From a virus: 62,162 nucleotides of DNA. The position numbers and the translations under genes were made by a program. The stretch's first letter is position 1; every line of letters starts with the position of its first letter. The notes beneath the pieces were generated by a model. It searched no databases. It saw only the letters and a program-made list of their open reading frames with translations, and was not told the DNA's origin. Positions 1 to 62,162 of the stretch are shown here, piece after piece. Where the stretch lies: positions 1-62,162 of the IMG/VR virus record IMGVR_UViG_3300031576_000512; one strand, 5' to 3'.

Positions 1-1
1 G

Positions 2-1015
2 CCGGGTGGACAAGATCCGAATGAGTATGTCTTCGATGCACAGCACGGCTGGCGGTCACGCTCGTGGTTGTCACAGCAACAGACTCGCGATCCGAATCCA
101 ATGACGGCTACTCAGCATCGAGAGTGGCATACGGCTACGTATCCACCACAACCTGATCAAGAGGGTGGAGGTGCGACGCCGTCGCCGACACCAGCGCCAG
201 AGCCGACACCAGCGCCAGAGCCGACACCAGCGCCGACACCAGCAGCTGCAGCGCCACAGCAGCCACGGATGCCAACCGTCATCCCACCGCACCTGTTGCG
301 CAACCCAAGATTCCGGCAGTTCATGCAGCAACACCAGGAGCAGCAGTTCATGAGCCAGACACCGGAGGGTCAGGCTTACCGGCAGTGGCAGGATCAGCGA
401 ACAGCGGCCCGACAGGCACCACAGCGGGCAGCACAAGAAGAGTTGCGTCTCAATCCTGAACTGGCTCGTCGACCAAACGAGCAAGGTGCAGCTGGCTTCC
501 AGGCATGGCAGGAGCGCCGACGTCAGCTTCGAGCTGGTGGTCTGCGCACAGCAGATCCAGCAACACAAACAGCTGCGACATCTGTTGCTAACCCGGCAGC
601 GCCGCCAACGACGACGCCGCCGTCGACCGGTGGAGCTACGCCACCAACCACAGGCGGTGCGACGCCGACACCGACGCCGCCACCGACGCCGCCACCGACC
701 ACGCCACCAGCGACTCCACCATCTGGCGGCAACCAAGGCAACTATGTTTGGATTGAAGGATATGGTTGGGGACCACCTGGAACGCCACCTGGAGGTCCGC
801 CTTCAGGCACAGGTGGGGCGACACCGCCAACGCCGCCAACGCCACCGACCACACCACCAACTCCACCAACTCCACCTGTGGTAAGTAACACAGGCAGTGG
901 CGGTGAGGGCACAGGTGGTGAAGGCACAGGCGGCGGTAACACGGGCGGTACGCCGGTGGTTGCAAGACCAACGCCGAACGCCGGACAAGGATCAAACCAG
1001 ACTCCATTCTCGTAA
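2..1015 (+). CDS. Proline-rich virion-like protein, C-terminal part (5'-truncated by window edge)
   Basis: The frame is open from base 2, so only the last 337 residues are visible. The N-terminal visible part has a PAPEPT tandem repeat. A charged Gln/Arg-rich helical segment follows (roughly residues 90-170), then a long Pro/Thr/Gly-rich tail containing the peptide YVWIEGYGWGPPG and Gly-Glu-Thr repeats. Composition and position beside other low-complexity proteins suggest a virion or scaffold-like role. No catalytic motif is seen and no family is recognised. Confidence 0.7.
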   Translation, partial: PGGQDPNEYVFDAQHGWRSRSWLSQQQTRDPNPMTATQHREWHTATYPPQPDQEGGGATPSPTPAPEPTPAPEPTPAPTPAAAAPQQPRMPTVIPPHLLRNPRFRQFMQQHQEQQFMSQTPEGQAYRQWQDQRTAARQAPQRAAQEELRLNPELARRPNEQGAAGFQAWQERRRQLRAGGLRTADPATQTAATSVANPAAPPTTTPPSTGGATPPTTGGATPTPTPPPTPPPTTPPATPPSGGNQGNYVWIEGYGWGPPGTPPGGPPSGTGGATPPTPPTPPTTPPTPPTPPVVSNTGSGGEGTGGEGTGGGNTGGTPVVARPTPNAGQGSNQTPFS

Positions 1016-1022
1016 TCGAATC

Positions 1023-1072
1023 TGGTATGATCAAAGTCATCTGACGAGTAAAAAAATACTCCGGAGGAGATC
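1023..1072 (+). promoter_or_regulatory. Extended -10 promoter plus leader palindrome
   Basis: TGGTATGAT at 1023-1031 fits an extended -10 element (TGnTATnAT); no good -35 is seen. The expected transcript would begin near 1037 and include GAGTA-A6-TACTC (1046-1061), a small hairpin directly before the Shine-Dalgarno CGGAGGAG of the gene at 1073. Confidence 0.55.
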
Positions 1073-2692
1073 ATGAAAGCAATCGACATCATTGGCCGTC
1101 TCGCTAAGACTGCCGCTGAAAAGCGAGCCCAAGGCTTCATGTATGGTGGCAACCCCTACGGTGGCTACGGCGGAGGCTACGGTGGTTACGGCATGGGTAT
1201 GAATCCGTACCTCGGCGGCATGGGCTACGGTCGCTTCGGCGGTGGCGGCTATGGTGGTGGCATGCCCATGATGGCTCAGAGCTTTGCCGGTCCAGGCGGC
1301 CGTGGCAGCTACTTCGGCATGGACCCACGCTTCGTCGACCCGCTGGTCCAGCACATGAACATGCAGAACGCGCTGCAGATGTACGGTGCTCCACGTGGTA
1401 TCGATGTCGGCTTGCAGGGAGCGCAGACTGGCGTTGAAAGTCAACGGCAGCAGAACCCAGCGCTTGAGTATGCACGCGCGACTGAAGGAGCTCTGACCGG
1501 GCATGCCATGCAAGATCCGACCTTCGTCGATCCACGTCAGACTCAACTCGCAGTTGAAGGCAACCGAGCAACTGCACAGTTGGAGCAACTTCGGACACGA
1601 CTTGCAGAAGCTCGGGCCACTGGTCGTGGCATCGAGCAGCGATACGCGCCTCAGCTAGCCGCACATCAAGCAGCAATCGCCGAGCTGCGTAGTGGCAGCG
1701 CTGGTCGAGGCAACCTCGAAGCGCGTGCTGCCGATAACGATCCGACTGCCATCCGGGCCATGCGTGATCTCATGGGCTGGACTGGCTCCGATGCAGAGAT
1801 TGCGAGACGAGCCGGCGCTGGCACGTTTCCTGGCTGGCAGATGCTTCGTCGCAACGTCGCTACGTATGGTGGTGAGGATGTCTCGCGAGCCATGTCTGCT
1901 CACCAGCAGATCGGAACCATCAATGAAGCGATGGCGCGCGAGCGGGCTGCAAACGAGGAGCTCGTCGCCGACCTCACTCGACAGCAGCAGGAGTTCGAGG
2001 GACAGCAAGTACAAGGACGGACGCAGTTGTCTGCCATCGAGCAGCGGCAGAACGACATTATGGCTGGGCGAGCTGGCGATGCTGCCACGCACTTGCGGAA
2101 TGCACGTGGCCAGGCAGGTTCTGTCACTGGGCAAGCAGGTCAAGCTGGTGTGAGTGCCCTTAACCCACAATCTCAGCCCGGTGCGATCCGTCCACCGGGA
2201 CCGCCTGCAGCTGCACCATTGCCGCCGGCACCGGCAACCGGGGCACCGACCCCAACACCACCGCCTCCGCAGCGGGTGCTACCGCCAGCACCAAGGCCAG
2301 TCGTAACTCCTCCGGCTGGCCCAACTGGTCCGTCCAAGCATGCGTCTATCCGTCGGCCGCTCAACATGCTTGAGTTGGCGGACGTCGCAGCCAGAGTTCA
2401 CCTTGAGAAGAGAGCTGCATTGCCAGGCTTCACACCAGGCGCCATGACCAACACCGGACTGGGCAGAAAGATCGTGGCGACGCCCGATCTGTTCGAGAAG
2501 ATGCGTAGGTCGGTGCTGCCATCGGTCGCCAAGACTGTGGCTCCACGGCCTGACATGACAAGTGTAATGCAGTCCTTGGGTCTGTCGGGCATGCCAACCT
2601 CACTCGCTCACTTGCCGGTTGAGTCAGCGGTTGGTATGGGTGTAACTGCCGAACAGCATGCAGCATTGCGAAAGGCCCTCGGCTTGGGTTAA
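1073..2692 (+). CDS. Gly/Tyr-rich, coiled-coil, Pro-rich virion-like protein (539 aa)
   Basis: The start is set by a strong GGAGGA site. The N-terminus (GRLAKTAAEKRAQG) is an amphipathic helix ending in a KRA motif that recurs in other proteins here. A Gly/Tyr/Met-rich stretch (about residues 22-75) follows, then a helical, coiled-coil-prone centre (about 120-345) and a Pro-rich linker (360-415). The C-terminal domain opens with a second copy of the motif (LEKRAALPG). Probably a structural or scaffold protein; no homologous family is recognised. Confidence 0.75.
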   Translation: MKAIDIIGRLAKTAAEKRAQGFMYGGNPYGGYGGGYGGYGMGMNPYLGGMGYGRFGGGGYGGGMPMMAQSFAGPGGRGSYFGMDPRFVDPLVQHMNMQNALQMYGAPRGIDVGLQGAQTGVESQRQQNPALEYARATEGALTGHAMQDPTFVDPRQTQLAVEGNRATAQLEQLRTRLAEARATGRGIEQRYAPQLAAHQAAIAELRSGSAGRGNLEARAADNDPTAIRAMRDLMGWTGSDAEIARRAGAGTFPGWQMLRRNVATYGGEDVSRAMSAHQQIGTINEAMARERAANEELVADLTRQQQEFEGQQVQGRTQLSAIEQRQNDIMAGRAGDAATHLRNARGQAGSVTGQAGQAGVSALNPQSQPGAIRPPGPPAAAPLPPAPATGAPTPTPPPPQRVLPPAPRPVVTPPAGPTGPSKHASIRRPLNMLELADVAARVHLEKRAALPGFTPGAMTNTGLGRKIVATPDLFEKMRRSVLPSVAKTVAPRPDMTSVMQSLGLSGMPTSLAHLPVESAVGMGVTAEQHAALRKALGLG

Positions 2693-2732
2693 TGTCCGGA
2701 TACGCTGCACCTTCGCCCTGAACGGAGGTGTG

Positions 2733-2924
2733 ATGAACCGCAAGTTCAGGTGTTCCAAGACCAACAAACTTTGTCACAAGGAGTTCTACAACGCGATTCG
2801 ACATCTCAAGCGGCAGACCCGCAAGAACCTGGAAGGTGTCGATCAGATGAGGTGTTTCAAGTGTAGGCATTGCGGCTACTGGCACATCGGTCATTGTCGG
2901 CCGGTGGTTGCACAGACCATCTAA
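2733..2924 (+). CDS. Small zinc-finger protein (63 aa)
   Basis: The ATG at 2733 follows GGAGG with good spacing. The protein is basic and carries Cys/His pairs (FKCRHCGYWHIGHC plus upstream CSKTNKLC) typical of a small zinc-binding domain that could contact nucleic acid. No specific family is recognised. Confidence 0.65.
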   Translation: MNRKFRCSKTNKLCHKEFYNAIRHLKRQTRKNLEGVDQMRCFKCRHCGYWHIGHCRPVVAQTI

Positions 2925-2965
2925 GAGAAGTAGAGTGCAAGTCGTCACTTGAAAGGAGCATGCAC

Positions 2966-3097
2966 ATGACCAACGAAGAACTCATCGCTCACCTGCAGCA
3001 GGTTCAGGCAAAGATTCAGCAACAAAAGGAGGCCGAGCAAGAGATCGCAGCCTGGCTATGTGAGCTTCGTGAAGCAATCGATCATACTGGTTGTTGA
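2966..3097 (+). CDS. Small helical protein (43 aa)
   Basis: The ATG at 2966 is preferred over the one at 2960, because AAAGGAG lies six bases upstream of the former and abuts the latter. The product is one amphipathic Gln/Glu-rich helix with a C-terminal Cys. It sits just before tRNA-Thr. Function unknown. Confidence 0.5.
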   Translation: MTNEELIAHLQQVQAKIQQQKEAEQEIAAWLCELREAIDHTGC

Positions 3098-3107
3098 GAC
3101 CCATGAA

Positions 3108-3179
3108 GCCGGTGTGGCTGAGCGGCTAAGTTCCGGTTTTGTAAACCGGCCCAGGTCGGTTCGACTCCGACCGCCGGCT
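3108..3179 (+). tRNA. tRNA-Thr (anticodon TGT)
   Basis: All arms are present: acceptor GCCGGTG/CGCCGGC, a three-pair D stem, anticodon stem CCGGT/ACCGG with loop TTTGTAA (anticodon 3140-3142), and T arm GTCGG-TTCGACT-CCGAC. It is 72 nt and CCA is not encoded. A UGU tRNA decodes ACA/ACN threonine codons. Confidence 0.9.
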
Positions 3180-3193
3180 CTACGAGGTAAGTC

Positions 3194-5326
3194 ATGAAGA
3201 AGCGAGCTCTTGCTGAAGAACTGGCCGGCGGATGGGAAGGGCTGAGGCAGCATCCCATCGCCGGCACTGCATTGGGCATCGGCTCGTTCTTCCCTGTCGC
3301 CGGCAGTGCTATCTCTGCCGGTGACATGATGCAGAACCTCTATCGTGGCAACATGGCCAGCGCTGGCCTCAACGCTGTCGGTGTAGCAGCGGGTATGCTC
3401 CCCGGTGGTAAGGTGCTGACCAATCTGGCATCCAAGGGTCGACTTGGACAGGCAGCAGCCAAAGCGGCTCCCTACCTCGCACCCATTCCCGGCAAGATGC
3501 CGACCATCCCTCAGTTCTTCAGCGCTCCACTTGCTTCAGCAGCCGCAAGCATGGCCGATCAGTCCTTGCAGGCAGAACGGCCGACCTACCAGAAACAAAT
3601 GAGAGAACAGGAGAGGATGATGAGAGACTTCAACGAATGGCGGCAACACAAGGCCACTCTTCAGGCCCTCGGTCAGCAGCCTCAAGTCAAGGAGGGGCAG
3701 GCACCAACTACAGCCGATATGGCCGGAAGATTGTGGGACATCACTCGTGGTGCGAGCCCGTACCTGGCTGCTGGGATCGCCGGCGGACATATGCTGCCGT
3801 CTTACTACAAGGATGACATGCCGGGCGTGATGCGTGGTGCCTTGACCGGCGGCGGGGCCTTCGGAGGCACCGTCGGCGGTTTCATGGGTGGCGGTCTTGG
3901 TGGTGCATCACTTGGCCGTCTGCTTGCTATGAGATACGGACTCAACCCCTCAAATGCAGCGCTGGTCGGCGGCGGCATCGGTGGCGTGCTTGGCGGCATT
4001 GGCGGTCATGCAGCTGGTCGACATGCTGTCGGTGCGCTCATGGGTAATGAGGAAGAAAACCCACGGCAGTTGAAGTTCGGCAGCGACAAGTCAGCAGCCC
4101 AAGTTGAATTGACCCCCGAAGAGTATGCACAGATCATCGAAAACCAGAAGCCTAGCCTTACTTATGGCGCTGGAATGGGTGGCATGCTTGGCGCCGCTGT
4201 GGGAGGAGATCTGGCAAACCGAGCAAGGCAGCCGACGAGAAACATTGCCGCTAGCATGCTTGGTGGTGGACTTGCTGGTGCTGGAGTTGGCCTTGGCATT
4301 CAAGGTCTGCGTCGTCTGTTATGGCGCAATCGAGGCGGGAATCCCATCCAAATAAAGTTCGGCAGCAACAAGTCAGCCGACTTTGGTCAAGCGTGGGACC
4401 AGGAAGTTGCGTCTCCATTCCGCAGGGGCATGACTGCAGTCAGCGACGTAGCACGAAACAAGATCGTCGATCCTATTGCTGGCCACTTGTCACCATCTGC
4501 AGCAGTTATGGGTCGTCATGGTTTCCCGTTGGCTCGCATCAAGCCAAGTCTTGGTGTTCGAGCTGCGCACGGTTTGGGACAGGCATCAAGATGGATGGGG
4601 AAGAACCCGGTTGCAAGCGGCAGCATGGCTACGGCTGCTGTTGCTATCCCTAGCCTGCTGGCCTTGCGTGCAATAACAGGTGGCAGTTCACAGCCACAAG
4701 CTGAAGCAGGGCCATCGGGCCCGAACGGCTACGAGGAGGAAGAGGAGAAGCAGGCGGCCAAGAACCCACAGCAGCGGGCGAAAGGTGCCATCAAACGAGA
4801 GATGAGTCAAGCCCAGCAAGCTGGTTACAGTGCTTTTGACCCACGAGCAAGGCAGAAAGCCCTCGATGCCGGTCGTAGCCGTCGTCGTGGCGCCGCACCA
4901 GTCGAACCACCTGCTGCGGCTGCGCCATTGATCGAACCATCACTTGCCGCAGCGGCTTCGCCGCCTCCGCCGACTGCAGCACCGGCTTTGCCTCCACCGA
5001 AGCCCATGCCCGACTTGTTCATCCCAACACTCACAGAAAACGTCTTCGAGCGGCAGCGCAAGTCGCTGGGCCTGGGTGCTGACGCTGCTGCCGCTGCAAT
5101 GAGGCCACCAACAGGTCTGGAAGCGCCACCTCCTCTCAGTGCGTGGGGAAGGGTTAGAGCTCATCCAATGGTCAACCGCATCGGCTCCTTCGCTGCATCG
5201 CCAAGAGGTCAAGCTGCCATCCTCGGCACTCTTGCTCTCGGTGGTGCAGGTGCATACTGGGCAGGCAGACGCAATCGCAAGAAAGAAGACACACAAGCCG
5301 AGCAAGAAATGGCTCAGGCTGGTTAA
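3194..5326 (+). CDS. Glycine-zipper hydrophobic virion-like protein (710 aa)
   Basis: The start follows GAGGTAAGTC. Several Gly/Ala-rich hydrophobic blocks (about residues 20-90, 190-290, 325-375 and 650-690) look like glycine-zipper membrane-insertion segments. Acidic or polar linkers separate them and carry the repeated phrases KFGSDKSA, KFGSNKSA and EEEEEKQAAK. A Pro-rich stretch precedes the last hydrophobic segment. The architecture resembles phage ejection or inner-capsid proteins, but no catalytic motif or known family is recognised. Confidence 0.75.
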   Translation: MKKRALAEELAGGWEGLRQHPIAGTALGIGSFFPVAGSAISAGDMMQNLYRGNMASAGLNAVGVAAGMLPGGKVLTNLASKGRLGQAAAKAAPYLAPIPGKMPTIPQFFSAPLASAAASMADQSLQAERPTYQKQMREQERMMRDFNEWRQHKATLQALGQQPQVKEGQAPTTADMAGRLWDITRGASPYLAAGIAGGHMLPSYYKDDMPGVMRGALTGGGAFGGTVGGFMGGGLGGASLGRLLAMRYGLNPSNAALVGGGIGGVLGGIGGHAAGRHAVGALMGNEEENPRQLKFGSDKSAAQVELTPEEYAQIIENQKPSLTYGAGMGGMLGAAVGGDLANRARQPTRNIAASMLGGGLAGAGVGLGIQGLRRLLWRNRGGNPIQIKFGSNKSADFGQAWDQEVASPFRRGMTAVSDVARNKIVDPIAGHLSPSAAVMGRHGFPLARIKPSLGVRAAHGLGQASRWMGKNPVASGSMATAAVAIPSLLALRAITGGSSQPQAEAGPSGPNGYEEEEEKQAAKNPQQRAKGAIKREMSQAQQAGYSAFDPRARQKALDAGRSRRRGAAPVEPPAAAAPLIEPSLAAAASPPPPTAAPALPPPKPMPDLFIPTLTENVFERQRKSLGLGADAAAAAMRPPTGLEAPPPLSAWGRVRAHPMVNRIGSFAASPRGQAAILGTLALGGAGAYWAGRRNRKKEDTQAEQEMAQAG

Positions 5327-5590
5327 GCAACGGCAGGTAAGAGGTCTCGCTTGTGGCGACCCTGGTAGCTCACAAGAGCAACTTTTGGCCAGGGGGCATC
5401 GGTGGGGCCTGGTCGACGAAAGTCGACTGGACGTTGGCCTGGTAAGGGTCACAGAACCTCGTCCCGGGTGTCATCGTGCCGCCGTCCCTACAGAACCAGG
5501 CTGGTCCTGCGGCAACGATCGAGGCCGAACCCCAAGGCGCGACTGGAGCAATCCTAACCGGCAGGGGTGTGACACTCAGCTTGCTGTTTT
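5327..5590 (+). ncRNA. Possible structured RNA or long leader (no gene, ~265 nt)
   Basis: No convincing reading frame occupies this gap. GACCCT (5358-5363) pairs with AGGGTC (5445-5450) and encloses GCTC-ACAA-GAGC and the stem GTCGAC-GAAA-GTCGAC (5412-5427) capped by a GNRA tetraloop. No terminator separates it from the gene at 5602, so it could be a leader or a processed RNA. Family not recognised. Confidence 0.4.
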
Positions 5591-5601
5591 GGAGGAGAGA
5601 C

Positions 5602-6114
5602 ATGACCAAGATGATCTTGTGCTGCTTGATGAGTACATTTTTACTCACCGCTCAAGTCATCGCCGAAGTCAAGATCCTGGTCAAGCATCGCGTGGCGAAC
5701 CAATCGCCTGGATACTGTGTGTGGTGCTCGCTTGATACGTGGGGCAATCACACCAAGAACAAACAGCTCATCGGATTGACAGCATATTATGTTGAACATG
5801 ACAGACGAGCCATCAGCGGCAGGCCAGAGACAATCAATCGACAGCTCAGCATCCTTGGTGTGAAGTACGAGCATCGGCTGCCTGGAAAGAAAGACTTCGA
5901 CTTCGTGAAGCAGCACGTCCAGGCCGGTCGTGCTGTTATGGCAGACGTGAGGGATTATCCACGAGTCGGCGATCTCCATGCCATCCTCATCGTCGATGCT
6001 ACGGACGAGAGTGTCCGGTTCATCGACAGTAACGACATTGAGTGGGATTGGTTGTACAAGACGACAACCTTCAAGCAGCAATGGACAGGGTGGGCAGTGG
6101 TGATCCTCGACTAG
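5602..6114 (+). CDS. Secreted C39/papain-like cysteine peptidase-like protein
   Basis: The ATG at 5602 follows GGAGGAG. The N-terminus (about 21 residues, MILCCLMSTFLL core) is a signal peptide or membrane anchor. The 170-residue product shows Cys39 in SPGYCVWCSL, His126 in GDLHAILIVDA and Asp142 in RFIDSND. This Cys/His/Asp order matches C39-like peptidases. It is followed 26 bp later by another such protein, so they may act together on peptide substrates. Ends in TAG. The peptidase call is by motif order only. Confidence 0.6.
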   Translation: MTKMILCCLMSTFLLTAQVIAEVKILVKHRVANQSPGYCVWCSLDTWGNHTKNKQLIGLTAYYVEHDRRAISGRPETINRQLSILGVKYEHRLPGKKDFDFVKQHVQAGRAVMADVRDYPRVGDLHAILIVDATDESVRFIDSNDIEWDWLYKTTTFKQQWTGWAVVILD

Positions 6115-6140
6115 CCTCAGCCAAAGGAGGTGGCCGTGCG

Positions 6141-6599
6141 ATGCGCTACCAACAAGTTGGCTGGTCCTGCGGCGCCGCTGCAGTTGTCAATACGCTGAGG
6201 GCGTTCGGCAGGAGAGTGGCTGAGAGCTGTGTGCGAACGCACGCTGGCACCAACAAAACAGGTACAGAAAATACTGGCATCCTGGCATCTTTGAGGGCAT
6301 TCGGCCTTGCTGGTGTTGAATACAACGGTACATCGAAGAATCACGCATGGCGTTGGCTGCAAGGAGCATTGCTGCAAGGGTCAGTCGTCATCCTCAGTGT
6401 TGACAGATGGACGCACTGGGTCACTTGCATTGGCTTGGTCGGCGACCGTGTAATCCTGATTGACTCGACCAACGCTATTGCCAACAAGCGGGAGAATGGC
6501 ATCCACGTTATCCCCAAGGAGAAACTGATCCGCCGATGGCACCATGCCAAGCAATCGGATGAGTATTCGCTCTACGCGATCTGCGCCAGTAAGGGTTGA
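6141..6599 (+). CDS. C39-like cysteine peptidase (152 aa)
   Basis: The ATG at 6141 lies ten bases after AAAGGAGG. Cys10 in GWSCGAAAVVNTLRAFG, His92 in DRWTHWVTC and Asp108 in ILIDSTN give the C39 catalytic triad in the right order and spacing. The length equals a bare peptidase domain, with no transporter attached. There is no signal peptide, unlike the preceding gene. Likely a proteolytic or peptidoglycan-peptide-cleaving domain; the substrate is unknown. Confidence 0.7.
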   Translation: MRYQQVGWSCGAAAVVNTLRAFGRRVAESCVRTHAGTNKTGTENTGILASLRAFGLAGVEYNGTSKNHAWRWLQGALLQGSVVILSVDRWTHWVTCIGLVGDRVILIDSTNAIANKRENGIHVIPKEKLIRRWHHAKQSDEYSLYAICASKG

Positions 6600-6630
6600 A
6601 GTAGGGTATCATCTACGGGAGGGATAAAAC

Positions 6631-6921
6631 ATGGTCAAACGCAAACTGATCACTCGCCTGGCGTGGACGCAAAAAGGTGTCAGCAAGTTCGAGTCCCTCA
6701 TCAACGAGCACATGTTGAGAGGATGGGAACCAGTCGTCATCGAGATCGACAAGAAGGGCTTCCGGATCATCTGCTTCGCCTTGCTGGCGATGCCAACGCA
6801 ATGCGACTGTGAATGCAGTTGTTGTACTGGAGAAGCACAGCACGATGAAGACTGCAAGTGTGCCTGTGATTGCTGCTTGATGCACTCGAATCAGTGCGTC
6901 AAGGAGCCCAAGGAGGATTGA
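6631..6921 (+). CDS. Small Cys-rich protein (96 aa)
   Basis: The start follows GGGAGGG. The first half is an alpha/beta stretch. The second half packs Cys residues (CDCECSCC...CKCACDCC), suggesting metal or Fe-S binding. Upstream lies a short inverted repeat GTAG...CTAC (6601-6615). No family recognised. Confidence 0.6.
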   Translation: MVKRKLITRLAWTQKGVSKFESLINEHMLRGWEPVVIEIDKKGFRIICFALLAMPTQCDCECSCCTGEAQHDEDCKCACDCCLMHSNQCVKEPKED

Positions 6922-6923
6922 AA

Positions 6924-9131
6924 ATGAACATGGATGTTCTGGCCGATGCTCTCGCACGTCACACCTTACAGAAGCAAGGTATCGGGCCGGCCGCTCTGAT
7001 TCCACTGGCTGCAAAGGCTGGCGGTGGTCTGCTTGCTGCTGGTAAGGCTACTCTACCTTGGCTTGGCATGGGTGGCGCCATGGCGGCCGGCGACATCGGT
7101 ATCCGTAAGATGCTAGAGCCAGGCCAGCAAGATCCACAAGGCCCACAAGGTCCAGGCGGTACTGGCGCCGGCATGGATCAACCTGCTGCGGGGCCGTGCG
7201 GCCCAGGACATGGTTCGACCAGCGGAATGCTGGGTGGTCCCAAGGGCGGTCCGCCTGACTTTGGCAACGCTCATAGTCGTGATCGTGCCGATCCTGATAT
7301 TGGTCAGGATGATTCACAGCGTCATCCAATAGCCGGCTTCAAGCTGGCCGAGGCTGCTGCTCTTCTCACGTTCCGCAAGCGAGCTCAAGGTCCAAATCCA
7401 GATCCTTACCCATATGGACATGCCTTTCGCAGTGCTGCCGAGGACATCCCCGGGCTCATCAACACGCCACTCAATGCTCTTGCTTACGGTGGACTCGGTG
7501 CCCTCAGCGGCCTAGCGCTCGGTCGTTCTCCCGGTCATGGTGCTATGATTGGTGCTGGCATGGGTGCAGGTGCAGGACTTGGTGCCACACTGGGTGGAAC
7601 AGCTGGTTATGCGTTATCTCCACTTGCTGCAGTCATAGCACAGCGTTACGGCATGGACCCACGGAAGGCAATTGGCATGTCAACACGACTTGGTCTGGTT
7701 GGCGGCGGCCTCACTGGTGCGTATCTTGGCGGCAGAGCTGGTTACCGTGCTGGTAAAGCCAAGCCAAGTGAAAAACCAGAGGAGAAGCAGTCATTTGCCA
7801 AGGCAGCCATCTACGGCATTGCCGACGTTGGCGATCCAGGCTTCGCAGGGCTCCAGGAAGGCGTCTGGCATGGTCGAGATGCCCTGCAGTCCCTACGTGG
7901 CGGTCAAGTCGGCCAGGCGGGCCGACAGGGCCTCCAAGCAGCCAGGCACACGGCATCTGGCCTCGGGGAAGCTGGCGTTGCTGGCGCTCGTCGTGCCGGT
8001 GGAGCCATCGGCTCAGGTGTCCAGCGAGCTGGTGGTGCTATCGGTGGAGGTATTCAGCGGGCTGGTCGTGCCATGTCTGGCCGTCCCGGCTTGACGGCTG
8101 CTCTTGCAGCAGGCGTGCCTTTGGCTCTCGGTGCTGGCTATGCAGCTCTCGGTGGCGGCAGCAAGCCAACAGAAGGTCCGCAAGGCAAGCACGACGATGA
8201 GAAGCAGAGTCATGTCAAAGGTGCAGCAGCCATCATGAGCAACAACTTGCTGGATGTCCTGGCCTTCAACGTAGAGATGACCGATCGGAAGTTTGCCAAG
8301 CGCGCCCAGGGGCCAATGGCGCCACCGGCGACGCCAGCACCACAACCTGGACAAGCTGGCTTCAGACCGCCACCACCGCAACTGCCGTCTCAATTGCCTA
8401 GCATGGCGGGCATTCAGGCTTCGAGATCGCAACAGCCGGCAGCGCCGGCATCTTCGGCACCGTTTTACATGGCAGCGCCTGCTGCAGCACCGCCACGAAC
8501 TTCACCACCGGCAGCGCCGGCATCTTCGGCACCGCCGGCGCCAAGTCAACCAGGTGGATTCACTCTCGGCGGCGGTAGTAGGCCGTCAGCACCGGCACCA
8601 TCAGCGCCGCAAACAAGGCCAGCAGGTGGATCTATTGGCGGCAGAGGCAAACATGACAAGTCCGCTTCGAGCAACCTGCTGAACGTTTTGGCCAGCAACA
8701 TGAAGAAGGCCGAACGGAGGGCCGGCCTCGTCCCTTTTGCTAAGTTTGCCGTGAATGGCACGGCAGGTGGATTCAATCCAGAGGCTCAGTTGGTTCATCG
8801 TATTGAGCATCCGGCTGGTTCTTTGGGTGCTCAATTGTTCGGTGCCTCTCGTGGCGGTAGCCCTACATCTGGCGGGCCACCAGGGGCTGCTCGTCCGGGG
8901 CCCGGACCTACGACCCCTCTTCCGGCGCCGGAACCGGCCAGTGGACTGCCTGGAACTGCCAGGCCCGGCTTAGCAGCGCCCAGCGCGCCTCCGGGAACCG
9001 CCAGACCCGGCCCGACACCGCCCCCAGCGCCACCACCCACTGCACAGCCAGAGGAAAGACCAGCCATCAAGCCGACAGGCGGCTTCACCATCGGTGGTGG
9101 ACCAAAGAAGTTGATTGATATGGGTGTGTAA
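6924..9131 (+). CDS. Large modular Gly/Pro-rich virion-like protein (735 aa)
   Basis: The ATG at 6924 follows AAGGAGG. The protein alternates glycine-zipper hydrophobic blocks (about residues 20-55 and 180-275) with Pro-rich linkers. It contains at least four copies of an amphipathic helix plus K-R/Q-A motif: residues 1-20, LLTFRKRAQGP, DRKFAKRAQGP, and SNLLNVLASNMKKAERRAG. Two linkers share an EKQS phrase. The repeat pattern suggests several proteolytic products or membrane-active modules. Likely structural or ejected; no enzyme signature. Confidence 0.75.
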   Translation: MNMDVLADALARHTLQKQGIGPAALIPLAAKAGGGLLAAGKATLPWLGMGGAMAAGDIGIRKMLEPGQQDPQGPQGPGGTGAGMDQPAAGPCGPGHGSTSGMLGGPKGGPPDFGNAHSRDRADPDIGQDDSQRHPIAGFKLAEAAALLTFRKRAQGPNPDPYPYGHAFRSAAEDIPGLINTPLNALAYGGLGALSGLALGRSPGHGAMIGAGMGAGAGLGATLGGTAGYALSPLAAVIAQRYGMDPRKAIGMSTRLGLVGGGLTGAYLGGRAGYRAGKAKPSEKPEEKQSFAKAAIYGIADVGDPGFAGLQEGVWHGRDALQSLRGGQVGQAGRQGLQAARHTASGLGEAGVAGARRAGGAIGSGVQRAGGAIGGGIQRAGRAMSGRPGLTAALAAGVPLALGAGYAALGGGSKPTEGPQGKHDDEKQSHVKGAAAIMSNNLLDVLAFNVEMTDRKFAKRAQGPMAPPATPAPQPGQAGFRPPPPQLPSQLPSMAGIQASRSQQPAAPASSAPFYMAAPAAAPPRTSPPAAPASSAPPAPSQPGGFTLGGGSRPSAPAPSAPQTRPAGGSIGGRGKHDKSASSNLLNVLASNMKKAERRAGLVPFAKFAVNGTAGGFNPEAQLVHRIEHPAGSLGAQLFGASRGGSPTSGGPPGAARPGPGPTTPLPAPEPASGLPGTARPGLAAPSAPPGTARPGPTPPPAPPPTAQPEERPAIKPTGGFTIGGGPKKLIDMGV

Positions 9132-9154
9132 CGTAGAACATCTTCTTTACGGGT

Positions 9155-9178
9155 AGGTCGCCACAGGCGACCTTTTCC
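9155..9178 (+). terminator. Rho-independent terminator
   Basis: AGGTCGCC-ACA-GGCGACCT forms an eight-pair stem ending in a T run (9173-9176), 24 bp after the stop of the 735-residue protein. Confidence 0.8.
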
Positions 9179-9207
9179 TGTTTGCACTTGCAAATAGGCG
9201 CGAATCC

Positions 9208-9221
9208 AGTAAAGATTTACT
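9208..9221 (+). promoter_or_regulatory. AGTAAA-GAT-TTACT leader palindrome
   Basis: This member of the recurring GAGTA/TACTC family lies just before the Shine-Dalgarno (GAGGAG) of the SpoVG gene. Its role is unknown: promoter of the phage polymerase, or an RNA hairpin. Confidence 0.45.
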
Positions 9222-9238
9222 CCAGTGAGGAGACAACC

Positions 9239-9697
9239 ATGAAAATCACAGAGATTCGTGTCAAGCTCATTGAGGACAAGGCTGACAACCGCCTTCGAGC
9301 GTTCTGCTCGATCACCTTGGACGACTCGTTTGTCGTCCGTGACCTCAAGATCATTGACGGCACCAAGGGCCTCTTTATCGCCATGCCAAGTCGGAAGCTG
9401 ACCGATCGGTGCCATCGGTGCGGCTACAAGAACAACCTGCGTGCGTACTACTGCAATGACTGTGGTGAGCGGTTGAAAGACAACCGTGCGGCTGTCGACG
9501 ACAATGGTCGCGCCAAGTTGCACGCCGACATTGCTCATCCTATCAATGCCGAGTGTCGCGAAATGATCCAGACGGCAGTGGTCGTGGCTTACAAGGAGGA
9601 GCGCGAGCTCTCCAAGCAGCCTGGTTACGCTTGCACCTACGATGAACCCATGGATGACGACTTGGTACATGATCGTCCTCGTCGCCCCATCAATTGA
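9239..9697 (+). CDS. spoVG: SpoVG-family protein with zinc-ribbon insertion
   Basis: SpoVG is a small RNA/DNA-binding regulator in bacteria. The diagnostic blocks are intact: [27 protein letters not shown] and [15 protein letters not shown]. Between them sits an insertion with Cys58, Cys61, Cys72 and Cys75, forming a treble-clef or ribbon-like zinc site. Total length is 152 residues, against about 85-100 for classic SpoVG. From memory, the insertion resembles planctomycete SpoVG proteins. The start follows GAGGAG and the AGTAAA/TTACT palindrome. Captured host regulator is the likeliest origin. Confidence 0.85.
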
Positions 9698-9725
9698 GAA
9701 ACCTGTTCCATGAAAGGAGACCAAC

Positions 9726-10070
9726 ATGGACATTCACATCGATCAAGCCTGCAAATACCTGAAGATCGGCTCTGTGGTTGAGACCATGGGCGACGTGTGG
9801 CAGATCGAGAGCCTCGATGAGACCGAGAAGCGGATTCACCTTCGCTCGATTCGCACCAAGAATACCGGCAGCTTCCTCATCAAGGACATCACCGGCATGT
9901 TGCTGCCGATCTGTCATGAGAAGCACGAACTCCCGACACCGGTCAAGGCTGGCCCGGTCAAGAATGAAGTTGCTGCTGGGCCAGCAGCCAAGTTGACTGG
10001 CACGAGTGAAGTGACGCCGGTGGCTCCTCCCAAGACGCCTGGTCCGGCCGCACCAACCCCGAAGAAATGA
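9726..10070 (+). CDS. Unknown protein with Pro-rich tail (114 aa)
   Basis: The start lies behind AAAGGAG. A compact beta-rich N-terminal domain (about 1-70, including GSVVETMGDVWQIESL) is followed by a Pro/Ala-rich flexible tail. The phrase G-D-x-W-Q-I-E also occurs in the Tat-signal protein at 18657. Function unknown. Confidence 0.6.
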   Translation: MDIHIDQACKYLKIGSVVETMGDVWQIESLDETEKRIHLRSIRTKNTGSFLIKDITGMLLPICHEKHELPTPVKAGPVKNEVAAGPAAKLTGTSEVTPVAPPKTPGPAAPTPKK

Positions 10071-10082
10071 TTGGATCTCGTC

Positions 10083-10319
10083 ATGGATGGGATAACACGC
10101 GATTGGCTGTGGAATAAGTTGAAAGAGTTCTACATGACAACCGGTCGTGAGGCCAAGATCATGCTAGTCCCACGTGGCGTATGGTTGGCAATGTGTCGAT
10201 GGTCCAGTAATGAATGGGGTGATCCTATTCTTGCCTACAAAGTCAGAGAGGGATACAAACCCCCAAAGTTGTGCGGTTGCAAGTTGTACCTGGAAGCATC
10301 AGCCTTCGCTCTGGTTTGA
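10083..10319 (+). CDS. Unknown small protein (78 aa)
   Basis: The ATG at 10083 is chosen over the in-frame TTG at 10071; neither has a strong ribosome-binding site. Mixed alpha/beta composition with several Trp; no recognised motif. It lies four bases upstream of the kinase gene. Confidence 0.5.
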   Translation: MDGITRDWLWNKLKEFYMTTGREAKIMLVPRGVWLAMCRWSSNEWGDPILAYKVREGYKPPKLCGCKLYLEASAFALV

Positions 10320-10323
10320 CAGC

Positions 10324-10743
10324 ATGAAAACTTTGTATGTCACCGTTGGCCTGCCTCGCTCTGGCAAGTCGACTTGGGCACGGCAGCAGAACGTGCCCAC
10401 CGTCAACCCCGACAGCATACGCCTGGCTTTGCACGGCCAGCGCTTCTATCCGCCAGCCGAGCAGTTCGTGTGGGCAGTGACCAGCCTCATGGTTCGTGCC
10501 CTTTTCATCGCTGGCCATGATAAAGTCATCCTCGATGCCACCAATACTACCAAGTCGAGACGCGACAAATGGTCCTCGACCGAGTGGGCGACTTGCTACG
10601 TGTTGTTTGGCACTGAGAAGGAAGAGTGCATCTGTCGTGCAGGTGATGACGAGGAACTGATCAGAGTCATCGAACGTATGCACGCAGAGGGCGAGCGCGT
10701 GGAACTGACTGAGAATTGGATTCTTCCAAAACCTATCAATTGA
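10324..10743 (+). CDS. P-loop nucleotide/polynucleotide kinase-like protein (139 aa)
   Basis: The ATG at 10324 gives MKTLYVTVGLPRSGKST, with a Walker A motif at residues 9-17. A PNK-like lid follows, with LDATNTTKSRRDKW, the signature of small P-loop kinases of the polynucleotide-kinase/zeta family. At 139 residues it is close to a minimal kinase domain without phosphatase. Likely phosphorylates nucleotides or RNA ends, which would fit the RNA-repair-like fusion at 28222. Confidence 0.75.
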   Translation: MKTLYVTVGLPRSGKSTWARQQNVPTVNPDSIRLALHGQRFYPPAEQFVWAVTSLMVRALFIAGHDKVILDATNTTKSRRDKWSSTEWATCYVLFGTEKEECICRAGDDEELIRVIERMHAEGERVELTENWILPKPIN

Positions 10744-10768
10744 GGTACTTGATTGTGAGTAGCATAAT
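10740..10768 (+). promoter_or_regulatory. Sigma70-type promoter
   Basis: TTGAGG (10740-10745), a 17-bp spacer and CATAAT (10763-10768) precede the gene at 10809. Confidence 0.45.
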
Positions 10769-10808
10769 CATTGCTATACCACCTGTGTGTAACAGAAAAA
10801 TCAGGTGT

Positions 10809-11312
10809 ATGCTCGATGCTGCTAAGCAAAAAAGGAAAACTGTCCCATTATATGAACATGCCATCGAGCTCTTCAGTGAACTCAAGATTGCTGGTTCACT
10901 GACAGAGGTTTATACCGGGCGTACATGTCCGCATTGTGGTGTTGCAACTGTGTGGAGGTGTGCCGATGATATGTATGCGTGTATGACGTTGCAACATTAC
11001 AGTGAGCCTTTCAACGGCAACTTGTTTGGCTTTATCTGTCATCTCTGTAACGTGCTTGATGGCAATTTCGGTACGAAGTTGTTCGTGGAAACGCTGCAAC
11101 GTCCTGGTTTCAAATGGTGTCAACACCACAAAGTTTTCCATCCAGCCAATGATTTTCGCCGCACCGGTCGTTACGGGGGAAGACCGTACTCTGACATTGA
11201 AGCGTATGCCAAGTCTCATCCATTAGGTTATCTGGTTGCTCTGCGTAGTATTTGCAGATCTGCTGAGATAGAGCACAAAGAAAATTCATCGATGGTGACA
11301 AAGGATGATTGA
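10809..11312 (+). CDS. Zinc-binding unknown protein (167 aa)
   Basis: The first ATG with a plausible context is 10809. Cys pairs CPHC and CHLC plus WCQHHKVFH suggest a zinc-stabilised fold. Local base composition is visibly more AT-rich than its neighbours, a possible sign of recent acquisition. No family recognised. Confidence 0.6.
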   Translation: MLDAAKQKRKTVPLYEHAIELFSELKIAGSLTEVYTGRTCPHCGVATVWRCADDMYACMTLQHYSEPFNGNLFGFICHLCNVLDGNFGTKLFVETLQRPGFKWCQHHKVFHPANDFRRTGRYGGRPYSDIEAYAKSHPLGYLVALRSICRSAEIEHKENSSMVTKDD

Positions 11313-11355
11313 CTTTTTGATCTCCTTCCGAGATAATTTATCTTGAAAGGAGATC
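11309..11355 (+). promoter_or_regulatory. Promoter inside an anti-Shine-Dalgarno inverted repeat
   Basis: TTGACT (11309-11314), a 17-bp spacer and GATAAT (11332-11337) form a good sigma70 promoter. GATCTCCTT (11319-11327) is the exact complement of AAGGAGATC (11347-11355), the ribosome-binding site of the next gene. Transcripts from upstream would hide the site. Transcripts starting at this promoter (about 11344) lack the blocking arm. Confidence 0.65.
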
Positions 11356-11360
11356 AAGCC

Positions 11361-11768
11361 ATGTTGTAGATTGATCACGTTTACGTTGTTGTCTGCCGAG
11401 ACATCCCAGTTCGTCATCAGGCTGTTCAAGCATGTCACGCCGCCATTGCAGCTGGCCAGGATCTCATCCGCTGCAAGTCTCCGTACCTCGTCCTCGTCAC
11501 CGTTCCCAACCAGCACGCCCTGATTGCGTTGAGCTGCAAGCTCAGCAGAGCAGGCGTGGCTCATCGTGTTTTCAATGAGGATGACATGGGTGGTCGGCCG
11601 ACAGCTTTGGCGACACAACCAGTGACTCAAGAGCAGCGGAGCCTGTTTGGAGGATTGCCGCTCTATCGGGTGGGTAGCTCAGCAGCAGAGCGTCGCAGCG
11701 GCCCTCAAGGCCAAGCGAAGGTCGGAGGTGCAAGTCCTCCCCCACCCGCTGTGAATGCGTCGGGATGA
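11361..11768 (+). CDS. Peptidyl-tRNA hydrolase 2-like protein with in-frame amber at codon 3
   Basis: A strong AAGGAG precedes ATG-TTG-TAG-ATT. After the TAG the frame stays open and encodes IDHVYVVVCRD, QAVQACHAAIAAGQDL, SPYLVLVTVPN and GGRPTALATQPVTQEQRSLF, the characteristic layout of PTH2 enzymes, which release amino acids or peptides from stalled peptidyl-tRNAs. Homology ends near 11672. The frame then runs through the tRNA-like element to TGA at 11766. Initiation at ATT would lie 17 bases from the Shine-Dalgarno, so expression appears to need amber suppression. A one-base C-to-T change (CAG to TAG) or assembly error is the alternative. Confidence 0.7.
11668..11748 (+). tRNA. tRNA-like element with enlarged anticodon arm
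   Basis: Acceptor GGGTGGG/CCCACCC, D arm GCTC-AGCAGCA-GAGC and T arm GGAGG-TGCAAGT-CCTCC are perfect stems. The usual anticodon arm is replaced by a longer hairpin (11693-11718): TCGC/GCGA, an internal loop, then GGCC-CTCAA-GGCC. The region between D and T arms is 32 nt instead of about 23. The T loop reads TGCAAGT rather than TTCAAGT. The anticodon cannot be assigned. It overlaps the 3' end of the hydrolase frame. Confidence 0.6.
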
Positions 11769-11820
11769 TCAGTAGGCCCCTTTACTGCATGGTCACTGCC
11801 GCTGTCATGCAGACGCATTC
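11753..11820 (+). other. Nested hairpin between two tRNA-type genes
   Basis: GAATGCGTC (11753-11761) pairs with GACGCATTC (11812-11820), and CTGCATG (11785-11791) with CATGCAG (11806-11812), with an inner CAGTA...TACTG. It fills the whole spacer between the tRNA-like element and the suppressor tRNA, so it may be a processing signal. Confidence 0.5.
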
Positions 11821-11825
11821 GCCAT

Positions 11826-11898
11826 CCCGCCGTAGCTCAATTGGAAGAGCAGGAGCTTCTAAAACTCTTGGTTCCGGGTTCGAGTCCCGGCGGCGGGT
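11826..11898 (+). tRNA. Putative amber-suppressor tRNA (anticodon CTA)
   Basis: Acceptor CCCGCCG/CGGCGGG, D arm GCTC-AATTGGAA-GAGC and T arm CCGGG-TTCGAGT-CCCGG are canonical. The anticodon arm is GGAGC-TTCTAAA-ACTCT, with a G-T pair, three Watson-Crick pairs and one C-A mismatch closing a seven-base loop. The loop register places C34-T35-A36 at 11859-11861, reading UAG. The Arg(TCT) register destroys the stem. The charging amino acid is unknown. It lies downstream of the amber-interrupted gene at 11361. Confidence 0.75.
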
Positions 11899-11906
11899 TT
11901 GGAAAT

Positions 11907-11937
11907 CGAAAGCCGACATCTTGCGATGCCGGCTTTC
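11907..11937 (+). terminator. Hairpin, probable terminator or processing stem
   Basis: GAAAGCCG and CATC halves pair across a short loop with GATG and CGGCTTTC. A weak T-rich tail (CGTCGTTT) follows. Confidence 0.5.
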
Positions 11938-12057
11938 GTCGTTTACGATGTCTACATGCCTGACATCTACACTCATCATTCTGATGCACCCAAGCGTTGG
12001 TACAAGATCGGTGTCGGTTTTGTCGATGCTGAAGGCCAGCCATTACAGGAGAATCGT

Positions 12058-12681
12058 ATGTACGAACGTTTCACCGACCGCTCTCGCAAGGTCATGCAGT
12101 TGTCCAACCAGGAGGCCCAGCGCCTCAACCACGAGTATATCGGCACCGAGCACATGCTGCTTGGCCTCATCAAGGAGGGCTCCGGTGTTGCTGCCAACGT
12201 CCTCAAGAACCTCGATCTCGACTTGAACAAATGCCGAGTCGAAGTCCTCAAACTGGTTTCACCAGGGCCGGGCCCCGCTGTGATCATCATGGGCAAGCTA
12301 CCTATGACCCCACGAACGAAGCGTGTCCTCGAAAGTGCCATCCAATCTGCCTTGGATCTCAACCACAACTATGTTGGTACTGAACATCTATTGCTCGGTC
12401 TCGTCACCGAGAGAGAAGGCATTGCTGCGCAAGTCTTGATGAACTTCAACGTCACAGTTGAAACGGTCCGTGAGGAAGTCCTCAACTTACTGGGTTTCAA
12501 TCCTCGGCAGGTGGATGCAGAGGCAGAGGCGGACGAGCAGCTTGAAGAAGGGCTGGCACTGAAAGAGATGCTCAGGGAGTGGCTGACTGCGTGGGTCGGC
12601 GAGCGCCACGAGTACGTGAATGGCTGTTACACTTGTGAATGTTGGGAGGCGTTCGACACCATCTTCCGTCACGCGAGGTGA
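12058..12681 (+). CDS. Stand-alone ClpC N-terminal (Clp-N) domain protein
   Basis: The start at 12058 follows AGGAGA. Two Clp-N repeats are clear: MYERFTDRSRKVMQLSNQEA with EYIGTEHMLLGLIKEG, then KRVLESAIQSALDLNHNYVG with EHLLLGLVTEREG and EEVLNLLG. In ClpC this domain binds adaptors and substrates. Here the protein stops at 207 residues with no AAA+ module, ending in a Cys/Trp-containing tail. The sequence strongly resembles planctomycete ClpC. It could compete for host Clp adaptors or act as one. An in-frame ATG at 11956 has no ribosome-binding site. Confidence 0.85.
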   Translation: MYERFTDRSRKVMQLSNQEAQRLNHEYIGTEHMLLGLIKEGSGVAANVLKNLDLDLNKCRVEVLKLVSPGPGPAVIIMGKLPMTPRTKRVLESAIQSALDLNHNYVGTEHLLLGLVTEREGIAAQVLMNFNVTVETVREEVLNLLGFNPRQVDAEAEADEQLEEGLALKEMLREWLTAWVGERHEYVNGCYTCECWEAFDTIFRHAR

Positions 12682-12683
12682 AC

Positions 12684-13136
12684 GTGGACAAAACCCTGCT
12701 CGCTTATACGGCCGGCTTCTTCGATGGAGAAGGCTGTATTTGTGCCACCCGTAGAGGTTGCCGACTGTTCATTGCCAACACTCGCCTGATTGTGCTCCAT
12801 AGTCTTCGCTTCAAGTGGAGCAAGATGGGGCACATTTATGTTTGGCAATCGAAGAAATACCCACATCACAAACCCAAGTATCACTGGGCAATCACTACTG
12901 GCGAGCAGGCCACACATTTTTTGCGGCACATACGTGACTATCTGATTCTCAAATCTCGGCAAGCCAGCCTTGCGTTGGAACTCATCAGTTTGAACCCTGG
13001 TTCTGGCCATCGGCTGAGAGGCGCAGCTTTAGAACGACGCAACTGGCTCGTTGATGAAATCCGCAGCATCAACCGAAAAACACCACCAGCTCCACATGGA
13101 GATAATCATGTCAGCGCAAGAGAAGTTCCTCGCTGA
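12684..13136 (+). CDS. Single-motif LAGLIDADG-type homing endonuclease
   Basis: The GTG at 12684 follows the previous stop closely (AGGTGAACGTG). The N-terminus carries LAYTAGFFDGEGCI, a LAGLIDADG helix with the acidic catalytic residue, followed by YHWAITTGEQATHFLRHI, typical of the family. At 150 residues with one motif it would act as a dimer. It is free-standing, not inside an evident intron or intein, and its 3' end overlaps the next gene. Confidence 0.75.
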   Translation: MDKTLLAYTAGFFDGEGCICATRRGCRLFIANTRLIVLHSLRFKWSKMGHIYVWQSKKYPHHKPKYHWAITTGEQATHFLRHIRDYLILKSRQASLALELISLNPGSGHRLRGAALERRNWLVDEIRSINRKTPPAPHGDNHVSAREVPR

Positions 13137-13332
13137 AGAACGTGCTCGGATGCGCACTGAGGCTGATTGCAAGCAGGAGCGTTTCCATAAGTTGGCAACA
13201 CTCGAATACTTCTACCTTGAGCATCTGGCTGAAGATTGTGGTAATGGCACTGATTTCGATCATGCCATTCTGCACGGCATTCAGGCCCTCAGAGACCGCT
13301 TTTGTCCGAGAGTCACCAAGGAGACAGGATGA
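13108..13332 (+). CDS. Unknown small helical protein (74 aa)
   Basis: ATG 13108 lies seven bases after GGAG. The product is acidic and helical, with two Cys. It overlaps the end of the endonuclease by 29 bp and the next start (13329) by four bases (ATGA). Function unknown. Confidence 0.6.
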   Translation: MSAQEKFLAEERARMRTEADCKQERFHKLATLEYFYLEHLAEDCGNGTDFDHAILHGIQALRDRFCPRVTKETG

Positions 13333-13730
13333 ACATCTTGCAGATTTCCGTTTTCATCAACATCATGCTCATGGTTGCGATTGGCGTGATGTGCTACAGG
13401 TTGAATCGAGGCAAGGCAAAATCGACCGAGGCTTTCCGCATTTTGAAAGAACTGGAGATGCACCTTGCTTCTAACAAAACCAGATTGAACAACAGTCATC
13501 GTGACACACAGCTTGCTACCGATCGAGCCAGAAAGAACCAGGATCGGTGGGTAAAGTTCCGTCATGACATGATTCGCTTGTACGCCATGCACGAGTTTGT
13601 TGTCATTGGCTGTGAGGACGCTCTTGAGCGTGTGGCCACTTGGCATCAACTGCCAATTGGCGAGCAAGCCGAATGGATGAAGCGTGGCACTGACTTTGTC
13701 GAAAAGACCTACGGACCTTGGGTGGGATGA
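13329..13730 (+). CDS. Membrane-anchored unknown protein (133 aa)
   Basis: Starts after AAGGAGA. One N-terminal transmembrane helix (ISVFINIMLMVAIGVMCY, about residues 5-23) is followed by a charged helical cytoplasmic or periplasmic domain. Overlaps the next start by four bases. Function unknown. Confidence 0.65.
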   Translation: MNILQISVFINIMLMVAIGVMCYRLNRGKAKSTEAFRILKELEMHLASNKTRLNNSHRDTQLATDRARKNQDRWVKFRHDMIRLYAMHEFVVIGCEDALERVATWHQLPIGEQAEWMKRGTDFVEKTYGPWVG

Positions 13731-14605
13731 TGATACGCTTGAACAACAACTATGTTTTTGACTTCGCAGTGGCGAGCGGTGCCTTGGGTTTTGACGGTCG
13801 TGGGTACTGGTGGGAACAGCCATTCCGTTGGTTGGGACAGCTCGACCCTCACCAATTCCTTGTCATCACCAAGACCCTGACTCGTCATCCACGTAAAGGC
13901 AATCTGCGCTGGTGGTGTCCCTGGCGTTGCGTCCGTCCCGTCCCGGGTGGTTTTGTCAACGCAGTGGGCCTCACCAATCCAGGTTTGGACGCATGGTTCA
14001 AGCGTTACTACCATCACGTCGTTGCTGACGAGCTGGCCATCGCTGTCTCTATCGCTCCGGAAACTCCGGACGATGCGAATTGGATGGCCTGGCGCATCAT
14101 GTCCAGTGACGGTTGGCAGTGCATCAAGGCCATCGAGCTCAATGTCTCCTGTCCGAACACTGCCAATGCTTATGAGACCTGCAAGGCGGCCGAGTTGATG
14201 GTCAAGGCCATGCACCCGGCTGGCTTGCCGATCATTTTGAAGTTGGGTTACCAGCAGCCGTTCTTCAAGATCTGCATGGACCTGGATGGTATGGTTAGTG
14301 CCTACGACTTGATCAACACTGTCCCCTGGAGAGACGTCTATCCCTGCCGTCCGTCGCCGCTGGCTCATCTGGGTGGTGGCGGCGTGTCTGGTGAGCCTAT
14401 CATCTACCAGGCGATCCGTGCGTTGCGGCTCGTCAAGGAGTCTGGACTTGTAAAGACGCCGATCATCTCCGGTGGTGCCATTACCGATTTTGAGCAAGTG
14501 AAGCTTCGCTTCAAATTGGGTGCCGATGCTGTGGCATTCGGCTCGATCTTCCTACGTCATCCCACTCGCCCCAACACTATCGTCAATCAATGGAGAGCAT
14601 CGTGA
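13727..14605 (+). CDS. pyrD: Dihydroorotate dehydrogenase, class 1-like
   Basis: Oxidises dihydroorotate to orotate in pyrimidine synthesis, using FMN. Recognisable blocks in order: NAVGLTNPGLDAW, AIELNVSCPNTANAYE (catalytic Cys around residue 142, as in class 1 enzymes), IILKLG, YDLINTVPW, HLGGGGVSGEPI, TPIISGGAIT and GADAVAFGSIFL (FMN phosphate site). 292 residues is a normal length. A pyrimidine-pathway enzyme is an unusual auxiliary metabolic gene for a phage and would boost nucleotide supply. Confidence 0.85.
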   Translation: MMIRLNNNYVFDFAVASGALGFDGRGYWWEQPFRWLGQLDPHQFLVITKTLTRHPRKGNLRWWCPWRCVRPVPGGFVNAVGLTNPGLDAWFKRYYHHVVADELAIAVSIAPETPDDANWMAWRIMSSDGWQCIKAIELNVSCPNTANAYETCKAAELMVKAMHPAGLPIILKLGYQQPFFKICMDLDGMVSAYDLINTVPWRDVYPCRPSPLAHLGGGGVSGEPIIYQAIRALRLVKESGLVKTPIISGGAITDFEQVKLRFKLGADAVAFGSIFLRHPTRPNTIVNQWRAS

Positions 14606-15024
14606 AGCACGAAACCCAAGTCATTAGTGTCCGTGCTCCTGTTGACAAGCTCATCATCCCGGTCGTGAAGGCATTGCTTGCCTTTCCCGAGGTAGCAACC
14701 CTCTACTCGTGCCAAGGTGTTGCTTATGCCCAGAAGACCGCCAAGGAGTGGAACTTCATCAGGGATTCCTCCTATGTGATCTTCACGGCGGGTGGAGGCT
14801 CAGTGATTGAGCTTGCTGTGTTCCTCAATTTCCTCAGCGAGAGAGTCTCCAGCATGGACTGCTACGCACAGTTCGAGCTGCCGATTGTGGGTGTGGCTCC
14901 ACAGATCGAACTTCACTTTCAACAAGAGCACATATCCAAGATGGCTATTTGGCTGCGTGCGATCCGTAAAGAATGGCCCGGACTGAGGGTGGAACTGAAG
15001 TCCCACCTGTCTAAATTTCGATAG
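14602..15024 (+). CDS. Unknown protein (140 aa)
   Basis: The GTG at 14602 (GGAG six bases upstream, GTGA overlap with the previous stop) is preferred to the ATG at 14590. Alpha/beta composition with LYSCQGVAYAQ near the N-terminus. Ends in tandem stops TAG-TGA. Function unknown. Confidence 0.55.
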   Translation: MKHETQVISVRAPVDKLIIPVVKALLAFPEVATLYSCQGVAYAQKTAKEWNFIRDSSYVIFTAGGGSVIELAVFLNFLSERVSSMDCYAQFELPIVGVAPQIELHFQQEHISKMAIWLRAIRKEWPGLRVELKSHLSKFR

Positions 15025-15031
15025 TGAATGA

Positions 15032-15047
15032 GTCATTATTGAATGGC
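15032..15047 (+). repeat. Recurrent intergenic motif GTCAYTATTRAAYGRC, copy 1
   Basis: GTCATTATTGAATGGC follows a stop codon at the start of a gene-free stretch. Related copies are at 41470 and 58682. Confidence 0.45.
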
Positions 15048-15097
15048 CACGTTAGGGGGCACTGCCACCGTGCAGGTCCCAGTGTCACGCACACACG

Positions 15098-15127
15098 GAT
15101 GTGCTGCTTCGGCAGCACATCGTTTTG
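15098..15127 (+). terminator. Rho-independent terminator with UUCG loop
   Basis: GATGTGCTGC-TTCG-GCAGCACATC is a perfect ten-pair stem followed by GTTTTGATT. Confidence 0.85.
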
Positions 15128-15167
15128 ATTGCAGTTACCTTTTTTCTTTTATTTATGGGAGATCAGC

Positions 15168-15806
15168 ATGCCAGATATGCTCGACAGTTTTCCTTACGCT
15201 GAGAAGCAGAAGCGGGCTGAGAAGATCGCCAAGCATCTCGTCCGTTCCAATGATCTTGGTCGTGAAGTTGAGTTGGAGGTTATCGACGAGGACGACAAGG
15301 TGCTGGGTGATCTGGTGAGGAATGAAATGAGCAAATTACAAGATGCTCATCAAAATTCTAGCGTCAAGTTAGTGCAGAACAGGGAAGACCTGGAGAAGCT
15401 GCCCGATGGCGCCAAGACAGCCATCAAGGAAATGCTCGATCAGATGGGCGGTCAAATGCCGCCGGGTGGTCTTTTCCAGGTGAAGATGGATAGTGTCAAA
15501 GGACTTGATGCTGCTGTCGACACGATAATCACCAACGGTGCTATCAATCTTAGTAGCCTCGTTGTTTCCAGATTGGCAGCCGTGCGAGCTACAGCCATTG
15601 CCAGTGCTATCGAAGGACTGGTGACCCGTTCCCACAACTTGCAAGAATCTATGCCCAAGCTGAGAGGGGCAACCAAGGCAGCAGCAACTGCTATTCTCAA
15701 GCGGATCGATGAAGCTATCCTCGTCACCTTTGGCGAGCACAACTACGATGCAGCCGTCAAACTGAACAAGGAGTTGTCCGAGAAGAAGCCACGCAAGAAC
15801 AAGTAA
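15168..15806 (+). CDS. Unknown helical protein (212 aa)
   Basis: Starts at ATG 15168 after GGGAGATC. Highly charged at both ends, with an Ala-rich helical C-terminal half and a KKPRKNK tail. The N-terminus (FPYAEKQKRAEKIAKHL) faintly recalls the K-x-A motif of the virion-like proteins. No family recognised. Confidence 0.65.
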   Translation: MPDMLDSFPYAEKQKRAEKIAKHLVRSNDLGREVELEVIDEDDKVLGDLVRNEMSKLQDAHQNSSVKLVQNREDLEKLPDGAKTAIKEMLDQMGGQMPPGGLFQVKMDSVKGLDAAVDTIITNGAINLSSLVVSRLAAVRATAIASAIEGLVTRSHNLQESMPKLRGATKAAATAILKRIDEAILVTFGEHNYDAAVKLNKELSEKKPRKNK

Positions 15807-15885
15807 GGTTTCGACCAATGTCCCAGGCACGGGCTCTGCTGGAAAGCGGATACCGGTGAGCTTGTGTCCCGCAAAGAGGTTCATC

Positions 15886-16176
15886 ATGCACTACATTCCC
15901 GAGGAACTGACCCTCCACCTGACCTCCATCTTCAAGGACAAGAACGATCCTGAACCCGACTGGTTCCACGTTACTAGCACTCGTGCTGGTCGTAGTATTG
16001 GCCCGAATGCGTTGAACACGCCCTTCAACCCCGTCGACCCGTACCCCTCGCTCAAGGACGCAAAACAGAAGGCGGCAGCGATGTTAGGGGTCGACTACAC
16101 CAGTATCAAGCTGGTACACTATCTTCAGCCATACGTCCAGGCGTATGAAGACCCTGAACCACTCGTCGTGAGGTGA
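15886..16176 (+). CDS. Unknown protein (96 aa)
   Basis: ATG 15886 follows AAAGAGG. A compact alpha/beta domain with no Cys clusters or catalytic motif. Its last codons run into the next gene's ribosome-binding site (GAGGTGATCATG). Confidence 0.6.
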   Translation: MHYIPEELTLHLTSIFKDKNDPEPDWFHVTSTRAGRSIGPNALNTPFNPVDPYPSLKDAKQKAAAMLGVDYTSIKLVHYLQPYVQAYEDPEPLVVR

Positions 16177-16178
16177 TC

Positions 16179-16853
16179 ATGAACCGACGGTCCTTCCTGA
16201 CCACTACCCTCGGCGCCACAGCCGCCGCAGCTGTCAGTGAGCGTCAATCCATCGCGAGGATTCCATCCTCGCCGCCTGAAGTGGACCTCAGCATTATCTG
16301 CCGGCGCTGGTTCACCGGTGAATACACGTTGGACGACGTGGCCAAGGTCGTCGACATCCTCTTCACCAGGGAATGGGCCGACCTGCCTACAATCAGTGAT
16401 AAGATGTTCCGGCAGCTCATCACCATCCGGCCTGATTTGTGTTGGGTTCGGGTGATCTCGCCTCGCATCACGTTCGACATCTATGAGTCGAACGAAAAGC
16501 GCTGCGACATCGCCAACACCATGTCCCCGTTCCCGCCACCTTTCTCAGTTCCGCCAGCAACGCTTCCAGTCAACTACTATCTGCGGAACGGCTCAGCTCC
16601 TAAGCGTTTGACTTACGCCATTCGGAATGTCATTACTGAGCTGTGCAAGCACTCCAAGTCGTGGTATGAGGATAATCCACAGTTCCACGATTACGCGATC
16701 TTTGTTCAGCCCAGTGTGTGCTTCAAGCAAGAGGCATATCTGCTGGACATGTTCTGCTACTACCACGTCTTCGGCTCGACCGATGAGAAGCGAGAAGACA
16801 TCATGTTGGCGATCAAGCACTATGACAACGACGTGGTTACGAAGCCCCTGTGA
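16179..16853 (+). CDS. Tat-signal exported protein of unknown function (224 aa)
   Basis: The N-terminus MNRRSFLTTTLGATAAAAV is a twin-arginine (Tat) signal with an Ala-rich hydrophobic core. The mature part has eight Cys and an acidic Trp/Tyr-rich sequence with no recognised domain. A Tat signal implies export in folded form by host machinery, which is rare for phage proteins; a second one occurs at 18657. Confidence 0.65.
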   Translation: MNRRSFLTTTLGATAAAAVSERQSIARIPSSPPEVDLSIICRRWFTGEYTLDDVAKVVDILFTREWADLPTISDKMFRQLITIRPDLCWVRVISPRITFDIYESNEKRCDIANTMSPFPPPFSVPPATLPVNYYLRNGSAPKRLTYAIRNVITELCKHSKSWYEDNPQFHDYAIFVQPSVCFKQEAYLLDMFCYYHVFGSTDEKREDIMLAIKHYDNDVVTKPL

Positions 16854-16865
16854 AAGCTGACCTGG

Positions 16866-16881
16866 GAGTAATTTTTTACTC
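16866..16881 (+). promoter_or_regulatory. GAGTAA-TTTT-TTACTC leader palindrome
   Basis: A perfect six-pair inverted repeat, identical over 16 nt to the copy at 46758 and immediately upstream of the Shine-Dalgarno CGGAGA of the gene at 16893. Confidence 0.6.
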
Positions 16882-16892
16882 GGAGATACACC

Positions 16893-17120
16893 ATGAACGT
16901 CAAGGAGTTCAATACAGCTTGGCTGGCTTCTCTGGTCAGGTTGCAGAAGCTGGGCATCAAGCAAGAAGACGTCGAGGTCGTGATCGAAGCCAATGATGAT
17001 GGTATTCTGGAAGTGGCTCATGTCGACCTGGAAGAGCCATGCGACGATAATCCTGAATATCAGGAACACGTTCGCTCCGGCGGCGAACGAGAATACTCAC
17101 TCGTCATTGAAGGCGTGTGA
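16893..17120 (+). CDS. Unknown acidic protein (75 aa)
   Basis: Start set by CGGAGA after the palindrome. Strongly acidic, with VEVVIEANDDG and VAHVDLEEPCDD. No family recognised. Three bases separate it from the next start. Confidence 0.6.
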   Translation: MNVKEFNTAWLASLVRLQKLGIKQEDVEVVIEANDDGILEVAHVDLEEPCDDNPEYQEHVRSGGEREYSLVIEGV

Positions 17121-17123
17121 TCC

Positions 17124-17720
17124 ATGAAGTACGACGACATCAGATCAAAGTTGCAGACTGGCGACATCATCCTCTATTCGGGTGATGGCGACTTCTCTGC
17201 CTACATCAAGGCGTCTACTCTCTGCAAGTGGTCGCACGTGGCCATCGCGATTCGTGTTGATAATCCAGACATGGTGTTGGTCTGGGAGTCATGCGGCAAC
17301 GGTGTCGCCTTCGACAACCTCGATCAGCAGATGAAGCCGAAGAAGCTGCAGTTCATCAAGCGGCTCATCAACTACTCGGCTGGCGATGTGGCCATTCGTC
17401 ATCTTCGTTGCGACACCAGAGACAGCTTCATGGCTGTGTTCGAGGAGCTTCGCAAGGAAATCGAAGGTCGGCCATACGAGACCAATGACATGGAGCTGGC
17501 CAAGGCCGTCCTCGGCACTTGGGGCAACAACGAAGAGGCTCTGGCCAGTTTCTTCTGCAGCGAGCTTGTTGCTGAAACCTACAAGCGATGGGGCTTGTTG
17601 CCGAACTCACGCCCATCCAATACATATCGCCCAAGGGACTTCTCTAATAGTGGCTACTTAACGCTGCTAGGTGGGGCTGTCCTTGAACCCGAGATCCTTC
17701 TAACTGAGAAGGTCGACTGA
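17124..17720 (+). CDS. Permuted NlpC/P60 (YiiX-like) cysteine hydrolase
   Basis: The N-terminal LQTGDIILYSGDGDF and WSHVAIAI (His38) are followed by a C-terminal FFCSELVAETYKRWGLLP with Cys145. This is the circularly permuted papain-fold order of the YiiX/NlpC-P60-like group. Such enzymes cleave amide bonds in peptidoglycan peptides or act on lipids. There is no signal peptide. Likely a lysis- or envelope-related hydrolase. Confidence 0.75.
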   Translation: MKYDDIRSKLQTGDIILYSGDGDFSAYIKASTLCKWSHVAIAIRVDNPDMVLVWESCGNGVAFDNLDQQMKPKKLQFIKRLINYSAGDVAIRHLRCDTRDSFMAVFEELRKEIEGRPYETNDMELAKAVLGTWGNNEEALASFFCSELVAETYKRWGLLPNSRPSNTYRPRDFSNSGYLTLLGGAVLEPEILLTEKVD

Positions 17721-17821
17721 TGGGCGAAGCCTTGGAAACCCTGCTTGCTCTTTTGCTGTTGCTATTGTTTGCAATCTTCGGCGGCTGTATTTTGCTTGTT
17801 TGTTTGTGGTCTTTCAATTGA
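17720..17821 (+). CDS. Small membrane peptide (33 aa)
   Basis: TGATG overlap with the hydrolase stop. The product (MGEALETLLALLLLLLFAIF then GGCILLVCLWSFN) is essentially one transmembrane helix. Coupled to a cell-wall-hydrolase-like gene, it could be a holin-like or accessory lysis peptide; this is inference from position and hydrophobicity only. Confidence 0.5.
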   Translation: MGEALETLLALLLLLLFAIFGGCILLVCLWSFN

Positions 17822-17834
17822 AAGGAAAAGATCA

Positions 17835-18614
17835 ATGCGTCGTTGCACGGACATCACTCTTATTCTCGACAAGTCGGATTCGATGCAGAACTGCCATGGT
17901 GCTACCATTGAGATGGTCAACACGTTCATCGAGGACCGACGCAAGGACCCAGAGGATTGCACCTTGAGTTTGGTGCAGTTCAGCACCCACAATTCTTACT
18001 CCGATCCGCTGACCCGCACCTTCGCCGGTCTGCCGGTCAAGGACGCGCCCAGGCTTACCCAACACACCTATCGCCTACATGGTATGACGGCGTTGCTGGA
18101 TGCTGTGGGCATCACCATCAACGACGTCGGCAAGCGTCTCGCTGCACTGGCTGAAGATGATCGGCCTGATCGCGTCCTCATCGTGGTCATGACTGACGGC
18201 CTGGAAAACGACTCGAAGAAGTTCACTCGTGAGCAGATCATCAACATGACCAACCACCAGCGCAATGACTACCGCTGGGAGTTCATGTTCCTCGGTGCGG
18301 ACATGGATAGCTTCACCGCCGAGCAGCAGGCACAGGACCTGGGCATCTTCTCCAACAACTCGCTGAACTACAGGAAGGGCAGCACTAGAGCTGCTGGTCA
18401 GTGCATGACCCAGTCGGTCTCCAACTATGCTGGCCCGTTGGGAGATCAGGGGCCACAAGGTCCACAAGGCCCGGGCATCTTCGCTCTGGATGAGGGCACT
18501 CAGATCGCCTCACAGGGACTGCGACAAGAGGCAGATGATGCCATTAGAGTTGGAGCTGGCACTGGCAAGGCAGTCAACCCCAAGTCGACTGGTCGCAAGC
18601 GTAACAAGAAGTAA
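17835..18614 (+). CDS. von Willebrand factor A domain protein with collagen-like segment
   Basis: Residues 9-16 read LILDKSDS, a complete MIDAS DxSxS (Asp12, Ser14, Ser16). TALLDA and VVMTDGLEND supply the remaining metal ligands. The vWA fold spans about residues 5-185. A GPQGPQGPG collagen-like stretch precedes a basic tail. 259 residues. A metal-dependent adhesion or protein-interaction role is likely; the partner is unknown. Confidence 0.8.
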   Translation: MRRCTDITLILDKSDSMQNCHGATIEMVNTFIEDRRKDPEDCTLSLVQFSTHNSYSDPLTRTFAGLPVKDAPRLTQHTYRLHGMTALLDAVGITINDVGKRLAALAEDDRPDRVLIVVMTDGLENDSKKFTREQIINMTNHQRNDYRWEFMFLGADMDSFTAEQQAQDLGIFSNNSLNYRKGSTRAAGQCMTQSVSNYAGPLGDQGPQGPQGPGIFALDEGTQIASQGLRQEADDAIRVGAGTGKAVNPKSTGRKRNKK

Positions 18615-18656
18615 CGTCGTCCATCCATCGCAGCCATTTTCCGAAAGGGGCAAGAA

Positions 18657-18932
18657 ATGAATCGTCGTGGTTTCCTGTCGCGTGCATTCTTCGCGACAGT
18701 GGCATTCCTCGGTCTCTCGTCCATCACGGAGGCGTTCCCGTCGAAGATCGATATGCTTCGCTGGGATGGTCCGATGAGCAATCAGCCGGTTGCTATCGGC
18801 TGGTGGGATATGATCCCGGGTGACATCGTCTCACCGAACGGTAAGGACATGTGGCAGATCGAGACCCTGCCTTACTTCAACAAACGTGGTGAGGAGTGCA
18901 TCAAGCTCTCCCACCAATGGACCAGGTCGTGA
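18657..18932 (+). CDS. Tat-signal small exported protein (91 aa)
   Basis: MNRRGFLSRAFFATVAFLG is a twin-arginine signal. The mature domain of about 60 residues has Trp-rich IGWWDMIPGDIVSP and DMWQIETLP, similar in wording to the gene at 9726. Function unknown. Confidence 0.65.
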   Translation: MNRRGFLSRAFFATVAFLGLSSITEAFPSKIDMLRWDGPMSNQPVAIGWWDMIPGDIVSPNGKDMWQIETLPYFNKRGEECIKLSHQWTRS

Positions 18933-18998
18933 TCTGAACCTTTCGTCGGCCATGGAGCTAACAACTCTGTGGCCGATGATACTCAAAGGGAGGATGAA

Positions 18999-19391
18999 AT
19001 GGGATGGTGGAGAAGCCAGAATGGTGTCATTGGCGATCGGCCTGCAGACATCATGGACGGTGCAATGAAGGCCATCGAGCAGTCCTATCTGCGCGAGGCT
19101 GGGCGCCTGCCTACCCAGGGTGAAATTGCCGACTTGGTGCAGTTCTGCTCGTGTGGCGTCTTTGAGGTTGCCTGTGGTGACCCAAAGTACGACTTCAGCA
19201 AGCAGAATTTGCACCTCGATGACACACCTCGTCGCTGTCGTCGTGGCGCACAAGGCGCCTCTGGGGTGGCTAACCAGCCCAAACCGGGAGAGATGGGCAA
19301 CGTTGATCCCAAGAGCGGCGACCACTATGAAGCTGGTGAGCTCAGGGAGGTCATTGCTCAACAGGTCAAGGAAGCAACTGATGTCGCTTGA
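18999..19391 (+). CDS. Unknown protein (130 aa)
   Basis: The ATG at 18999 follows AGGGAGG. Contains FCSCGVFEVAC and a C-terminal polar region. Overlaps the next gene by 11 bp (ATG at 19381). No family recognised. Confidence 0.55.
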   Translation: MGWWRSQNGVIGDRPADIMDGAMKAIEQSYLREAGRLPTQGEIADLVQFCSCGVFEVACGDPKYDFSKQNLHLDDTPRRCRRGAQGASGVANQPKPGEMGNVDPKSGDHYEAGELREVIAQQVKEATDVA

Positions 19392-19797
19392 CAACAAGTA
19401 TCCGAATCGGAAGGACCAGAGGCGCCCGTACTACAAGAGCAAGAGATTCGATCGGAGTTGTCGCCCAGGTGGCTCCTGTCCATATTGCCGTGGCAATCGT
19501 TTGTGTGGCAGTCATCGACGTGAGGCTGCTGCGAAAGGTCAGATCAGCGAATTTCTTCGAGAGACCAAAGTGATGGTCCATCCTGACCCAGGTCTGATCT
19601 CTCTCAAGGAGCATGATCAGTCGGCTCGCGAGCGTTACCATCGACGCAAAGAGGGCAAGCAACACAATGGGATTGCTTGTCCTCTTTGTGGTAAGGAACT
19701 GGTCGATACTGACCCATTTCTTCAACTGCTGAGTAGCCCACCACACACGAGGGTTGAATGTCTATCTTGCAAGTGGAGCGGCACCCGGGTCGTATAG
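19381..19797 (+). CDS. Zinc-binding unknown protein (138 aa)
   Basis: Basic protein with two Cys sets: CPYCRGNRLC in the first half, and CPLC with CLSC in the second. This suggests two small zinc sites and possible nucleic-acid binding. Ends in TAG. Confidence 0.6.
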   Translation: MSLDNKYPNRKDQRRPYYKSKRFDRSCRPGGSCPYCRGNRLCGSHRREAAAKGQISEFLRETKVMVHPDPGLISLKEHDQSARERYHRRKEGKQHNGIACPLCGKELVDTDPFLQLLSSPPHTRVECLSCKWSGTRVV

Positions 19798-20021
19798 ACG
19801 AGATCCACCAAGAAATTTGCCGGATACGCAAGCAACTGAAGTTGCTCATCCGATGGACTAAGAAACCACACTCCTTATCACGGATGATCTGGGGCATACC
19901 TGAGTTTGCCATCTTCATGAGGCGAGCTTGGAGTCGTGGACAATGGTGTATCATCGACAGCAAGAAGTCACGCATCGGTGTCTTATCGTTTGCCTGGTTC
20001 GCTGTAACGATTCGACTTTGA
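19758..20021 (+). CDS. Unknown basic protein (87 aa)
   Basis: Overlaps the preceding gene by 40 bp and lacks a clear ribosome-binding site. Helical first half, Trp-rich second half. Could be spurious. Confidence 0.35.
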   Translation: MSILQVERHPGRIDEIHQEICRIRKQLKLLIRWTKKPHSLSRMIWGIPEFAIFMRRAWSRGQWCIIDSKKSRIGVLSFAWFAVTIRL

Positions 20022-20113
20022 GGTTGTCATCACATGGATCGTACACGGCTACAATTTTGAAGAAACCAGATTCGCACTGGACACTCTGGCTACATCGGTG
20101 AGGAGAAGCAACA

Positions 20114-20683
20114 ATGTTGTCATGGAAGGACATTCCCGGTTGGACGCTTGGCATCGAGCAGCTCTACCCAGCTGTCGTTCGATATTTTGACGATGGTGCT
20201 GTCTTTGTTGAAATCGGCAGTTGGGTTGGCAGATCAGCTGCCCTCATGGGACAGCTCATCAAAGAATCGAAGAAGCAGATCAGGTTCTACACGATTGACC
20301 ACGGGGTGGGCTCACCTGAAGAACCCAAACTGGAATCGATGGTACAGGCAGTAGGCGGTAGCACTACGCAGTTGTTGACTCAGAATTTGCAGCGCTGTCA
20401 GGTGCATGACGTTGTAACACAGTTGACGATGACAGGTGCCGAAGCTGCCAAGCTCTTCAGCGACAACTCTGTTGACTTCGTTTTCATTGACGGCGACCAT
20501 GCTACTCCTGCTGTCATGCTTGATATTGAGACCTGGTGGCCGAAGGTCAAAAGTGATGGATACCTGTCTGGTCATGACTACAGTCGCGCATCCGTGAAAA
20601 ATGCAGTTGACCAGTTCTTTGCGAAGCTCAAGATTGTAATTCATGAGCCACAGCCGCACTGTTGGTCGGCAAAGAAACCATGA
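20114..20683 (+). CDS. SAM-dependent methyltransferase-like protein (Methyltransf_24 type)
   Basis: VFVEIGSWVGRSA is the glycine-rich SAM-binding loop and VDFVFIDGDHATPAVMLDI the downstream acidic/His motif of the Methyltransf_24/CmcI-like class. 189 residues matches that group. Substrate unknown (often sugars or small molecules). The start follows GAGGAG. Confidence 0.75.
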   Translation: MLSWKDIPGWTLGIEQLYPAVVRYFDDGAVFVEIGSWVGRSAALMGQLIKESKKQIRFYTIDHGVGSPEEPKLESMVQAVGGSTTQLLTQNLQRCQVHDVVTQLTMTGAEAAKLFSDNSVDFVFIDGDHATPAVMLDIETWWPKVKSDGYLSGHDYSRASVKNAVDQFFAKLKIVIHEPQPHCWSAKKP

Positions 20684-20693
20684 GGGTCCCGAT

Positions 20694-21161
20694 ATGACTG
20701 GTCTTGAATTGATTCTCGGTCATCTTATTGGTGACTACATCGTCCAAAACGATTGGATGGCCACTAACAAGGTGAACCGATGGTCTGGTGAATGCCCAGA
20801 CATAAAGTCAGAACTGGTGCAAAACGCTTCATCCCACGGGTACGATTTGATTCGAGAATGGACACAACGTCGGGAGGCATTCTATATTGGTCATCTGGCT
20901 TGCACCGTTCATTGCCTGCTCTATACCTTAGCAGTTGCCGCATTCACCTTCTGGTGGATGCCTTGGTGGGGCTACCTGGCCTGTTTCTTTATCCATTGGC
21001 CTATCGACCGCTTCCGGTTGGCTCGGGAATGGATGGTGCGCATCAGCGGTCAGGAGAAGTTTGCCACTGGTCCTTTGTCACCGTGGTCGATCATCATCGT
21101 TGACAACATCTGGCATTTACTCACCCTCTACGCCATCGCTCGACTTGGAGGAGCACTTTGA
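20694..21161 (+). CDS. DUF3307-family membrane protein
   Basis: LELILGHLIGDYIVQNDWMA is the characteristic opening of DUF3307 (conserved His/Asp in an amphipathic helix). Transmembrane segments follow (about residues 62-105 and 130-150) with the phrase FFIHWPIDR. 155 residues. Function of the family is unknown. Confidence 0.7.
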   Translation: MTGLELILGHLIGDYIVQNDWMATNKVNRWSGECPDIKSELVQNASSHGYDLIREWTQRREAFYIGHLACTVHCLLYTLAVAAFTFWWMPWWGYLACFFIHWPIDRFRLAREWMVRISGQEKFATGPLSPWSIIIVDNIWHLLTLYAIARLGGAL

Positions 21162-21286
21162 ACTGGAGCACATACGACACGGTTGTTGCAGTAGTGATTG
21201 TTGTTCTAACCCTGATTTTCTGCCGACAGGAACAGCATAATGAGCGTAGTGAAAACCAAAAAGAGGACCCGGACTGGTCCATCTAA
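21158..21286 (+). CDS. Small overlapping membrane protein (42 aa, TTG start)
   Basis: TTG 21158 overlaps the previous stop and lies five bases after GGAGGA. One transmembrane helix (VVAVVIVVLTLIF) and a charged tail. It overlaps the next gene by 47 bp. Too short for routine calling, but the ribosome-binding site is excellent. A spanin-like role is possible but unproven. Confidence 0.5.
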   Translation: MNWSTYDTVVAVVIVVLTLIFCRQEQHNERSENQKEDPDWSI

Positions 21287-21902
21287 ATCAAAGCCAAAAA
21301 GGGGGTCACCCTTGTCTGGCGAACGGAAACTGGTCAACAATGCTTTGATCAATCATCTACGTGGCTCGCCCGGTGAAAAAATGCTCGCCTTGGAGGCTAT
21401 TACCGATTTCATTAACTTGAGAGCACGAGAAGATGGCTATCATCTGCCACTGAAAAATTGTCCGGTGGCACAAGACGAGAAAGTCGTTGCTACGGTTGCT
21501 GGCATCCCATTATACGAGTGTGATTTTCGTACAGATGCCGATATGCGTGAGACGGTTTTCCGTCGAGTGAGGTTGTATGGTGAGAAGTTGAGCCCTGCTG
21601 TCACGGCTCTCAGGTATCCGGGAACCATCACAGATGGTGACTACAAAGCCATTACGCAGTTCATGGTCGATCACCTCAATGCGATGCTGAAGTTGGACCC
21701 AAAGGCCATCACAGCTTTCATGGATGCTCTCTTCCCGTGCAACATCAAGTTGAGCGAAGAAGTCGTCCTCGGTACTCGGAAAGACGCCTTCACATCTCTT
21801 GGCCTCATCAACGGTTTGATTGGTCATGGCCGCTGGCGTGTCGTTGCTGTGTGTGATGACACTAGCAAATCGATCATCAAGTTTGATCTCGGAAAGGTTT
21901 GA
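21240..21902 (+). CDS. Unknown protein with basic N-terminus (220 aa)
   Basis: Lys/Arg-rich N-terminal 30 residues, then a helical domain and a C-terminal beta-rich part. No catalytic motif recognised. Its start lies inside the small membrane ORF. Confidence 0.6.
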   Translation: MSVVKTKKRTRTGPSKSKPKRGSPLSGERKLVNNALINHLRGSPGEKMLALEAITDFINLRAREDGYHLPLKNCPVAQDEKVVATVAGIPLYECDFRTDADMRETVFRRVRLYGEKLSPAVTALRYPGTITDGDYKAITQFMVDHLNAMLKLDPKAITAFMDALFPCNIKLSEEVVLGTRKDAFTSLGLINGLIGHGRWRVVAVCDDTSKSIIKFDLGKV

Positions 21903-21904
21903 CC

Positions 21905-22087
21905 GTGACACGGATAATCAAAAAGAAGCGTAACCGAACTGGTGATCACCTTCGTGCGCTTGGCTTCGACAAATCCTACAAATCTGATAGCGGTAGCTAT
22001 CGTGTTGTCTGCAGCCAATGCGCAGCTTTGGTGATCAACGGTGTGGCGTGTCATGAGACCGGCTGCCCGAACCAAAGAAAGGGTTGA
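21905..22087 (+). CDS. Small zinc-finger-like protein (60 aa, GTG start)
   Basis: GTG 21905 with AAAGG upstream. Basic N-terminus; CSQC and CHETGC at the C-terminus suggest one zinc site. Function unknown. Confidence 0.5.
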   Translation: MTRIIKKKRNRTGDHLRALGFDKSYKSDSGSYRVVCSQCAALVINGVACHETGCPNQRKG

Positions 22088-22093
22088 TGACGC

Positions 22094-22690
22094 ATGACGA
22101 CAAGGCGTTACCCTATCGTTTTGTCAGCATCAGAGCTTGCCTGGGCACAGAGGGTCGGTCTTCTGAGAAGTGAAGGTGCCAAGAAGGATGGCAAGAACGA
22201 GGCACATGGCCACTCAGCTGATTTTGATCTGGCTGATCACATCCTTGGCTGCTGTGGCGAACTTGCTTGGTGTAAGTTCCTCGGCGTCCTCTGGGCAGCA
22301 TTAGTTGGCACCTACCATGAGTGTGCCGACATCATTGATTGCTTACACATACGGACGGGTTCTCATCTGAACGATCCACTGATTCATCGACCGTGTGATA
22401 AACAAGGCGACTACTGGGGATTGGCAGTTGGCTGTGGAAGAGTGTTTTTCATTTGTGGTTATGCTCTTGGCTACGAGGTCAGGGCACTTGGCACATGGAC
22501 CAACTTCAATAAGCCCGATCGTCCTCTGGTATGTGCAGTTGAACAAGAGCTCCTCTATGATGCTGCAGAACTGAAAGCATATCCTCTGTGGCTGCTACCT
22601 ATACCGCCTTGCATTGAATGCAAGGAGCTGGATGATGGTCCCAATGCACCATTTCAGACCAAAGTAGCCTCAGTGCTTGTTAGTAGCTGA
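22094..22690 (+). CDS. Unknown phage protein, possibly nuclease-fold (198 aa)
   Basis: The central pattern CGELAWCKFLGV, CADIIDCLHIRTG, DYWGLAVG and FFICGYALGYE resembles a group of phage proteins thought to share a restriction-endonuclease-like fold (Glu/Asp/Arg-spaced core). That similarity is from memory and weak. Function not assigned. Confidence 0.5.
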   Translation: MTTRRYPIVLSASELAWAQRVGLLRSEGAKKDGKNEAHGHSADFDLADHILGCCGELAWCKFLGVLWAALVGTYHECADIIDCLHIRTGSHLNDPLIHRPCDKQGDYWGLAVGCGRVFFICGYALGYEVRALGTWTNFNKPDRPLVCAVEQELLYDAAELKAYPLWLLPIPPCIECKELDDGPNAPFQTKVASVLVSS

Positions 22691-22700
22691 AGGAGAAAAC

Positions 22701-22922
22701 ATGCGTAGCTTCATTCTGTTGCTGCTTTTCGTCTTCCCATGGCTACTGGTCATCGGATTGGCTGCAGCAGCTGTGTACGTTGGCATCAATGCCCCACACA
22801 ATAAAGACTTGCTCCTCATGTGCGCAGTTGGAGCTGGACTCTCTGCCACCTTCCTGGCGTTACCAACCACGTTCATGGTGCTTGCTGCTACTGAGGATGG
22901 TGACAAAAAGGACAAGAAATGA
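22701..22922 (+). CDS. Small two-helix membrane protein (73 aa)
   Basis: AGGAG precedes ATG 22701. Two transmembrane helices and a Lys/Asp-rich C-terminus (DGDKKDKK) give a holin-like topology. It overlaps the next gene by four bases (ATGA). The holin role is conjecture. Confidence 0.6.
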   Translation: MRSFILLLLFVFPWLLVIGLAAAAVYVGINAPHNKDLLLMCAVGAGLSATFLALPTTFMVLAATEDGDKKDKK

Positions 22923-23443
22923 ACAAGCGTATCTGCTTCTTCGGCGGACCCAGTTCAGGTAAATCCACCATGGCTGCCAAAGTCTTTGCCGAGCTCAAGG
23001 CTCAGCAGCGACCGTTCGAGCTCGTCGACGAAGCAATCAAACGAATGGCCTGGCAGAACATTCCACCACAGGGTTGGGATGGTGTTTGGCTGTTCGGCAA
23101 ACAGATCCACCATGAAGATGTTGTGCTCCGCTCTGGCGGCTGCGTCGTTACTGGTGGACCACCTTTGCAGCAGATCGTCTACATGAGGTTCCGCAGCGAG
23201 CCGTACTGGCGCGATCTGCTAGAGGTCGCACGGAAATTCGAGTGGGAGTATCCAGCAGTCAACATCCTGCTGAAGCGAGCAGTTCCCTATCAGACAGCTG
23301 GTCGTTATGAGGCCACCGAAGATCAAGCTGTCAAAATCGACATTGACACTGTCGATCTGTTGAAAGTGGCCGGCGCAACACATGTTGAGTTCGCTCCACA
23401 ACAGTTTGATGAAATCATGAATCACATTGCCAAGTTCATTTGA
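22919..23443 (+). CDS. P-loop ATPase/kinase (AAA_28/NadR-like)
   Basis: FFGGPSSGKSTMAAKVFAEL is a Walker A at residues 8-16. ELVDEAIKRMAW and TGGPPLQQIVYMR follow in the pattern of NadR-type and phage AAA_28 P-loop proteins. 174 residues is a single-domain length. Substrate unknown. Confidence 0.7.
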   Translation: MNKRICFFGGPSSGKSTMAAKVFAELKAQQRPFELVDEAIKRMAWQNIPPQGWDGVWLFGKQIHHEDVVLRSGGCVVTGGPPLQQIVYMRFRSEPYWRDLLEVARKFEWEYPAVNILLKRAVPYQTAGRYEATEDQAVKIDIDTVDLLKVAGATHVEFAPQQFDEIMNHIAKFI

Positions 23444-23453
23444 GGAGACAAAA

Positions 23454-24059
23454 ATGCACAGTCTTGAGTCTCATCTGGCTGCAGTACAGGAGTGGTGGGA
23501 TGCTTTTTACAATGGTTGGCTCAGCTTCCTGCCCGAGCATCATCGGCCTGTGGCCTTGGTCCTGACAGCTATGCTGTTGATCCTGGGTATCACCGTGCTG
23601 TACTATCGGCATCGACTTGCCAAAACTTTCAAGGGTCATCAACATCTCAATCGTAAGCTCGACGAGCTGCAGAGGGACGTCTATAGGGCAAACGACAAGG
23701 CACTCAACAAGACTGATCCGCACGTCGCCGAAATGCGGCAGCTGTTCACTACACTTCTTCAGTCCATGGAGAAGTCTAGCGCTACGACTGCCAATTCTAT
23801 TGCCAATCAAGCCAAAAACAGCAATGATGCTCTCAGCGCTGCGTGCAAGGAAGCGATCAATAAGATCGATTCCTCACTGACTAAGGCGATGGAGAGAATC
23901 GAGAAGACCCAAGATGCTGGCAACAAGGTTCTGACCGAAACCATTCGTCAATTCGTCGATCTTGCCAAATCTCAGCACACGGCATCCATGCAGGCTGTTC
24001 GCGAGGCCGTCCAACTGAATGATGATGACGATGATGATGCTGACGAGGACGAGGAATAA
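23454..24059 (+). CDS. Membrane-anchored coiled-coil protein with acidic tail (201 aa)
   Basis: One transmembrane helix (VALVLTAMLLILGITVLYY, about residues 33-51) is followed by a long coiled coil (about 60-185) and a polyaspartate/glutamate tail. Topology resembles spacer or spanin-type proteins. No family recognised. Confidence 0.65.
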   Translation: MHSLESHLAAVQEWWDAFYNGWLSFLPEHHRPVALVLTAMLLILGITVLYYRHRLAKTFKGHQHLNRKLDELQRDVYRANDKALNKTDPHVAEMRQLFTTLLQSMEKSSATTANSIANQAKNSNDALSAACKEAINKIDSSLTKAMERIEKTQDAGNKVLTETIRQFVDLAKSQHTASMQAVREAVQLNDDDDDDADEDEE

Positions 24060-24062
24060 TCC

Positions 24063-24431
24063 ATGAAAGCAAAGTGTCCACACTGCCAATCTGGCTGCGA
24101 CAAGTGCGTGAATGGCTACATCAAGGCCGGTTTTGCCACCGGAAATATCTACACCCGTCGCTGCAACGCCTGTGGCGAAGACAACGGCGGGAGGATCGAT
24201 TGCTTCCCAGACATCCCAGTAGAGAAGTGGGAGACACCTGGCACATGCGTCTGGTGCAAGAGCCCGGATGTCATCTGGTTGCTGATCGGTGCATCCAGAC
24301 CACATATCCCAACCTCGTGTGAAGTCTGTGCCACTGAGGTGGCCGATCCAGTAGAAGCTAAATACACCTGCTCTGTTTGTGGTGAGAGGCTTTGCTCTGG
24401 GCATGCTGATCACCACGCAGCGTGTGTCTGA
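24063..24431 (+). CDS. Multi-zinc-finger protein (122 aa)
   Basis: Four or more Cys pairs (CPHC, CDKC, CNAC, CVWC, CEVC, CSVC) and a terminal CSGHADHH. The arrangement suggests two to three zinc sites, the first resembling DnaJ-type repeats. No enzymatic motif. Confidence 0.65.
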   Translation: MKAKCPHCQSGCDKCVNGYIKAGFATGNIYTRRCNACGEDNGGRIDCFPDIPVEKWETPGTCVWCKSPDVIWLLIGASRPHIPTSCEVCATEVADPVEAKYTCSVCGERLCSGHADHHAACV

Positions 24432-24462
24432 TCCTTTATCCAGTCCTTGAAAGGACCACGTT

Positions 24463-24882
24463 ATGTTCACTCCAGAGTTCCAAAAAGTTCCGCTCACTGA
24501 CCGTCCTGCCTGTGTTGAGCAGGAGCGGCAGCGTCGTGTAGAAGCCGATCCGGAAGCCTATGTGGCTGTTCCGGTACTCGTGCCCAAGATGAGCACTATG
24601 GTCGAAGGCGCTGTTGCCGACTATGAGCTCTTCTGGTTGGTCGGACTGCCCGGCCCAGTCGATCATCCTCGATTTCCCGGCAAGAAGGCACGGGAAGCCA
24701 TCAACTTCCAGTGTTCGCGTGAGGAAACAGCCGAAGACTTGGTATACGTCCTCAACAATGGTCGCTTGATGCGCGAAATCAGCGATAATGCAAGGAAGTC
24801 GATGGCAGAAGAGCTCGACGGAAAGACTACCACACAGACAGAGACTGAAAGAACGCCAGAAGACGTGCTGACTTCTGGCTAA
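24463..24882 (+). CDS. Unknown protein (139 aa)
   Basis: AAAGGA lies close upstream inside a small inverted repeat (GTCC...GGAC). Mixed composition with a Thr/Glu-rich polar tail. No motif recognised. Confidence 0.6.
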   Translation: MFTPEFQKVPLTDRPACVEQERQRRVEADPEAYVAVPVLVPKMSTMVEGAVADYELFWLVGLPGPVDHPRFPGKKAREAINFQCSREETAEDLVYVLNNGRLMREISDNARKSMAEELDGKTTTQTETERTPEDVLTSG

Positions 24883-24895
24883 ACGGAGAACGATC

Positions 24896-25102
24896 ATGGG
24901 GATAGAGAAGCGTGGTTCTACCGGTGAAAGTGACATCCGGAAGTTGGTCAAGCAGGCCAACGATGAGGAGAAAGTCCTCATCATCAACCTGGATGGGTTC
25001 GTCAAATTCGCCAACGGTAAAAACAAGCCCGCCATTGCGATCGTTGCCACCGGTGATCGCGCTCTCCTTCTTCGTGAGTTCATTGACAAGATTTCTGACT
25101 GA
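24896..25102 (+). CDS. Unknown small protein (68 aa)
   Basis: ACGGAG precedes the ATG. Compact alpha/beta sequence (KVLIINLDGFVKFANG). Function unknown. Confidence 0.6.
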   Translation: MGIEKRGSTGESDIRKLVKQANDEEKVLIINLDGFVKFANGKNKPAIAIVATGDRALLLREFIDKISD

Positions 25103-25113
25103 AGAGGTGCATC

Positions 25114-25731
25114 ATGCCTACCACAGGCCAAGAAGCCGACAAGATCATAGAGCTGTGCAGCAAGCATGGCATGCAGCCGAAGCAACTCTTACATTTGGCT
25201 AGGGACTTGCACGAGCAAGTTGGCAAGGACAGTGACAACTGGTCTGTCCGAGAAACGATGCGGATGATCTACGATCGAGCTCTCGATGAGGCAATCAAGT
25301 GGCGTCCGGCTGATATGACTGTCGACGACTTCTTGCTGCACATTGGTATGAGCCGACCAACTGGCCCAGAGGTGTCGTCAAAGGAACCAGTCAATGAGGC
25401 ATGGGCAATCAACCTCGGGCAGAACGTTTGGATGGTGCTGTGGTATTGCATCGTCATTGGTCACGTCTCTGTCTGGTTTGCCCTGTTGTTAGCTTGTGTG
25501 CTGACCACGGTTCATCAACCTTGGTATCTGGCAACGCCCACCGTTAGTTTTTGTCTCTACCTTCTCTTCACTGATACACAGTGCCCGATCACTCGCTGGG
25601 AGAATGCAGTGCGCCGGCGACTCGGCTGGGATGAGGTTGGCCACTTCACTCACTGGTATGTTATCTGTCCACTGTTTCACGGTCGGACATGCAACCGCAA
25701 ATGCTCGGCTCTGCGAGTCGGACCGGGGTAA
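25114..25731 (+). CDS. Membrane protein with DUF2784-like C-terminus (205 aa)
   Basis: A helical soluble N-terminal domain (about 1-90) is followed by two or three transmembrane helices (about 105-160). The segment CPITRWENAVRRRLG resembles the DUF2784 signature. A Cys-rich tail ends the protein. Family assignment is tentative. Confidence 0.55.
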   Translation: MPTTGQEADKIIELCSKHGMQPKQLLHLARDLHEQVGKDSDNWSVRETMRMIYDRALDEAIKWRPADMTVDDFLLHIGMSRPTGPEVSSKEPVNEAWAINLGQNVWMVLWYCIVIGHVSVWFALLLACVLTTVHQPWYLATPTVSFCLYLLFTDTQCPITRWENAVRRRLGWDEVGHFTHWYVICPLFHGRTCNRKCSALRVGPG

Positions 25732-25743
25732 GGAGCGTAGCCC

Positions 25744-26115
25744 ATGGCCGGTAAAATCAAGATCGGTTTGAACATCAAGTGTGAAGATGGATTGTCTTGC
25801 GCCAGCTTCGACAAACCCATCTCCGCTTTCGACCAGGTCAATAGAGGCCATGACGACAACAACTGGGATGTCGCAACTGCACTGACGAACTTTGTCCCGG
25901 TCAATGTGCCAAATCCCGGCTACACCGTCTTCCAGAACACCGATCTAGTGAATCCGGTCGAAATTGGCTACAACGATGGTGGCACGCTGCGAGGCATGAT
26001 CACCCTGGAGCCCAAGGGTGGTCTTGCCCTCTTCAAGCGTAAGTCTGGACGAACCATCGCAGGCATTGCCTCTATTGCTACTGTGAGAGTTCGTTACTAC
26101 ACCTTGGAGACCTAA
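25744..26115 (+). CDS. Unknown beta-rich protein (123 aa)
   Basis: Composition and phrases such as GYNDGGTLRGMITLEPKGG suggest a beta-sandwich virion or decoration protein. No family recognised. Confidence 0.55.
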   Translation: MAGKIKIGLNIKCEDGLSCASFDKPISAFDQVNRGHDDNNWDVATALTNFVPVNVPNPGYTVFQNTDLVNPVEIGYNDGGTLRGMITLEPKGGLALFKRKSGRTIAGIASIATVRVRYYTLET

Positions 26116-26116
26116 G

Positions 26117-26419
26117 ATGGAGAGTAAGATGAAAGACAAACTATGTACTCGCTGCCAAGAGCGCGAGGGCATTCATGAGATCAAGGTCGGCCAGCTTGGC
26201 AAAACCGAGCTTGCTCCTTCGTTGTGGTATTGCGATCCCTGTTGGAAGTACCTGCAACAGAAAGCCGTAGAAAATTCTCCGTGGCATGGCCATGGCTGTG
26301 GCTGCCACACGGCGGTTACTGTACACGTTCCGCCTCAACCGCTCGACATCCCGGCGTCTCCTCCACAACCGAAATTCACCGGCGACAGGCCGCTTCCCGA
26401 GATTTACTCACGCAAGTAA
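26117..26419 (+). CDS. Zinc-binding small protein (100 aa)
   Basis: GGAG lies eight bases before ATG 26117. CTRC and CDPC pairs form a probable zinc ribbon, followed by CGCH and a Pro-rich tail. The stop codon is embedded in the next leader palindrome. Confidence 0.6.
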   Translation: MESKMKDKLCTRCQEREGIHEIKVGQLGKTELAPSLWYCDPCWKYLQQKAVENSPWHGHGCGCHTAVTVHVPPQPLDIPASPPQPKFTGDRPLPEIYSRK

Positions 26420-26428
26420 TTTTTTACT
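26415..26428 (+). promoter_or_regulatory. AGTAA-TTTT-TTACT leader palindrome
   Basis: Same element as at 16866 and 46758, just before the TGGAGA ribosome-binding site of the gene at 26441. Confidence 0.55.
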
Positions 26429-26440
26429 GGAGAGCAACTC

Positions 26441-27430
26441 ATGTGGACATGCTCCGAGTGTCGATCATCGTTCGATCCAACGATCAAGAAGTATCACTTC
26501 AATCTTTGCCATACCTGCTACTTCAATCCAACTATCGCCAAACTCTACCGCTCCGGCAAGAAGCAACCACTGATTGATGAGCCAGCGTTGATTGGCCCGG
26601 GCTGTGACCCAGACATCATCGATCCCAATTCGCTGCTCGAAGACACCTTTCAGTTCAAGATACAGGAGACAGGCCGGTGGAGCTCAGCTAACCCACCAGT
26701 AGCCAACCTCCCTCTTCGAGCACGAGCTGAACTGTGTAAGTTGAGTGACCTGTCTGGCGACTCGATGATCGAGTCAGGTCGTGCCATCAACCTTCTAACT
26801 ATCGCCGTGCAATCTTGGAACAGCCCAGCAGAATTTGCCAAGTTCGTGGCGGATACAGAAGGCTCGTATGTGATCCGTCGTCTCGTCAACGATTTGAAGC
26901 TGATCTATCACATCAACGGCAGCTTGGTTTACGTTAGCATTGGTCCAGGTGTGATGCGCTTCTTGCATTGCGCAAGGTGTGAAGTTGGCTGGCCAATCAG
27001 TCGTATCTGGGAAGACAAGGCTTTCGACGCTCACTGGAGCAACTTCGAGTTCGTTGGCACTTGCCGTGAGTGCAAGCATTATGGCACCCTGCTTCGCCAT
27101 GATCATCCTGCTTGGGACAAGTTCAAGGTGACCACCTTCAAGAACGAAGAGATCGTGACCACCGTTGACAACTTCACCCTGGAATGTCAGCTTGTCTGGG
27201 AGCTACCTGAAGCTCTTCGCATGAACATCTATGGTGGCGAAAAAGAAGAGATCTACAACTTGCCATGGGAGATCATCCGAGCTGCTCAATCCGGGAAGCT
27301 CTGCTTTGATCGTGGTCGTGTTCATCGCGTCAAGGATGTTGTGGCTGCTCTCCAAGGCAGCTACAGTGCTCACATTAGTCCGATGAGTGATGCCCAACTC
27401 AATTCCTTGCTGAACGCCAATTTCGAGTAG
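26441..27430 (+). CDS. Zinc-finger protein of unknown function (329 aa)
   Basis: N-terminal ribbon CSECRSS...CHTC (residues 4-27) and a second set FLHCARCEVGW...CREC near the middle. The rest has no recognised domain. Two zinc sites and good length suggest a nucleic-acid or protein-binding role. Ends in TAG just before a terminator. Confidence 0.65.
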   Translation: MWTCSECRSSFDPTIKKYHFNLCHTCYFNPTIAKLYRSGKKQPLIDEPALIGPGCDPDIIDPNSLLEDTFQFKIQETGRWSSANPPVANLPLRARAELCKLSDLSGDSMIESGRAINLLTIAVQSWNSPAEFAKFVADTEGSYVIRRLVNDLKLIYHINGSLVYVSIGPGVMRFLHCARCEVGWPISRIWEDKAFDAHWSNFEFVGTCRECKHYGTLLRHDHPAWDKFKVTTFKNEEIVTTVDNFTLECQLVWELPEALRMNIYGGEKEEIYNLPWEIIRAAQSGKLCFDRGRVHRVKDVVAALQGSYSAHISPMSDAQLNSLLNANFE

Positions 27431-27436
27431 AATGAG

Positions 27437-27473
27437 GGCAGCCATGCAGAATCGTCTGACATGGCTGCCTTTT
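27437..27473 (+). terminator. Rho-independent terminator
   Basis: GGCAGCCATG (27437-27446) pairs perfectly with CATGGCTGCC (27460-27469), followed by TTTT. Confidence 0.85.
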
Positions 27474-27765
27474 CCATCATTTCAACCAGGAGGAGGGAAC
27501 GACAGGCGATACCAAGTGCGGGCGTTGTTGAAGGAATCAACCCCGCAGGGTGGCCAAAGCACTGGCCGGTTAGAGGATTCGGAGGTGCAGCAAGGACGAC
27601 GCACTTCTGGGTTTCGGAAACCACGTTGGGTCGTTAGATGCGCGTGGTGTGGAGGAGGGCGGGTGTGCTCAGAGAATACCGCTCTGTGGTCCGTGAGGCC
27701 GTATCCTCACGGTTCCTGGACTCACGGTAGGGGATCGTGAGACCCTGCGGGGTCTCTTTTAAGCC
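27474..27765 (+). ncRNA. Structured non-coding RNA or attenuator leader
   Basis: No credible frame exists here. Stems include AAGTGCG/CGCACTT (27514-27520 with 27600-27606) enclosing several hairpins, CCGTGAGG/CCTCACGG (27691-27712), and CTCACG/CGTGAG (27721-27741). The last stem shares bases 27739-27741 with the terminator GAGACCC/GGGTCTC (27739-27756, then TTTT), so the two are mutually exclusive. That is the layout of a riboswitch or attenuator controlling the gene at 27778, or of an independent small RNA between two terminators. Family not recognised. Confidence 0.6.
27739..27760 (+). terminator. Terminator with alternative upstream pairing
   Basis: GAGACCC-TGCG-GGGTCTC plus four T. Its first three bases can instead complete the CTCACG/CGTGAG stem. 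Confidence 0.75.
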
Positions 27766-27777
27766 ATGGAGGGCGGC

Positions 27778-28221
27778 ATGACTGCACTTGGTCTCTTTGC
27801 ACAAGAACCGTATCCAGTCATCACCGTTGGCGAGATCGGCACATGGGTCATGGGCTTGGCTCTGATCCTACTGATCCTCGACCGTGCCAAGTCCCTATTC
27901 TGGCCCAGCAAGCCGATTGCTGAAGAATACATTCGCCGGGCCGAACTCGAAGAGATCAAGAACAAACTAGAGAACTTCGTCACTCGACTGGAGTTGCAGC
28001 GCCTCGAACAGCAGATCATCAATCTTGGTAATGATCATAAGGATCTTGCCAAGTCAACTCAGCTCAAGTACGACGACATGTGCAAGTCAATCAACGAGCT
28101 TCGCGTCTCGATCGAGCAAGTGCGGCGTGAAGTTCACGTTGAAATCAATGGAGCTGTGGATCGCATCATCAGTCGCATCATGGAACAATGTCACATCAGG
28201 CCGCACAGCAAGGAGGAGTAA
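27778..28221 (+). CDS. Membrane-anchored coiled-coil protein (147 aa)
   Basis: ATG 27778 is chosen because GGAGG lies five bases upstream; the ATG at 27766 has no such site. One transmembrane helix (about residues 18-36) is followed by a long coiled coil. Similar topology to the protein at 23454. Confidence 0.65.
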   Translation: MTALGLFAQEPYPVITVGEIGTWVMGLALILLILDRAKSLFWPSKPIAEEYIRRAELEEIKNKLENFVTRLELQRLEQQIINLGNDHKDLAKSTQLKYDDMCKSINELRVSIEQVRREVHVEINGAVDRIISRIMEQCHIRPHSKEE

Positions 28222-30099
28222 ATGTGGCTCAGTCCTTTGACCGTGACCCCGGCGAAAGCGCGCGAAGCGAAGAACGCCTTCGACAAGTTGTACTTCGTCG
28301 CCAACGCGCACGTCTACATGGCCAAGGAGGGGGCTGCCCCATCTCTGGCTTACTCACTGGCGGGTCGCCTCGTGGGCAGCAAGTCGGGATGGATTGTGCT
28401 CGAAGTGCCGATGGCTCTTGTTCACGGTGCCTTCGACGCACTGCATGAGCCTGGCGTCGAGATGCCGCCTGCCTTCTCAGACTACGAAAACTACAAGGCT
28501 CACATCTCCGTCATGCGCCCAGATGAGGTTGAGCAGATCGGTGGCCTCGACAAGATCACCGAGCGAGGCCACTTCTTTCACTACACCCTTGGACCTATTC
28601 AGACTGTCGAGCCGGCTGGTTGGGCCGAGATGTCAAAGGTCTGGTTCATCAAGGTGAAGAGCCCGGAGTTGGAGAAGCTCCGTAAGTCGTATGGTCTATC
28701 AGCTCGGCCGAAGGACAACGAGTTCGACTTCCACATCACCATCGGCGTCCGCCGTAAGAATGTGCTGCGGGCCAACGACGTGGCCAAAGCAGCGGCAGAA
28801 ACCAAAACCATGCAGACAACGCCTAACTATTCCCATCGTATCGATGACTTGCACGATTACGTTGTTTCTACAGGGAAGCATCCAGATACTGGCAATTCCG
28901 TGTTCATGCACAGTGTCGTTGACGCATCTTCACGACAGACCGGTCGCCCGATTGCCTACGCAACATTTGAGACGGTGGCTAAGGGCTTGGGTGAGGTTCG
29001 TTCACTGTACGTTGATCCAAACCATCGTGGGAAAGGCCATGGCAAGTTGCTGTGGAACAAGATGCAAGAGATCCATCCAGGTATGGACTTTGTCACCCAG
29101 CCTGATCCGTTTGGTGATGAGCAGACTTCTGTTGAAGACCTTCACAAGATCTATACCTCGTATGGCTTCAAGCCGGATGCGGTTCCAGGCTGGTTGCGGC
29201 TGTCAGCTAAGCCTACTAATCTTGCTTTGCCGGCTACTGCCAAGACAGCGGACGACCTGGCCGTCTCGTCGATCTCCCTGACACCTGATGCCACCGACGA
29301 GGCGCCCAAGTCGTTTCCAGAAACCCCTCACTTTCCTGTTCTGGAAAAGAAGCCAAAACAGGAAAGTGAACCTGATCAGGGTCCAACCCTGCCGTGGGCC
29401 AGTGCAGCCTTGAAGGTGGCCGCCGATCTCAACGAGAAGCGAGGGGGAAAAACTTCGCAGAAAGTTTCCCTGCCAGTCATCGGACACTACGAAGCCAAAG
29501 GTAAGGTTGGCCGCAATGCCTTCTCATACCAGGATGTATATGACGATGCTTCCGGTGAGCACTGCGACAATTGTGCTTACTTTTGTGATGAGGAGAAGTG
29601 CTGCGAACTCTTCGAGGAGTTGAATAAGCACTTCCCATCGGTCTTTGCTCTCAAGGAAGAAGTCAAGCCGAAGGGGTACTGCAATGCCCACATCGCGCGT
29701 GGCCAACATTTTGAGGAGAAAGAAGAGACGCAGGAAGCGAAGACGAAGACGGTAGCCATCGATCTTGACGGCACCCTCGCCCACTACGATGGATGGAAGG
29801 GAGAGGATGTCATCGGCGAGATGCGGCCCGGGGCTGCTGATGTGGTCAAGTGGCTCAAGAAGAAAGGTCACAAGGTCGTCCTGTGGACAACCAGGGGCAA
29901 CACCGAGCGGTTGAAGAAGTGGCTCAAAGAGAATGACATCTCGGTAGATTACATCAATGAGAACCCGGATCAGCCACCAAACACCAGCGCCAAGATCATC
30001 GCCGAGATCTACGTCGATGATCGATCGATTGATGCACGCAAGTCGTGGCCAGAGATCAAGAAGGAGCTGGCCGAGCGTCTAGGAGATGACAATGCGTAA
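28222..30099 (+). CDS. Four-domain fusion: 2H phosphoesterase-like, GNAT, Cys cluster, HAD phosphatase
   Basis: Residues about 1-190 contain two H-x-[ST] motifs (His94 in AHISV, His171 in FHITIG), as in 2H phosphoesterases that open cyclic phosphates. Residues about 205-335 form a GNAT acetyltransferase (RSLYVDPNHRGKGHGKLL). Residues about 445-490 hold a Cys cluster (CDNCAYFC...CC...GYCNAH) typical of a small phage metal-binding domain. Residues 505-625 are a HAD hydrolase (IDLDGT, Asp514/Asp516; VLWTTRGN; YVDDRSID). 2H plus HAD activities suggest RNA-end or nucleotide repair, alongside the kinase at 10324. Could be a virion-carried enzyme. Confidence 0.75.
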   Translation: MWLSPLTVTPAKAREAKNAFDKLYFVANAHVYMAKEGAAPSLAYSLAGRLVGSKSGWIVLEVPMALVHGAFDALHEPGVEMPPAFSDYENYKAHISVMRPDEVEQIGGLDKITERGHFFHYTLGPIQTVEPAGWAEMSKVWFIKVKSPELEKLRKSYGLSARPKDNEFDFHITIGVRRKNVLRANDVAKAAAETKTMQTTPNYSHRIDDLHDYVVSTGKHPDTGNSVFMHSVVDASSRQTGRPIAYATFETVAKGLGEVRSLYVDPNHRGKGHGKLLWNKMQEIHPGMDFVTQPDPFGDEQTSVEDLHKIYTSYGFKPDAVPGWLRLSAKPTNLALPATAKTADDLAVSSISLTPDATDEAPKSFPETPHFPVLEKKPKQESEPDQGPTLPWASAALKVAADLNEKRGGKTSQKVSLPVIGHYEAKGKVGRNAFSYQDVYDDASGEHCDNCAYFCDEEKCCELFEELNKHFPSVFALKEEVKPKGYCNAHIARGQHFEEKEETQEAKTKTVAIDLDGTLAHYDGWKGEDVIGEMRPGAADVVKWLKKKGHKVVLWTTRGNTERLKKWLKENDISVDYINENPDQPPNTSAKIIAEIYVDDRSIDARKSWPEIKKELAERLGDDNA

Positions 30100-33000
30100 G
30101 GACGCTGGTTTTATCACTGGCCCGATCAAAGTGTTGCTCACTCGTCTCGCGCGAGCTAAGTTTAGCCCACTGGGTGATTACTACGCCAATCTTGCGCGCA
30201 AGGGCATGGAAGCTGGCTATGAGGGTCGGACCGAGACCATGCTGCCATCCACTGGCGCCATGGCTTTGTCTACTCTCGGGCCAGCCACTGGCGTTCTCGA
30301 TCACATCATCGGCACCCAAGTTGGTCAAGAGTTGCGTCATGCTACTGACAAAGCCAGACAGCAGCTGGCTGTGACGCATCCCATGGCTGCTGCTGCGGTA
30401 GATCGCTATGATCCGAAGTTTCAAGACATTGCCAACCTGTTGAACCCAGTGGCCGGTGCCGTCCGTCCATTCCCTATCAGCAAGCGAAACTATCGTCGAC
30501 TCAAGCGGTTCGTTTCCTCAAAGATTGAGAACCCCGTTGCTCGTGCTGCGTTGCAATCGAGAAACCCGTTGGTTGAGCAGGCTGCCAATTATGGCATTCA
30601 GAAAGCCACCACAAGCAGTGCTCCATTGATTCGCAACATGGCACGCGCCGTGCAAGGGCCCGGGCCTAGCCCACTTGCCGAGCGTGTGGCAAGGGCGACG
30701 ATCAAGCCAGTTGCACCACATCACAATGCTGAGCTAATGTTGGCTTCAACTGGAGCATCAACTGCAGCGAATGTACTCACTGGCGCAATGAATCCATTGG
30801 GTGCTCTGACAGGTATGGCACTACCACTCGCAGAGGCTGCTCTGATTCGTAAAGCTGAACAAGGCAGAGCAGGTTCCTTGGCGAGTCTCAAAATGCGCAT
30901 GATTGGCAACATGGCTGAGCCAAAACCCGGTGTTATGCCATTTCTCGAACGTACAGGTCAACGAGTTTGGTCAGCTGTTGACCCGAATGTCGATGAGTTC
31001 TCTCGTGTTGGTGCGGACATCAACAAGACACGTCGTGCAGCTCTGCTAGCATCTCACACACTTGAACCAGAACAAGCCGCTAGATCACGGGCTGCAATCA
31101 ACCAGGCTGCGGGCGCTTTGACTGAACAAGGCTCAACGTCGACGTTTGTCAGAAATCTCGCTCAAGACTTTGCCCCAGAGATTCACACTGCAAAGAGAAT
31201 CGCAGCAGCGATCCCAGCAGCGGTAGCAGCCATGCCAAGGGTTACTGCTCGGGCGGCTGGCGCTGTCGGCAGAGCCACTTTGCCAAACCTGAATGCACCA
31301 TCGCCACAAGTGCAGCACATGCAGAACTTGCTGGCTCCTCAGCAAAGAGCTGGTTTCATCAACTTCATGGAGTCAGGGAAAACTGCCGCAGTTCGCCATC
31401 ACCTGTCGTGTGTCACTGTCCAGCGTCGAGACGGTAAGGTGAGAGTCTGCCCACACTGTCACAACGAAGTGAACGAGAAGGACATCTACCGTGATGCGAA
31501 AGGCTGGTGTTTCCATCGCCCATGTTTCACCAAGGGCAAGGGATCAATCCTCATAGACAAGGAAGGCTCAGTGCCTTTGCGGGCTCTTGCTTTGGGTAGT
31601 GCTGGTGGTGCTCTTGGCATGACAGGTAAGGTGCCTGGTATCACTCCGCTCAGAGGTGCATTGGCAGGTGCAGCTGCTGGTGCTTTGTCGGACTACATCT
31701 TTCCATCAGTCAGCTCGACGGCTGAAGATTCGCTGAGCGGACTGCCGGAAGAGCAGCGGAACCTTTTACAACGGAAGTTCAAGCACATCACAGATACGCT
31801 TGGGCGTGAAGGTGCTTTTACTGGTACTGCACACAAGCGCATCGTCGTCCCACATAGTTTCCTATCTGGTGGCGAACTGCAGAATTTGGGTTTCCTGCGT
31901 AGTAGCGTTGCTGTTCCAGAACAGGGTCAGAAAGAGTTTTCGACTTGGCGGCATCCGCACAACCTGTACCACTTTCACACGCACCCTGAACACTGGACAG
32001 TACACGAGGACGTCTTACCATCATTGGACATGCTGCGCTACAAGGCAAAACACCCAATGCAGCGCATCATCAAAGACTTGCCAAGTGGTATGGGCCACAT
32101 CTTCACCGAGGGGGTTCCGGGTTATTTCACGTACCTCAAGAATCAAGCCCAGGGCTTGTTCAAGGGTGAAGACGAAACTGAAAGTGATCCGGTGGCCGCA
32201 CAAGCGGCAGTGCAACGTGGTAAGTTGCCACGTGGCATCATTCGAGCGATTGTGAAAGAGAATCCGAATGCCATGCTTTCTGCCAAGGCTGCGTCTGAAG
32301 CACCGGTCATTCATGAGCAGCAGACCAATGATTACAACTGTGGCCCTGCTGCTCTCAAGGCAGTAGAGAACACAATGGGTGTTGGCCATCCGGATCAGAA
32401 GTCTTACCAGGTCGAATCTGGTGCCGATAGCGACAACGGTACGCCGATCACTAGCTTGGAGCAAACAGCAGCTGGTCATGGCTTGCAGGTCAACTCACAG
32501 GGCCAGATGGATTTGAACCAATTGCAAAAATCCGTACAAGCTGGCAAACCGGTGATCGTTGCCGTGCAGCTTGACGGTGAGGGTGGTGGTCCAGCTAGCG
32601 CTTGGAATTCAGGCCACTATGTTGTGGTGACTGGTATCGATAATGGCCAGATCACATTCATGGACCCTAGCTCGGAGTCGCCGGAGCGATCATGGCCGAT
32701 CGAGGAGTTCGTGAAGCGTTGGCATGACCACGACCACAAAGGCCAGGTTTACAACCAATGGGGTATGACCCTACACATGCCTGGAGAGGCCAAGCAGGCG
32801 TATAGCGGCTCGCTGGGCTCGGGAGCGACGTCTGGGCAGGCCACGAACCCTCCAAGGCTTATGGATGCCTCTGGAGCGACGCCAGCAGGCCCAGAGAATC
32901 AACCAGCGAGTGACGGCATAAAGTGCGATAATGCTCATCTGGATATGTGTGATCAGGACCCTGATCCAGCGGTCTTTGACATGAACTCCCTTGACCCTGG

Positions 33001-33184
33001 GTATCAGGATTCTGGATCTGGCGAGTCTGCGGGTCGGATGTTCAGTGCATCCAGCCCGGCACTTCAGTCTGGGCAATCTGCTCAGAATTCAGGTGCTATG
33101 TCAGCGCCAAACGTTGAAGGTCCAGCCATGCAACTTGACTCGGATACAGCTTCGACTGGACAGCCAAAGCACCTGAATGCTTAA
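30092..33184 (+). CDS. Large virion-like protein with zinc finger and C39 peptidase domain (1030 aa)
   Basis: ATG 30092 is six bases after GGAG. Residues 1-430 are Ala/Gly-rich and helical. A zinc finger (CPHC...CFHRPC) lies near residue 455. A hydrophobic Gly-rich block follows (490-540), then HFHTHP (His629, His631) with Asp646, which looks JAMM-like but with non-standard spacing. Residues 735-900 are a C39 peptidase: QQTNDYNCGPAAL with Cys750, His842 and Asp858. The Ser/Gly-rich tail begins with GEAKQA, a K-x-A motif. Probably ejected or tail-associated and used at the cell envelope. Confidence 0.75.
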   Translation: MRKDAGFITGPIKVLLTRLARAKFSPLGDYYANLARKGMEAGYEGRTETMLPSTGAMALSTLGPATGVLDHIIGTQVGQELRHATDKARQQLAVTHPMAAAAVDRYDPKFQDIANLLNPVAGAVRPFPISKRNYRRLKRFVSSKIENPVARAALQSRNPLVEQAANYGIQKATTSSAPLIRNMARAVQGPGPSPLAERVARATIKPVAPHHNAELMLASTGASTAANVLTGAMNPLGALTGMALPLAEAALIRKAEQGRAGSLASLKMRMIGNMAEPKPGVMPFLERTGQRVWSAVDPNVDEFSRVGADINKTRRAALLASHTLEPEQAARSRAAINQAAGALTEQGSTSTFVRNLAQDFAPEIHTAKRIAAAIPAAVAAMPRVTARAAGAVGRATLPNLNAPSPQVQHMQNLLAPQQRAGFINFMESGKTAAVRHHLSCVTVQRRDGKVRVCPHCHNEVNEKDIYRDAKGWCFHRPCFTKGKGSILIDKEGSVPLRALALGSAGGALGMTGKVPGITPLRGALAGAAAGALSDYIFPSVSSTAEDSLSGLPEEQRNLLQRKFKHITDTLGREGAFTGTAHKRIVVPHSFLSGGELQNLGFLRSSVAVPEQGQKEFSTWRHPHNLYHFHTHPEHWTVHEDVLPSLDMLRYKAKHPMQRIIKDLPSGMGHIFTEGVPGYFTYLKNQAQGLFKGEDETESDPVAAQAAVQRGKLPRGIIRAIVKENPNAMLSAKAASEAPVIHEQQTNDYNCGPAALKAVENTMGVGHPDQKSYQVESGADSDNGTPITSLEQTAAGHGLQVNSQGQMDLNQLQKSVQAGKPVIVAVQLDGEGGGPASAWNSGHYVVVTGIDNGQITFMDPSSESPERSWPIEEFVKRWHDHDHKGQVYNQWGMTLHMPGEAKQAYSGSLGSGATSGQATNPPRLMDASGATPAGPENQPASDGIKCDNAHLDMCDQDPDPAVFDMNSLDPGYQDSGSGESAGRMFSASSPALQSGQSAQNSGAMSAPNVEGPAMQLDSDTASTGQPKHLNA

Positions 33185-33206
33185 ATAGCTCTTTCGTTTT
33201 GTTCTG

Positions 33207-33230
33207 CCGCCGGACGGTCTGGCGGTGTTT
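33207..33230 (+). terminator. Probable terminator
   Basis: CCGCCGGAC pairs with GTCTGGCGG, followed by a T-rich tail (TGTTTC). Confidence 0.6.
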
Positions 33231-33252
33231 CTATCGTTTGGAGAATTGAACT

Positions 33253-33399
33253 ATGCCTTTCAACAAGTGTGTTGATCCTTTTGAGGCCGATAAGCCACTG
33301 GATTCATCACTGCCGCAAATCGAACCAGATCTCGATACCGAGTTGGATTTCGCCAGCATGATGGATGCGTTGTGGATCGATGTAGGCGGCGAAGGATAA
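33253..33399 (+). CDS. Small acidic protein (48 aa)
   Basis: GGAG nine bases upstream of ATG 33253. Strongly acidic (EPDLDTELDFASMMDALW). It lies between a terminator and the protease regulatory region, so it could be an inhibitor or antitoxin-like partner, but nothing in the sequence proves this. Confidence 0.5.
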   Translation: MPFNKCVDPFEADKPLDSSLPQIEPDLDTELDFASMMDALWIDVGGEG

Positions 33400-33411
33400 T
33401 CATTCGAGCGG

Positions 33412-33451
33412 CCCTCCTTCTGATAAAATGAAGAGGTCAAACCAAGGAGGG
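33412..33451 (+). promoter_or_regulatory. Extended -10 promoter inside an anti-Shine-Dalgarno inverted repeat
   Basis: CCCTCCTT (33412-33419) is the exact complement of AAGGAGGG (33444-33451), the ribosome-binding site of the protease gene. Between them TGATAAAAT (33421-33429) is an extended -10 element. Only read-through transcripts would contain the blocking arm. Confidence 0.6.
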
Positions 33452-33459
33452 TTCGTCCA

Positions 33460-34218
33460 ATGAAAATCAAACGCTATGGCTGGAAGCCAGATCATCCTGA
33501 TCATCGGGACTTCAAATATCGTGCCTCGAAGCCGGTGATCATGTCTCTGCCGCCGAAGACCGATCTTCGGCCTGGCTGCCCACCTATCGACAACCAGTTC
33601 GACTTGGGAAGCTGCACGGCGAATTCCGTTGGCGGCCTGTGTGAGTTCGTTGACAAAAAGATCGGCACCGACGAAGTCATCAAGCCGAGCCGCCTATTCA
33701 TCTACTACAACACCCGGAAGATAGAAGGTACTGTTGGCGAGGACTCCGGCGCCTATCTGCGTGACGTCATGAAGGCCATCAACCGCTGGGGCTACCCCAG
33801 TGAGGAACTATGGCCTTACGAGACCACCAAGTTCACACGCAAGCCGCCGTCGTCGGTCTATGATGCTGCCAAGCCAAGCCGCATCGAGGCGTACAGCCGT
33901 GTCGAACAGAACATCAAGCACATGAAAGCGTGCTTGGCTGAAGGTTTCCCCTTCGTCCTCGGCTTCACCGTCTACGAGAGCTTCGAGTCTGAGTCGGTGA
34001 CCAAGACTGGCATCATGACAATGCCGATGCATAGCGAAGTCGCCATGGGTGGTCATGCTGTGCTGGCAGTCGGCTACGATGATGAGCGTCAGAAGTTCAT
34101 CGTCCGCAACAGTTGGGGTGAGGAGTGGGGTGATCGTGGATACTTCTACATGCCCTACGACTACTTGATCAACGAAGATTTGGCGGCTGACTTCTGGACC
34201 ATTCGCTACGCACCGTGA
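33460..34218 (+). CDS. Papain-like (C1A) cysteine protease
   Basis: All C1 catalytic elements are present: oxyanion Gln46 in IDNQFDLGSC, nucleophile Cys52, His199 in MGGHAVLAVGYDD and Asn217 in VRNSWGEEWGDRGYFYMP. 252 residues with no long propeptide and no signal peptide. Bacterial and viral homologues act on protein substrates. Could degrade host proteins or process virion proteins. Tight translational control (see the inverted repeat upstream) fits a potentially toxic product. Confidence 0.88.
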   Translation: MKIKRYGWKPDHPDHRDFKYRASKPVIMSLPPKTDLRPGCPPIDNQFDLGSCTANSVGGLCEFVDKKIGTDEVIKPSRLFIYYNTRKIEGTVGEDSGAYLRDVMKAINRWGYPSEELWPYETTKFTRKPPSSVYDAAKPSRIEAYSRVEQNIKHMKACLAEGFPFVLGFTVYESFESESVTKTGIMTMPMHSEVAMGGHAVLAVGYDDERQKFIVRNSWGEEWGDRGYFYMPYDYLINEDLAADFWTIRYAP

Positions 34219-34220
34219 CC

Positions 34221-34254
34221 TGCTACACTAATCAGAGCGAGTACATTTTTACTG
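34221..34254 (+). promoter_or_regulatory. Extended -10 promoter and leader palindrome
   Basis: TGCTACACT (34221-34229) followed by AGTA-CATTTT-TACT (34240-34253), just before the ribosome-binding site GCGAGG of the gene at 34268. Confidence 0.45.
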
Positions 34255-34267
34255 GCGAGGTTTCGTC

Positions 34268-34585
34268 ATGGCCACGATCAGGTGCTTCCCGGGCGATGTC
34301 CTGAAGTTGTACGTCAACAACCGAGGCAACGATGGCAACTTTCGGCCGTCTGCAACCAAGCCGGTCTGGACGCTGTCCAGCCACGTCTTGGCCGAGTTCT
34401 TCGAGATGTCACCAGATGGCAACTCGGTGAAGATACTGGCCATTGCAATTGGTGCTCCGGTCGTCACGGCCACCACCGACGCAGGCCCGACCACGTTCAC
34501 TCTCGACATTGTGGCTCCACCAGTCTTGACGCAGGTTCCATTTGGCGACTACGAGCGTCACCCGCCACTGCGGCCAAAACCATAA
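34268..34585 (+). CDS. Ig-like beta-sandwich protein 1 (105 aa)
   Basis: PVWTLSS, AIAIGAPVVTATTDAG and FTLDIVAP follow the pattern of bacterial Ig-like (BIG2-type) domains. Paralogue of the next gene. Likely a capsid- or tail-decoration protein. Confidence 0.6.
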   Translation: MATIRCFPGDVLKLYVNNRGNDGNFRPSATKPVWTLSSHVLAEFFEMSPDGNSVKILAIAIGAPVVTATTDAGPTTFTLDIVAPPVLTQVPFGDYERHPPLRPKP

Positions 34586-34591
34586 TCTCAG

Positions 34592-34621
34592 TTGAGCTGC
34601 TCGAATTGAATTTGGTAGAAT
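34592..34621 (+). promoter_or_regulatory. Sigma70 promoter with extended -10
   Basis: TTGAGC (34592-34597), an 18-bp spacer and TGG-TAGAAT (34613-34621). The leader carries ACCTTCC...GGAAGGT before the gene at 34705. Confidence 0.55.
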
Positions 34622-34704
34622 CTGAGTGTGGTCGAGATCAGAGTCGATGGAACCTTCCCTGGAAGGAAGGTCGGCCGAGGTCAAATCCACGGAGGGTCTA
34701 ATCA

Positions 34705-35052
34705 ATGGCCATTACCATCACCACCGGGCAACAGGTCAAGCTGCACGTTGCAGCGTTGACTCCGGAAGGCAAGAAGCCGCCAGTAGTGCCGCCGGTCTGG
34801 ACCGTCAGCCATCCTTCAAAGGTGGCCCTGGCGTTCCCGCAGGGTGACGCGAACACCGTCATCGCCATCGGTCTGGATACCCAGGCTGGTGTGACTGTCA
34901 CGGCAACGTCTGGTGCTCTGCCGGCTTTCCTCTTCACGATTGATGTCTTGTCCCCAGCCGCAACCGCCCTCACTGGCAGCAACGAGCTCCCGGAGAGCCA
35001 GAACGACCTCAACCGCAATCGTGGTCGTGGTCTGGGCCTCGGCTATCTATAA
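34705..35052 (+). CDS. Ig-like beta-sandwich protein 2 (115 aa)
   Basis: PVWTVSH, VIAIGLDTQAGVTVTATSG and FTIDVLSP align with the preceding gene, so the pair arose by duplication. Has its own promoter and terminator, suggesting high independent expression, as for a decoration protein. Asn/Arg/Gly-rich C-terminus. Confidence 0.65.
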   Translation: MAITITTGQQVKLHVAALTPEGKKPPVVPPVWTVSHPSKVALAFPQGDANTVIAIGLDTQAGVTVTATSGALPAFLFTIDVLSPAATALTGSNELPESQNDLNRNRGRGLGLGYL

Positions 35053-35076
35053 GCCGGCCCGCAATTCCACTTCTTG

Positions 35077-35110
35077 CCCGGCACTTCCCCAGAAGTGCCG
35101 GGTTTCTTTT
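35077..35110 (+). terminator. Rho-independent terminator
   Basis: CCCGGCACTTC-CCCA-GAAGTGCCGGG, an eleven-pair stem, followed by TTTCTTTTTC. Confidence 0.9.
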
Positions 35111-35169
35111 TCATCCACAGACTACTATGACGTCTACCATAGAGCGGTCAGAGCTTCAGCAAGGCTGGA

Positions 35170-35183
35170 TGGTAAGATAGAAT
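35170..35183 (+). promoter_or_regulatory. Extended -10 promoter
   Basis: TGGTAAGAT overlaps TAGAAT (35178-35183), about 50 bp before the helicase gene. No convincing -35. Confidence 0.4.
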
Positions 35184-35230
35184 CGTTCAGGCGCTGACCA
35201 AGATCCAGTACAAGTTCAAGGACGATCACA

Positions 35231-36724
35231 ATGGTCCTGGCCAAGGAGATGTCTGACTTCTTCGGCATGCTCAAGGAAGCGGACATCCTTCCCGAGATCA
35301 ATCTGCAACCACATCAGGCCCGCTTGACTGAGGAAGCGGAAGGTCCACCTACGCGCAAGCTGCTCTACCATTCGCTCGGTTCGGGTAAGACGCTCTCAGC
35401 GCTCGGCATGTCAGAAGCCCAGCAGCAGCCGTATACAGCAGTGGCACCGGCATCCCTCCGAGCCAATTGGAAGTCGGAGATGCAGAAGTTCACTGACGCG
35501 AAGACTCCACAGCATGTCATGAGCTACAGCGAGCTAGCTCTGGGCAAACCCGTGCCCCACGAACACTCTCTCATTTTCGACGAAGCTCATCGTCTACGGA
35601 ACATGGGGACCGCTCAGACGACTCAAGCTCTGCGAGCTTCCGAGCGTGCCAAGCAAGTCGTGCTGCTCTCCGGGTCGCCAGTTGTCAATGATCCTGCTGA
35701 TCTGGCTGTCCCGACCCGTATGCTTACCGGACAGAAGATCTCACCCAAGCAGTTCCGTCAGCGCTACGTCACTGAACGTGATGTGAGCCCGGGCTTCTTC
35801 GCCAGATTACGTGGCGTGCCGATGGGTCGAGAAGAAGACATCAATAACGCCAACGAGCTGAAAGCAATGCTCAAGGGACACGTTGATTACTACGCGCCGA
35901 CCAAAACCACGGTCCCAGTCAAGCACGAGAATCATGATGTCGAGATGGGTGTCGAGCAGAGTCAGCTTTATCGAGGTATGTGGGAGAAGCTGCCTTGGCA
36001 TATCCGCTGGAAGATGAAGAATGACTTCCCCATGAACTCCGAAGAGCTGCAGCGTTCGGTTAGCTTCCTCACTGGTCCTCGGCAGGTCAGCCTGTCGCCT
36101 TATCCGTACATGCGAGAAAAGGACCCGGTGCGTGCCTTCCACATGTCGCCGAAGTTGGTGAAGGCACATGCAGAGCTGACCAAGCACTTGCAACATCCTG
36201 AGAAGAAGGCCCTTATCTTCAGCAACTACATTGATGCTGGTCTCACGCCTTATTCAGCCAAGTTGACGGCGCAAGGAGTGCCTAACGCCCTCTTCCATGG
36301 TGGGTTGAATGATTCGCAGCGAAGACAGCTTGTCGATGACTTCAACAGCAACAAGATTCGAGTGGCCCTGATCGGACCGTCGGGGAGTGAAGGTCTGTCA
36401 TTCAAAGGCACACAGCTCATCCAGTTGCTCGATCCATATTGGAATCAGACTCGGGCCAACCAGCAACAAGGTCGTGGCCTTCGATTCGACAGTCATACTG
36501 GACTGCCAGATGACTTGAAGGATGTAACTGTGCAACAATTCACGTCCAAGTTGCCTTTGGGCTTCAAGGATCGATTGCTGTCGCGAATTGGTTTTGATCG
36601 TTCCAAGCATAGCCGTGGTGCTGACGCTTACTTGGCCGAGATGGCAGTTCGTAAGCAGCGGCTCAATCAGAAGTTCCTGGATCTCCTCAAGGAGGTCGGT
36701 TCACAGAGGGAGCAAGCAGCATGA
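35231..36724 (+). CDS. SNF2-type helicase/ATPase (497 aa)
   Basis: Walker A YHSLGSGKTLSALG (Lys53), DEAH box at residue 117, LLSGSPVVNDPADL (motif III), ALIFSNYIDAGLTPY (motif IV) and QQGRGLRFDSH (motif VI) cover both RecA-like halves. A DNA translocase or chromatin-remodelling-type ATPase. The window shows it between virion genes and upstream of the polymerase, so a role in genome ejection or early transcription is possible. Overlaps the next gene by four bases. Confidence 0.85.
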   Translation: MVLAKEMSDFFGMLKEADILPEINLQPHQARLTEEAEGPPTRKLLYHSLGSGKTLSALGMSEAQQQPYTAVAPASLRANWKSEMQKFTDAKTPQHVMSYSELALGKPVPHEHSLIFDEAHRLRNMGTAQTTQALRASERAKQVVLLSGSPVVNDPADLAVPTRMLTGQKISPKQFRQRYVTERDVSPGFFARLRGVPMGREEDINNANELKAMLKGHVDYYAPTKTTVPVKHENHDVEMGVEQSQLYRGMWEKLPWHIRWKMKNDFPMNSEELQRSVSFLTGPRQVSLSPYPYMREKDPVRAFHMSPKLVKAHAELTKHLQHPEKKALIFSNYIDAGLTPYSAKLTAQGVPNALFHGGLNDSQRRQLVDDFNSNKIRVALIGPSGSEGLSFKGTQLIQLLDPYWNQTRANQQQGRGLRFDSHTGLPDDLKDVTVQQFTSKLPLGFKDRLLSRIGFDRSKHSRGADAYLAEMAVRKQRLNQKFLDLLKEVGSQREQAA

Positions 36725-37107
36725 TGATTCCAATTTGGGTCTTGTTCATTGTGGGTTTGGCTTTCGTCTCGTTACTGCTCGCCTGCGTTGATGCTTCAAC
36801 TCGAAGGCGGCAGTTAGAGGGTGAGATAGTGGGTTGGGCGAATCGACTTAGCATAGAGATGGCTACAAGCATGCGCAGAAAACTTGAGCGTGAACAATAT
36901 CGGCTTGAGGTAGCCAAGCTGCGAGAAGCAATCCGCAAACACATGAGCGAGCGTGGGCACAACAGATGCTGGCTGGATGACTTGGAGCTCTACGCTGTGC
37001 TGGACCCTAAGTTTGATAAGATGAATCTGCAGCTTCCGCCGCTACCCGAGTTCATTCACAATTGCTGTGTGTTCTGGAAGGAACGGCAACCGGAGCCGAA
37101 GCCCTAA
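36721..37107 (+). CDS. Membrane-anchored unknown protein (128 aa)
   Basis: ATGA overlap with the helicase. N-terminal transmembrane helix (IWVLFIVGLAFVSLLLAC) then a charged helical domain and a C-terminal Cys pair. Function unknown. Confidence 0.6.
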   Translation: MMIPIWVLFIVGLAFVSLLLACVDASTRRRQLEGEIVGWANRLSIEMATSMRRKLEREQYRLEVAKLREAIRKHMSERGHNRCWLDDLELYAVLDPKFDKMNLQLPPLPEFIHNCCVFWKERQPEPKP

Positions 37108-37133
37108 TCGCTGATAGTCCAAGGAGACACGTC

Positions 37134-38423
37134 ATGGCCCTTCCTCTGCCTTTCACCACGCTCGACTTGCAAGGTGAACCTGTCCTGGCAAAGAACGTCG
37201 TCATTGCGGGCAGGAACATCAAGCAGCTTGTCGTGGAGGCTGGTTTCGGCGGCAGCACCGGTGGCGGCAGCTCAGTCATCAACCTGAGTCGCCTACAAGT
37301 TGCACAGCTCTACCCGATCTTCGAGCACAACTTCACCGAGAACATTCTCGATACTTTGATCTGGCACACCAAATTTACTGGTGCTGGCAGCCAGACGTAT
37401 CTGACGGATGAGAAAGCGCAGCGGCTTACTGTTACTGGTGCTGCAGTTGATTCAGTGATTCGGCAGACCAAGCAATACTTCCCTTACTCCTTCGGTCAGC
37501 TCTTCAACGCTGACATTGGTGCGTTGCTCGACAGTCCAGTTGCCAATGTCCGGAAGCGAATCGGGTATTTCGATGTAAACGATGGTTTCTTCTGGCAGCA
37601 AGACGGCACAGGACTCAGCATTGTTGGTCGTTCCAGCACATCTGGTGTACCAGTCGATACGGTGATTCCGCAAGCATCGTGGAACGTCGACAAGTTTGAT
37701 GGTTCCGGTCCAAGTGGCGTGACCCTGGATGTCACCAAAGCTCAACTATTCCATGTTGAGATCCATGGTCGTCCTGGTGTCGTTCGTCTTGGTTTCATCG
37801 TCAACGGCGCCATTCAGATCGCACACGAGTTCTTTTCAGCGAACACGCTAGCGTTTCTCATCGCTCGGGTTGTTACTCTTCCTGTGCGCTTGGAGATCGC
37901 GAACACTGCATTGTCTGCGGGCGCCAGCATCAAGCACTACGGTGCTCGCACTGCCGCTGATGCAGAGCTGACCAAATTCGGGACAGTTCGCAGTGTTGAC
38001 AATGACAATACGAACAGGAACGTCAGTGCTGCGTTATTACCTCTTGTTTCGATCAGACTCAAGGCAGCAAACATTCGTGGCACGCTCTTTCCTGAAAGCT
38101 TGCAGGTTCTCATCACCAGCTCCAATGATGTTTACTGGCAGTTGATTTTGAATGGCACACTGACAGCCCCGACTTGGGTCTCAGTTGGTGCTACTTCCAT
38201 GGCCGAGGTTGATGTTGTTGCATCAGCCATTGCAGGTGGCACTGTCATCGATAGCGGTTACACGAGCAATGCTATCTACTTCCACAAGGACATCAAGAGC
38301 CGCTTTCCAATCGTCTCGGACATCGATGCTGTGCCTGACACGCTGACTCTTGCTGCCAAGCGCATCGTTGGCGCTGGTAACACCAGCACCTTCGGTCAAC
38401 TGAATTTCAAGGAGGTCTACTAA
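37134..38423 (+). CDS. Phage tail/virion structural protein (429 aa)
   Basis: AAGGAGA precedes ATG 37134. A central block (RIGYFDVNDGFFWQQDG, VIPQASWNVDKFDGSGPSGV, VVRLGFIVNGAIQIAHEF) matches a widespread phage structural protein type known from marine phages, as remembered. Beta-rich throughout with no enzyme motif. Probably tail or receptor-region protein. TAATG junction with the next gene suggests co-expression. Confidence 0.7.
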   Translation: MALPLPFTTLDLQGEPVLAKNVVIAGRNIKQLVVEAGFGGSTGGGSSVINLSRLQVAQLYPIFEHNFTENILDTLIWHTKFTGAGSQTYLTDEKAQRLTVTGAAVDSVIRQTKQYFPYSFGQLFNADIGALLDSPVANVRKRIGYFDVNDGFFWQQDGTGLSIVGRSSTSGVPVDTVIPQASWNVDKFDGSGPSGVTLDVTKAQLFHVEIHGRPGVVRLGFIVNGAIQIAHEFFSANTLAFLIARVVTLPVRLEIANTALSAGASIKHYGARTAADAELTKFGTVRSVDNDNTNRNVSAALLPLVSIRLKAANIRGTLFPESLQVLITSSNDVYWQLILNGTLTAPTWVSVGATSMAEVDVVASAIAGGTVIDSGYTSNAIYFHKDIKSRFPIVSDIDAVPDTLTLAAKRIVGAGNTSTFGQLNFKEVY

Positions 38424-38842
38424 TGCCACGGCTCTCAACCAACGACCCGATGCCAATTATCGGGCTGAATCTTGTTGGTGACGGTGTGAAGGATCAGGTT
38501 CCATTTGGCACTGTGAAGAACATCGATTTCAAGATCGCCGGCAATCCGAAGTTCCTATCAGGTTCCGAGTTCTATACCAAGAATTCGGTCATCGGTGACT
38601 TCATCACCGTTCAGATTGTCGATGTCGACAATATTCTCGGTGGTGGCGCTGGTATGGTCGTGCGTCAACTCATCAACAAATTCTATGTCTTCCCCGATCA
38701 ACAGATGATCCTTGAGCTACCATTCTCTGGTCGCATTCCCAAGGATCTGTACCTTCGACTCAAATACACGTCAATTGGTGCTGCTTTGCCTGTTGATGTA
38801 CTCTGCAACTACCTGCTCTTCATCCGTGCCGGGGAAGTCTAA
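38423..38842 (+). CDS. Small virion-type protein (139 aa)
   Basis: Beta-rich sequence translationally coupled to the preceding structural protein. Typical of pairs of phage tail accessory proteins. No further identification. Confidence 0.6.
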   Translation: MPRLSTNDPMPIIGLNLVGDGVKDQVPFGTVKNIDFKIAGNPKFLSGSEFYTKNSVIGDFITVQIVDVDNILGGGAGMVVRQLINKFYVFPDQQMILELPFSGRIPKDLYLRLKYTSIGAALPVDVLCNYLLFIRAGEV

Positions 38843-38858
38843 GAAAGAGGAGTCAAAG

Positions 38859-39134
38859 ATGGAATTTGCTAACTTTGCATGTGCTGCTGGGCTCAGCTTC
38901 AAGCCTCTCGTCGAAGCAATCAAGGCTTCATGGACGACTTTGAAGCTCGAACTTGAGAATGATGGTAGCCTATACGTCTACAAAGACGAAGTTGGATATG
39001 GGCCTGGAATCAGCATGATACACATCGAGCTGAATGCCGATTTAGCTTCTGTTCATCTCAACTTCGACGGATCAACGGAAACCAAAGACATCATCGAGCA
39101 GTTGAGACAACAATTCGCCAGCAGGATGATCTAA
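38859..39134 (+). CDS. Unknown protein (91 aa)
   Basis: AGAGGAG precedes ATG 38859. Alpha/beta pattern; overlaps the next gene by one base. Function unknown. Confidence 0.55.
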   Translation: MEFANFACAAGLSFKPLVEAIKASWTTLKLELENDGSLYVYKDEVGYGPGISMIHIELNADLASVHLNFDGSTETKDIIEQLRQQFASRMI

Positions 39135-39367
39135 TGATTGCGCGTGTGACAGCAGAAACTCATGGATACAAACGCACCGACGAACTCTACCGGGACCACG
39201 AGACGTTTGAACGGTCGCTGATAGGTTGCAAAGTCGAGCGGCTGCGTTTGGATGTTGAACTGGTGGATGAGCGGGACATTCAAGCTGTTGAAAATTGGAT
39301 CAAGTATGCCCGTCTGACTTTGTGTACGAGTTGGTCCTATGCCCAGAGCAGCAATCGGAATCCCTGA
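39134..39367 (+). CDS. Unknown protein (77 aa)
   Basis: Coupled to the previous gene (TAATG). Charged helical sequence with two Cys. Overlaps the ligase start by 29 bp. Confidence 0.55.
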   Translation: MIARVTAETHGYKRTDELYRDHETFERSLIGCKVERLRLDVELVDERDIQAVENWIKYARLTLCTSWSYAQSSNRNP

Positions 39368-41015
39368 TCGTGATGTTTACGCCGATCCGACGACAGATGG
39401 TCTGACTCCAGGCCAACTAACCGATTGGGTCGTCCAGCATCATCTTGCGCGCCGGGCCGGCCCTCACTATGACGTGCGCTTCGGGACCCCGCAGACTGGC
39501 CTCTACTCGTGGGCTGTTCGCAAGGGCCTGCCACTTCCTGGTGCTCGCCACCTGGCTGTCCAGCAGCCTACTCATGAGCATGGCTACAAGGACTTCGAGG
39601 GTGAGATCCCCGGCGGCTATGGTGCTGGCAAAGTCAAGAAGCATCAGGCCGGTAACATCCTGATCACGAAGATCGATCCGAATGCAGTTCACTTCACTAC
39701 TGCGCAGGGTCGATTTCCAGAGCGGTTCACTTTGGTCAAACCCAAGGCGGGTCGTAACTGGTTGCTTATCAACACCACTCCGACCCAGCCAGTCCCTTAT
39801 GAGAAGGTCCACTATGCGACCATCCCTACCGACAAAGCTGAGGAGATTATTGGCGGTCTTCAACCTGGCAGCTCTGTTCAGGCGAAGGTCGATGGAGCAT
39901 CGAGTCTCACACGATTGTTCAAAGACCACGTCGAGGTGGTTTCGTATCGAACAGCAAAGAGAACGGGACACCCTATCGTCCACACCGAGCGAGTCTTTCA
40001 TGGACGACCCGGGTCGCAGATCCCTCCTGAGCTTGTTGGAACGGTTCTGCGGGGCGAACTATATGGCATTGGCCCCGAGGGCCGTGCTGTGCCACCACAG
40101 CAGCTGGGAGGATTGCTCAATGCAGGAGTTGCCAGATCAATCGAACAGCAGAAAGCCCAGCAGATCAAGCTGCGTAATCTCGTTTTCGACCTCCATCAAT
40201 ACGGTGGACAGCCCACCGCTGGGATGCCTTACAGCGAACGGATGACCAAGCTGAAGGAAGTCCTCAAGCATCTGCCAGGAGACACCTTCCATGCACCGGA
40301 GGAAGCAACCACCCCGGAAGCTGCTCGTCAGCTCTTCGAGCAGATTCGGTCAGGTAAGCACCCGCTGACGCAAGAGGGCATCGTCATCCATCCATCGATC
40401 GGCAACCCATCCAAGGTCAAGTTCATGGACGAACATGATGTTCACATCAGGGAGATCTTCCCTGGCATGGGCAAGTATCAGGGAACTGCAGCTGGTGGCT
40501 TCCGCTACAGCCACGAGCCAGAGGGGCCGGTCGTTGGCGAAGTTGGCACTGGACTGTCCGATGAGCTACGTCGTGACTTGTGGGAGAACCAAGCCGATTA
40601 CGTTGGCCGGGTCGCTAAGGTCCAGGCACAGCAGAAGTTCCCGTCTGGTGCTTTGCGAGCACCGTCATTGCTTTCCATTCACGAGGACTACCCGGCAGTA
40701 GCCGCCCAGCAAGCAACTGCCGGCATGGGTAGCGCCCGTCAACGTGTACGTGCCTTGCGTCAGCCAAGTGCTGGCCAACCGCTTCAACATGTCGGTAGTG
40801 CTTTGTCAGCGTTGCGGCAGGCCAAGTCTGAATCAGACCGTGGAAACTGGCCAGCAAAGCACGACCTGGTCCGTCAGACCATCATGACTGAGCCACAAAA
40901 TTTCACCATTGATTCAGAGGCAGGCGGCATCGCTGGACTGACACACAAGCCGACCGGGTTCAAGATCCACCTCCCGTCGACTGCTGTTCCAACCGAACTC
41001 CGCCTCCCTCAGTAG
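39339..41015 (+). CDS. ligD: LigD-type ATP-dependent DNA ligase with phosphoesterase domain (558 aa)
   Basis: Residues about 25-140 match the LigD 3'-phosphoesterase domain: WVVQHHLARRAGPHYDVRFG, SWAVRKGLPLPGARHLAVQQ and FEGEIPGGYGAGKV. Residues about 155-375 are the nucleotidyltransferase core: AKVDGASS (adenylated Lys183), LRGELYGIG, TQEGIVIHP and SKVKF. An OB-fold follows (VGEVGTGLSDELR, VGRVAKVQAQ). LigD-type enzymes act in bacterial end joining. This version lacks the polymerase domain. A Gln/Pro-rich linker and a small C-terminal domain are extra. Ends in TAG. Confidence 0.87.
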   Translation: MPRAAIGIPDRDVYADPTTDGLTPGQLTDWVVQHHLARRAGPHYDVRFGTPQTGLYSWAVRKGLPLPGARHLAVQQPTHEHGYKDFEGEIPGGYGAGKVKKHQAGNILITKIDPNAVHFTTAQGRFPERFTLVKPKAGRNWLLINTTPTQPVPYEKVHYATIPTDKAEEIIGGLQPGSSVQAKVDGASSLTRLFKDHVEVVSYRTAKRTGHPIVHTERVFHGRPGSQIPPELVGTVLRGELYGIGPEGRAVPPQQLGGLLNAGVARSIEQQKAQQIKLRNLVFDLHQYGGQPTAGMPYSERMTKLKEVLKHLPGDTFHAPEEATTPEAARQLFEQIRSGKHPLTQEGIVIHPSIGNPSKVKFMDEHDVHIREIFPGMGKYQGTAAGGFRYSHEPEGPVVGEVGTGLSDELRRDLWENQADYVGRVAKVQAQQKFPSGALRAPSLLSIHEDYPAVAAQQATAGMGSARQRVRALRQPSAGQPLQHVGSALSALRQAKSESDRGNWPAKHDLVRQTIMTEPQNFTIDSEAGGIAGLTHKPTGFKIHLPSTAVPTELRLPQ

Positions 41016-41026
41016 GAGGTTTACCA

Positions 41027-41452
41027 ATGATCATGTCTTGGCAAGACTTGCTTGCGATTTACTGCATCATGCTCAGCTGGTCTATCCTGATCAGTTTCAC
41101 TTTCACGATGTTGCTGTACATGTACATCCAAGATCGATTTGATCGGGTGGATAAGAGAGTCCGCCGGACTATGCTGATGGGTCGCGCACGAAAGACCGAA
41201 GTCTTTAACCCACCAGCTGAGGATGTCGCTCCACCTCCAATGGCTGAGCCAGTAGAACAGCCACAGGTGACTCCATACTCCGTGTATCTGCAGTCTCATG
41301 CTGAGCTGTGGAAGCTGCGTGTCAAGGGTGAAGATGCCACCGACTACGCTGATTACCTGCGTGGTGTGATGGAGGAATGCTGGTCGCAACTTGATGCGAC
41401 TCAGCGAGAGAACGCCGAACGCGACAGCGCTGAATCTTGGCGACACGTCTAA
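41027..41452 (+). CDS. Membrane-anchored unknown protein (141 aa)
   Basis: AGGAGGT precedes ATG 41027. One transmembrane helix (about residues 8-33), then a Pro-rich linker and a small helical C-terminal domain. Function unknown. Confidence 0.6.
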   Translation: MIMSWQDLLAIYCIMLSWSILISFTFTMLLYMYIQDRFDRVDKRVRRTMLMGRARKTEVFNPPAEDVAPPPMAEPVEQPQVTPYSVYLQSHAELWKLRVKGEDATDYADYLRGVMEECWSQLDATQRENAERDSAESWRHV

Positions 41453-41701
41453 AATTCAGGTCGTAATGCGTCACTATTGAATGACGTGGTTTACTACGGC
41501 CGTCAGTCGCTCGCAGAAACTCCTCACGCTGACTGACGTGAGGTGACGTCAACTTCTCGACCGGAGCTGATTTTTAGTATCCAGGTCTTGATACAAGTGA
41601 AGTTACGTAGTAGTATCATCCACTGATGCCCGAGAAGAAATGGGTTGGCAACGGTTGCTGGCTCAACATTTTCTTCAGTTTCCTCGTATAGAGGTGCAGT
41701 T
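41453..41701 (+). other. Structured intergenic region with promoter
   Basis: No convincing gene beyond a possible 21-codon frame at 41625. It contains CGTCA-CTATTGAA-TGACG (41469-41486), CGTCAGTC/GACTGACG (41501-41538), TGACGT/ACGTCA (41534-41551), and a promoter TTGATA-17 bp-TAGTAT (41588-41616). The stacked inverted repeats could be operators or a structured RNA. Confidence 0.5.
41470..41485 (+). repeat. Recurrent intergenic motif GTCAYTATTRAAYGRC, copy 2
   Basis: GTCACTATTGAATGAC, shortly after a stop codon at the start of a gene-free region; compare 15032 and 58682. Confidence 0.45.
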
Positions 41702-41836
41702 ATGAGCAGTCAGGCGAATGCCTCCAATCCCAACCCGAACAGCGGCAAGCCCGCCACGAAGGGCAAGCCTCGCAAGGGTAGCAAGGGTGGCAAGGGCAAG
41801 GGGGCAAAGGGCACGGGGTCATCTCGGGGTCGCTAA
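41702..41836 (+). CDS. Small Lys/Gly-rich basic protein (44 aa)
   Basis: Starts after GAGGTGCAGTT. Low-complexity KGSKGGKGKGAKG sequence, likely unstructured and nucleic-acid-binding. It is alone between its own promoter (41588) and a strong terminator, so it is a monocistronic unit. Confidence 0.6.
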   Translation: MSSQANASNPNPNSGKPATKGKPRKGSKGGKGKGAKGTGSSRGR

Positions 41837-41870
41837 ACCCCAAAGAATGATACTCGGCCTTCGGTAAGAA

Positions 41871-41906
41871 CGAGGGGCTCCATAGCGGAGCCCCTCGTTG
41901 TGTTTT
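41871..41906 (+). terminator. Rho-independent terminator
   Basis: CGAGGGGCTCC-ATAGC-GGAGCCCCTCG, eleven pairs, followed by TTGTGTTTT. Confidence 0.9.
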
Positions 41907-41943
41907 GACAGATGACGTTTTCTTTACGCATCAGGAGTAGTTC

Positions 41944-43146
41944 GTGTCAACGATGATGCAGATGTTCGATGAAGTCATGGTGTGTCTCGACCAGCAACTC
42001 AATGTTCTATTGGTGAGCGCACCTGGCATGGGTAAGAGTTCCTTCACCAAGTGGATGGCCAAAGAGCTCAAGATCCTTCACATCGACATCAATCTCTCGC
42101 AGAACGAAGGCATTGATGTTCACGGTGCTCGTGTCATCTCACGGGAGCCGAAAACCATCAACGGTCAGCAATGCACGGTGACCGTGCAGGCGCCACCAGA
42201 TTACGCCATCGACGCTGTCAATTCTCCAGTTGGCGCGCTCATTAACTTCGAGGAACTGACCTGTGTCCCGCCGGCAGAGGCCGGTCCGACGCTGGGCATC
42301 TTCTCGGACTACATCATCGGAGGCATTCGCCTCGACAGGGATAAGGTTGGCATCACGGCCTGCTGCAATCCGCCGGAGATGTCCGCCGGTGGTTGGAAGC
42401 TCAGCCTTCCCACCATCAATCGCTTTGTCCGACTCAACTTCGAGCAGGATGTAGGCGAATGGGCAGAGAACTTCATCACCTACTGGGACGACCCGCCAGT
42501 CATCAAGCGTTGGGGACGCGAGACTTCTGAGAGTGAGTGGTCTCGTGATCGTGCCGTCATTGCAGCCTTCGCCAAACAGTTCCCAGACCTGGTGAACAAG
42601 CCACCTGAAGCAGGGTCAGCGGAAGAGGCATTTTGCACATTCCGTTCGTTGGACTTCGCGAGCCGCATCAAGACGGGCTGTCGATTGCGCAACCTCAAGG
42701 AGGATCGGAGACAGAAGTTGTGGGCTGGCGCCATTGGCGCACCGGCCACCAAGCAGCTCTTCGAGTACCTCAACACCTTCGACTTGCCAGCTCCCAGCGA
42801 CATCATCGACAACCCGGACGATTTCGACATGTCGGTCGTCCCTTCGGACAAGATGTTCTACCTGATCATGGCTTGTGTCGCTGAGATTCTGAATCGGAAG
42901 CGTCAGGGTGACATCAAGAAGACTGACAAGAAGTTCCACGGTTACGTCATCAAGTCGTGGGAGAACATGTGGGAAATCTTGCTCCACGTACTCAAGAGCA
43001 AGGGACCCAAGGACATCGTGGCCGCAGCCGGTCGTCGTCTCGCTGACCCGATGAACTACCCCAAGGGCGCCGAACCGCCGGTGTCGATTGAAGAAGTCGT
43101 CAAGGTGGTGCGTGCATCCGGTGTCGATTGGAGACGCAGCAAATGA
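41944..43146 (+). CDS. MoxR-type AAA+ ATPase (400 aa)
   Basis: GTG start with AGGAG upstream. Walker A SAPGMGKSS (Lys31). The Walker-B region reads GALINFEEL, with Glu103-Glu104 where Asp-Glu is usual. ACCNPPEMSAGGWKLSLP is sensor-1-like, with an Arg-containing SRIKTGCR C-terminal to it. MoxR ATPases remodel proteins together with vWA partners; the partner here is the metallopeptidase-vWA at 44449. Overlaps the next gene by four bases. Confidence 0.8.
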   Translation: MSTMMQMFDEVMVCLDQQLNVLLVSAPGMGKSSFTKWMAKELKILHIDINLSQNEGIDVHGARVISREPKTINGQQCTVTVQAPPDYAIDAVNSPVGALINFEELTCVPPAEAGPTLGIFSDYIIGGIRLDRDKVGITACCNPPEMSAGGWKLSLPTINRFVRLNFEQDVGEWAENFITYWDDPPVIKRWGRETSESEWSRDRAVIAAFAKQFPDLVNKPPEAGSAEEAFCTFRSLDFASRIKTGCRLRNLKEDRRQKLWAGAIGAPATKQLFEYLNTFDLPAPSDIIDNPDDFDMSVVPSDKMFYLIMACVAEILNRKRQGDIKKTDKKFHGYVIKSWENMWEILLHVLKSKGPKDIVAAAGRRLADPMNYPKGAEPPVSIEEVVKVVRASGVDWRRSK

Positions 43147-43712
43147 GTTTTGCTGTTCAGATTGAGTGCAGCGATGAGCAGCACCATGTTGTGGTCGATC
43201 TGGAGCAGCAATCAGTTCGAGCTCCTGCTCATCCCATCGAGCTCATGCAGCGCTACAAGGCATTGTATGAGCTCGGTGGTGAGCCGCTGCCCTGCTGTCT
43301 CTTGGCGATCTGGTGGTCTGAAAAGATTTATCCTGGCTATCTACGCCTGGAGATGGACACCGGTGAACCAGAAGTGAGCAGATTACTTCGCCTGAAACTC
43401 TATGCAAAGGTCTATCCTTCTGTTGGTGTCTATCATCAGACGCCTATGGTCGTCGTACCTCGGTTCAAGTCGCCACTGCTGGTTGGCCAGGAAGGTTACC
43501 ATATCGGCGGCAAGGGTCAGATCATCAAAAAAGTAGATGCCTACCATAATGCTGGCGGCACCACTGTTTATCACAAACCAACTCAGCGCATCTTGGTTGG
43601 TGAGGACTGGATGATTGCCAAGCATCTTTTCATGCGTTCGAGCGAGGAGTTACTGCAACATGATGGCGATCCCGATCCGTTGTGGCTTGAAACAACATCG
43701 GATCATCCTTGA
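43143..43712 (+). CDS. Paralogue family member 1 (189 aa)
   Basis: QIECSDEQHHVVVDLEQQ and YKALYELGGEPLPC align with the next two genes. The C-terminal half (VVYHKPTQ-like GTTVYHKPTQRILVGEDW) also matches the second copy. Encoded inside the MoxR-vWA operon, so possible client or adaptor. Function unknown. Confidence 0.6.
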   Translation: MSFAVQIECSDEQHHVVVDLEQQSVRAPAHPIELMQRYKALYELGGEPLPCCLLAIWWSEKIYPGYLRLEMDTGEPEVSRLLRLKLYAKVYPSVGVYHQTPMVVVPRFKSPLLVGQEGYHIGGKGQIIKKVDAYHNAGGTTVYHKPTQRILVGEDWMIAKHLFMRSSEELLQHDGDPDPLWLETTSDHP

Positions 43713-44160
43713 TTTCAGCTCTGGTGCCGTCATCTTTGGAGATCACAGCAAAGAGGAAGTTGATCGTCACCTGGCGTGGGTTGATTTGGGTGGGGAGAAG
43801 TGTGGCTGCCTTCAACTTGTCACATGGTTAAACAGGATCTTCCAGTCGCGTATTCTTAGGCTGATTCGCTATGCTTCAGAACCGTACCTCTGGACTAAGT
43901 GGCGGGTTGAGGCATCCAAACGAATACGAAAAGCTGCTGGGATTCCCGGCTCACAATGTTCGATCAGCGTTCTGGACGGCGGCTTTCCACCAACCAAAGC
44001 TGGGCGTAGTTCGTATTACACGAACAAATCGGGCGTCATTGTTCATAACGCCAGCGCTTATCGTGGCGCCTGGGGTAAACCAATCTACCATCCATCAACA
44101 ATCAAGATTGAGGTCGGACATGAGTGGCTCATCCAAGAGGATCTTGCACAACTTTGCTGA
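43660..44160 (+). CDS. Paralogue family member 2 (166 aa)
   Basis: PIRCGLKQHRIILDFSSG and LAWVDLGGEKCGC align with members 1 and 3; GKPIYHPSTIKIEVGHEW with the end of member 1. It starts 53 bp inside the previous gene. Function unknown. Confidence 0.55.
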   Translation: MMAIPIRCGLKQHRIILDFSSGAVIFGDHSKEEVDRHLAWVDLGGEKCGCLQLVTWLNRIFQSRILRLIRYASEPYLWTKWRVEASKRIRKAAGIPGSQCSISVLDGGFPPTKAGRSSYYTNKSGVIVHNASAYRGAWGKPIYHPSTIKIEVGHEWLIQEDLAQLC

Positions 44161-44167
44161 GAATATC

Positions 44168-44452
44168 ATGAACGCCTCTACTTTCTCCATTCCAGTCAAA
44201 TGTGGTGGTAACACGCATCAGATCGTAATCGATCCGTTGACGCTCAAGGCTACTGTTGCTGATCACGTCACACCAATGAGTCGTTATGAAGCCCTCAACG
44301 AGCTCGGCGGCGAGGCTCCAGAATGTCACCGAGTGTGTTGGATGTTCAACGAGATGTCCAGTTCGTTTCGAGACAAGCCAGAGAATTTCTGGATTTTCAT
44401 CAAGGAGCTGGCAGAATTCTGCCTCGAATCATCAAAGGAAGTAGCGAAATGA
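44168..44452 (+). CDS. Paralogue family member 3, short (94 aa)
   Basis: FSIPVKCGGNTHQIVIDPL and YEALNELGGEAPEC align with members 1 and 2. The C-terminal half of the longer members is missing. Start by homology; an alternative ATG at 44120 exists. ATGA overlap with the next gene. Confidence 0.55.
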   Translation: MNASTFSIPVKCGGNTHQIVIDPLTLKATVADHVTPMSRYEALNELGGEAPECHRVCWMFNEMSSSFRDKPENFWIFIKELAEFCLESSKEVAK

Positions 44453-45765
44453 CTACACCTATACCACCTGTGCCAAAGATCAGCGACAACGATATTTATG
44501 CGGCTCGACTGCGAGCCTGTGATGCGACTCTGGGCTTTCCATACCTCAGCTACGCTTTGCTAAGTATGGTCCCGGTCATCACTGATCGTGTGCCTACTTG
44601 TGCAGTTGATCGGTGGTGGCGTGTGTATGTCAACCCGAACTTCTTCGCCAAGTTGACACCTGATGAAGGTGCCATGGCCATGGTTCACGAGACCTGGCAT
44701 TTGCTGCTCGAACATGCCGATCGGGCAGACCGGCAAGGCATACCTGTTAGTGACAATGAGATCTGGAACTTCGCTGGTGACATCGAGATCAATCAGCACG
44801 ATGCGATCTACAAGAGGCTACCAGGGGAACCACTGACGCCTGACACCTTCAAGTTCAAACCCAACCTGCTGGCTGAGGAATACTACGAGCTGCTCAAGAA
44901 GCTGCCGAAGATCACCATCAGCATCCAGCCAATGCCTGGCTCAGGACATTGCGGTTCGTGTGCCCATGGCAACTCGGCTGACTACGAACTCCCGGCCCCG
45001 ACTCACACGACCGGCGATGGTCAGGATGGCAAGAAGAATGGAAGTAGTCATGTGCCCGGCATCAGTGAGGCACGCAGCAAGATTATTGCCCAGGAAGTCG
45101 CACGTCAGATCCAAGAAGCTTCCAAGACCAGAGGCAATGTGCCAGCCGGTTGGCAACGCTGGGCCGACAAGTTCCTGACGCCAAAGGTTGATTATCGACC
45201 GTTCTTGCGTCAGAGCATCCAGGGCATGATCATCTCGAAGTCGGGTTATTCCTATCCGAGCTATCGCAAGCCAAGTCGTCGACAGCATCTCAATCCCGAT
45301 TTCTTGCGTCCGTATTACAAGGACATCTTGCCCAAGGTGGCCATGATCATTGACACCTCTGGGTCGATGAGTGATCTGCAGGTTGGCCAAGGCATCGCTG
45401 AGGTTGATGGCGTCTTGCAGACGTTCTCTCACCGAGCAGACATTGCTGTGTACTTCACCGACACTGCAGCTGCAGCGGCACAGAAGGTTCGCAGCACCCG
45501 TGACCTTCGACCTATTGGTGGCGGTGGTACAGACATGGGCGCCGGCTTTCAAGCGATCGACGCAGATGCCAAAAAGAACCCTAACTCGCAACCGTCGACG
45601 ATCATCGTCATCACTGATGGTTACACACCATGGCCAGACTTGCCGCCTAACTACGCCAACGTCTTGGTTGTTCTAGTTGGCGACGGTACATCAGCTCCGT
45701 GGGCCAAGGCTCCAGTGCATGCAACCATCAAGCTGCAGCTACCGGAGCCACGACAGAGTGCGTGA
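44449..45765 (+). CDS. Metallopeptidase-like plus vWA domain protein (438 aa)
   Basis: The N-terminal half contains HExxH (His80, Glu81, His84 in MVHETWHLLLEH) and WNFAGDIEINQ, as in the DUF2201 metallopeptidase-like group. The C-terminal half is a vWA domain with MIDAS DTSGSMS (Asp302, Ser304, Ser306), GGGGTDM and VITDGY. A Gly/Ser-rich Cys-containing linker joins them. This is the expected partner of the MoxR ATPase two to five genes upstream. Confidence 0.82.
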   Translation: MTTPIPPVPKISDNDIYAARLRACDATLGFPYLSYALLSMVPVITDRVPTCAVDRWWRVYVNPNFFAKLTPDEGAMAMVHETWHLLLEHADRADRQGIPVSDNEIWNFAGDIEINQHDAIYKRLPGEPLTPDTFKFKPNLLAEEYYELLKKLPKITISIQPMPGSGHCGSCAHGNSADYELPAPTHTTGDGQDGKKNGSSHVPGISEARSKIIAQEVARQIQEASKTRGNVPAGWQRWADKFLTPKVDYRPFLRQSIQGMIISKSGYSYPSYRKPSRRQHLNPDFLRPYYKDILPKVAMIIDTSGSMSDLQVGQGIAEVDGVLQTFSHRADIAVYFTDTAAAAAQKVRSTRDLRPIGGGGTDMGAGFQAIDADAKKNPNSQPSTIIVITDGYTPWPDLPPNYANVLVVLVGDGTSAPWAKAPVHATIKLQLPEPRQSA

Positions 45766-45785
45766 AATCATCTCGTCCTGCTGGA

Positions 45786-45830
45786 GAAGAGGGTGGTCCA
45801 GTGAAAGCTGTCGCTACCCTCTTCTTTTTT
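45786..45830 (+). terminator. Rho-independent terminator
   Basis: GAAGAGGGT (45786-45794) pairs with ACCCTCTTC (45816-45824), followed by six T. Confidence 0.85.
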
Positions 45831-45871
45831 AGTCAGTGGGCGGTTATCCTGTAGCAAGTGGAGGAAGCAGT

Positions 45872-46438
45872 ATGACTTGGCTCGAAATTTCTCTAATGGC
45901 AGTTCTACCAGTAGTTGTGATCTGGTTATGGCACCGCCATGAAGAGAAGGTGAAAGAGTACGAAGGACTGAAGCTCGCAGTAGATCGCCTTCGAGTGAAC
46001 GTCGACGTTTTCTTCTCACCAGACGGTGGCTGTGCAAAGGCAATCTGCGCCGAGATCGACCAGGCACACGATGTGATCTTGGTCATGGCGTACTACTTAA
46101 CCAGTGTTGAGATCATCTCTTCTCTTGCCCTGGCAGTCACTCGTGACGTTAAAGTCAGCCTGATTACCGACGATAAAGGCGACAACTCTGCGAACCTGGA
46201 GTGGCTTCGCAAGAACGCTCATGAACACTGGGTCGACAAACGCCATGCAATCATGCACAATAAGGTCATGGTGATCGATGGCCGGGTGGTGATTACAGGC
46301 TCGTTTAACTTCACCGAAAATGCAGAAGAGAACAACGCTGAGAATCTGCTGATCATCCGATCCCACCGGGCTGCTGATTGCTATGCTGGTAACTGGCAGA
46401 CACACAAACAGCACTCCGTCCCGGGGAAACCAGCATGA
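45872..46438 (+). CDS. Membrane-anchored PLD-family nuclease (Nuc-like)
   Basis: GGAGGAAG precedes ATG 45872. An N-terminal transmembrane helix (about residues 3-20) is followed by a single HKD motif HNKVMVIDGRVVITGSFNF with downstream Asn/Glu residues, as in the dimeric Nuc endonuclease group. 188 residues fits that class. Could degrade host or competing DNA at the membrane. Confidence 0.8.
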   Translation: MTWLEISLMAVLPVVVIWLWHRHEEKVKEYEGLKLAVDRLRVNVDVFFSPDGGCAKAICAEIDQAHDVILVMAYYLTSVEIISSLALAVTRDVKVSLITDDKGDNSANLEWLRKNAHEHWVDKRHAIMHNKVMVIDGRVVITGSFNFTENAEENNAENLLIIRSHRAADCYAGNWQTHKQHSVPGKPA

Positions 46439-46743
46439 CCATCAAGCTGTATGATGCTGTTCGGCAGTGCATTCGCGCACAGCTCAATCTCCACACAGCG
46501 CAGCAAACACTTGCTGATCCTGTGAATATCGATGTTCATCGAGACCAACTGAAGCGTGGCACTTTGCAAGAGGCGATGTACATGTCCATTGGCGTCCTTG
46601 CTCGTCTGGACGTCATCAACGATCCGTTCAATGATGAGGTGCAAGCCTCTGCACGTGAACTGGTTGGCATCATTTCTCGGCGGTTGGACATTGACGCCGA
46701 GGATAAATTCGGAGTACCTTTGAAATCAAAGGAAACTTCGTGA
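46435..46743 (+). CDS. Unknown helical protein (102 aa)
   Basis: ATGA overlap with the nuclease. Helical and charged, no recognised motif. Co-transcribed with the nuclease, so a possible regulator or inhibitor. Confidence 0.55.
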   Translation: MTIKLYDAVRQCIRAQLNLHTAQQTLADPVNIDVHRDQLKRGTLQEAMYMSIGVLARLDVINDPFNDEVQASARELVGIISRRLDIDAEDKFGVPLKSKETS

Positions 46744-46757
46744 TTAACTCCTGGAAC

Positions 46758-46773
46758 GAGTAATTTTTTACTC
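46758..46773 (+). promoter_or_regulatory. GAGTAA-TTTT-TTACTC leader palindrome
   Basis: Identical 16-mer to 16866, ending 12 bases before ATG 46786 and abutting AAGGA. Confidence 0.6.
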
Positions 46774-46785
46774 AAGGATGCACTC

Positions 46786-47259
46786 ATGGCGAAGGGCCGT
46801 CATTACCATTATCGCAAGCTGGAATTCTGGGCCGAGCGTGGTTTGATCAACATTATTGACGAACGCTTCCCACCCAGCCATGTGAAGGCATTCACCGTTG
46901 TGACTGTCCGTGACTTTCTGCTTCGGCTTAACCATCTCAATCAAGAGGTGAAGCGCTGGGGCAAGAAATGGCCGGACGAGCGAGATGAACTGGTGAAGAT
47001 GATTGAGAATGGTGTTGAGTGCTGTCGCAATGCCAAGGCCCAGGGGCGGCCAGACGATCCTCGTGCTGTGGCCGATATGCTCAGGCACCGCCATCATTTC
47101 ATGCTCTACGCTGGCACCAGCGCCGATCCAACTGGCGCCCTATCCTCATCTGAAGCACCCGAGAACGTGCTTCTACCACCAATGCCGCAAGCAGACCCAA
47201 ACAAGCCTGTCACTCCACTGCTTCCCGAACCGGTTTCTGTGTCCAAGTTGTTCACCTGA
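46786..47259 (+). CDS. Unknown protein (157 aa)
   Basis: Basic Trp/Arg-rich helical N-terminal domain and a Pro-rich tail. No recognised family. Confidence 0.6.
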   Translation: MAKGRHYHYRKLEFWAERGLINIIDERFPPSHVKAFTVVTVRDFLLRLNHLNQEVKRWGKKWPDERDELVKMIENGVECCRNAKAQGRPDDPRAVADMLRHRHHFMLYAGTSADPTGALSSSEAPENVLLPPMPQADPNKPVTPLLPEPVSVSKLFT

Positions 47260-47271
47260 AAGGGGGACGTC

Positions 47272-48270
47272 ATGTCAGTTCGCAAGCAATTCCTGTTCGC
47301 GCCGGTGCTCTTCGCCCTCGTGGTTGCCCTTGTCGTGCCAGGTGAGGTGCCCGCACAAGAGAAGCCTGTCAAGATCTCACAATATCTTCAGGATGTCAGC
47401 GTTACGGTCCGGGCTGGCCCCTATTCTGGTTCTGGTGTGATGGTGCAGACCAAGGATGGCCAGATCTGGATCTGGACGGCTGCACACGTCATCGCACCCT
47501 TGCGCACCACTCGAAAAGTTATCGATGACAAGGGCTCCGAACGAACGAAGGTCGACTTCGAGGATGCCAAGATTCTCCGCTTCAACAAGGACAAGGGGGA
47601 AGGCCGCATCGTATCGAGCTATTCAGGTGATGCAGAGGTGATCCGTTACTCTGATGCTGGCTTCGGCCACGACCTGGCTCTGTTGCGGTTGCGTGACAAA
47701 GACTTCAAGCCAGGTAGCAGCGCCAAGTTCTTTCTCGAAAAGAGCATTCCTGACATCGGCGAGGATTTGTACCACTGCGGTTCGTTGCTGGGGCCAGTCG
47801 GCTCCAACAGTTTGACCAGTGGCATCATGTCGCAACATGGACGTGTCTTCGACGGTAAAATCTATGATCAGGTAACGGCAACGTCATTCCCTGGCAGCTC
47901 CGGCGGTATCGTCTGTCTCAGGGAGGATGGACGTTACGTGGGTATGTTGGTCATGGGTGCTGGCGAAGGCTTCGGCATCGTCGTCCCAGTTCGCCGTATG
48001 CGAGATTGGGCCAAGAAAGTCGGTGTCGAGTTTGCACTCGATCCTTCTGTCAACGTCCTCAGCGACGATGATTTGAAGGTCAAACCAATTGAAGACGCAG
48101 CTTTCGGTGGTGGGGCTGCTGCCCACAAACAACGCGAAGCCGCTGGATTGAAATACATGCTCTTCAGCGAACAAGATGATCTTTCCAGGTCAGCCCGCAC
48201 GCTGCGGCAGTGGTTTGAGCGACCAGGGTTGTTCCCGGTCGCCACGCCCAAGCGCCACGATGACCCGTAA
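47272..48270 (+). CDS. Exported trypsin-like serine protease
   Basis: A signal peptide (about residues 1-28, FAPVLFALVVALVVPGEVPAQ region) precedes a chymotrypsin/HtrA-like fold. Triad: His72 in WTAAHV, Asp134 in GHDLALLRL and Ser210 in FPGSSGGIV. No PDZ domain; a C-terminal extension of about 70 residues is of unknown role. Secretion implies action in the periplasm, on the host surface or on secreted virion parts. Confidence 0.85.
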   Translation: MSVRKQFLFAPVLFALVVALVVPGEVPAQEKPVKISQYLQDVSVTVRAGPYSGSGVMVQTKDGQIWIWTAAHVIAPLRTTRKVIDDKGSERTKVDFEDAKILRFNKDKGEGRIVSSYSGDAEVIRYSDAGFGHDLALLRLRDKDFKPGSSAKFFLEKSIPDIGEDLYHCGSLLGPVGSNSLTSGIMSQHGRVFDGKIYDQVTATSFPGSSGGIVCLREDGRYVGMLVMGAGEGFGIVVPVRRMRDWAKKVGVEFALDPSVNVLSDDDLKVKPIEDAAFGGGAAAHKQREAAGLKYMLFSEQDDLSRSARTLRQWFERPGLFPVATPKRHDDP

Positions 48271-48287
48271 GACAACGGGAGGCAAGG

Positions 48288-48713
48288 ATGCCACTTATGA
48301 CTCGTGAAGCCTTCAAACAAGGCTTTATCAAGCAATGTCGCGACGAGGGCCTGACCAACGAGGGTCAGGTCCTCGCTCGCATCAGCCAGTTGATCGTTGA
48401 TCTTGAGAAACGGGCTGCTAGTCCAGCCGATATTCTCAATTCACTTGGTCAGCAGATGGCACCGTCATTGCCACAGAAGCCATCAGATCAAGCAGGAGAA
48501 AGACAATCACCATGGCCAGTAATGGTTGCTGGTGGTATTGGATTGCCTTTTGCTGCTGGTGCTGGTCTTGGTATCCTTGGAAGCAAGCTGAAGGGTAACT
48601 GGCTGGATGAAGGAGACGTGCATCAACAGGAACTCATTGATGAACTTCGACGTCAAACTGCACTCGCCCGCCAGTACAGCCGACTGGGGGGCGCGTCGCC
48701 ATCGTCGTTTTAA
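48288..48713 (+). CDS. Gly-rich membrane-active virion-like protein (141 aa)
   Basis: Starts after GGGAGG. N-terminal amphipathic helix ends in IVDLEKRAASP (K-x-A motif), followed by a Pro/Gln linker and a Gly/Ala hydrophobic segment (VMVAGGIGLPFAAGAGLGIL). Same building plan as the larger proteins at 3194 and 6924. Confidence 0.6.
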   Translation: MPLMTREAFKQGFIKQCRDEGLTNEGQVLARISQLIVDLEKRAASPADILNSLGQQMAPSLPQKPSDQAGERQSPWPVMVAGGIGLPFAAGAGLGILGSKLKGNWLDEGDVHQQELIDELRRQTALARQYSRLGGASPSSF

Positions 48714-48738
48714 CTATTGGATGTTTTGAGTAAAACGG

Positions 48739-49185
48739 ATGTCTCTCTTCAAATACTTCGGAGAGCAAGGGGATCTTCACGGCGGTAGATTGTTCTGGTC
48801 GAAAAACTTGCCGGTTCCATTCCGAGGAGCATTTGCCCCTACGCTCACCCAGAATGAACTCGAATCCGAAGTTGATGTCCAGTATGACTATCACTCTGAG
48901 TTCTTCGACCTTGCCATACTGGAACAAAAAGAGAAGTTCGACTGGGTGATGGACCGCATCGTCAACGGCCTCTTCACCCATCATTTCGTATGCCGTAACG
49001 TAGATCATGAAAAAGGCCGGGTTACGGTGTATATTGAGTGGAGTCAGAGATACGCTCAATTGTCTCCACAGGCACGAGCTGCGAGGAACCAAGGCCATGT
49101 CCTCTCTCCTGGATCAAGCGGATTGCAGAGTCCTGCATGGCAAGCTGGGCTTGCTGGGCAGCAACACCCATCCACTGGTGTCTGA
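48739..49185 (+). CDS. Unknown protein (148 aa)
   Basis: Alpha/beta N-terminal part (about 1-105), then a Ser/Gly/Gln-rich tail. Overlaps the next gene by 89 bp in another frame, so the tail may be partly spurious. Confidence 0.5.
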   Translation: MSLFKYFGEQGDLHGGRLFWSKNLPVPFRGAFAPTLTQNELESEVDVQYDYHSEFFDLAILEQKEKFDWVMDRIVNGLFTHHFVCRNVDHEKGRVTVYIEWSQRYAQLSPQARAARNQGHVLSPGSSGLQSPAWQAGLAGQQHPSTGV

Positions 49186-50020
49186 GAAATCGGCTATTGA
49201 TGCAGCTCAACCTTACTTTCCAGAGCGTGTACAACTGAACCCACAGTGGGGCGAGCACCGCAATCAGTTGCTCAAGACTTTGGCCTTGCTTGGCCTCAGT
49301 GGTGCTGCTATCGGTGGTGGCATTACTGGTGGCATTGGCTTCCATAAGTTGCGACAGATGCAGAAGGAGCGTCCGCCTGCTCTACCTGGTAACATTCCAG
49401 TCCACATGCCAATCTCGCGTCTTCCCGAAGAAGAGAAGACGGCAGCCATGCCAGCCGAAGTGCCACTCGCGCACTGGCGGCATCTACTTGGCCAAGCTGC
49501 ACAACACATGACACAGATTCCTTGGGCTTGGCCAGCGATGGTTGGTGTTGGCAGTGCTTCGATGTTGGGCGCCAGCACACTGGCCAATAAATACATGCAC
49601 GGCAAGATGAAAGAGCAGCGTCAACAGCAACTTGATCAAGCTCAACAAGAGTTCGACCAGTCGATGCTTGATCGTTACGAGCCAAGTGAAAAAGTTAGTG
49701 CAGCTCTCGATCAACTCTACGCCGTGGTCGAGAAACAGGCTCAAGATCCGGAACTTGATCCATTGCTCAGCGGCGGTCAGTCAGGCTGGGCAATTGGTGC
49801 TCCATCGATGGTGCCTATGGGCGCTGGCCTTCTTGGTCTTCGTGCCGGCTATCGTTGGGGTGAGGGTCGTAAACCAGAAGCATTGCTTCACGATGCGATC
49901 CAACAGCGAGCTCTCATGCGCGCACGAGCTATGCCCTCGCCGATCTTCATCAATCCTATGGGCGTCAAACAACAACCAAGGAAGAAGACAGAAGGCGAGA
50001 AGAAGGAGCCGGCTGAGTAA
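49097..50020 (+). CDS. Glycine-zipper virion-like protein (307 aa)
   Basis: Hydrophobic Gly-rich segments (about residues 60-82, 145-165 and 235-255) alternate with polar linkers. Contains EEEKTAAMP and VVEKQAQDP, two K-x-A motifs. Lies directly upstream of the RNA polymerase gene and has the same build as the proteins around it. Likely virion component. Confidence 0.65.
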   Translation: MSSLLDQADCRVLHGKLGLLGSNTHPLVSEKSAIDAAQPYFPERVQLNPQWGEHRNQLLKTLALLGLSGAAIGGGITGGIGFHKLRQMQKERPPALPGNIPVHMPISRLPEEEKTAAMPAEVPLAHWRHLLGQAAQHMTQIPWAWPAMVGVGSASMLGASTLANKYMHGKMKEQRQQQLDQAQQEFDQSMLDRYEPSEKVSAALDQLYAVVEKQAQDPELDPLLSGGQSGWAIGAPSMVPMGAGLLGLRAGYRWGEGRKPEALLHDAIQQRALMRARAMPSPIFINPMGVKQQPRKKTEGEKKEPAE

Positions 50021-50035
50021 TGGTTGGAGGGCAAG

Positions 50036-53000
50036 ATGCCCAGTATCATCACGGTGGGTCCGAATGTAAATGTGCCGGATGCTGCCGAGAACAAGACTGT
50101 CGCTCCAGCTACGACTCTCGGACCGGCCCCTGCTCAACGATCCATCGTGGCCGGCCCGAAGCCTGAACCAGTCACGATGCGCGCATTCGGTGATTCCAAT
50201 GCAACCAGGGAAGCCATCTACAGCAATGTGATGAAGGCAGCTCAGTCAATCCAACCCGTCTCCAACTCGCGCTACACGTTGTCTCTGCACAATCCTCAAT
50301 GGGCTGACAATCCAGAAGTCTCCATCATCGATCGCAAGAAAGCCATCTTGCGTGGCGAGACTCTGAATCGTCGCTTGCGTGGTCTCTGGCGGCTATCGGA
50401 CACCCAGGGCAACGTGCTTGGCGAGCGCACAGCAACTGTTGCTCACGTGCCTCGTATGACCAACCAGGGCACGTTTGTCGTCAACGGCTCAGAGTACACA
50501 CTCGGGCATCAGATGCGTCTGCGCCCTGGTGTTTTTACTCGTCGCAAGGAAAACGGCGAGCTAGAGAGCCACATCAATATCATGCCTGGTAAAGGTATGA
50601 GTCATCACTATTTCCTGGAGCCGGAGACTGGCGTCTTCAAGATCCGTGTCGGACAGTCTAACATGCCGCTCATCTCGGTCATGAAGGCAATGGGCGTCTC
50701 CGACAAAGAGATGTCTGCTGCCTGGGGCAGTGAACTGCATGGCATCAACATGCAGAAGGATGATCCACGTGCCATCGATAAGCTCTATGCTCGTCTCATC
50801 GGCAAGAAGGGTGATCCCCAGGCTTCAGCAGATCAGAAACGTGAGGCGGTCGCCAAGGCATTCAACGATATGGAGCTTGATCCAGAAGTCACCAAGCGAA
50901 CGCTGGGGCAGCCATTCCACAAATTGAGCAAAGAAGTCGCGCTGGCAACAACCAAGAAGCTCTTGGCTGTCAGTCGTGGTGAAGCAGATACGGACGATCG
51001 TGATGCGCTGGCCTTCCAGCATTTCATGGGTCCGGAGGACCTGTTCGCCGAGCGTATTGGTCGTGACAAGCGGGTCTTGAATGAACTGCTGTGGAAGGCA
51101 TCTACCCATGGCAATCTGGAGAAACTTCCGACGGGTGCCTTCACGCAGCATGTTCACGCTGCGCTATTAGATAGTGGCCTGGGTCAGTCTCTGGAAGAGA
51201 TCAATCCAGCTGACGTGTTCGATCAGCAGACTCGCGTGAGTCGGCTTGGTTATGGTGGCATCCCGTCCATCGATGCTGTTCCTGATGAGGCTCGCTCGGT
51301 CCAACCGAGTCATCTTGGCTACATCGACTTGCTACGCACACCGGAGTCATTCAAAGTCGGTGTCGATAGTCGTGTGAGCTTTGTGGCCAAGAAGGGCTCC
51401 GACGGTCGCATCTACACACCATTCACCGATGTCAAGACTGGGCAGATGGTCTATCGCAGCCCTCAAGACGTGGCCGACATGACTCTGGCCTTCCCGGGAG
51501 AGATGGAGAAGGGCAAGCCGTTGGTTGCGGCCATGGTTGGTAGCAAGACACGATACGTGCCACGCGATCAAGTCAACCTGATCATGCCTCATGCTGAGCA
51601 CTGGTTCAGCCCGATCAACAACATGGTGCCAATGAAATCCGCCGTGCAAGGCCAGCGAGCTTCCATGGCTTCTCGCTTCATCACCCAGGCACTGCCAGTC
51701 AAGGATGCGGAATCTCCGTTCGTCCGTGGTCAGGTGCCTGGCGCTGTGGGGCGTTCCTTCGAGGAACATTACGGACATCAGGTTGGTGCCGTCTTCGGCG
51801 AGAAGCAGGTTGGTCGTGTGGCGAAGGTTGGTCCTGATTCGATCTCTGTGAAGTATGCTGATGGTTCGACCAAGGAACATGAGCTCTACAACAACTTCCC
51901 TTACAACCGAAAGACCTACATCCACAACACACCTCTGGTGAAGGCTGGCGATCCTGTGCAACCTGGCCAACTTCTGGCTAAGTCGAACTACACCGACGAC
52001 AAGGGCCATGTCGCATTGGGTAAGAACCTGCGCGTGGCCTATGTTCCATTTCGTGGGCTAAACTACGAGGATGCCTACGTTATCTCACACTCGGCGGCTG
52101 AGAAGTTGTCATCCGAGCACATGTATCAACACAACCTGGAATGGGAAGAGAAGCACCGTAAGGGGCTCAACAGCTTCATCAGTATTTTCCCTGGTGCCTT
52201 CGAGAAGAAGCAACTCGTCGGCATGGACAGTGATGGTGTGATCAAACCAGGCACAGTCATCCGACCTGGCGATCCGGTTGTGCTGGCTGCTCGTGAACGC
52301 GAGTTGTCGCGCAAGCAAGTTCACGCTGCTCACAAGGGCAGCTTCGTCAATGATTCCATTACCTGGGATCATCATGCCGAGGGTGTCGTCACTGATGTTG
52401 AGAAGACAGAGAAGGGTGTTACTGTCGCGATCAAGAGTTTGAACAAGATGCAGGTCGGCGATAAGATGTCGGGTCGCTACGGTGACAAGGGCGTCGTGGC
52501 CGAAGTCATCTCCGATGATCAGATGCCACACGACGATCAAGGCCGACCGTTTGAAGTCCTGGCCAATCCGCTGGGTATTATCAGCCGGCGCAATCCGGCA
52601 CAGAAGGTTGAGGCTACTCTCGGTGCAATTGCTGAGAAGACTGGCAAGCATTACTCCGTTGACGACTTCTCGAACATCAACGACTTGAATGAGTACGCTA
52701 TCAGTGAACGGCAGAAGTATGGCGTCAACAACTACACCAGCATCAACGATCCAACAACCAACAAAAAGATCGATAACGTCTTTACTGGCAATCGCTTCTT
52801 CATGAAGCTGCACCACACGTCAGAGTCAAAGGGCCAGGGACGTGGCTTGGGTGGCTACACTGCCGAGGGCATGCCGGCCAAGGGTGGTGCTGAGGGCAGC
52901 AAGCGGATGGCCCTCATGGATGTCAACGCCATGCTATCACACGGCGCTCTGGAGACGCTTCGTGATGCCAAGCTGATCCGTGGGCAGAAGAATCAGGAAT

Positions 53001-54520
53001 ACTGGTCGAACTTCATGCAAGGCAATCGCCCACCAACGCCTCGCGTGCCAATCGTCTACGAGAAGTTCGTCAACCAGCTCAAGGCGTCTGGCATCAATGT
53101 GCAGCGCGAGGGAAGCCATACACACTTGATGGAGCTCACCAACAAGAACGTTGACGAGTTGGCCGGTGATCGTGAATTGCAGAATGTTGAGACTGTTGAT
53201 TGGAAGACTGGCTTGGCACCGATCAGGGGTGGTTTGTTTGATGAGAAGCTCACTGGCGGTCATAACGGCAACCGTTGGGCAAAGATCACCTTGCACGAGC
53301 CGATGCCCAACCCAGTGATGGAGGAACCGATCCGTCGTCTTCTCGGTCTTACCCAGGAAAAGTTCAATGGCGTCATTGCCGGTACTGAGGAACTAGGTGG
53401 TAAGACTGGCTCAGGTGCTATACAAGCTGCTCTTGCCTCAGTCAATCTGGACAAGTCAATCCAACAAGCACAGGCCGACATCGCCTCTGGCAAGAAGACG
53501 TTGCGCGACAACGCAGTGCGAAAACTACAGTACCTCAAGTCAGCCAAGATGAAGGGCATCCATCCCAAGGACTGGATGCTGGATTCTGTGCCAGTGCTAC
53601 CACCCATGTTCCGTCCCATCTCGGTCATGCAACAAACTGGTGGTCGTCTCATCACCGATGCTAACTATCTGTACAAGGAGCTGTTCGACGCCAATAACGC
53701 TTTGAAGAAGGTGTCTGGCATCTCCGAGGACATCGGTGACGAACGACTCAACTTGTACAACGCCTTCAAGGGTGTCACTGGTCTTGGCGATCCAGTGCAT
53801 CCGAAGAATCAGGACAAGAAGATCAAAGGCTTCTTGCAGCATGTCTTCGGCGGTAGCCCGAAGTTCGGTACTGTTCAGCAGAAGCTGATTGGCACCACGG
53901 TTGATTTGGTGGGTCGTGCCGTGGTTGTGCCGAACCCCGACTTGAACATGGATGAAGTGGGTCTCCCGGAAGCTCGCGCCTGGGAAATCTATACTCCATT
54001 CATCACTCGTCGTTTAGTCAAGAAAGGTGTGCCTCGGGTACAGGCGCTGGAATACATCAATAACAAGCACGATGTCGCCAAGAAGGCAATGCTTGAAGAG
54101 ATCAACGAACGGCCGGTCATCGTGACTCGTGCTCCGACCCTCCATCGCTATGGTCTCATGGCATTCTGGCCAAAGCTGACGAAGGGCGAGACACTGCAGA
54201 TCAGCCCGATTGTAGTTGGTGGTTTCGGTATGGACTTCGACGGCGATGCCTCAAACTACCACGTCCCCGCTTCCGATGAAGCTCGTGATGAGGTGGTGGA
54301 CAAGTTGATGCCAAGTAAAAATTTACTGAGCACTCAGAAGTTCCAGGCCCACTATCTCCCTCGACAGGAATACGTAGGAGGACTTTGGAATGCGACAAAT
54401 CGGGTAGACTCAAAGAAACAACCTCGCGTATTTGCAACCAAGCAGGATGCCTTGCGGGCTTTCCATAAGGGCGAGATCGACCCGGACCACCCGGTTCACA
54501 TCGTACATGCGGAGAGATGA
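50036..54520 (+). CDS. RNA polymerase beta / beta-prime N-terminal fusion (1494 aa)
   Basis: ATG 50036 follows GGAGG. Beta motifs: GLNYEDA (674-680), VGDKMSGRYGDKG with Lys810 and Lys818 (catalytic-site lysines), NPLGIISRRNPAQ, and a beta C-terminal clamp near 930-1030. The same chain continues into beta-prime: VLPPMFRPISVMQQTGGR, VDLVGRAVVVPN, RAPTLHR (1365-1371) and DFDGD with all three metal-binding Asp (1400, 1402, 1404), then YLPRQEYVGGLWN. The beta-prime N-terminal Cys4 zinc finger is absent. The chain ends about 90 residues past the metal site, and the rest is encoded at 56311. No alpha, omega or sigma gene is seen nearby. Confidence 0.93.
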   Translation: MPSIITVGPNVNVPDAAENKTVAPATTLGPAPAQRSIVAGPKPEPVTMRAFGDSNATREAIYSNVMKAAQSIQPVSNSRYTLSLHNPQWADNPEVSIIDRKKAILRGETLNRRLRGLWRLSDTQGNVLGERTATVAHVPRMTNQGTFVVNGSEYTLGHQMRLRPGVFTRRKENGELESHINIMPGKGMSHHYFLEPETGVFKIRVGQSNMPLISVMKAMGVSDKEMSAAWGSELHGINMQKDDPRAIDKLYARLIGKKGDPQASADQKREAVAKAFNDMELDPEVTKRTLGQPFHKLSKEVALATTKKLLAVSRGEADTDDRDALAFQHFMGPEDLFAERIGRDKRVLNELLWKASTHGNLEKLPTGAFTQHVHAALLDSGLGQSLEEINPADVFDQQTRVSRLGYGGIPSIDAVPDEARSVQPSHLGYIDLLRTPESFKVGVDSRVSFVAKKGSDGRIYTPFTDVKTGQMVYRSPQDVADMTLAFPGEMEKGKPLVAAMVGSKTRYVPRDQVNLIMPHAEHWFSPINNMVPMKSAVQGQRASMASRFITQALPVKDAESPFVRGQVPGAVGRSFEEHYGHQVGAVFGEKQVGRVAKVGPDSISVKYADGSTKEHELYNNFPYNRKTYIHNTPLVKAGDPVQPGQLLAKSNYTDDKGHVALGKNLRVAYVPFRGLNYEDAYVISHSAAEKLSSEHMYQHNLEWEEKHRKGLNSFISIFPGAFEKKQLVGMDSDGVIKPGTVIRPGDPVVLAARERELSRKQVHAAHKGSFVNDSITWDHHAEGVVTDVEKTEKGVTVAIKSLNKMQVGDKMSGRYGDKGVVAEVISDDQMPHDDQGRPFEVLANPLGIISRRNPAQKVEATLGAIAEKTGKHYSVDDFSNINDLNEYAISERQKYGVNNYTSINDPTTNKKIDNVFTGNRFFMKLHHTSESKGQGRGLGGYTAEGMPAKGGAEGSKRMALMDVNAMLSHGALETLRDAKLIRGQKNQEYWSNFMQGNRPPTPRVPIVYEKFVNQLKASGINVQREGSHTHLMELTNKNVDELAGDRELQNVETVDWKTGLAPIRGGLFDEKLTGGHNGNRWAKITLHEPMPNPVMEEPIRRLLGLTQEKFNGVIAGTEELGGKTGSGAIQAALASVNLDKSIQQAQADIASGKKTLRDNAVRKLQYLKSAKMKGIHPKDWMLDSVPVLPPMFRPISVMQQTGGRLITDANYLYKELFDANNALKKVSGISEDIGDERLNLYNAFKGVTGLGDPVHPKNQDKKIKGFLQHVFGGSPKFGTVQQKLIGTTVDLVGRAVVVPNPDLNMDEVGLPEARAWEIYTPFITRRLVKKGVPRVQALEYINNKHDVAKKAMLEEINERPVIVTRAPTLHRYGLMAFWPKLTKGETLQISPIVVGGFGMDFDGDASNYHVPASDEARDEVVDKLMPSKNLLSTQKFQAHYLPRQEYVGGLWNATNRVDSKKQPRVFATKQDALRAFHKGEIDPDHPVHIVHAER

Positions 54521-54521
54521 T

Positions 54522-55109
54522 ATGGGACTCAACCATCACCTGCTGGAACTGGCCAAAGCCCGCATCAAGCGTGGCTTCGTTGAGCAGACTCCGCCTTACA
54601 TGCCCGCCGGTCAACCACCGTCTCGTGGACCGATGGGGCCTGCTGGTGATGCTGCTCGTGCTGTTGGTAGGGCTGCTCAGAGTGTCGGCAGAGCAGTAAA
54701 GAGTCCAGCTACCACTGCTGGGCGTGGTGTGGATGCCCTGGGTCGAACGGCTCTTCGTCATCCGATTTTGAGTGCTGGAGTGCCGTTGGCAGGTTATGGT
54801 GCTTACAAGTTGCACGAAGGAATGAATCAGCCCGAGTCTGAGACCAAGCAGGCTGATATGCCAGCGACACCAATGTCACAACCGACAGGTGGCTTGCCAG
54901 TACCGGGTACTCCTCCTCCGACCAACGCAGCAGCAGTACCGCCAGCACAGACTACTAATTTCGGCAGCATCTCGTCACCACCTGTACAGCAGACCGATCA
55001 GGCGCAACCAATGGTCACAACGAGTCAAGGTGCTGCGAATATGCCAAAGCAACCAGTACAAGGAGCCCAGCAACGTGCTCCAGGGCTCGTAAAACCATCT
55101 GGCCAGTGA
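54522..55109 (+). CDS. Pro/Ala-rich virion-like protein between polymerase genes (195 aa)
   Basis: GGAGAG precedes ATG 54522. N-terminal amphipathic helix (HHLLELAKARIKRG), a basic Ala/Gly segment and a membrane-like stretch (LSAGVPLAGYGAYKL). ESETKQADMP (K-x-A motif) and a Pro/Gln-rich tail follow. Its location between the two polymerase genes suggests co-packaging, but no sequence link to RNA polymerase is seen. Confidence 0.65.
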   Translation: MGLNHHLLELAKARIKRGFVEQTPPYMPAGQPPSRGPMGPAGDAARAVGRAAQSVGRAVKSPATTAGRGVDALGRTALRHPILSAGVPLAGYGAYKLHEGMNQPESETKQADMPATPMSQPTGGLPVPGTPPPTNAAAVPPAQTTNFGSISSPPVQQTDQAQPMVTTSQGAANMPKQPVQGAQQRAPGLVKPSGQ

Positions 55110-55130
55110 TAGAATCAAGGTGACCCTTGA
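55107..55130 (+). promoter_or_regulatory. Extended -10 promoter and leader hairpin
   Basis: TGATAGAAT (55107-55115, overlapping the previous stop codon) then TCAAGG-TGAC-CCTTGA, upstream of the gene at 55147. Confidence 0.5.
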
Positions 55131-55146
55131 TAACGAGGAAGTAAAA

Positions 55147-55986
55147 ATGAACGGACTCAACTCCACGCTCTTGAACGCTGCTGTCAACAGTCTTCGGACC
55201 AATTATGGTTCGTCAAAGCTAGCCTTCGTCCCATCGGATGCCGCTGCTGGCGGTGGCGCCCCGCCTCCTGGGGGAGACCCCGCTGCTGGCGGTGGTGCCC
55301 CGCCTCCACCTCCTGGTGGCGATCCAATGGCTGGTGGCGGTGCCCCTCCTCCGCCTGATGCTGGTGGTGGCGCCATGCCTCCACCTCCGCCTGATCCCAG
55401 CATGATGGTCGGTGGTGCTGGTATGGCCGATCCGGCATCCATTGCCGGTCAGGTTGCCCAAGGTGTGCAGCAAGGTATGCAGGCGTCTGGTCTTCAAGGC
55501 AACAAGGGTGTCGGTCCCAATGGTAAGCCTGCCGTCAAGCCTGACATCAACACCATCGCTACTGACGTGTTTCAGTTGAAGAAGATGCTCTTTGCGATCA
55601 TGCGTCATGCCAACATCGAATTGCCTCCAGATGTGCTCGACGGCCCGAACCGTGATCCGCAAACCGGTGCGCCGGCTGAGAGCCCAACAGGCGGTTCTGA
55701 TGTGCAGCCCGGTGCCTCGATGATGGGGCAGAGCTCTATCAAACCAATCGAGGCAATGCAAGGTGCCTTTCCAATGGGCGGCGCCATGGGTGGCGGCGGC
55801 GCTCCTGGTGGCGCTCCAGGCGGTGGTGGAGCAATGGGTGGCATGGGCGCTGGCCGTATGAAGATTTCCAGCGATGTCTTCACCAAAACGGTTGGTAGGG
55901 AGATCCTTCCTGAAGTCACCGGTGAGCAGATCCTATCCAAGGCTGCTGCTGTCGCCATGATGTGTCGCCGTCGTCAAGCAGGATAA
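55147..55986 (+). CDS. Gly/Pro-rich virion-like protein (279 aa)
   Basis: ATG 55147. N-terminal helix (STLLNAAVNSLRTNYGSSKLA), then GGGAPPP repeats (about 33-105), a short folded segment (about 140-175), a second Gly-rich block and a C-terminal helix with CC-type residues (MMCRRRQAG). Probably structural. Confidence 0.65.
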   Translation: MNGLNSTLLNAAVNSLRTNYGSSKLAFVPSDAAAGGGAPPPGGDPAAGGGAPPPPPGGDPMAGGGAPPPPDAGGGAMPPPPPDPSMMVGGAGMADPASIAGQVAQGVQQGMQASGLQGNKGVGPNGKPAVKPDINTIATDVFQLKKMLFAIMRHANIELPPDVLDGPNRDPQTGAPAESPTGGSDVQPGASMMGQSSIKPIEAMQGAFPMGGAMGGGGAPGGAPGGGGAMGGMGAGRMKISSDVFTKTVGREILPEVTGEQILSKAAAVAMMCRRRQAG

Positions 55987-55989
55987 CCG

Positions 55990-56241
55990 ATGATCCTTCA
56001 ACTGCACGATAAGCTCCAGAAGCCGTTGGTCATACGGGCCACACGGCTTCTGGTCACTTTCGAGGATGGCACCCCGGTGGCTCTCATCCAGGAAGTCGTC
56101 CCGGGGCATGTCCGTGTCTTTCGAGCTGGCGATGGTGACTTCAACGAACGGCTTCGACAGACCGGGATCGAGCAGACCGTCATCGTCGACAAGCTCAAGC
56201 CTGCCAAACCAGTCGAGCAGCCAAGCCGCTTAATCTACTAA
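55990..56241 (+). CDS. Unknown small beta-rich protein (83 aa)
   Basis: Three bases after the previous stop. LLVTFEDGTPVALIQEV and VRVFRAGDGDF suggest a small beta-barrel or SH3-like fold. Sits just upstream of the beta-prime C-terminal gene. Function unknown. Confidence 0.6.
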   Translation: MILQLHDKLQKPLVIRATRLLVTFEDGTPVALIQEVVPGHVRVFRAGDGDFNERLRQTGIEQTVIVDKLKPAKPVEQPSRLIY

Positions 56242-56257
56242 TCAAGCAACGACACTG

Positions 56258-56263
56258 TAGAAT
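56258..56263 (+). promoter_or_regulatory. -10 element TAGAAT
   Basis: CTGTAGAAT lies about 50 bp before the beta-prime C-terminal gene, with no clear -35. It suggests independent transcription of this subunit. Confidence 0.4.
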
Positions 56264-56310
56264 GAGGATGGGTGCGAGAGGCATGCCCGTCTTCGATCTT
56301 TCTTTTAGGT

Positions 56311-58206
56311 ATGGAAGCCATGCTCCACACAACTGCCGGTCAACTTGCCATCAACGAACTTCTTCCGGATGAGCTGCGCGACCATAAGCGCATCCTCGAC
56401 AAGAAGGGCATTCAGCAGCTCCTCCAGACTGTTGCCGAGAAGCACCCGGACAAGTACCGTGACATTGCTCACGGCCTTTCTAAGATCGGCTACCAGTCGG
56501 CTTATTACACAGGCGGCCACAGTTTCGACCATGTGCATCTGCGGCCGTCAGTTGCAGGTTTGAAGATGCGCGAAGAGATCATGCGGAAGGTCGATCAGAT
56601 CTACGCTGATCCGAATTTGGATGACAAGGCCAAAGAACACAAAGTGGTGGAGGAGACGCTCAAGTACACCAAGCCGATGGAAGATGCAATCTTCAAGGAA
56701 AGCACAGCCGAGAATAATCCTTTAGCACACCAGGTCATCTCAGGTGCTCGTGGCAGTCCATCGAACCTCAAGTCGCTGCGTGGTTCAGATCTGCTCTATG
56801 TCGATCACAAGGAAAACCCAATTCCGGTCCCGATCCTGCGCAGTTACTCCGAAGGGCTTCGTCCGGTTGAATACTATGCCGGCACCTTTGGTGCTCGGAA
56901 GGGTGTCATGGACACCAAGTTTGCCACTCAGGATGCCGGTGCGCTATCGAAGCAATTCAATCAGGTTGCTCATCGCCTCATCGTCACTAAACACGATCAC
57001 GACGATCCCACCAAGCATGCTAATCAGGGCCTGCCGGTCAACCTTGATGATCCTGATAATGAAGGTGCTCTGCTGGCTTTTCCGATTGGCGGGTATCCTC
57101 GCAACACCATCCTGCGGCCGAAGATTATTTCGCATTTGAACAGCCTTGGCGTCAAACGGATTGTTGTCCGCAGTCCAATCACTACTGGCCCGATGGATGG
57201 TGGTCTGTACGGTCGTGATGTTGGCGTGCGTGAGCGTGGCGGCATCTCACCACAGGGAGACAACATTGGTATCGCAGCTGCTCAGGCTCTTTCCGAGCCT
57301 CTGGCTCAGGCTCAGCTTAGCTCGAAGCACTCTGGTGGTGTTGTCGGCGCAGCTAAGGGTGTCAGTGGCTTCAAGCTCATCAATCAGTTGACTCAGGTGC
57401 CCAAGACATTCAAAGGTGGGGCGGCTCATGCTCAGCTCGATGGCCGGGTAGGCGACATTGAGGATGCACCACAAGGCGGTCACTACATCGCAATTGGTGG
57501 CCAACGGCATTACGTTGGCACTGACTATGACCCTCTGGTTAAACGTGGTGATGAAGTTGAGGCTGGCGATGTGATCTCCGATGGCATCCCTAACCCAGCG
57601 GAGATTGTTCGACATAAAGGCATCGGCGAAGGCCGCCGGTACTTCGTGAACTCGTTCCGTCAAGCCTACAAGGATTCGGGCTTGCCACATCATCGTCGCA
57701 ACATTGAGATCATGGCACGTGGGCTTATCGATCACGTCAAATTGACTGAGGAACATGGTCAGTACGTCCCGGGCGATGTTGTTCCTTACAATCGTCTGGA
57801 GCACACATATCAGCCACGCGACGGACATCAAGTCATGGAACCCAAGCGTGCGGTAGGTATGTACTTGGAGAAGCCGGTACTGCATTATTCAATCGGCACC
57901 AGGATTCGGCCCAGCACATTGAACGATTTGAACGAGTTTGGTGTCAATAAAGTTGCCGTTCACAAAGACCCGCCTCCTTTCGAGCCAGAGATGATCCGTG
58001 GAATGGAGAACCTCAGTCACGACCCGGACTGGATGGTTAGATTCCTGGGCTCCTACCAGGAGAAGAATCTTTTGCGGGGCGTGCATCGTGGTGCGGTCAG
58101 TGATGAGAAGGGCACCAGTTATGTGCCGGCCCTGGCACATGCCGTTGACTTTGGCAAGGTTGGCCCAGTCAAGCCATGGAAGCCAAGCTCCATCTTCAAG
58201 ACTTGA
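56311..58206 (+). CDS. RNA polymerase beta-prime C-terminal subunit (631 aa)
   Basis: ATG 56311 opens with TTAGQLAINELLP, matching the beta-prime region right after the other chain's end. It continues with ISGARGSPSNLKSLRG (143-158), the bridge-helix segment GARKGVMDTKFATQDAG (from 194), and the trigger-loop segment LSSKHSGG with the catalytic His340 conserved. The Arg two to three residues before it in bacterial enzymes is Ser. The second beta-prime zinc site (four Cys in bacteria) is lost: SPITTGPMDGGLYGRDV has none. With the protein at 50036 it would rebuild a complete catalytic core. Confidence 0.92.
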   Translation: MEAMLHTTAGQLAINELLPDELRDHKRILDKKGIQQLLQTVAEKHPDKYRDIAHGLSKIGYQSAYYTGGHSFDHVHLRPSVAGLKMREEIMRKVDQIYADPNLDDKAKEHKVVEETLKYTKPMEDAIFKESTAENNPLAHQVISGARGSPSNLKSLRGSDLLYVDHKENPIPVPILRSYSEGLRPVEYYAGTFGARKGVMDTKFATQDAGALSKQFNQVAHRLIVTKHDHDDPTKHANQGLPVNLDDPDNEGALLAFPIGGYPRNTILRPKIISHLNSLGVKRIVVRSPITTGPMDGGLYGRDVGVRERGGISPQGDNIGIAAAQALSEPLAQAQLSSKHSGGVVGAAKGVSGFKLINQLTQVPKTFKGGAAHAQLDGRVGDIEDAPQGGHYIAIGGQRHYVGTDYDPLVKRGDEVEAGDVISDGIPNPAEIVRHKGIGEGRRYFVNSFRQAYKDSGLPHHRRNIEIMARGLIDHVKLTEEHGQYVPGDVVPYNRLEHTYQPRDGHQVMEPKRAVGMYLEKPVLHYSIGTRIRPSTLNDLNEFGVNKVAVHKDPPPFEPEMIRGMENLSHDPDWMVRFLGSYQEKNLLRGVHRGAVSDEKGTSYVPALAHAVDFGKVGPVKPWKPSSIFKT

Positions 58207-58216
58207 GAGGTACTTC

Positions 58217-58546
58217 ATGCTCCTCATCGTGATAGCGATTGCGGCTGCAGCTCTTGCGTTCTTCGGGGCGTATCTGAGTTATTGCAAGTCTGAGTCGTCA
58301 GCTTTCCTCTTCTTTATGTCGCTGACGTCGTTGGCGATGGGGCTCTTATGGGCAATCCTCGTGCGGCAGCTTTCTGGTAACAAGAGCGCTATCATGGCGG
58401 CCAGCCTCATCTGGGACATTGCCGTCGTTGTCATCTACGGCGTCTTCCCTTTATTCTTGAGTTATCGACCGAATGGATGGTTGGTTGCAGGATTTGTCTT
58501 TGGACTGCTCAGTATCACATGTCTCCAGTTCGGTGTCGAAAGGTAG
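58217..58546 (+). CDS. Four-helix small membrane protein (109 aa)
   Basis: GAGAGG precedes ATG 58217. Four predicted transmembrane helices over 109 residues recall small multidrug-resistance/EamA-like proteins in size and topology, without a diagnostic motif. Ends in TAG. Confidence 0.55.
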   Translation: MLLIVIAIAAAALAFFGAYLSYCKSESSAFLFFMSLTSLAMGLLWAILVRQLSGNKSAIMAASLIWDIAVVVIYGVFPLFLSYRPNGWLVAGFVFGLLSITCLQFGVER

Positions 58547-58553
58547 TTTGGTG

Positions 58554-58582
58554 TTGACAGACGTATATCATGACTTCACAAT
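58554..58582 (+). promoter_or_regulatory. Sigma70 promoter with consensus -35
   Basis: TTGACA (58554-58559), a 17-bp spacer and CACAAT (58577-58582). The predicted start lies only about 20 bp before a strong terminator, implying a short RNA or an attenuator for the tRNA region. Confidence 0.45.
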
Positions 58583-58608
58583 CAAGTTGGTTCTTGGTTT
58601 CTGGTTCT

Positions 58609-58658
58609 GCCTGGCTGATGGGAATGGAATGCGAGCACCCATCATCCAGGCATTTTTC
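58609..58658 (+). terminator. Rho-independent terminator
   Basis: GCCTGG-C-TGATGGG pairs with CCCATCA-T-CCAGGC (58609-58651), followed by ATTTTTCC. Confidence 0.8.
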
Positions 58659-58681
58659 CTCTAAAATTCTCTATGGAACGT

Positions 58682-58697
58682 GTCATTATTAAACGGC
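58682..58697 (+). repeat. Recurrent intergenic motif GTCAYTATTRAAYGRC, copy 3
   Basis: GTCATTATTAAACGGC, 32 bp upstream of the interrupted tRNA-like gene. Confidence 0.45.
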
Positions 58698-58728
58698 CGC
58701 ATTATTCGCCAGAATGGCGAAATTTGTA

Positions 58729-58907
58729 CCGCTCCTAGTCTAATGGTAAAACCTCCGAGGAGTTTGCTAGAAGCTAGGGATAGCTCAATCCCATAGTGGA
58801 AGCGCGAAGGGTGACCGAAGTAGCCTGGTAGAGCACCAGGATGAAAAGGTCCTTTGTGCCAAGTCAGACAAATCGGATGATTCCAGGTTCGAGTCCTGGG
58901 GAGCGGT
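58729..58907 (+). tRNA. tRNA-like gene with ~107-nt insertion in the anticodon loop
   Basis: Acceptor CCGCTCC/GGAGCGG (58729-58735 with 58900-58906), a D arm with TAATGGTA, anticodon stem TCCGA/TCGGA (58754-58758 with 58873-58877) and T arm CCAGG-TTCGAGT-CCTGG are all canonical. Between the anticodon stem strands lie 114 nt instead of seven. The insert folds locally (GGGAT-AGCTCA-ATCCC; CCTGGT-AGAGC-ACCAGG). It is too short for a group I intron and lacks the usual core sequences. The anticodon cannot be assigned. Confidence 0.65.
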
Positions 58908-58911
58908 CTCA

Positions 58912-59127
58912 ATGGCGCGCAAGGACAAGTTCGATGATGCTCCTAACGTCAAGAGTTATTACGCGCTGTGGGGCAAGCACGAATTTGACACAGATGTTCA
59001 ACGAGACATCTTGCTTCACTTCCTCGCCGACAAGAAGCTGGATGACGAATTTATGAAGTACCTCGACCATCACTTTCCGGAGAATAGGGATGGGGTCAGG
59101 TGTAGAAGGCGAACGAAGGCCCGGTAG
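58912..59127 (+). CDS. Unknown small protein (71 aa)
   Basis: Starts four bases after the tRNA-like gene and ends at a TAG that lies inside tRNA-Asn (GCCCGGTAG). Charged helical sequence. The dense packing with tRNAs is notable; no family recognised. Confidence 0.5.
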   Translation: MARKDKFDDAPNVKSYYALWGKHEFDTDVQRDILLHFLADKKLDDEFMKYLDHHFPENRDGVRCRRRTKAR

Positions 59128-59190
59128 CTCAGTGGGTAGAGCAGCGATCTGTTAAGTCGCAGCGCGTGGGTTCAAGTCCCACCTGGGCCT
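59118..59190 (+). tRNA. tRNA-Asn (anticodon GTT)
   Basis: Acceptor GGCCCGG/CTGGGCC, D arm GCTC-AGTGGGTA-GAGC, anticodon arm GCGAT-CTGTTAA-GTCGC (anticodon 59151-59153) and T arm GTGGG-TTCAAGT-CCCAC. CCA not encoded. Confidence 0.93.
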
Positions 59191-59193
59191 CTC

Positions 59194-59222
59194 AAGGCGA
59201 GCAATGATGCTCGCCTTTCTTT
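59194..59222 (+). terminator. Rho-independent terminator after tRNA-Asn
   Basis: AAGGCGAGC-AATGAT-GCTCGCCTT, nine pairs, followed by TCTTTTT. Confidence 0.9.
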
Positions 59223-59242
59223 TTGCCGGAGGGAGGAGCATC

Positions 59243-59722
59243 ATGCCTATCGATCCGAGTGCAAATGTTGGAGACTTGGTCGTCTTCAAGACGAAGCGAG
59301 GCAAGTGGCAGGAGGGATGGTCTGTCACTGAAGTCAGAAAGAATACATACGGTGCAACGGCAGAGATCGTTGCTGCAAAAGGTAAGAGTCAGAAGACTCT
59401 GGACCTCTTTGGAGACAGCGCCATCGTCTACATCTTGCCGCCGAAAGGCGAAGCCCCTGCATATGACGACATCCTTGAGGACTACCCCAATCTCCTGCTC
59501 GTTCGTCGTCGATGCTGTGCAAATCCCACTTACATGTTGCTCTGCACTCGTTGTTGGGCAACTCTTGATGTCGAGCAAACCTACACGGAATGCTCGGAGC
59601 TAGAGCTCTGGAATGGTCGTGTCGTAACCAGCAAGCCCTGCATCGACGACGGTTACGAGAAGGTTCACTGCGATTGCAAAGGCAACAAGGGCATCTACGA
59701 CATCGAGTTCGACCCCTACTAG
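59243..59722 (+). CDS. Unknown protein with Cys pairs (159 aa)
   Basis: GGAG precedes ATG 59243. N-terminal beta-barrel-like part (VGDLVVFKTKRGKWQEGW), then a Cys-rich C-terminal half (RRCCANPT, CTRC, CDCKG), suggesting metal binding. Ends in TAG; the frame stays open for about 60 more codons. Confidence 0.55.
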   Translation: MPIDPSANVGDLVVFKTKRGKWQEGWSVTEVRKNTYGATAEIVAAKGKSQKTLDLFGDSAIVYILPPKGEAPAYDDILEDYPNLLLVRRRCCANPTYMLLCTRCWATLDVEQTYTECSELELWNGRVVTSKPCIDDGYEKVHCDCKGNKGIYDIEFDPY

Positions 59723-59745
59723 GGAATCACCATAAAAGCGCCCAC

Positions 59746-59837
59746 CAAAGGAGATCAGATTCAAATGGGAACGGATCTGATCGGGACGATCATGGGAGAT
59801 CGTCTCAGTCGTCAACCTGAACCTGGAGGTTCAACCA
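59746..59837 (+). other. Chain of RNA hairpins upstream of 59838
   Basis: GATCAGAT/ATCTGATC, GACGATC-ATGGGA-GATCGTC and GAACC-TGGA-GGTTC follow one another. The last contains the GGAGG ribosome-binding site of the next gene. A short frame from ATG 59765 runs through them, but coding is doubtful. Confidence 0.4.
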
Positions 59838-60059
59838 ATGTCTCAACCAAGTTGCCTGTACTGTCCAAATCTTGTCATTCGCGATGGTTGCGTTTGTCGT
59901 GACTGTCTTGAAGATGGGATTGCACCGGCATCTGGTCCGCCTATGCGCGAAGTCGCGATGGAGAAGCCCTATTTCGATAGGTTTGTTTCTCGCTGCTTCG
60001 TGGAGACTGAACTCAGTGTGCAGATGTATCACGGACCTGGTGTTCGTGACGACGTCTGA
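59838..60059 (+). CDS. Small Cys-rich protein (73 aa)
   Basis: ATG 59838 behind GGAGG. CLYC and CVCRDC at the N-terminus form a probable zinc site. Function unknown. Confidence 0.55.
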   Translation: MSQPSCLYCPNLVIRDGCVCRDCLEDGIAPASGPPMREVAMEKPYFDRFVSRCFVETELSVQMYHGPGVRDDV

Positions 60060-60087
60060 TCGTTTCCTTCACAAAAGGAGAGGTCCC

Positions 60088-60177
60088 ATAAATATACCCG
60101 TCACGGGTACACGAACTAGATATTTCTACTCATCGAGTTGCAGTTGTCCAAAAATCGAGTGTATCTGCGTTCGATGA
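60088..60177 (+). CDS. Possible 29-codon peptide with ATA start
   Basis: AAAAGGAG is followed after a normal distance not by ATG but by ATA, opening a frame that ends in an ATGA junction with the next gene. It contains CSCPKIECICV. Either a non-standard start, a degraded gene or a coincidence. Confidence 0.25.
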   Translation: MNIPVTGTRTRYFYSSSCSCPKIECICVR

Positions 60178-60740
60178 GGATTCTCACTAGCGAGAACTGG
60201 CAGATGGCTAGATCAATTCTCAGTGTGTTGTGTGTCCTAGGAAAAGGATGTCCATTTTCGCGTGTTCAGATCGCGTTGATTCTCAGGATTATTGACTCAT
60301 GTCGCAACCGCCTGCATGTGGCTGATGACGCGATTAAGCTTTTGAGCAGGCTGCGAAAGCATCCAAGACTCAAGAATGCGATGAAGGAGTGGTTTGATAA
60401 TCACAACCGTCGTGTGAAAGTCAGACTTTACGATCTCTCTCGCCTATCCAAGTTGATTGGCCTTCTCCACGTTCCATATAGAGATCGTGGACAGTACAAG
60501 ACCATCAAGATCAATCATCGCGTGACGGTTGGCAGCGGTCGCACGAAGAGTCATGGTTGGGTCACCATCCAGCAGATTCAACGTGATGTCAGCCTACAGC
60601 AACAATTGCTGTCTCGTTTGGACATCGACCGAAAAAATGCTAACGATCGGTACGCGCAGACTGATCGGATCTTCAAAGCGAAGTCTCGGTGCTCGAAAGC
60701 TCACCTAGGTCGCAAACCAAACACTTGTGGCCATCCGTGA
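60174..60740 (+). CDS. Unknown basic protein (188 aa)
   Basis: ATG 60174 overlaps the preceding stop. Very rich in Arg/Lys and Leu, helical, no Cys clusters; possible nucleic-acid binding. No family recognised. Confidence 0.5.
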   Translation: MRILTSENWQMARSILSVLCVLGKGCPFSRVQIALILRIIDSCRNRLHVADDAIKLLSRLRKHPRLKNAMKEWFDNHNRRVKVRLYDLSRLSKLIGLLHVPYRDRGQYKTIKINHRVTVGSGRTKSHGWVTIQQIQRDVSLQQQLLSRLDIDRKNANDRYAQTDRIFKAKSRCSKAHLGRKPNTCGHP

Positions 60741-60745
60741 TCAAT

Positions 60746-60780
60746 GTAGGCTACCCGAATTCGGGTAGCCTACTATTTTT
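60746..60780 (+). terminator. Perfect palindromic terminator
   Basis: GTAGGCTACCCGAA/TTCGGGTAGCCTAC followed by TATTTTT. Confidence 0.88.
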
Positions 60781-60813
60781 CTCACCCATCATCATCATCA
60801 AGGAGGTAGTCCG

Positions 60814-61905
60814 ATGCCTGAGACCACCGTGAACAGGTTGGACCCGCAGGCCAATGGCAGCAAAATTCAGGTTGCCACGCCCGACGCGCCAACCAAGCCA
60901 GTTGAGAAGTTCAAGTTTCCTCTCGTCGGTACTGGTCAGCGGTTTGCCGACAGCAGGATCAAACTGATGAAGGCTCACTGCAACTCGATCTTGTGGCCAG
61001 GACCGAATGCGCTGGTCTGCCCAGATAAAGGCTTGGTGCTCGACTGGGTTGTGATGCCAAGCCAGGTGACACCTGAGCTACTCTCCGACAAGAACAACTC
61101 CCGGAATCGCGATTTGACTCCAGCTTCACTTGCAAGACTCATGGAGTCATTCCGGAAGTACGGGTTTGTCCCGACCACTGACTGCATTGGAATTTTCGAG
61201 AATGGATTGCTGGCTAACGGCCAGTATCGCCTGATGGCCATGGCCAAAACTAACACCGACGCTACCGTTGCTGTTCTATGGAATATTCCACTGTCAACGG
61301 CAAAGGTCATGGATATGGGTAAGGCCAGGTCGGTGGCTGAAGCCGTGAAGATCGTCTTTCCGAAAATGCGGTGGGTGAGTAACGGTGTTGCTGGCACTGC
61401 CAATCGCATGCACCTGGGGACCTATGTCGGTGGTGGTGGCGACAAAAACAGCAAAGGCACACAGAGAAGTTCAAGGATGTCAGATCCAGATGAGATGCAC
61501 GCCTTCCTCAAGGCTCACAGTCGGGTGATCCAGCAGGTCTACGGCATCTTCTCCGGCCACAAAGCTGGCATCACTTCTGCTGGACCACTCTCAGCGATGT
61601 GCGTAGCAGCGTATCACCTGCCACCAAAACAGCTGGAGAAGTTTGCCAACATCCTCTACACCGGCGATGACCACGGCTGTACTCACGAGGGTGTTAAGGC
61701 GGTCACCTCTCTGCGCCGTTTCATCTTTCGGGTGCGAGGAGAGGATAAGTACAAGGCTGGTCGCGCTGCTGGTACGGCAGGCATGTACATCCTCACTCAG
61801 CGTGTCATTCAGGCATTCATCGACCAGCAATCTCTCACCGTCAACTTGAGATTTGCTCTGAATCTCATTGATAAGAGGGAAGAGGTTTACAGCTTGCCAG
61901 CGTAA
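60814..61905 (+). CDS. ParB/sulfiredoxin-fold (ParB-like) phage protein (363 aa)
   Basis: AAGGAGG precedes ATG 60814. RKYGFVPTTDCIGIFENG, LLANGQYRLMAMAKT and TVAVLWNIPLSTAKVMDMGK match the ParB-like nuclease-domain pattern common in phages (normally ...DGQHRL..., here NGQYRL). The remainder is a helical domain typical of these proteins. Role unknown: DNA binding, nuclease or CTPase. Confidence 0.7.
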   Translation: MPETTVNRLDPQANGSKIQVATPDAPTKPVEKFKFPLVGTGQRFADSRIKLMKAHCNSILWPGPNALVCPDKGLVLDWVVMPSQVTPELLSDKNNSRNRDLTPASLARLMESFRKYGFVPTTDCIGIFENGLLANGQYRLMAMAKTNTDATVAVLWNIPLSTAKVMDMGKARSVAEAVKIVFPKMRWVSNGVAGTANRMHLGTYVGGGGDKNSKGTQRSSRMSDPDEMHAFLKAHSRVIQQVYGIFSGHKAGITSAGPLSAMCVAAYHLPPKQLEKFANILYTGDDHGCTHEGVKAVTSLRRFIFRVRGEDKYKAGRAAGTAGMYILTQRVIQAFIDQQSLTVNLRFALNLIDKREEVYSLPA

Positions 61906-61911
61906 TAACCA

Positions 61912-61956
61912 AAGTCCAGGCCGCCTTCGGGCGGCCTGGACTTGCCCTTTTCTTTT
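61912..61956 (+). terminator. Rho-independent terminator with UUCG loop
   Basis: AAGTCCAGGCCGCC-TTCG-GGCGGCCTGGACTT, fourteen pairs, followed by GCCCTTTTCTTTT. Confidence 0.92.
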
Positions 61957-61966
61957 AGCTATCCGC

Positions 61967-61972
61967 TATAAT
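61967..61972 (+). promoter_or_regulatory. -10 element TATAAT
   Basis: Consensus TATAAT right after a terminator and about 50 bp before ATG 62022; the -35 is poor (TTGCCC at 19-bp spacing). Confidence 0.5.
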
Positions 61973-62021
61973 CCAACGGTAGGGATCGACCAGGAATTCT
62001 TCGGTCCAAGGACGGACGACC

Positions 62022-62162
62022 ATGATCGCAACCGAACCCATTTCGCTTCGCAAGCAATTGCGAGCAGGCAATTTCGATTTCAGCACCACCGGGACATCTC
62101 CTGGCTGGTGGTTGAAATCGGCCGCTCATTGGCGGAACATCTGCCGTGACTGTGCCTTCCAG
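62022..62162 (+). CDS. N-terminal fragment of an unknown protein (cut by window end)
   Basis: ATG 62022 opens a frame that continues to the last base (47 codons visible). The visible part contains SPGWWLKSAAHWRNICRDC. It follows a terminator and a TATAAT element, so it begins a new transcription unit. The ribosome-binding site is weak. Confidence 0.5.
   Translation, partial: MIATEPISLRKQLRAGNFDFSTTGTSPGWWLKSAAHWRNICRDCAFQ

What the first reader, a model, noticed from the sequence alone, without database searches (positions are those of the whole stretch)
50036..58206. RNA polymerase with a beta/beta-prime-N fusion and a separate beta-prime C-terminal chain
One 1494-residue frame reads from beta clamp and catalytic-lysine motifs straight into the beta-prime double-psi barrel with an intact DFDGD site. 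The bridge helix and trigger loop are in another gene. Beta/beta-prime fusions are known in some bacteria, and splits of beta-prime at about this position in cyanobacteria and plastids. phiKZ-type phages have split subunits. Having a fusion and a split at once, with both beta-prime zinc sites lost, the trigger-loop His kept and the neighbouring Arg changed to Ser, is an arrangement I do not recognise.
Basis: partly seen in the sequence, partly recalled or inferred. Interest (0 to 1): 0.92.

Follow-up and report, generated by a model that had tools for sequence, protein, structure and literature searches.

The report
Two-chain rearranged phage RNA polymerase
This phage fragment encodes an RNA-copying enzyme of the bacterial kind whose parts have been re-cut, with one large subunit fused to the front of the other and the back made separately; the same arrangement occurs in a whole family of large phages, and one cultured member (Salmonella phage Arash) carries this enzyme inside its virus particles.

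Summary
Window 50036-54520 is one uninterrupted 1494-residue frame that runs from beta into the N-terminal part of beta-prime (beta'N). The C-terminal part (beta'C, bridge helix and trigger loop) is a separate gene at 56272-58206. It is neither a frameshift nor an assembly join: every complete relative examined has the same fusion and split, including seven metagenomic relatives, cultured Salmonella phage Arash, Vibrio phage D69 and their kin. They form one clade (100/100), selection is strong across the junction (dN/dS about 0.06), and the split falls at RpoC residues 551-570 throughout. No alpha subunit was found. The arrangement is not unprecedented: it sits in GenBank under Arash (2023), labelled 'beta' and 'beta prime'. 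Published virion mass spectrometry found the Arash fusion to be the most-detected protein, with beta'C, a sigma factor and an SNF2-type helicase also present. I found no paper that points out the fusion-plus-split. Best reading: an alpha-less, two-chain virion RNA polymerase for early phage transcription. Packaging in this particular phage is inferred.

The parts
50036..54520 (+). beta + beta'N fusion, 1494 aa; GenBank homologue Arash gp206
   Evidence: One open frame; Pfam/PHROG matches; same fusion in all complete relatives
52463..52489 (+). beta catalytic-lysine motif, K810 and K818 (GDKMSGRYGDKG)
   Evidence: Invariant lysines in the alignments
53123..53231 (+). beta/beta' junction, about residues 1030-1065
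   Evidence: Beta matches end near residue 1023-1039 and beta' homology resumes by GGLFD at residue 1065; dN/dS 0.05-0.06 across it
54233..54247 (+). beta' catalytic site DFDGD (residues 1400-1404)
   Evidence: Rpb1 domain 2 match; the three Asp invariant
54522..55109 (+). intervening gene 1, unknown, conserved in the L003 record
   Evidence: phmmer to G001; no Pfam or PHROG match
55120..55986 (+). intervening gene 2 (Gly/Pro-rich), conserved in the same place in G001 and G005
55990..56241 (+). intervening gene 3, small, conserved in G001
56272..58206 (+). beta'C chain (bridge helix, trigger loop, jaw, C-terminal clamp), up to 644 aa; start probably ATG 56311
   Evidence: Rpb1 domain 5; profile match to bacterial beta'; Foldseek E 3e-22 to bacterial beta'
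56851..56943 (+). bridge helix region
   Evidence: alignment to RpoC 770-806
57256..57351 (+). trigger loop: R933 is S350, H936 is H353
   Evidence: alignment to RpoC 918-945
35231..36724 (+). SNF2-type helicase, homologue of the virion helicase Arash Gp217 (next to beta'C in Arash)
   Evidence: phmmer E 4e-58; Pfam SNF2-rel_dom/Helicase_C; Gp217 in Arash virions

Best explanation
The two genes encode the complete catalytic core of a bacterial-type, two-barrel RNA polymerase, made as two chains instead of beta, beta' and alpha2. The long chain is beta covalently joined to beta'N, so that both double-psi barrels (the two lysines and DFDGD) lie in one polypeptide. [quoted passage not shown] With no alpha, the covalent beta-beta'N link plausibly takes over the assembly role that the alpha dimer has in cells. 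By homology to phage Arash the enzyme is most likely packaged in the virion, together with a sigma-like protein and an SNF2-type helicase, injected with the DNA, and used for early phage transcription. Shown: the anatomy, its conservation, the motifs, the lack of detectable alpha, one polymerase set per record, and (published for Arash) both chains in the virion. Inferred: packaging in this phage, the two-chain assembly, and the early-transcription role.
For: Anatomy and motifs. Architecture conserved in every complete relative; clade 100/100; purifying selection across the junction and in beta'C. Profile matches to bacterial beta, beta' and cyanobacterial gamma; low-confidence models still match bacterial beta and beta'. 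One Rpb2 gene per fused record; no alpha. Virion: Arash Gp206 (the fusion) 100% coverage, 128 unique peptides, 3516 spectra, the most of any protein; Gp216 (beta'C) 40 peptides, 1210 spectra; sigma Gp10 24 peptides, 467 spectra; helicase Gp217 38 peptides, 1148 spectra (PMC10585845 Table 2). The window has the Gp217 homologue; its relatives G001 and G005 have Gp10 sigma and major-capsid homologues, and G005 a terminase homologue. Dedicated promoter class in the Arash branch: GGTATAAGNAANNTGTAA, 22:0 by strand in Arash, 14:0 in D69 and D181, about 20 in most others, reversed-pattern control near zero; GGTATAAG seen 31 times against a shuffle mean of 2.7.
Against: Virion packaging rests on a relative at about 31% identity; the Arash authors themselves allow carry-over of abundant proteins. 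The promoter motif is absent from the window branch, so promoter recognition differs there. AlphaFold confidence is low (pLDDT 58 and 63) and no complex could be modelled. No sigma was found in the window itself, which is only a 62 kb fragment. The missing trigger-loop Arg and zinc sites could mean altered or weak activity.
Confidence: 0.72

Rival explanations
1. It is a non-virion polymerase made during infection for middle or late genes; the Arash peptides are carry-over from abundant enzyme in the lysate.
For: The Arash authors raise this possibility, and other enzymes such as primase and ribonucleotide reductase also appear in their list. Only one polymerase set is present per record, so it might serve any stage.
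Against: The fusion is the single most-detected protein, above the major capsid protein, with 128 unique peptides, whereas primase has 2 unique peptides. The helicase next to beta'C and only one of the two Arash sigma factors are found in virions.
Confidence: 0.2
2. Assembly artefact or frameshift: beta and beta' are separate genes that were joined, and beta' was broken by a misassembly or by inserted genes.
For: Single metagenomic contig; mobile elements do interrupt these genes in relatives.
Against: Same fusion and same split point in more than a dozen independent records, including cultured isolates; dN/dS about 0.06 across the junction; 100% peptide coverage of Arash Gp206.
Confidence: 0.01
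3. The split is not real at the protein or RNA level: the two beta' parts are rejoined by trans-splicing, a split intein or an intron.
For: Inteins occur in this gene pair in relatives, and a group I intron interrupts the D181 gene.
Against: No intein residues are recognisable at the ends of either chain; the intervening stretch holds ordinary genes, some on the opposite strand in Arash; the two Arash chains were counted as separate proteins at different levels.
Confidence: 0.04
4. A decaying or repurposed polymerase, for example a structural protein, without catalytic activity.
For: Both zinc sites lost and the trigger-loop Arg replaced; L005 carries an in-frame TGA in the lysine motif and a beta'C fused to a 660-residue low-complexity tail.
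Against: DFDGD, both lysines, bridge helix and trigger-loop His are kept; strong purifying selection.
Confidence: 0.05

Closest known systems
RNA polymerase of Salmonella phage Arash (gp206/gp216, OQ632216; PMC10585845) and Vibrio phages D69, D181, D148
   Same: Same beta-beta'N fusion, same separate beta'C, split at the same RpoC position, zinc site 1 absent, His936 kept with R933 replaced, no alpha; monophyletic with the window
   Different: About 31% identical; zinc site 2 intact; a second sigma with region 2 and a shared GGTATAAG promoter class, not seen in the window branch. Its authors annotated the chains simply as beta and beta'
[quoted passage not shown]
   Same: No alpha; beta' split after the DFDGD barrel, as in cyanobacteria (PMC7598289); an SNF2-type helicase accompanies them (PMC7824862)
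   Different: There beta is split too, nothing is fused between beta and beta', there are two sets per genome and no recognisable sigma
mReC phages (Weinheimer and Aylward 2020, PMC7481178)
   Same: Phage-encoded polymerase still alignable to bacterial beta and beta'
   Different: Described as beta and beta' subunits with a gp23-type capsid protein; gp23 was not found in any fused record
Single-chain phage two-barrel polymerases (crAss-like phi14:2 gp66, Thermus P23-45 gp64/gp96; PMC10770324)
   Same: Both barrels in one polypeptide; virion-packaged examples exist
   Different: There bridge helix and trigger loop are in the same chain and similarity to bacterial subunits is minimal; here beta'C is separate and the similarity is high
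Cyanobacterial/plastid split beta' (gamma + beta') and bacterial rpoB-rpoC fusions (e.g. Helicobacter, Wolbachia; from general knowledge)
   Same: Each shows one of the two rearrangements; the profiles match the cyanobacterial gamma chain and beta' chain separately
   Different: Neither has both at once; they keep alpha

Membership tests
Bacterial-type multisubunit RNA polymerase core | DxDxD in the beta' barrel and two lysines in the beta barrel | tested here: met
   D1400/1402/1404, K810, K818 invariant
Bacterial-type multisubunit RNA polymerase core | Bridge helix and trigger loop with R933 and H936 | tested here: not met
   Both elements present and His kept, but R933 is Ser
Bacterial-type multisubunit RNA polymerase core | Zinc sites 1 and 2 of beta' | tested here: not met
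   Site 1 deleted, site 2 Cys replaced
Bacterial-type multisubunit RNA polymerase core | Alpha subunit | tested here: not met
   PF01000 in 0 of 21 records, positive in 13 of 14 control genomes
Arash-type fused/split phage polymerase | Beta-beta'N fusion plus separate beta'C, split at RpoC 551-570 | tested here: met
Arash-type fused/split phage polymerase | Monophyly of the polymerase | tested here: met
   16 rows, 100/100
Arash-type fused/split phage polymerase | Accompanying SNF2 helicase, virion sigma and major capsid protein | tested here: inconclusive
   Helicase in the window; sigma and capsid homologues in the 83%-identical relative G001 but beyond the region the window covers
Arash-type fused/split phage polymerase | Presence in the virion | not testable with these tools
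   Shown for Arash only (PMC10585845)
phiKZ/AR9-type polymerase | Split beta and split beta', no fusion | tested here: not met
   Beta unsplit and fused
phiKZ/AR9-type polymerase | Two sets (virion and non-virion) per genome | tested here: not met
   One Rpb2 gene per fused record
mReC phages | gp23-type major capsid protein (PF07068) | tested here: not met
   0 of 18 fused records (several are fragments); found in Rhizobium Y65 and Yersinia GN1
mReC phages | RNA polymerase clusters with the mReC sequences | not tested
   The mReC sequences were not identified in the collections
Single-chain two-barrel phage polymerase | Both barrels, bridge helix and trigger loop in one chain | tested here: not met
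   Bridge helix and trigger loop in the second gene

The most novel reading that the evidence does not exclude
A third architectural class of viral multisubunit RNA polymerase: an alpha-less, two-chain (beta-beta'N plus beta'C) bacterial-type core, packaged in the virion with its own sigma and an SNF2 helicase as a ready-made holoenzyme that reads a dedicated class of early promoters, in which the covalent fusion replaces alpha as the assembly platform.
Probability: 0.5. Interest if true: 0.78.

Novelty: new variant of a known kind. Interest (0 to 1): 0.62.

Why it matters
Cellular RNA polymerases assemble on an alpha dimer, and how phage enzymes hold together without it is an open question (stated in PMC7598289). 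A two-chain core in which beta is covalently tied to beta'N gives a direct, testable answer and may be the simplest bacterial-like enzyme with a separable trigger-loop chain. Because cultured, easily grown phages (Arash, D69) carry it, and one packages it with a sigma factor, the system is open to biochemistry now. It also shows that the stretch after the DFDGD barrel is cut in cyanobacteria, phiKZ-type phages and this family alike.

Tried and rejected
Frameshift or assembly join: rejected. mReC membership: gp23 capsid not found, tree placement untested. Several 'phage' records with unsplit beta and beta' (CAKLQH, AFYI, OR844998) proved to be bacterial DNA, seen from the rplK-rplL-rpoB-rpoC neighbourhood or intact zinc sites, and were used only as bacterial references. 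AlphaFold models of a 1200-residue part of the fusion (pLDDT 57.7, pTM 0.36) and of beta'C (63.4, 0.57) are too weak for structural claims. Sigma region 2 and region 4 searches found nothing over the cut-off in the window branch; the sigma homologue came only from a direct search with Arash Gp10. A scan of bacterial and archaeal genomes found no relative, so the host stays unknown. The Arash promoter motif is absent from the window branch, and sigma-70-like sites near the window genes are no more frequent than in shuffles. Spectral counts per residue for Gp206, Gp216, Gp217 and Gp10 are all about 2, which would suit an equimolar complex, but many other virion proteins give similar values, so I do not use this.
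Full report
WHAT IS THERE. The frame at 50036-54520 is open throughout and gives 1494 residues. In order it shows beta domains and the beta lysine motif GDKMSGRYGDKGV, then beta' from GGLFD through the double-psi barrel with DFDGD, and it stops about 90 residues after DFDGD. Pfam and PHROG matches place beta (Rpb2_6, residues 616-942) and beta' (Rpb1_2, 1355-1421) in one chain. Three small genes follow, then 56272-58206, which is the rest of beta' (Rpb1_5) with bridge helix and trigger loop. Profiles of the two families match bacterial beta, beta' and the cyanobacterial gamma and beta' chains.

IS IT CHANCE OR ARTEFACT? No. Using the window proteins and homologues from cultured phages as queries, I found the same fusion and the same separate beta'C in two branches. 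The window branch includes L003 (83% identical), L010, L022, L023, L024, L025 and L026, plus L005 with the elements described below. The Arash branch includes Salmonella phage Arash, Vibrio phage D69 and L011, L013, L014, L016, L017, L019 and L020. The split lies at RpoC 551-570 in all 16 aligned rows. Synonymous changes outnumber amino-acid changes across the junction (dN/dS 0.05-0.07 in all stretches that could be computed) and in beta'C (0.09). A tree of beta' puts all 16 fused rows together at 100/100, apart from four phages with unsplit beta', one phage (EP_H11) with an independently split beta', and bacteria. The two longest branches in that tree meet, so relations outside the fused clade should not be trusted.

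CHEMISTRY. The three aspartates, both beta lysines and the trigger-loop His are invariant; R933 is Ser in the window branch and Gly or Ser in the Arash branch. Zinc site 1 is missing in all fused rows but present in the other phage polymerases examined. Zinc site 2 is kept in the Arash branch and lost in the window branch. No record has a recognisable alpha, while 13 of 14 control genomes do. Each fused record has a single Rpb2 gene, so there is no phiKZ-like pair of polymerases.

SURROUNDINGS AND ROLE. The Arash paper (PMC10585845) reports virion mass spectrometry: Gp206, here recognised as the beta-beta'N fusion, is the most detected protein (3516 spectra, 128 unique peptides, 100% coverage). 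Gp216 (beta'C), Gp217 (helicase encoded next to beta'C) and Gp10 (sigma factor) are also present; the second sigma, Gp196, is not listed. The window encodes a Gp217 homologue at 35231-36724 (phmmer 4e-58). The near relative G001 and the 181 kb relative G005 encode homologues of the virion sigma Gp10 (8e-12 and 9e-15, with sigma region 3 or 4 matches) and of the Arash major capsid protein; G005 also has a terminase homologue. The sigma gene of G001 lies at 87.5 kb, beyond the part that the window covers. The parsimonious reading is one phage family whose virions carry a two-chain polymerase, a sigma and a helicase. For the window's phage this remains an inference.

A PREDICTED PROMOTER CLASS IN THE SISTER BRANCH. 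Upstream of leftward (DNA metabolism and small) genes of Arash I found GGTATAAGTAANNTGTAA. The core GGTATAAG occurs 31 times, 30 on one strand, against a mean of 2.7 in shuffles, usually ending 20-40 bases before a start codon. The long form, with up to two mismatches, is found 22:0 by strand in Arash, 14:0 in Vibrio D69 and D181, and about 20 times, nearly all on one strand, in five of six relatives (6 in the other), with almost none for the reversed control. It lacks a clear -35 element and has G where sigma-70 promoters have the nearly invariant final T of TATAAT, so the phage enzyme is the likelier reader; this is inference. It is absent from the window branch, where a different palindromic element, AGTA(N6)TACT, precedes some start codons in the window and G001 only.

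MOBILE ELEMENTS IN THE POLYMERASE GENES. Window-branch relatives carry in-frame inteins at several places: after window residues 384 (L003), 410 and 437 (L010), 410 (L022), 626 (L025), about 437 (L026), 811 and 851 (L005, flanking the lysine motif) and 225 of beta'C (L005). In Vibrio D181 and D148 the beta part is interrupted by a group I intron (Rfam RF00028, 100.7 bits, scanned in D181) with an I-HmuI-like endonuclease, exactly where D69 is uninterrupted. The window itself has none. An intron-mobility origin of split phage polymerase genes has been proposed (cited in PMC7598289); this family would be a good place to test that.

WHAT IS KNOWN AND WHAT IS NEW. The proteins are in public records and the Arash chains are in a published proteome, but the records call them beta and beta' or hypothetical, and no paper I could search describes the fusion plus split (only open-access papers are searchable). 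It is therefore a new variant of a known kind (phage two-barrel RNA polymerases), not a new kind of enzyme.

Noticed in passing
L003, L005, L010, L022, L025, L026 polymerase genes: Nine intein-like insertions at several different sites in the fused polymerase and beta'C of window-branch relatives, two of them flanking the catalytic-lysine motif; LAGLIDADG or intein-splicing domains recognised in several.
   Followed up: partly
L008 7604-8515 (Vibrio phage D181; D148 alike): A group I intron (RF00028, 100.7 bits) with an I-HmuI-like endonuclease interrupts the polymerase gene, so the deposited annotation shows it as two hypothetical proteins.
   Followed up: yes
L039-L042, L006 (Arash) and relatives: GGTATAAGTAANNTGTAA, a strand-specific promoter-like motif about 20-40 bases before many leftward genes, conserved across Arash-type phages.
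   Followed up: partly
window 1047, 16867, 26415, 46759 and L053-L056: Palindromic element AGTA(N6)TACT just ahead of the ribosome-binding site of several genes, in the window and its nearest relative only; function unknown.
   Followed up: partly
window 11826-11898; L053 4855-4928: A tRNA with anticodon CUA (ARAGORN calls it tRNA-Pyl) in the window and in its 83%-identical relative; TAG still ends the ligase gene where the homologue ends in TGA, so it may be a suppressor rather than a sign of a changed code.
   Followed up: partly
L005 5819-5821 and L004 814-816: Extra bases with an in-frame TGA inside the conserved GRYGDKG motif of beta in two related contigs; whether this is a sequencing artefact, a dead copy or something else is open.
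   Followed up: no
L005 14057-16033: beta'C carries an extra C-terminal stretch of about 660 residues, rich in Pro/Ala and without clear relatives, reminiscent of a virion protein.
   Followed up: partly
phages collection records CAKLQH020000005, AFYI01000006, AGRM01000005, OR844998: Held as phage records but the polymerase region looks like ordinary bacterial DNA (AGRM seen only through its match, not opened).
   Followed up: partly
L060 3926-8588 (Escherichia phage EP_H11): Another phage with beta' split in the same region, with the C-terminal part encoded before the N-terminal part and no fusion to beta at that locus; an apparently independent split.
   Followed up: no
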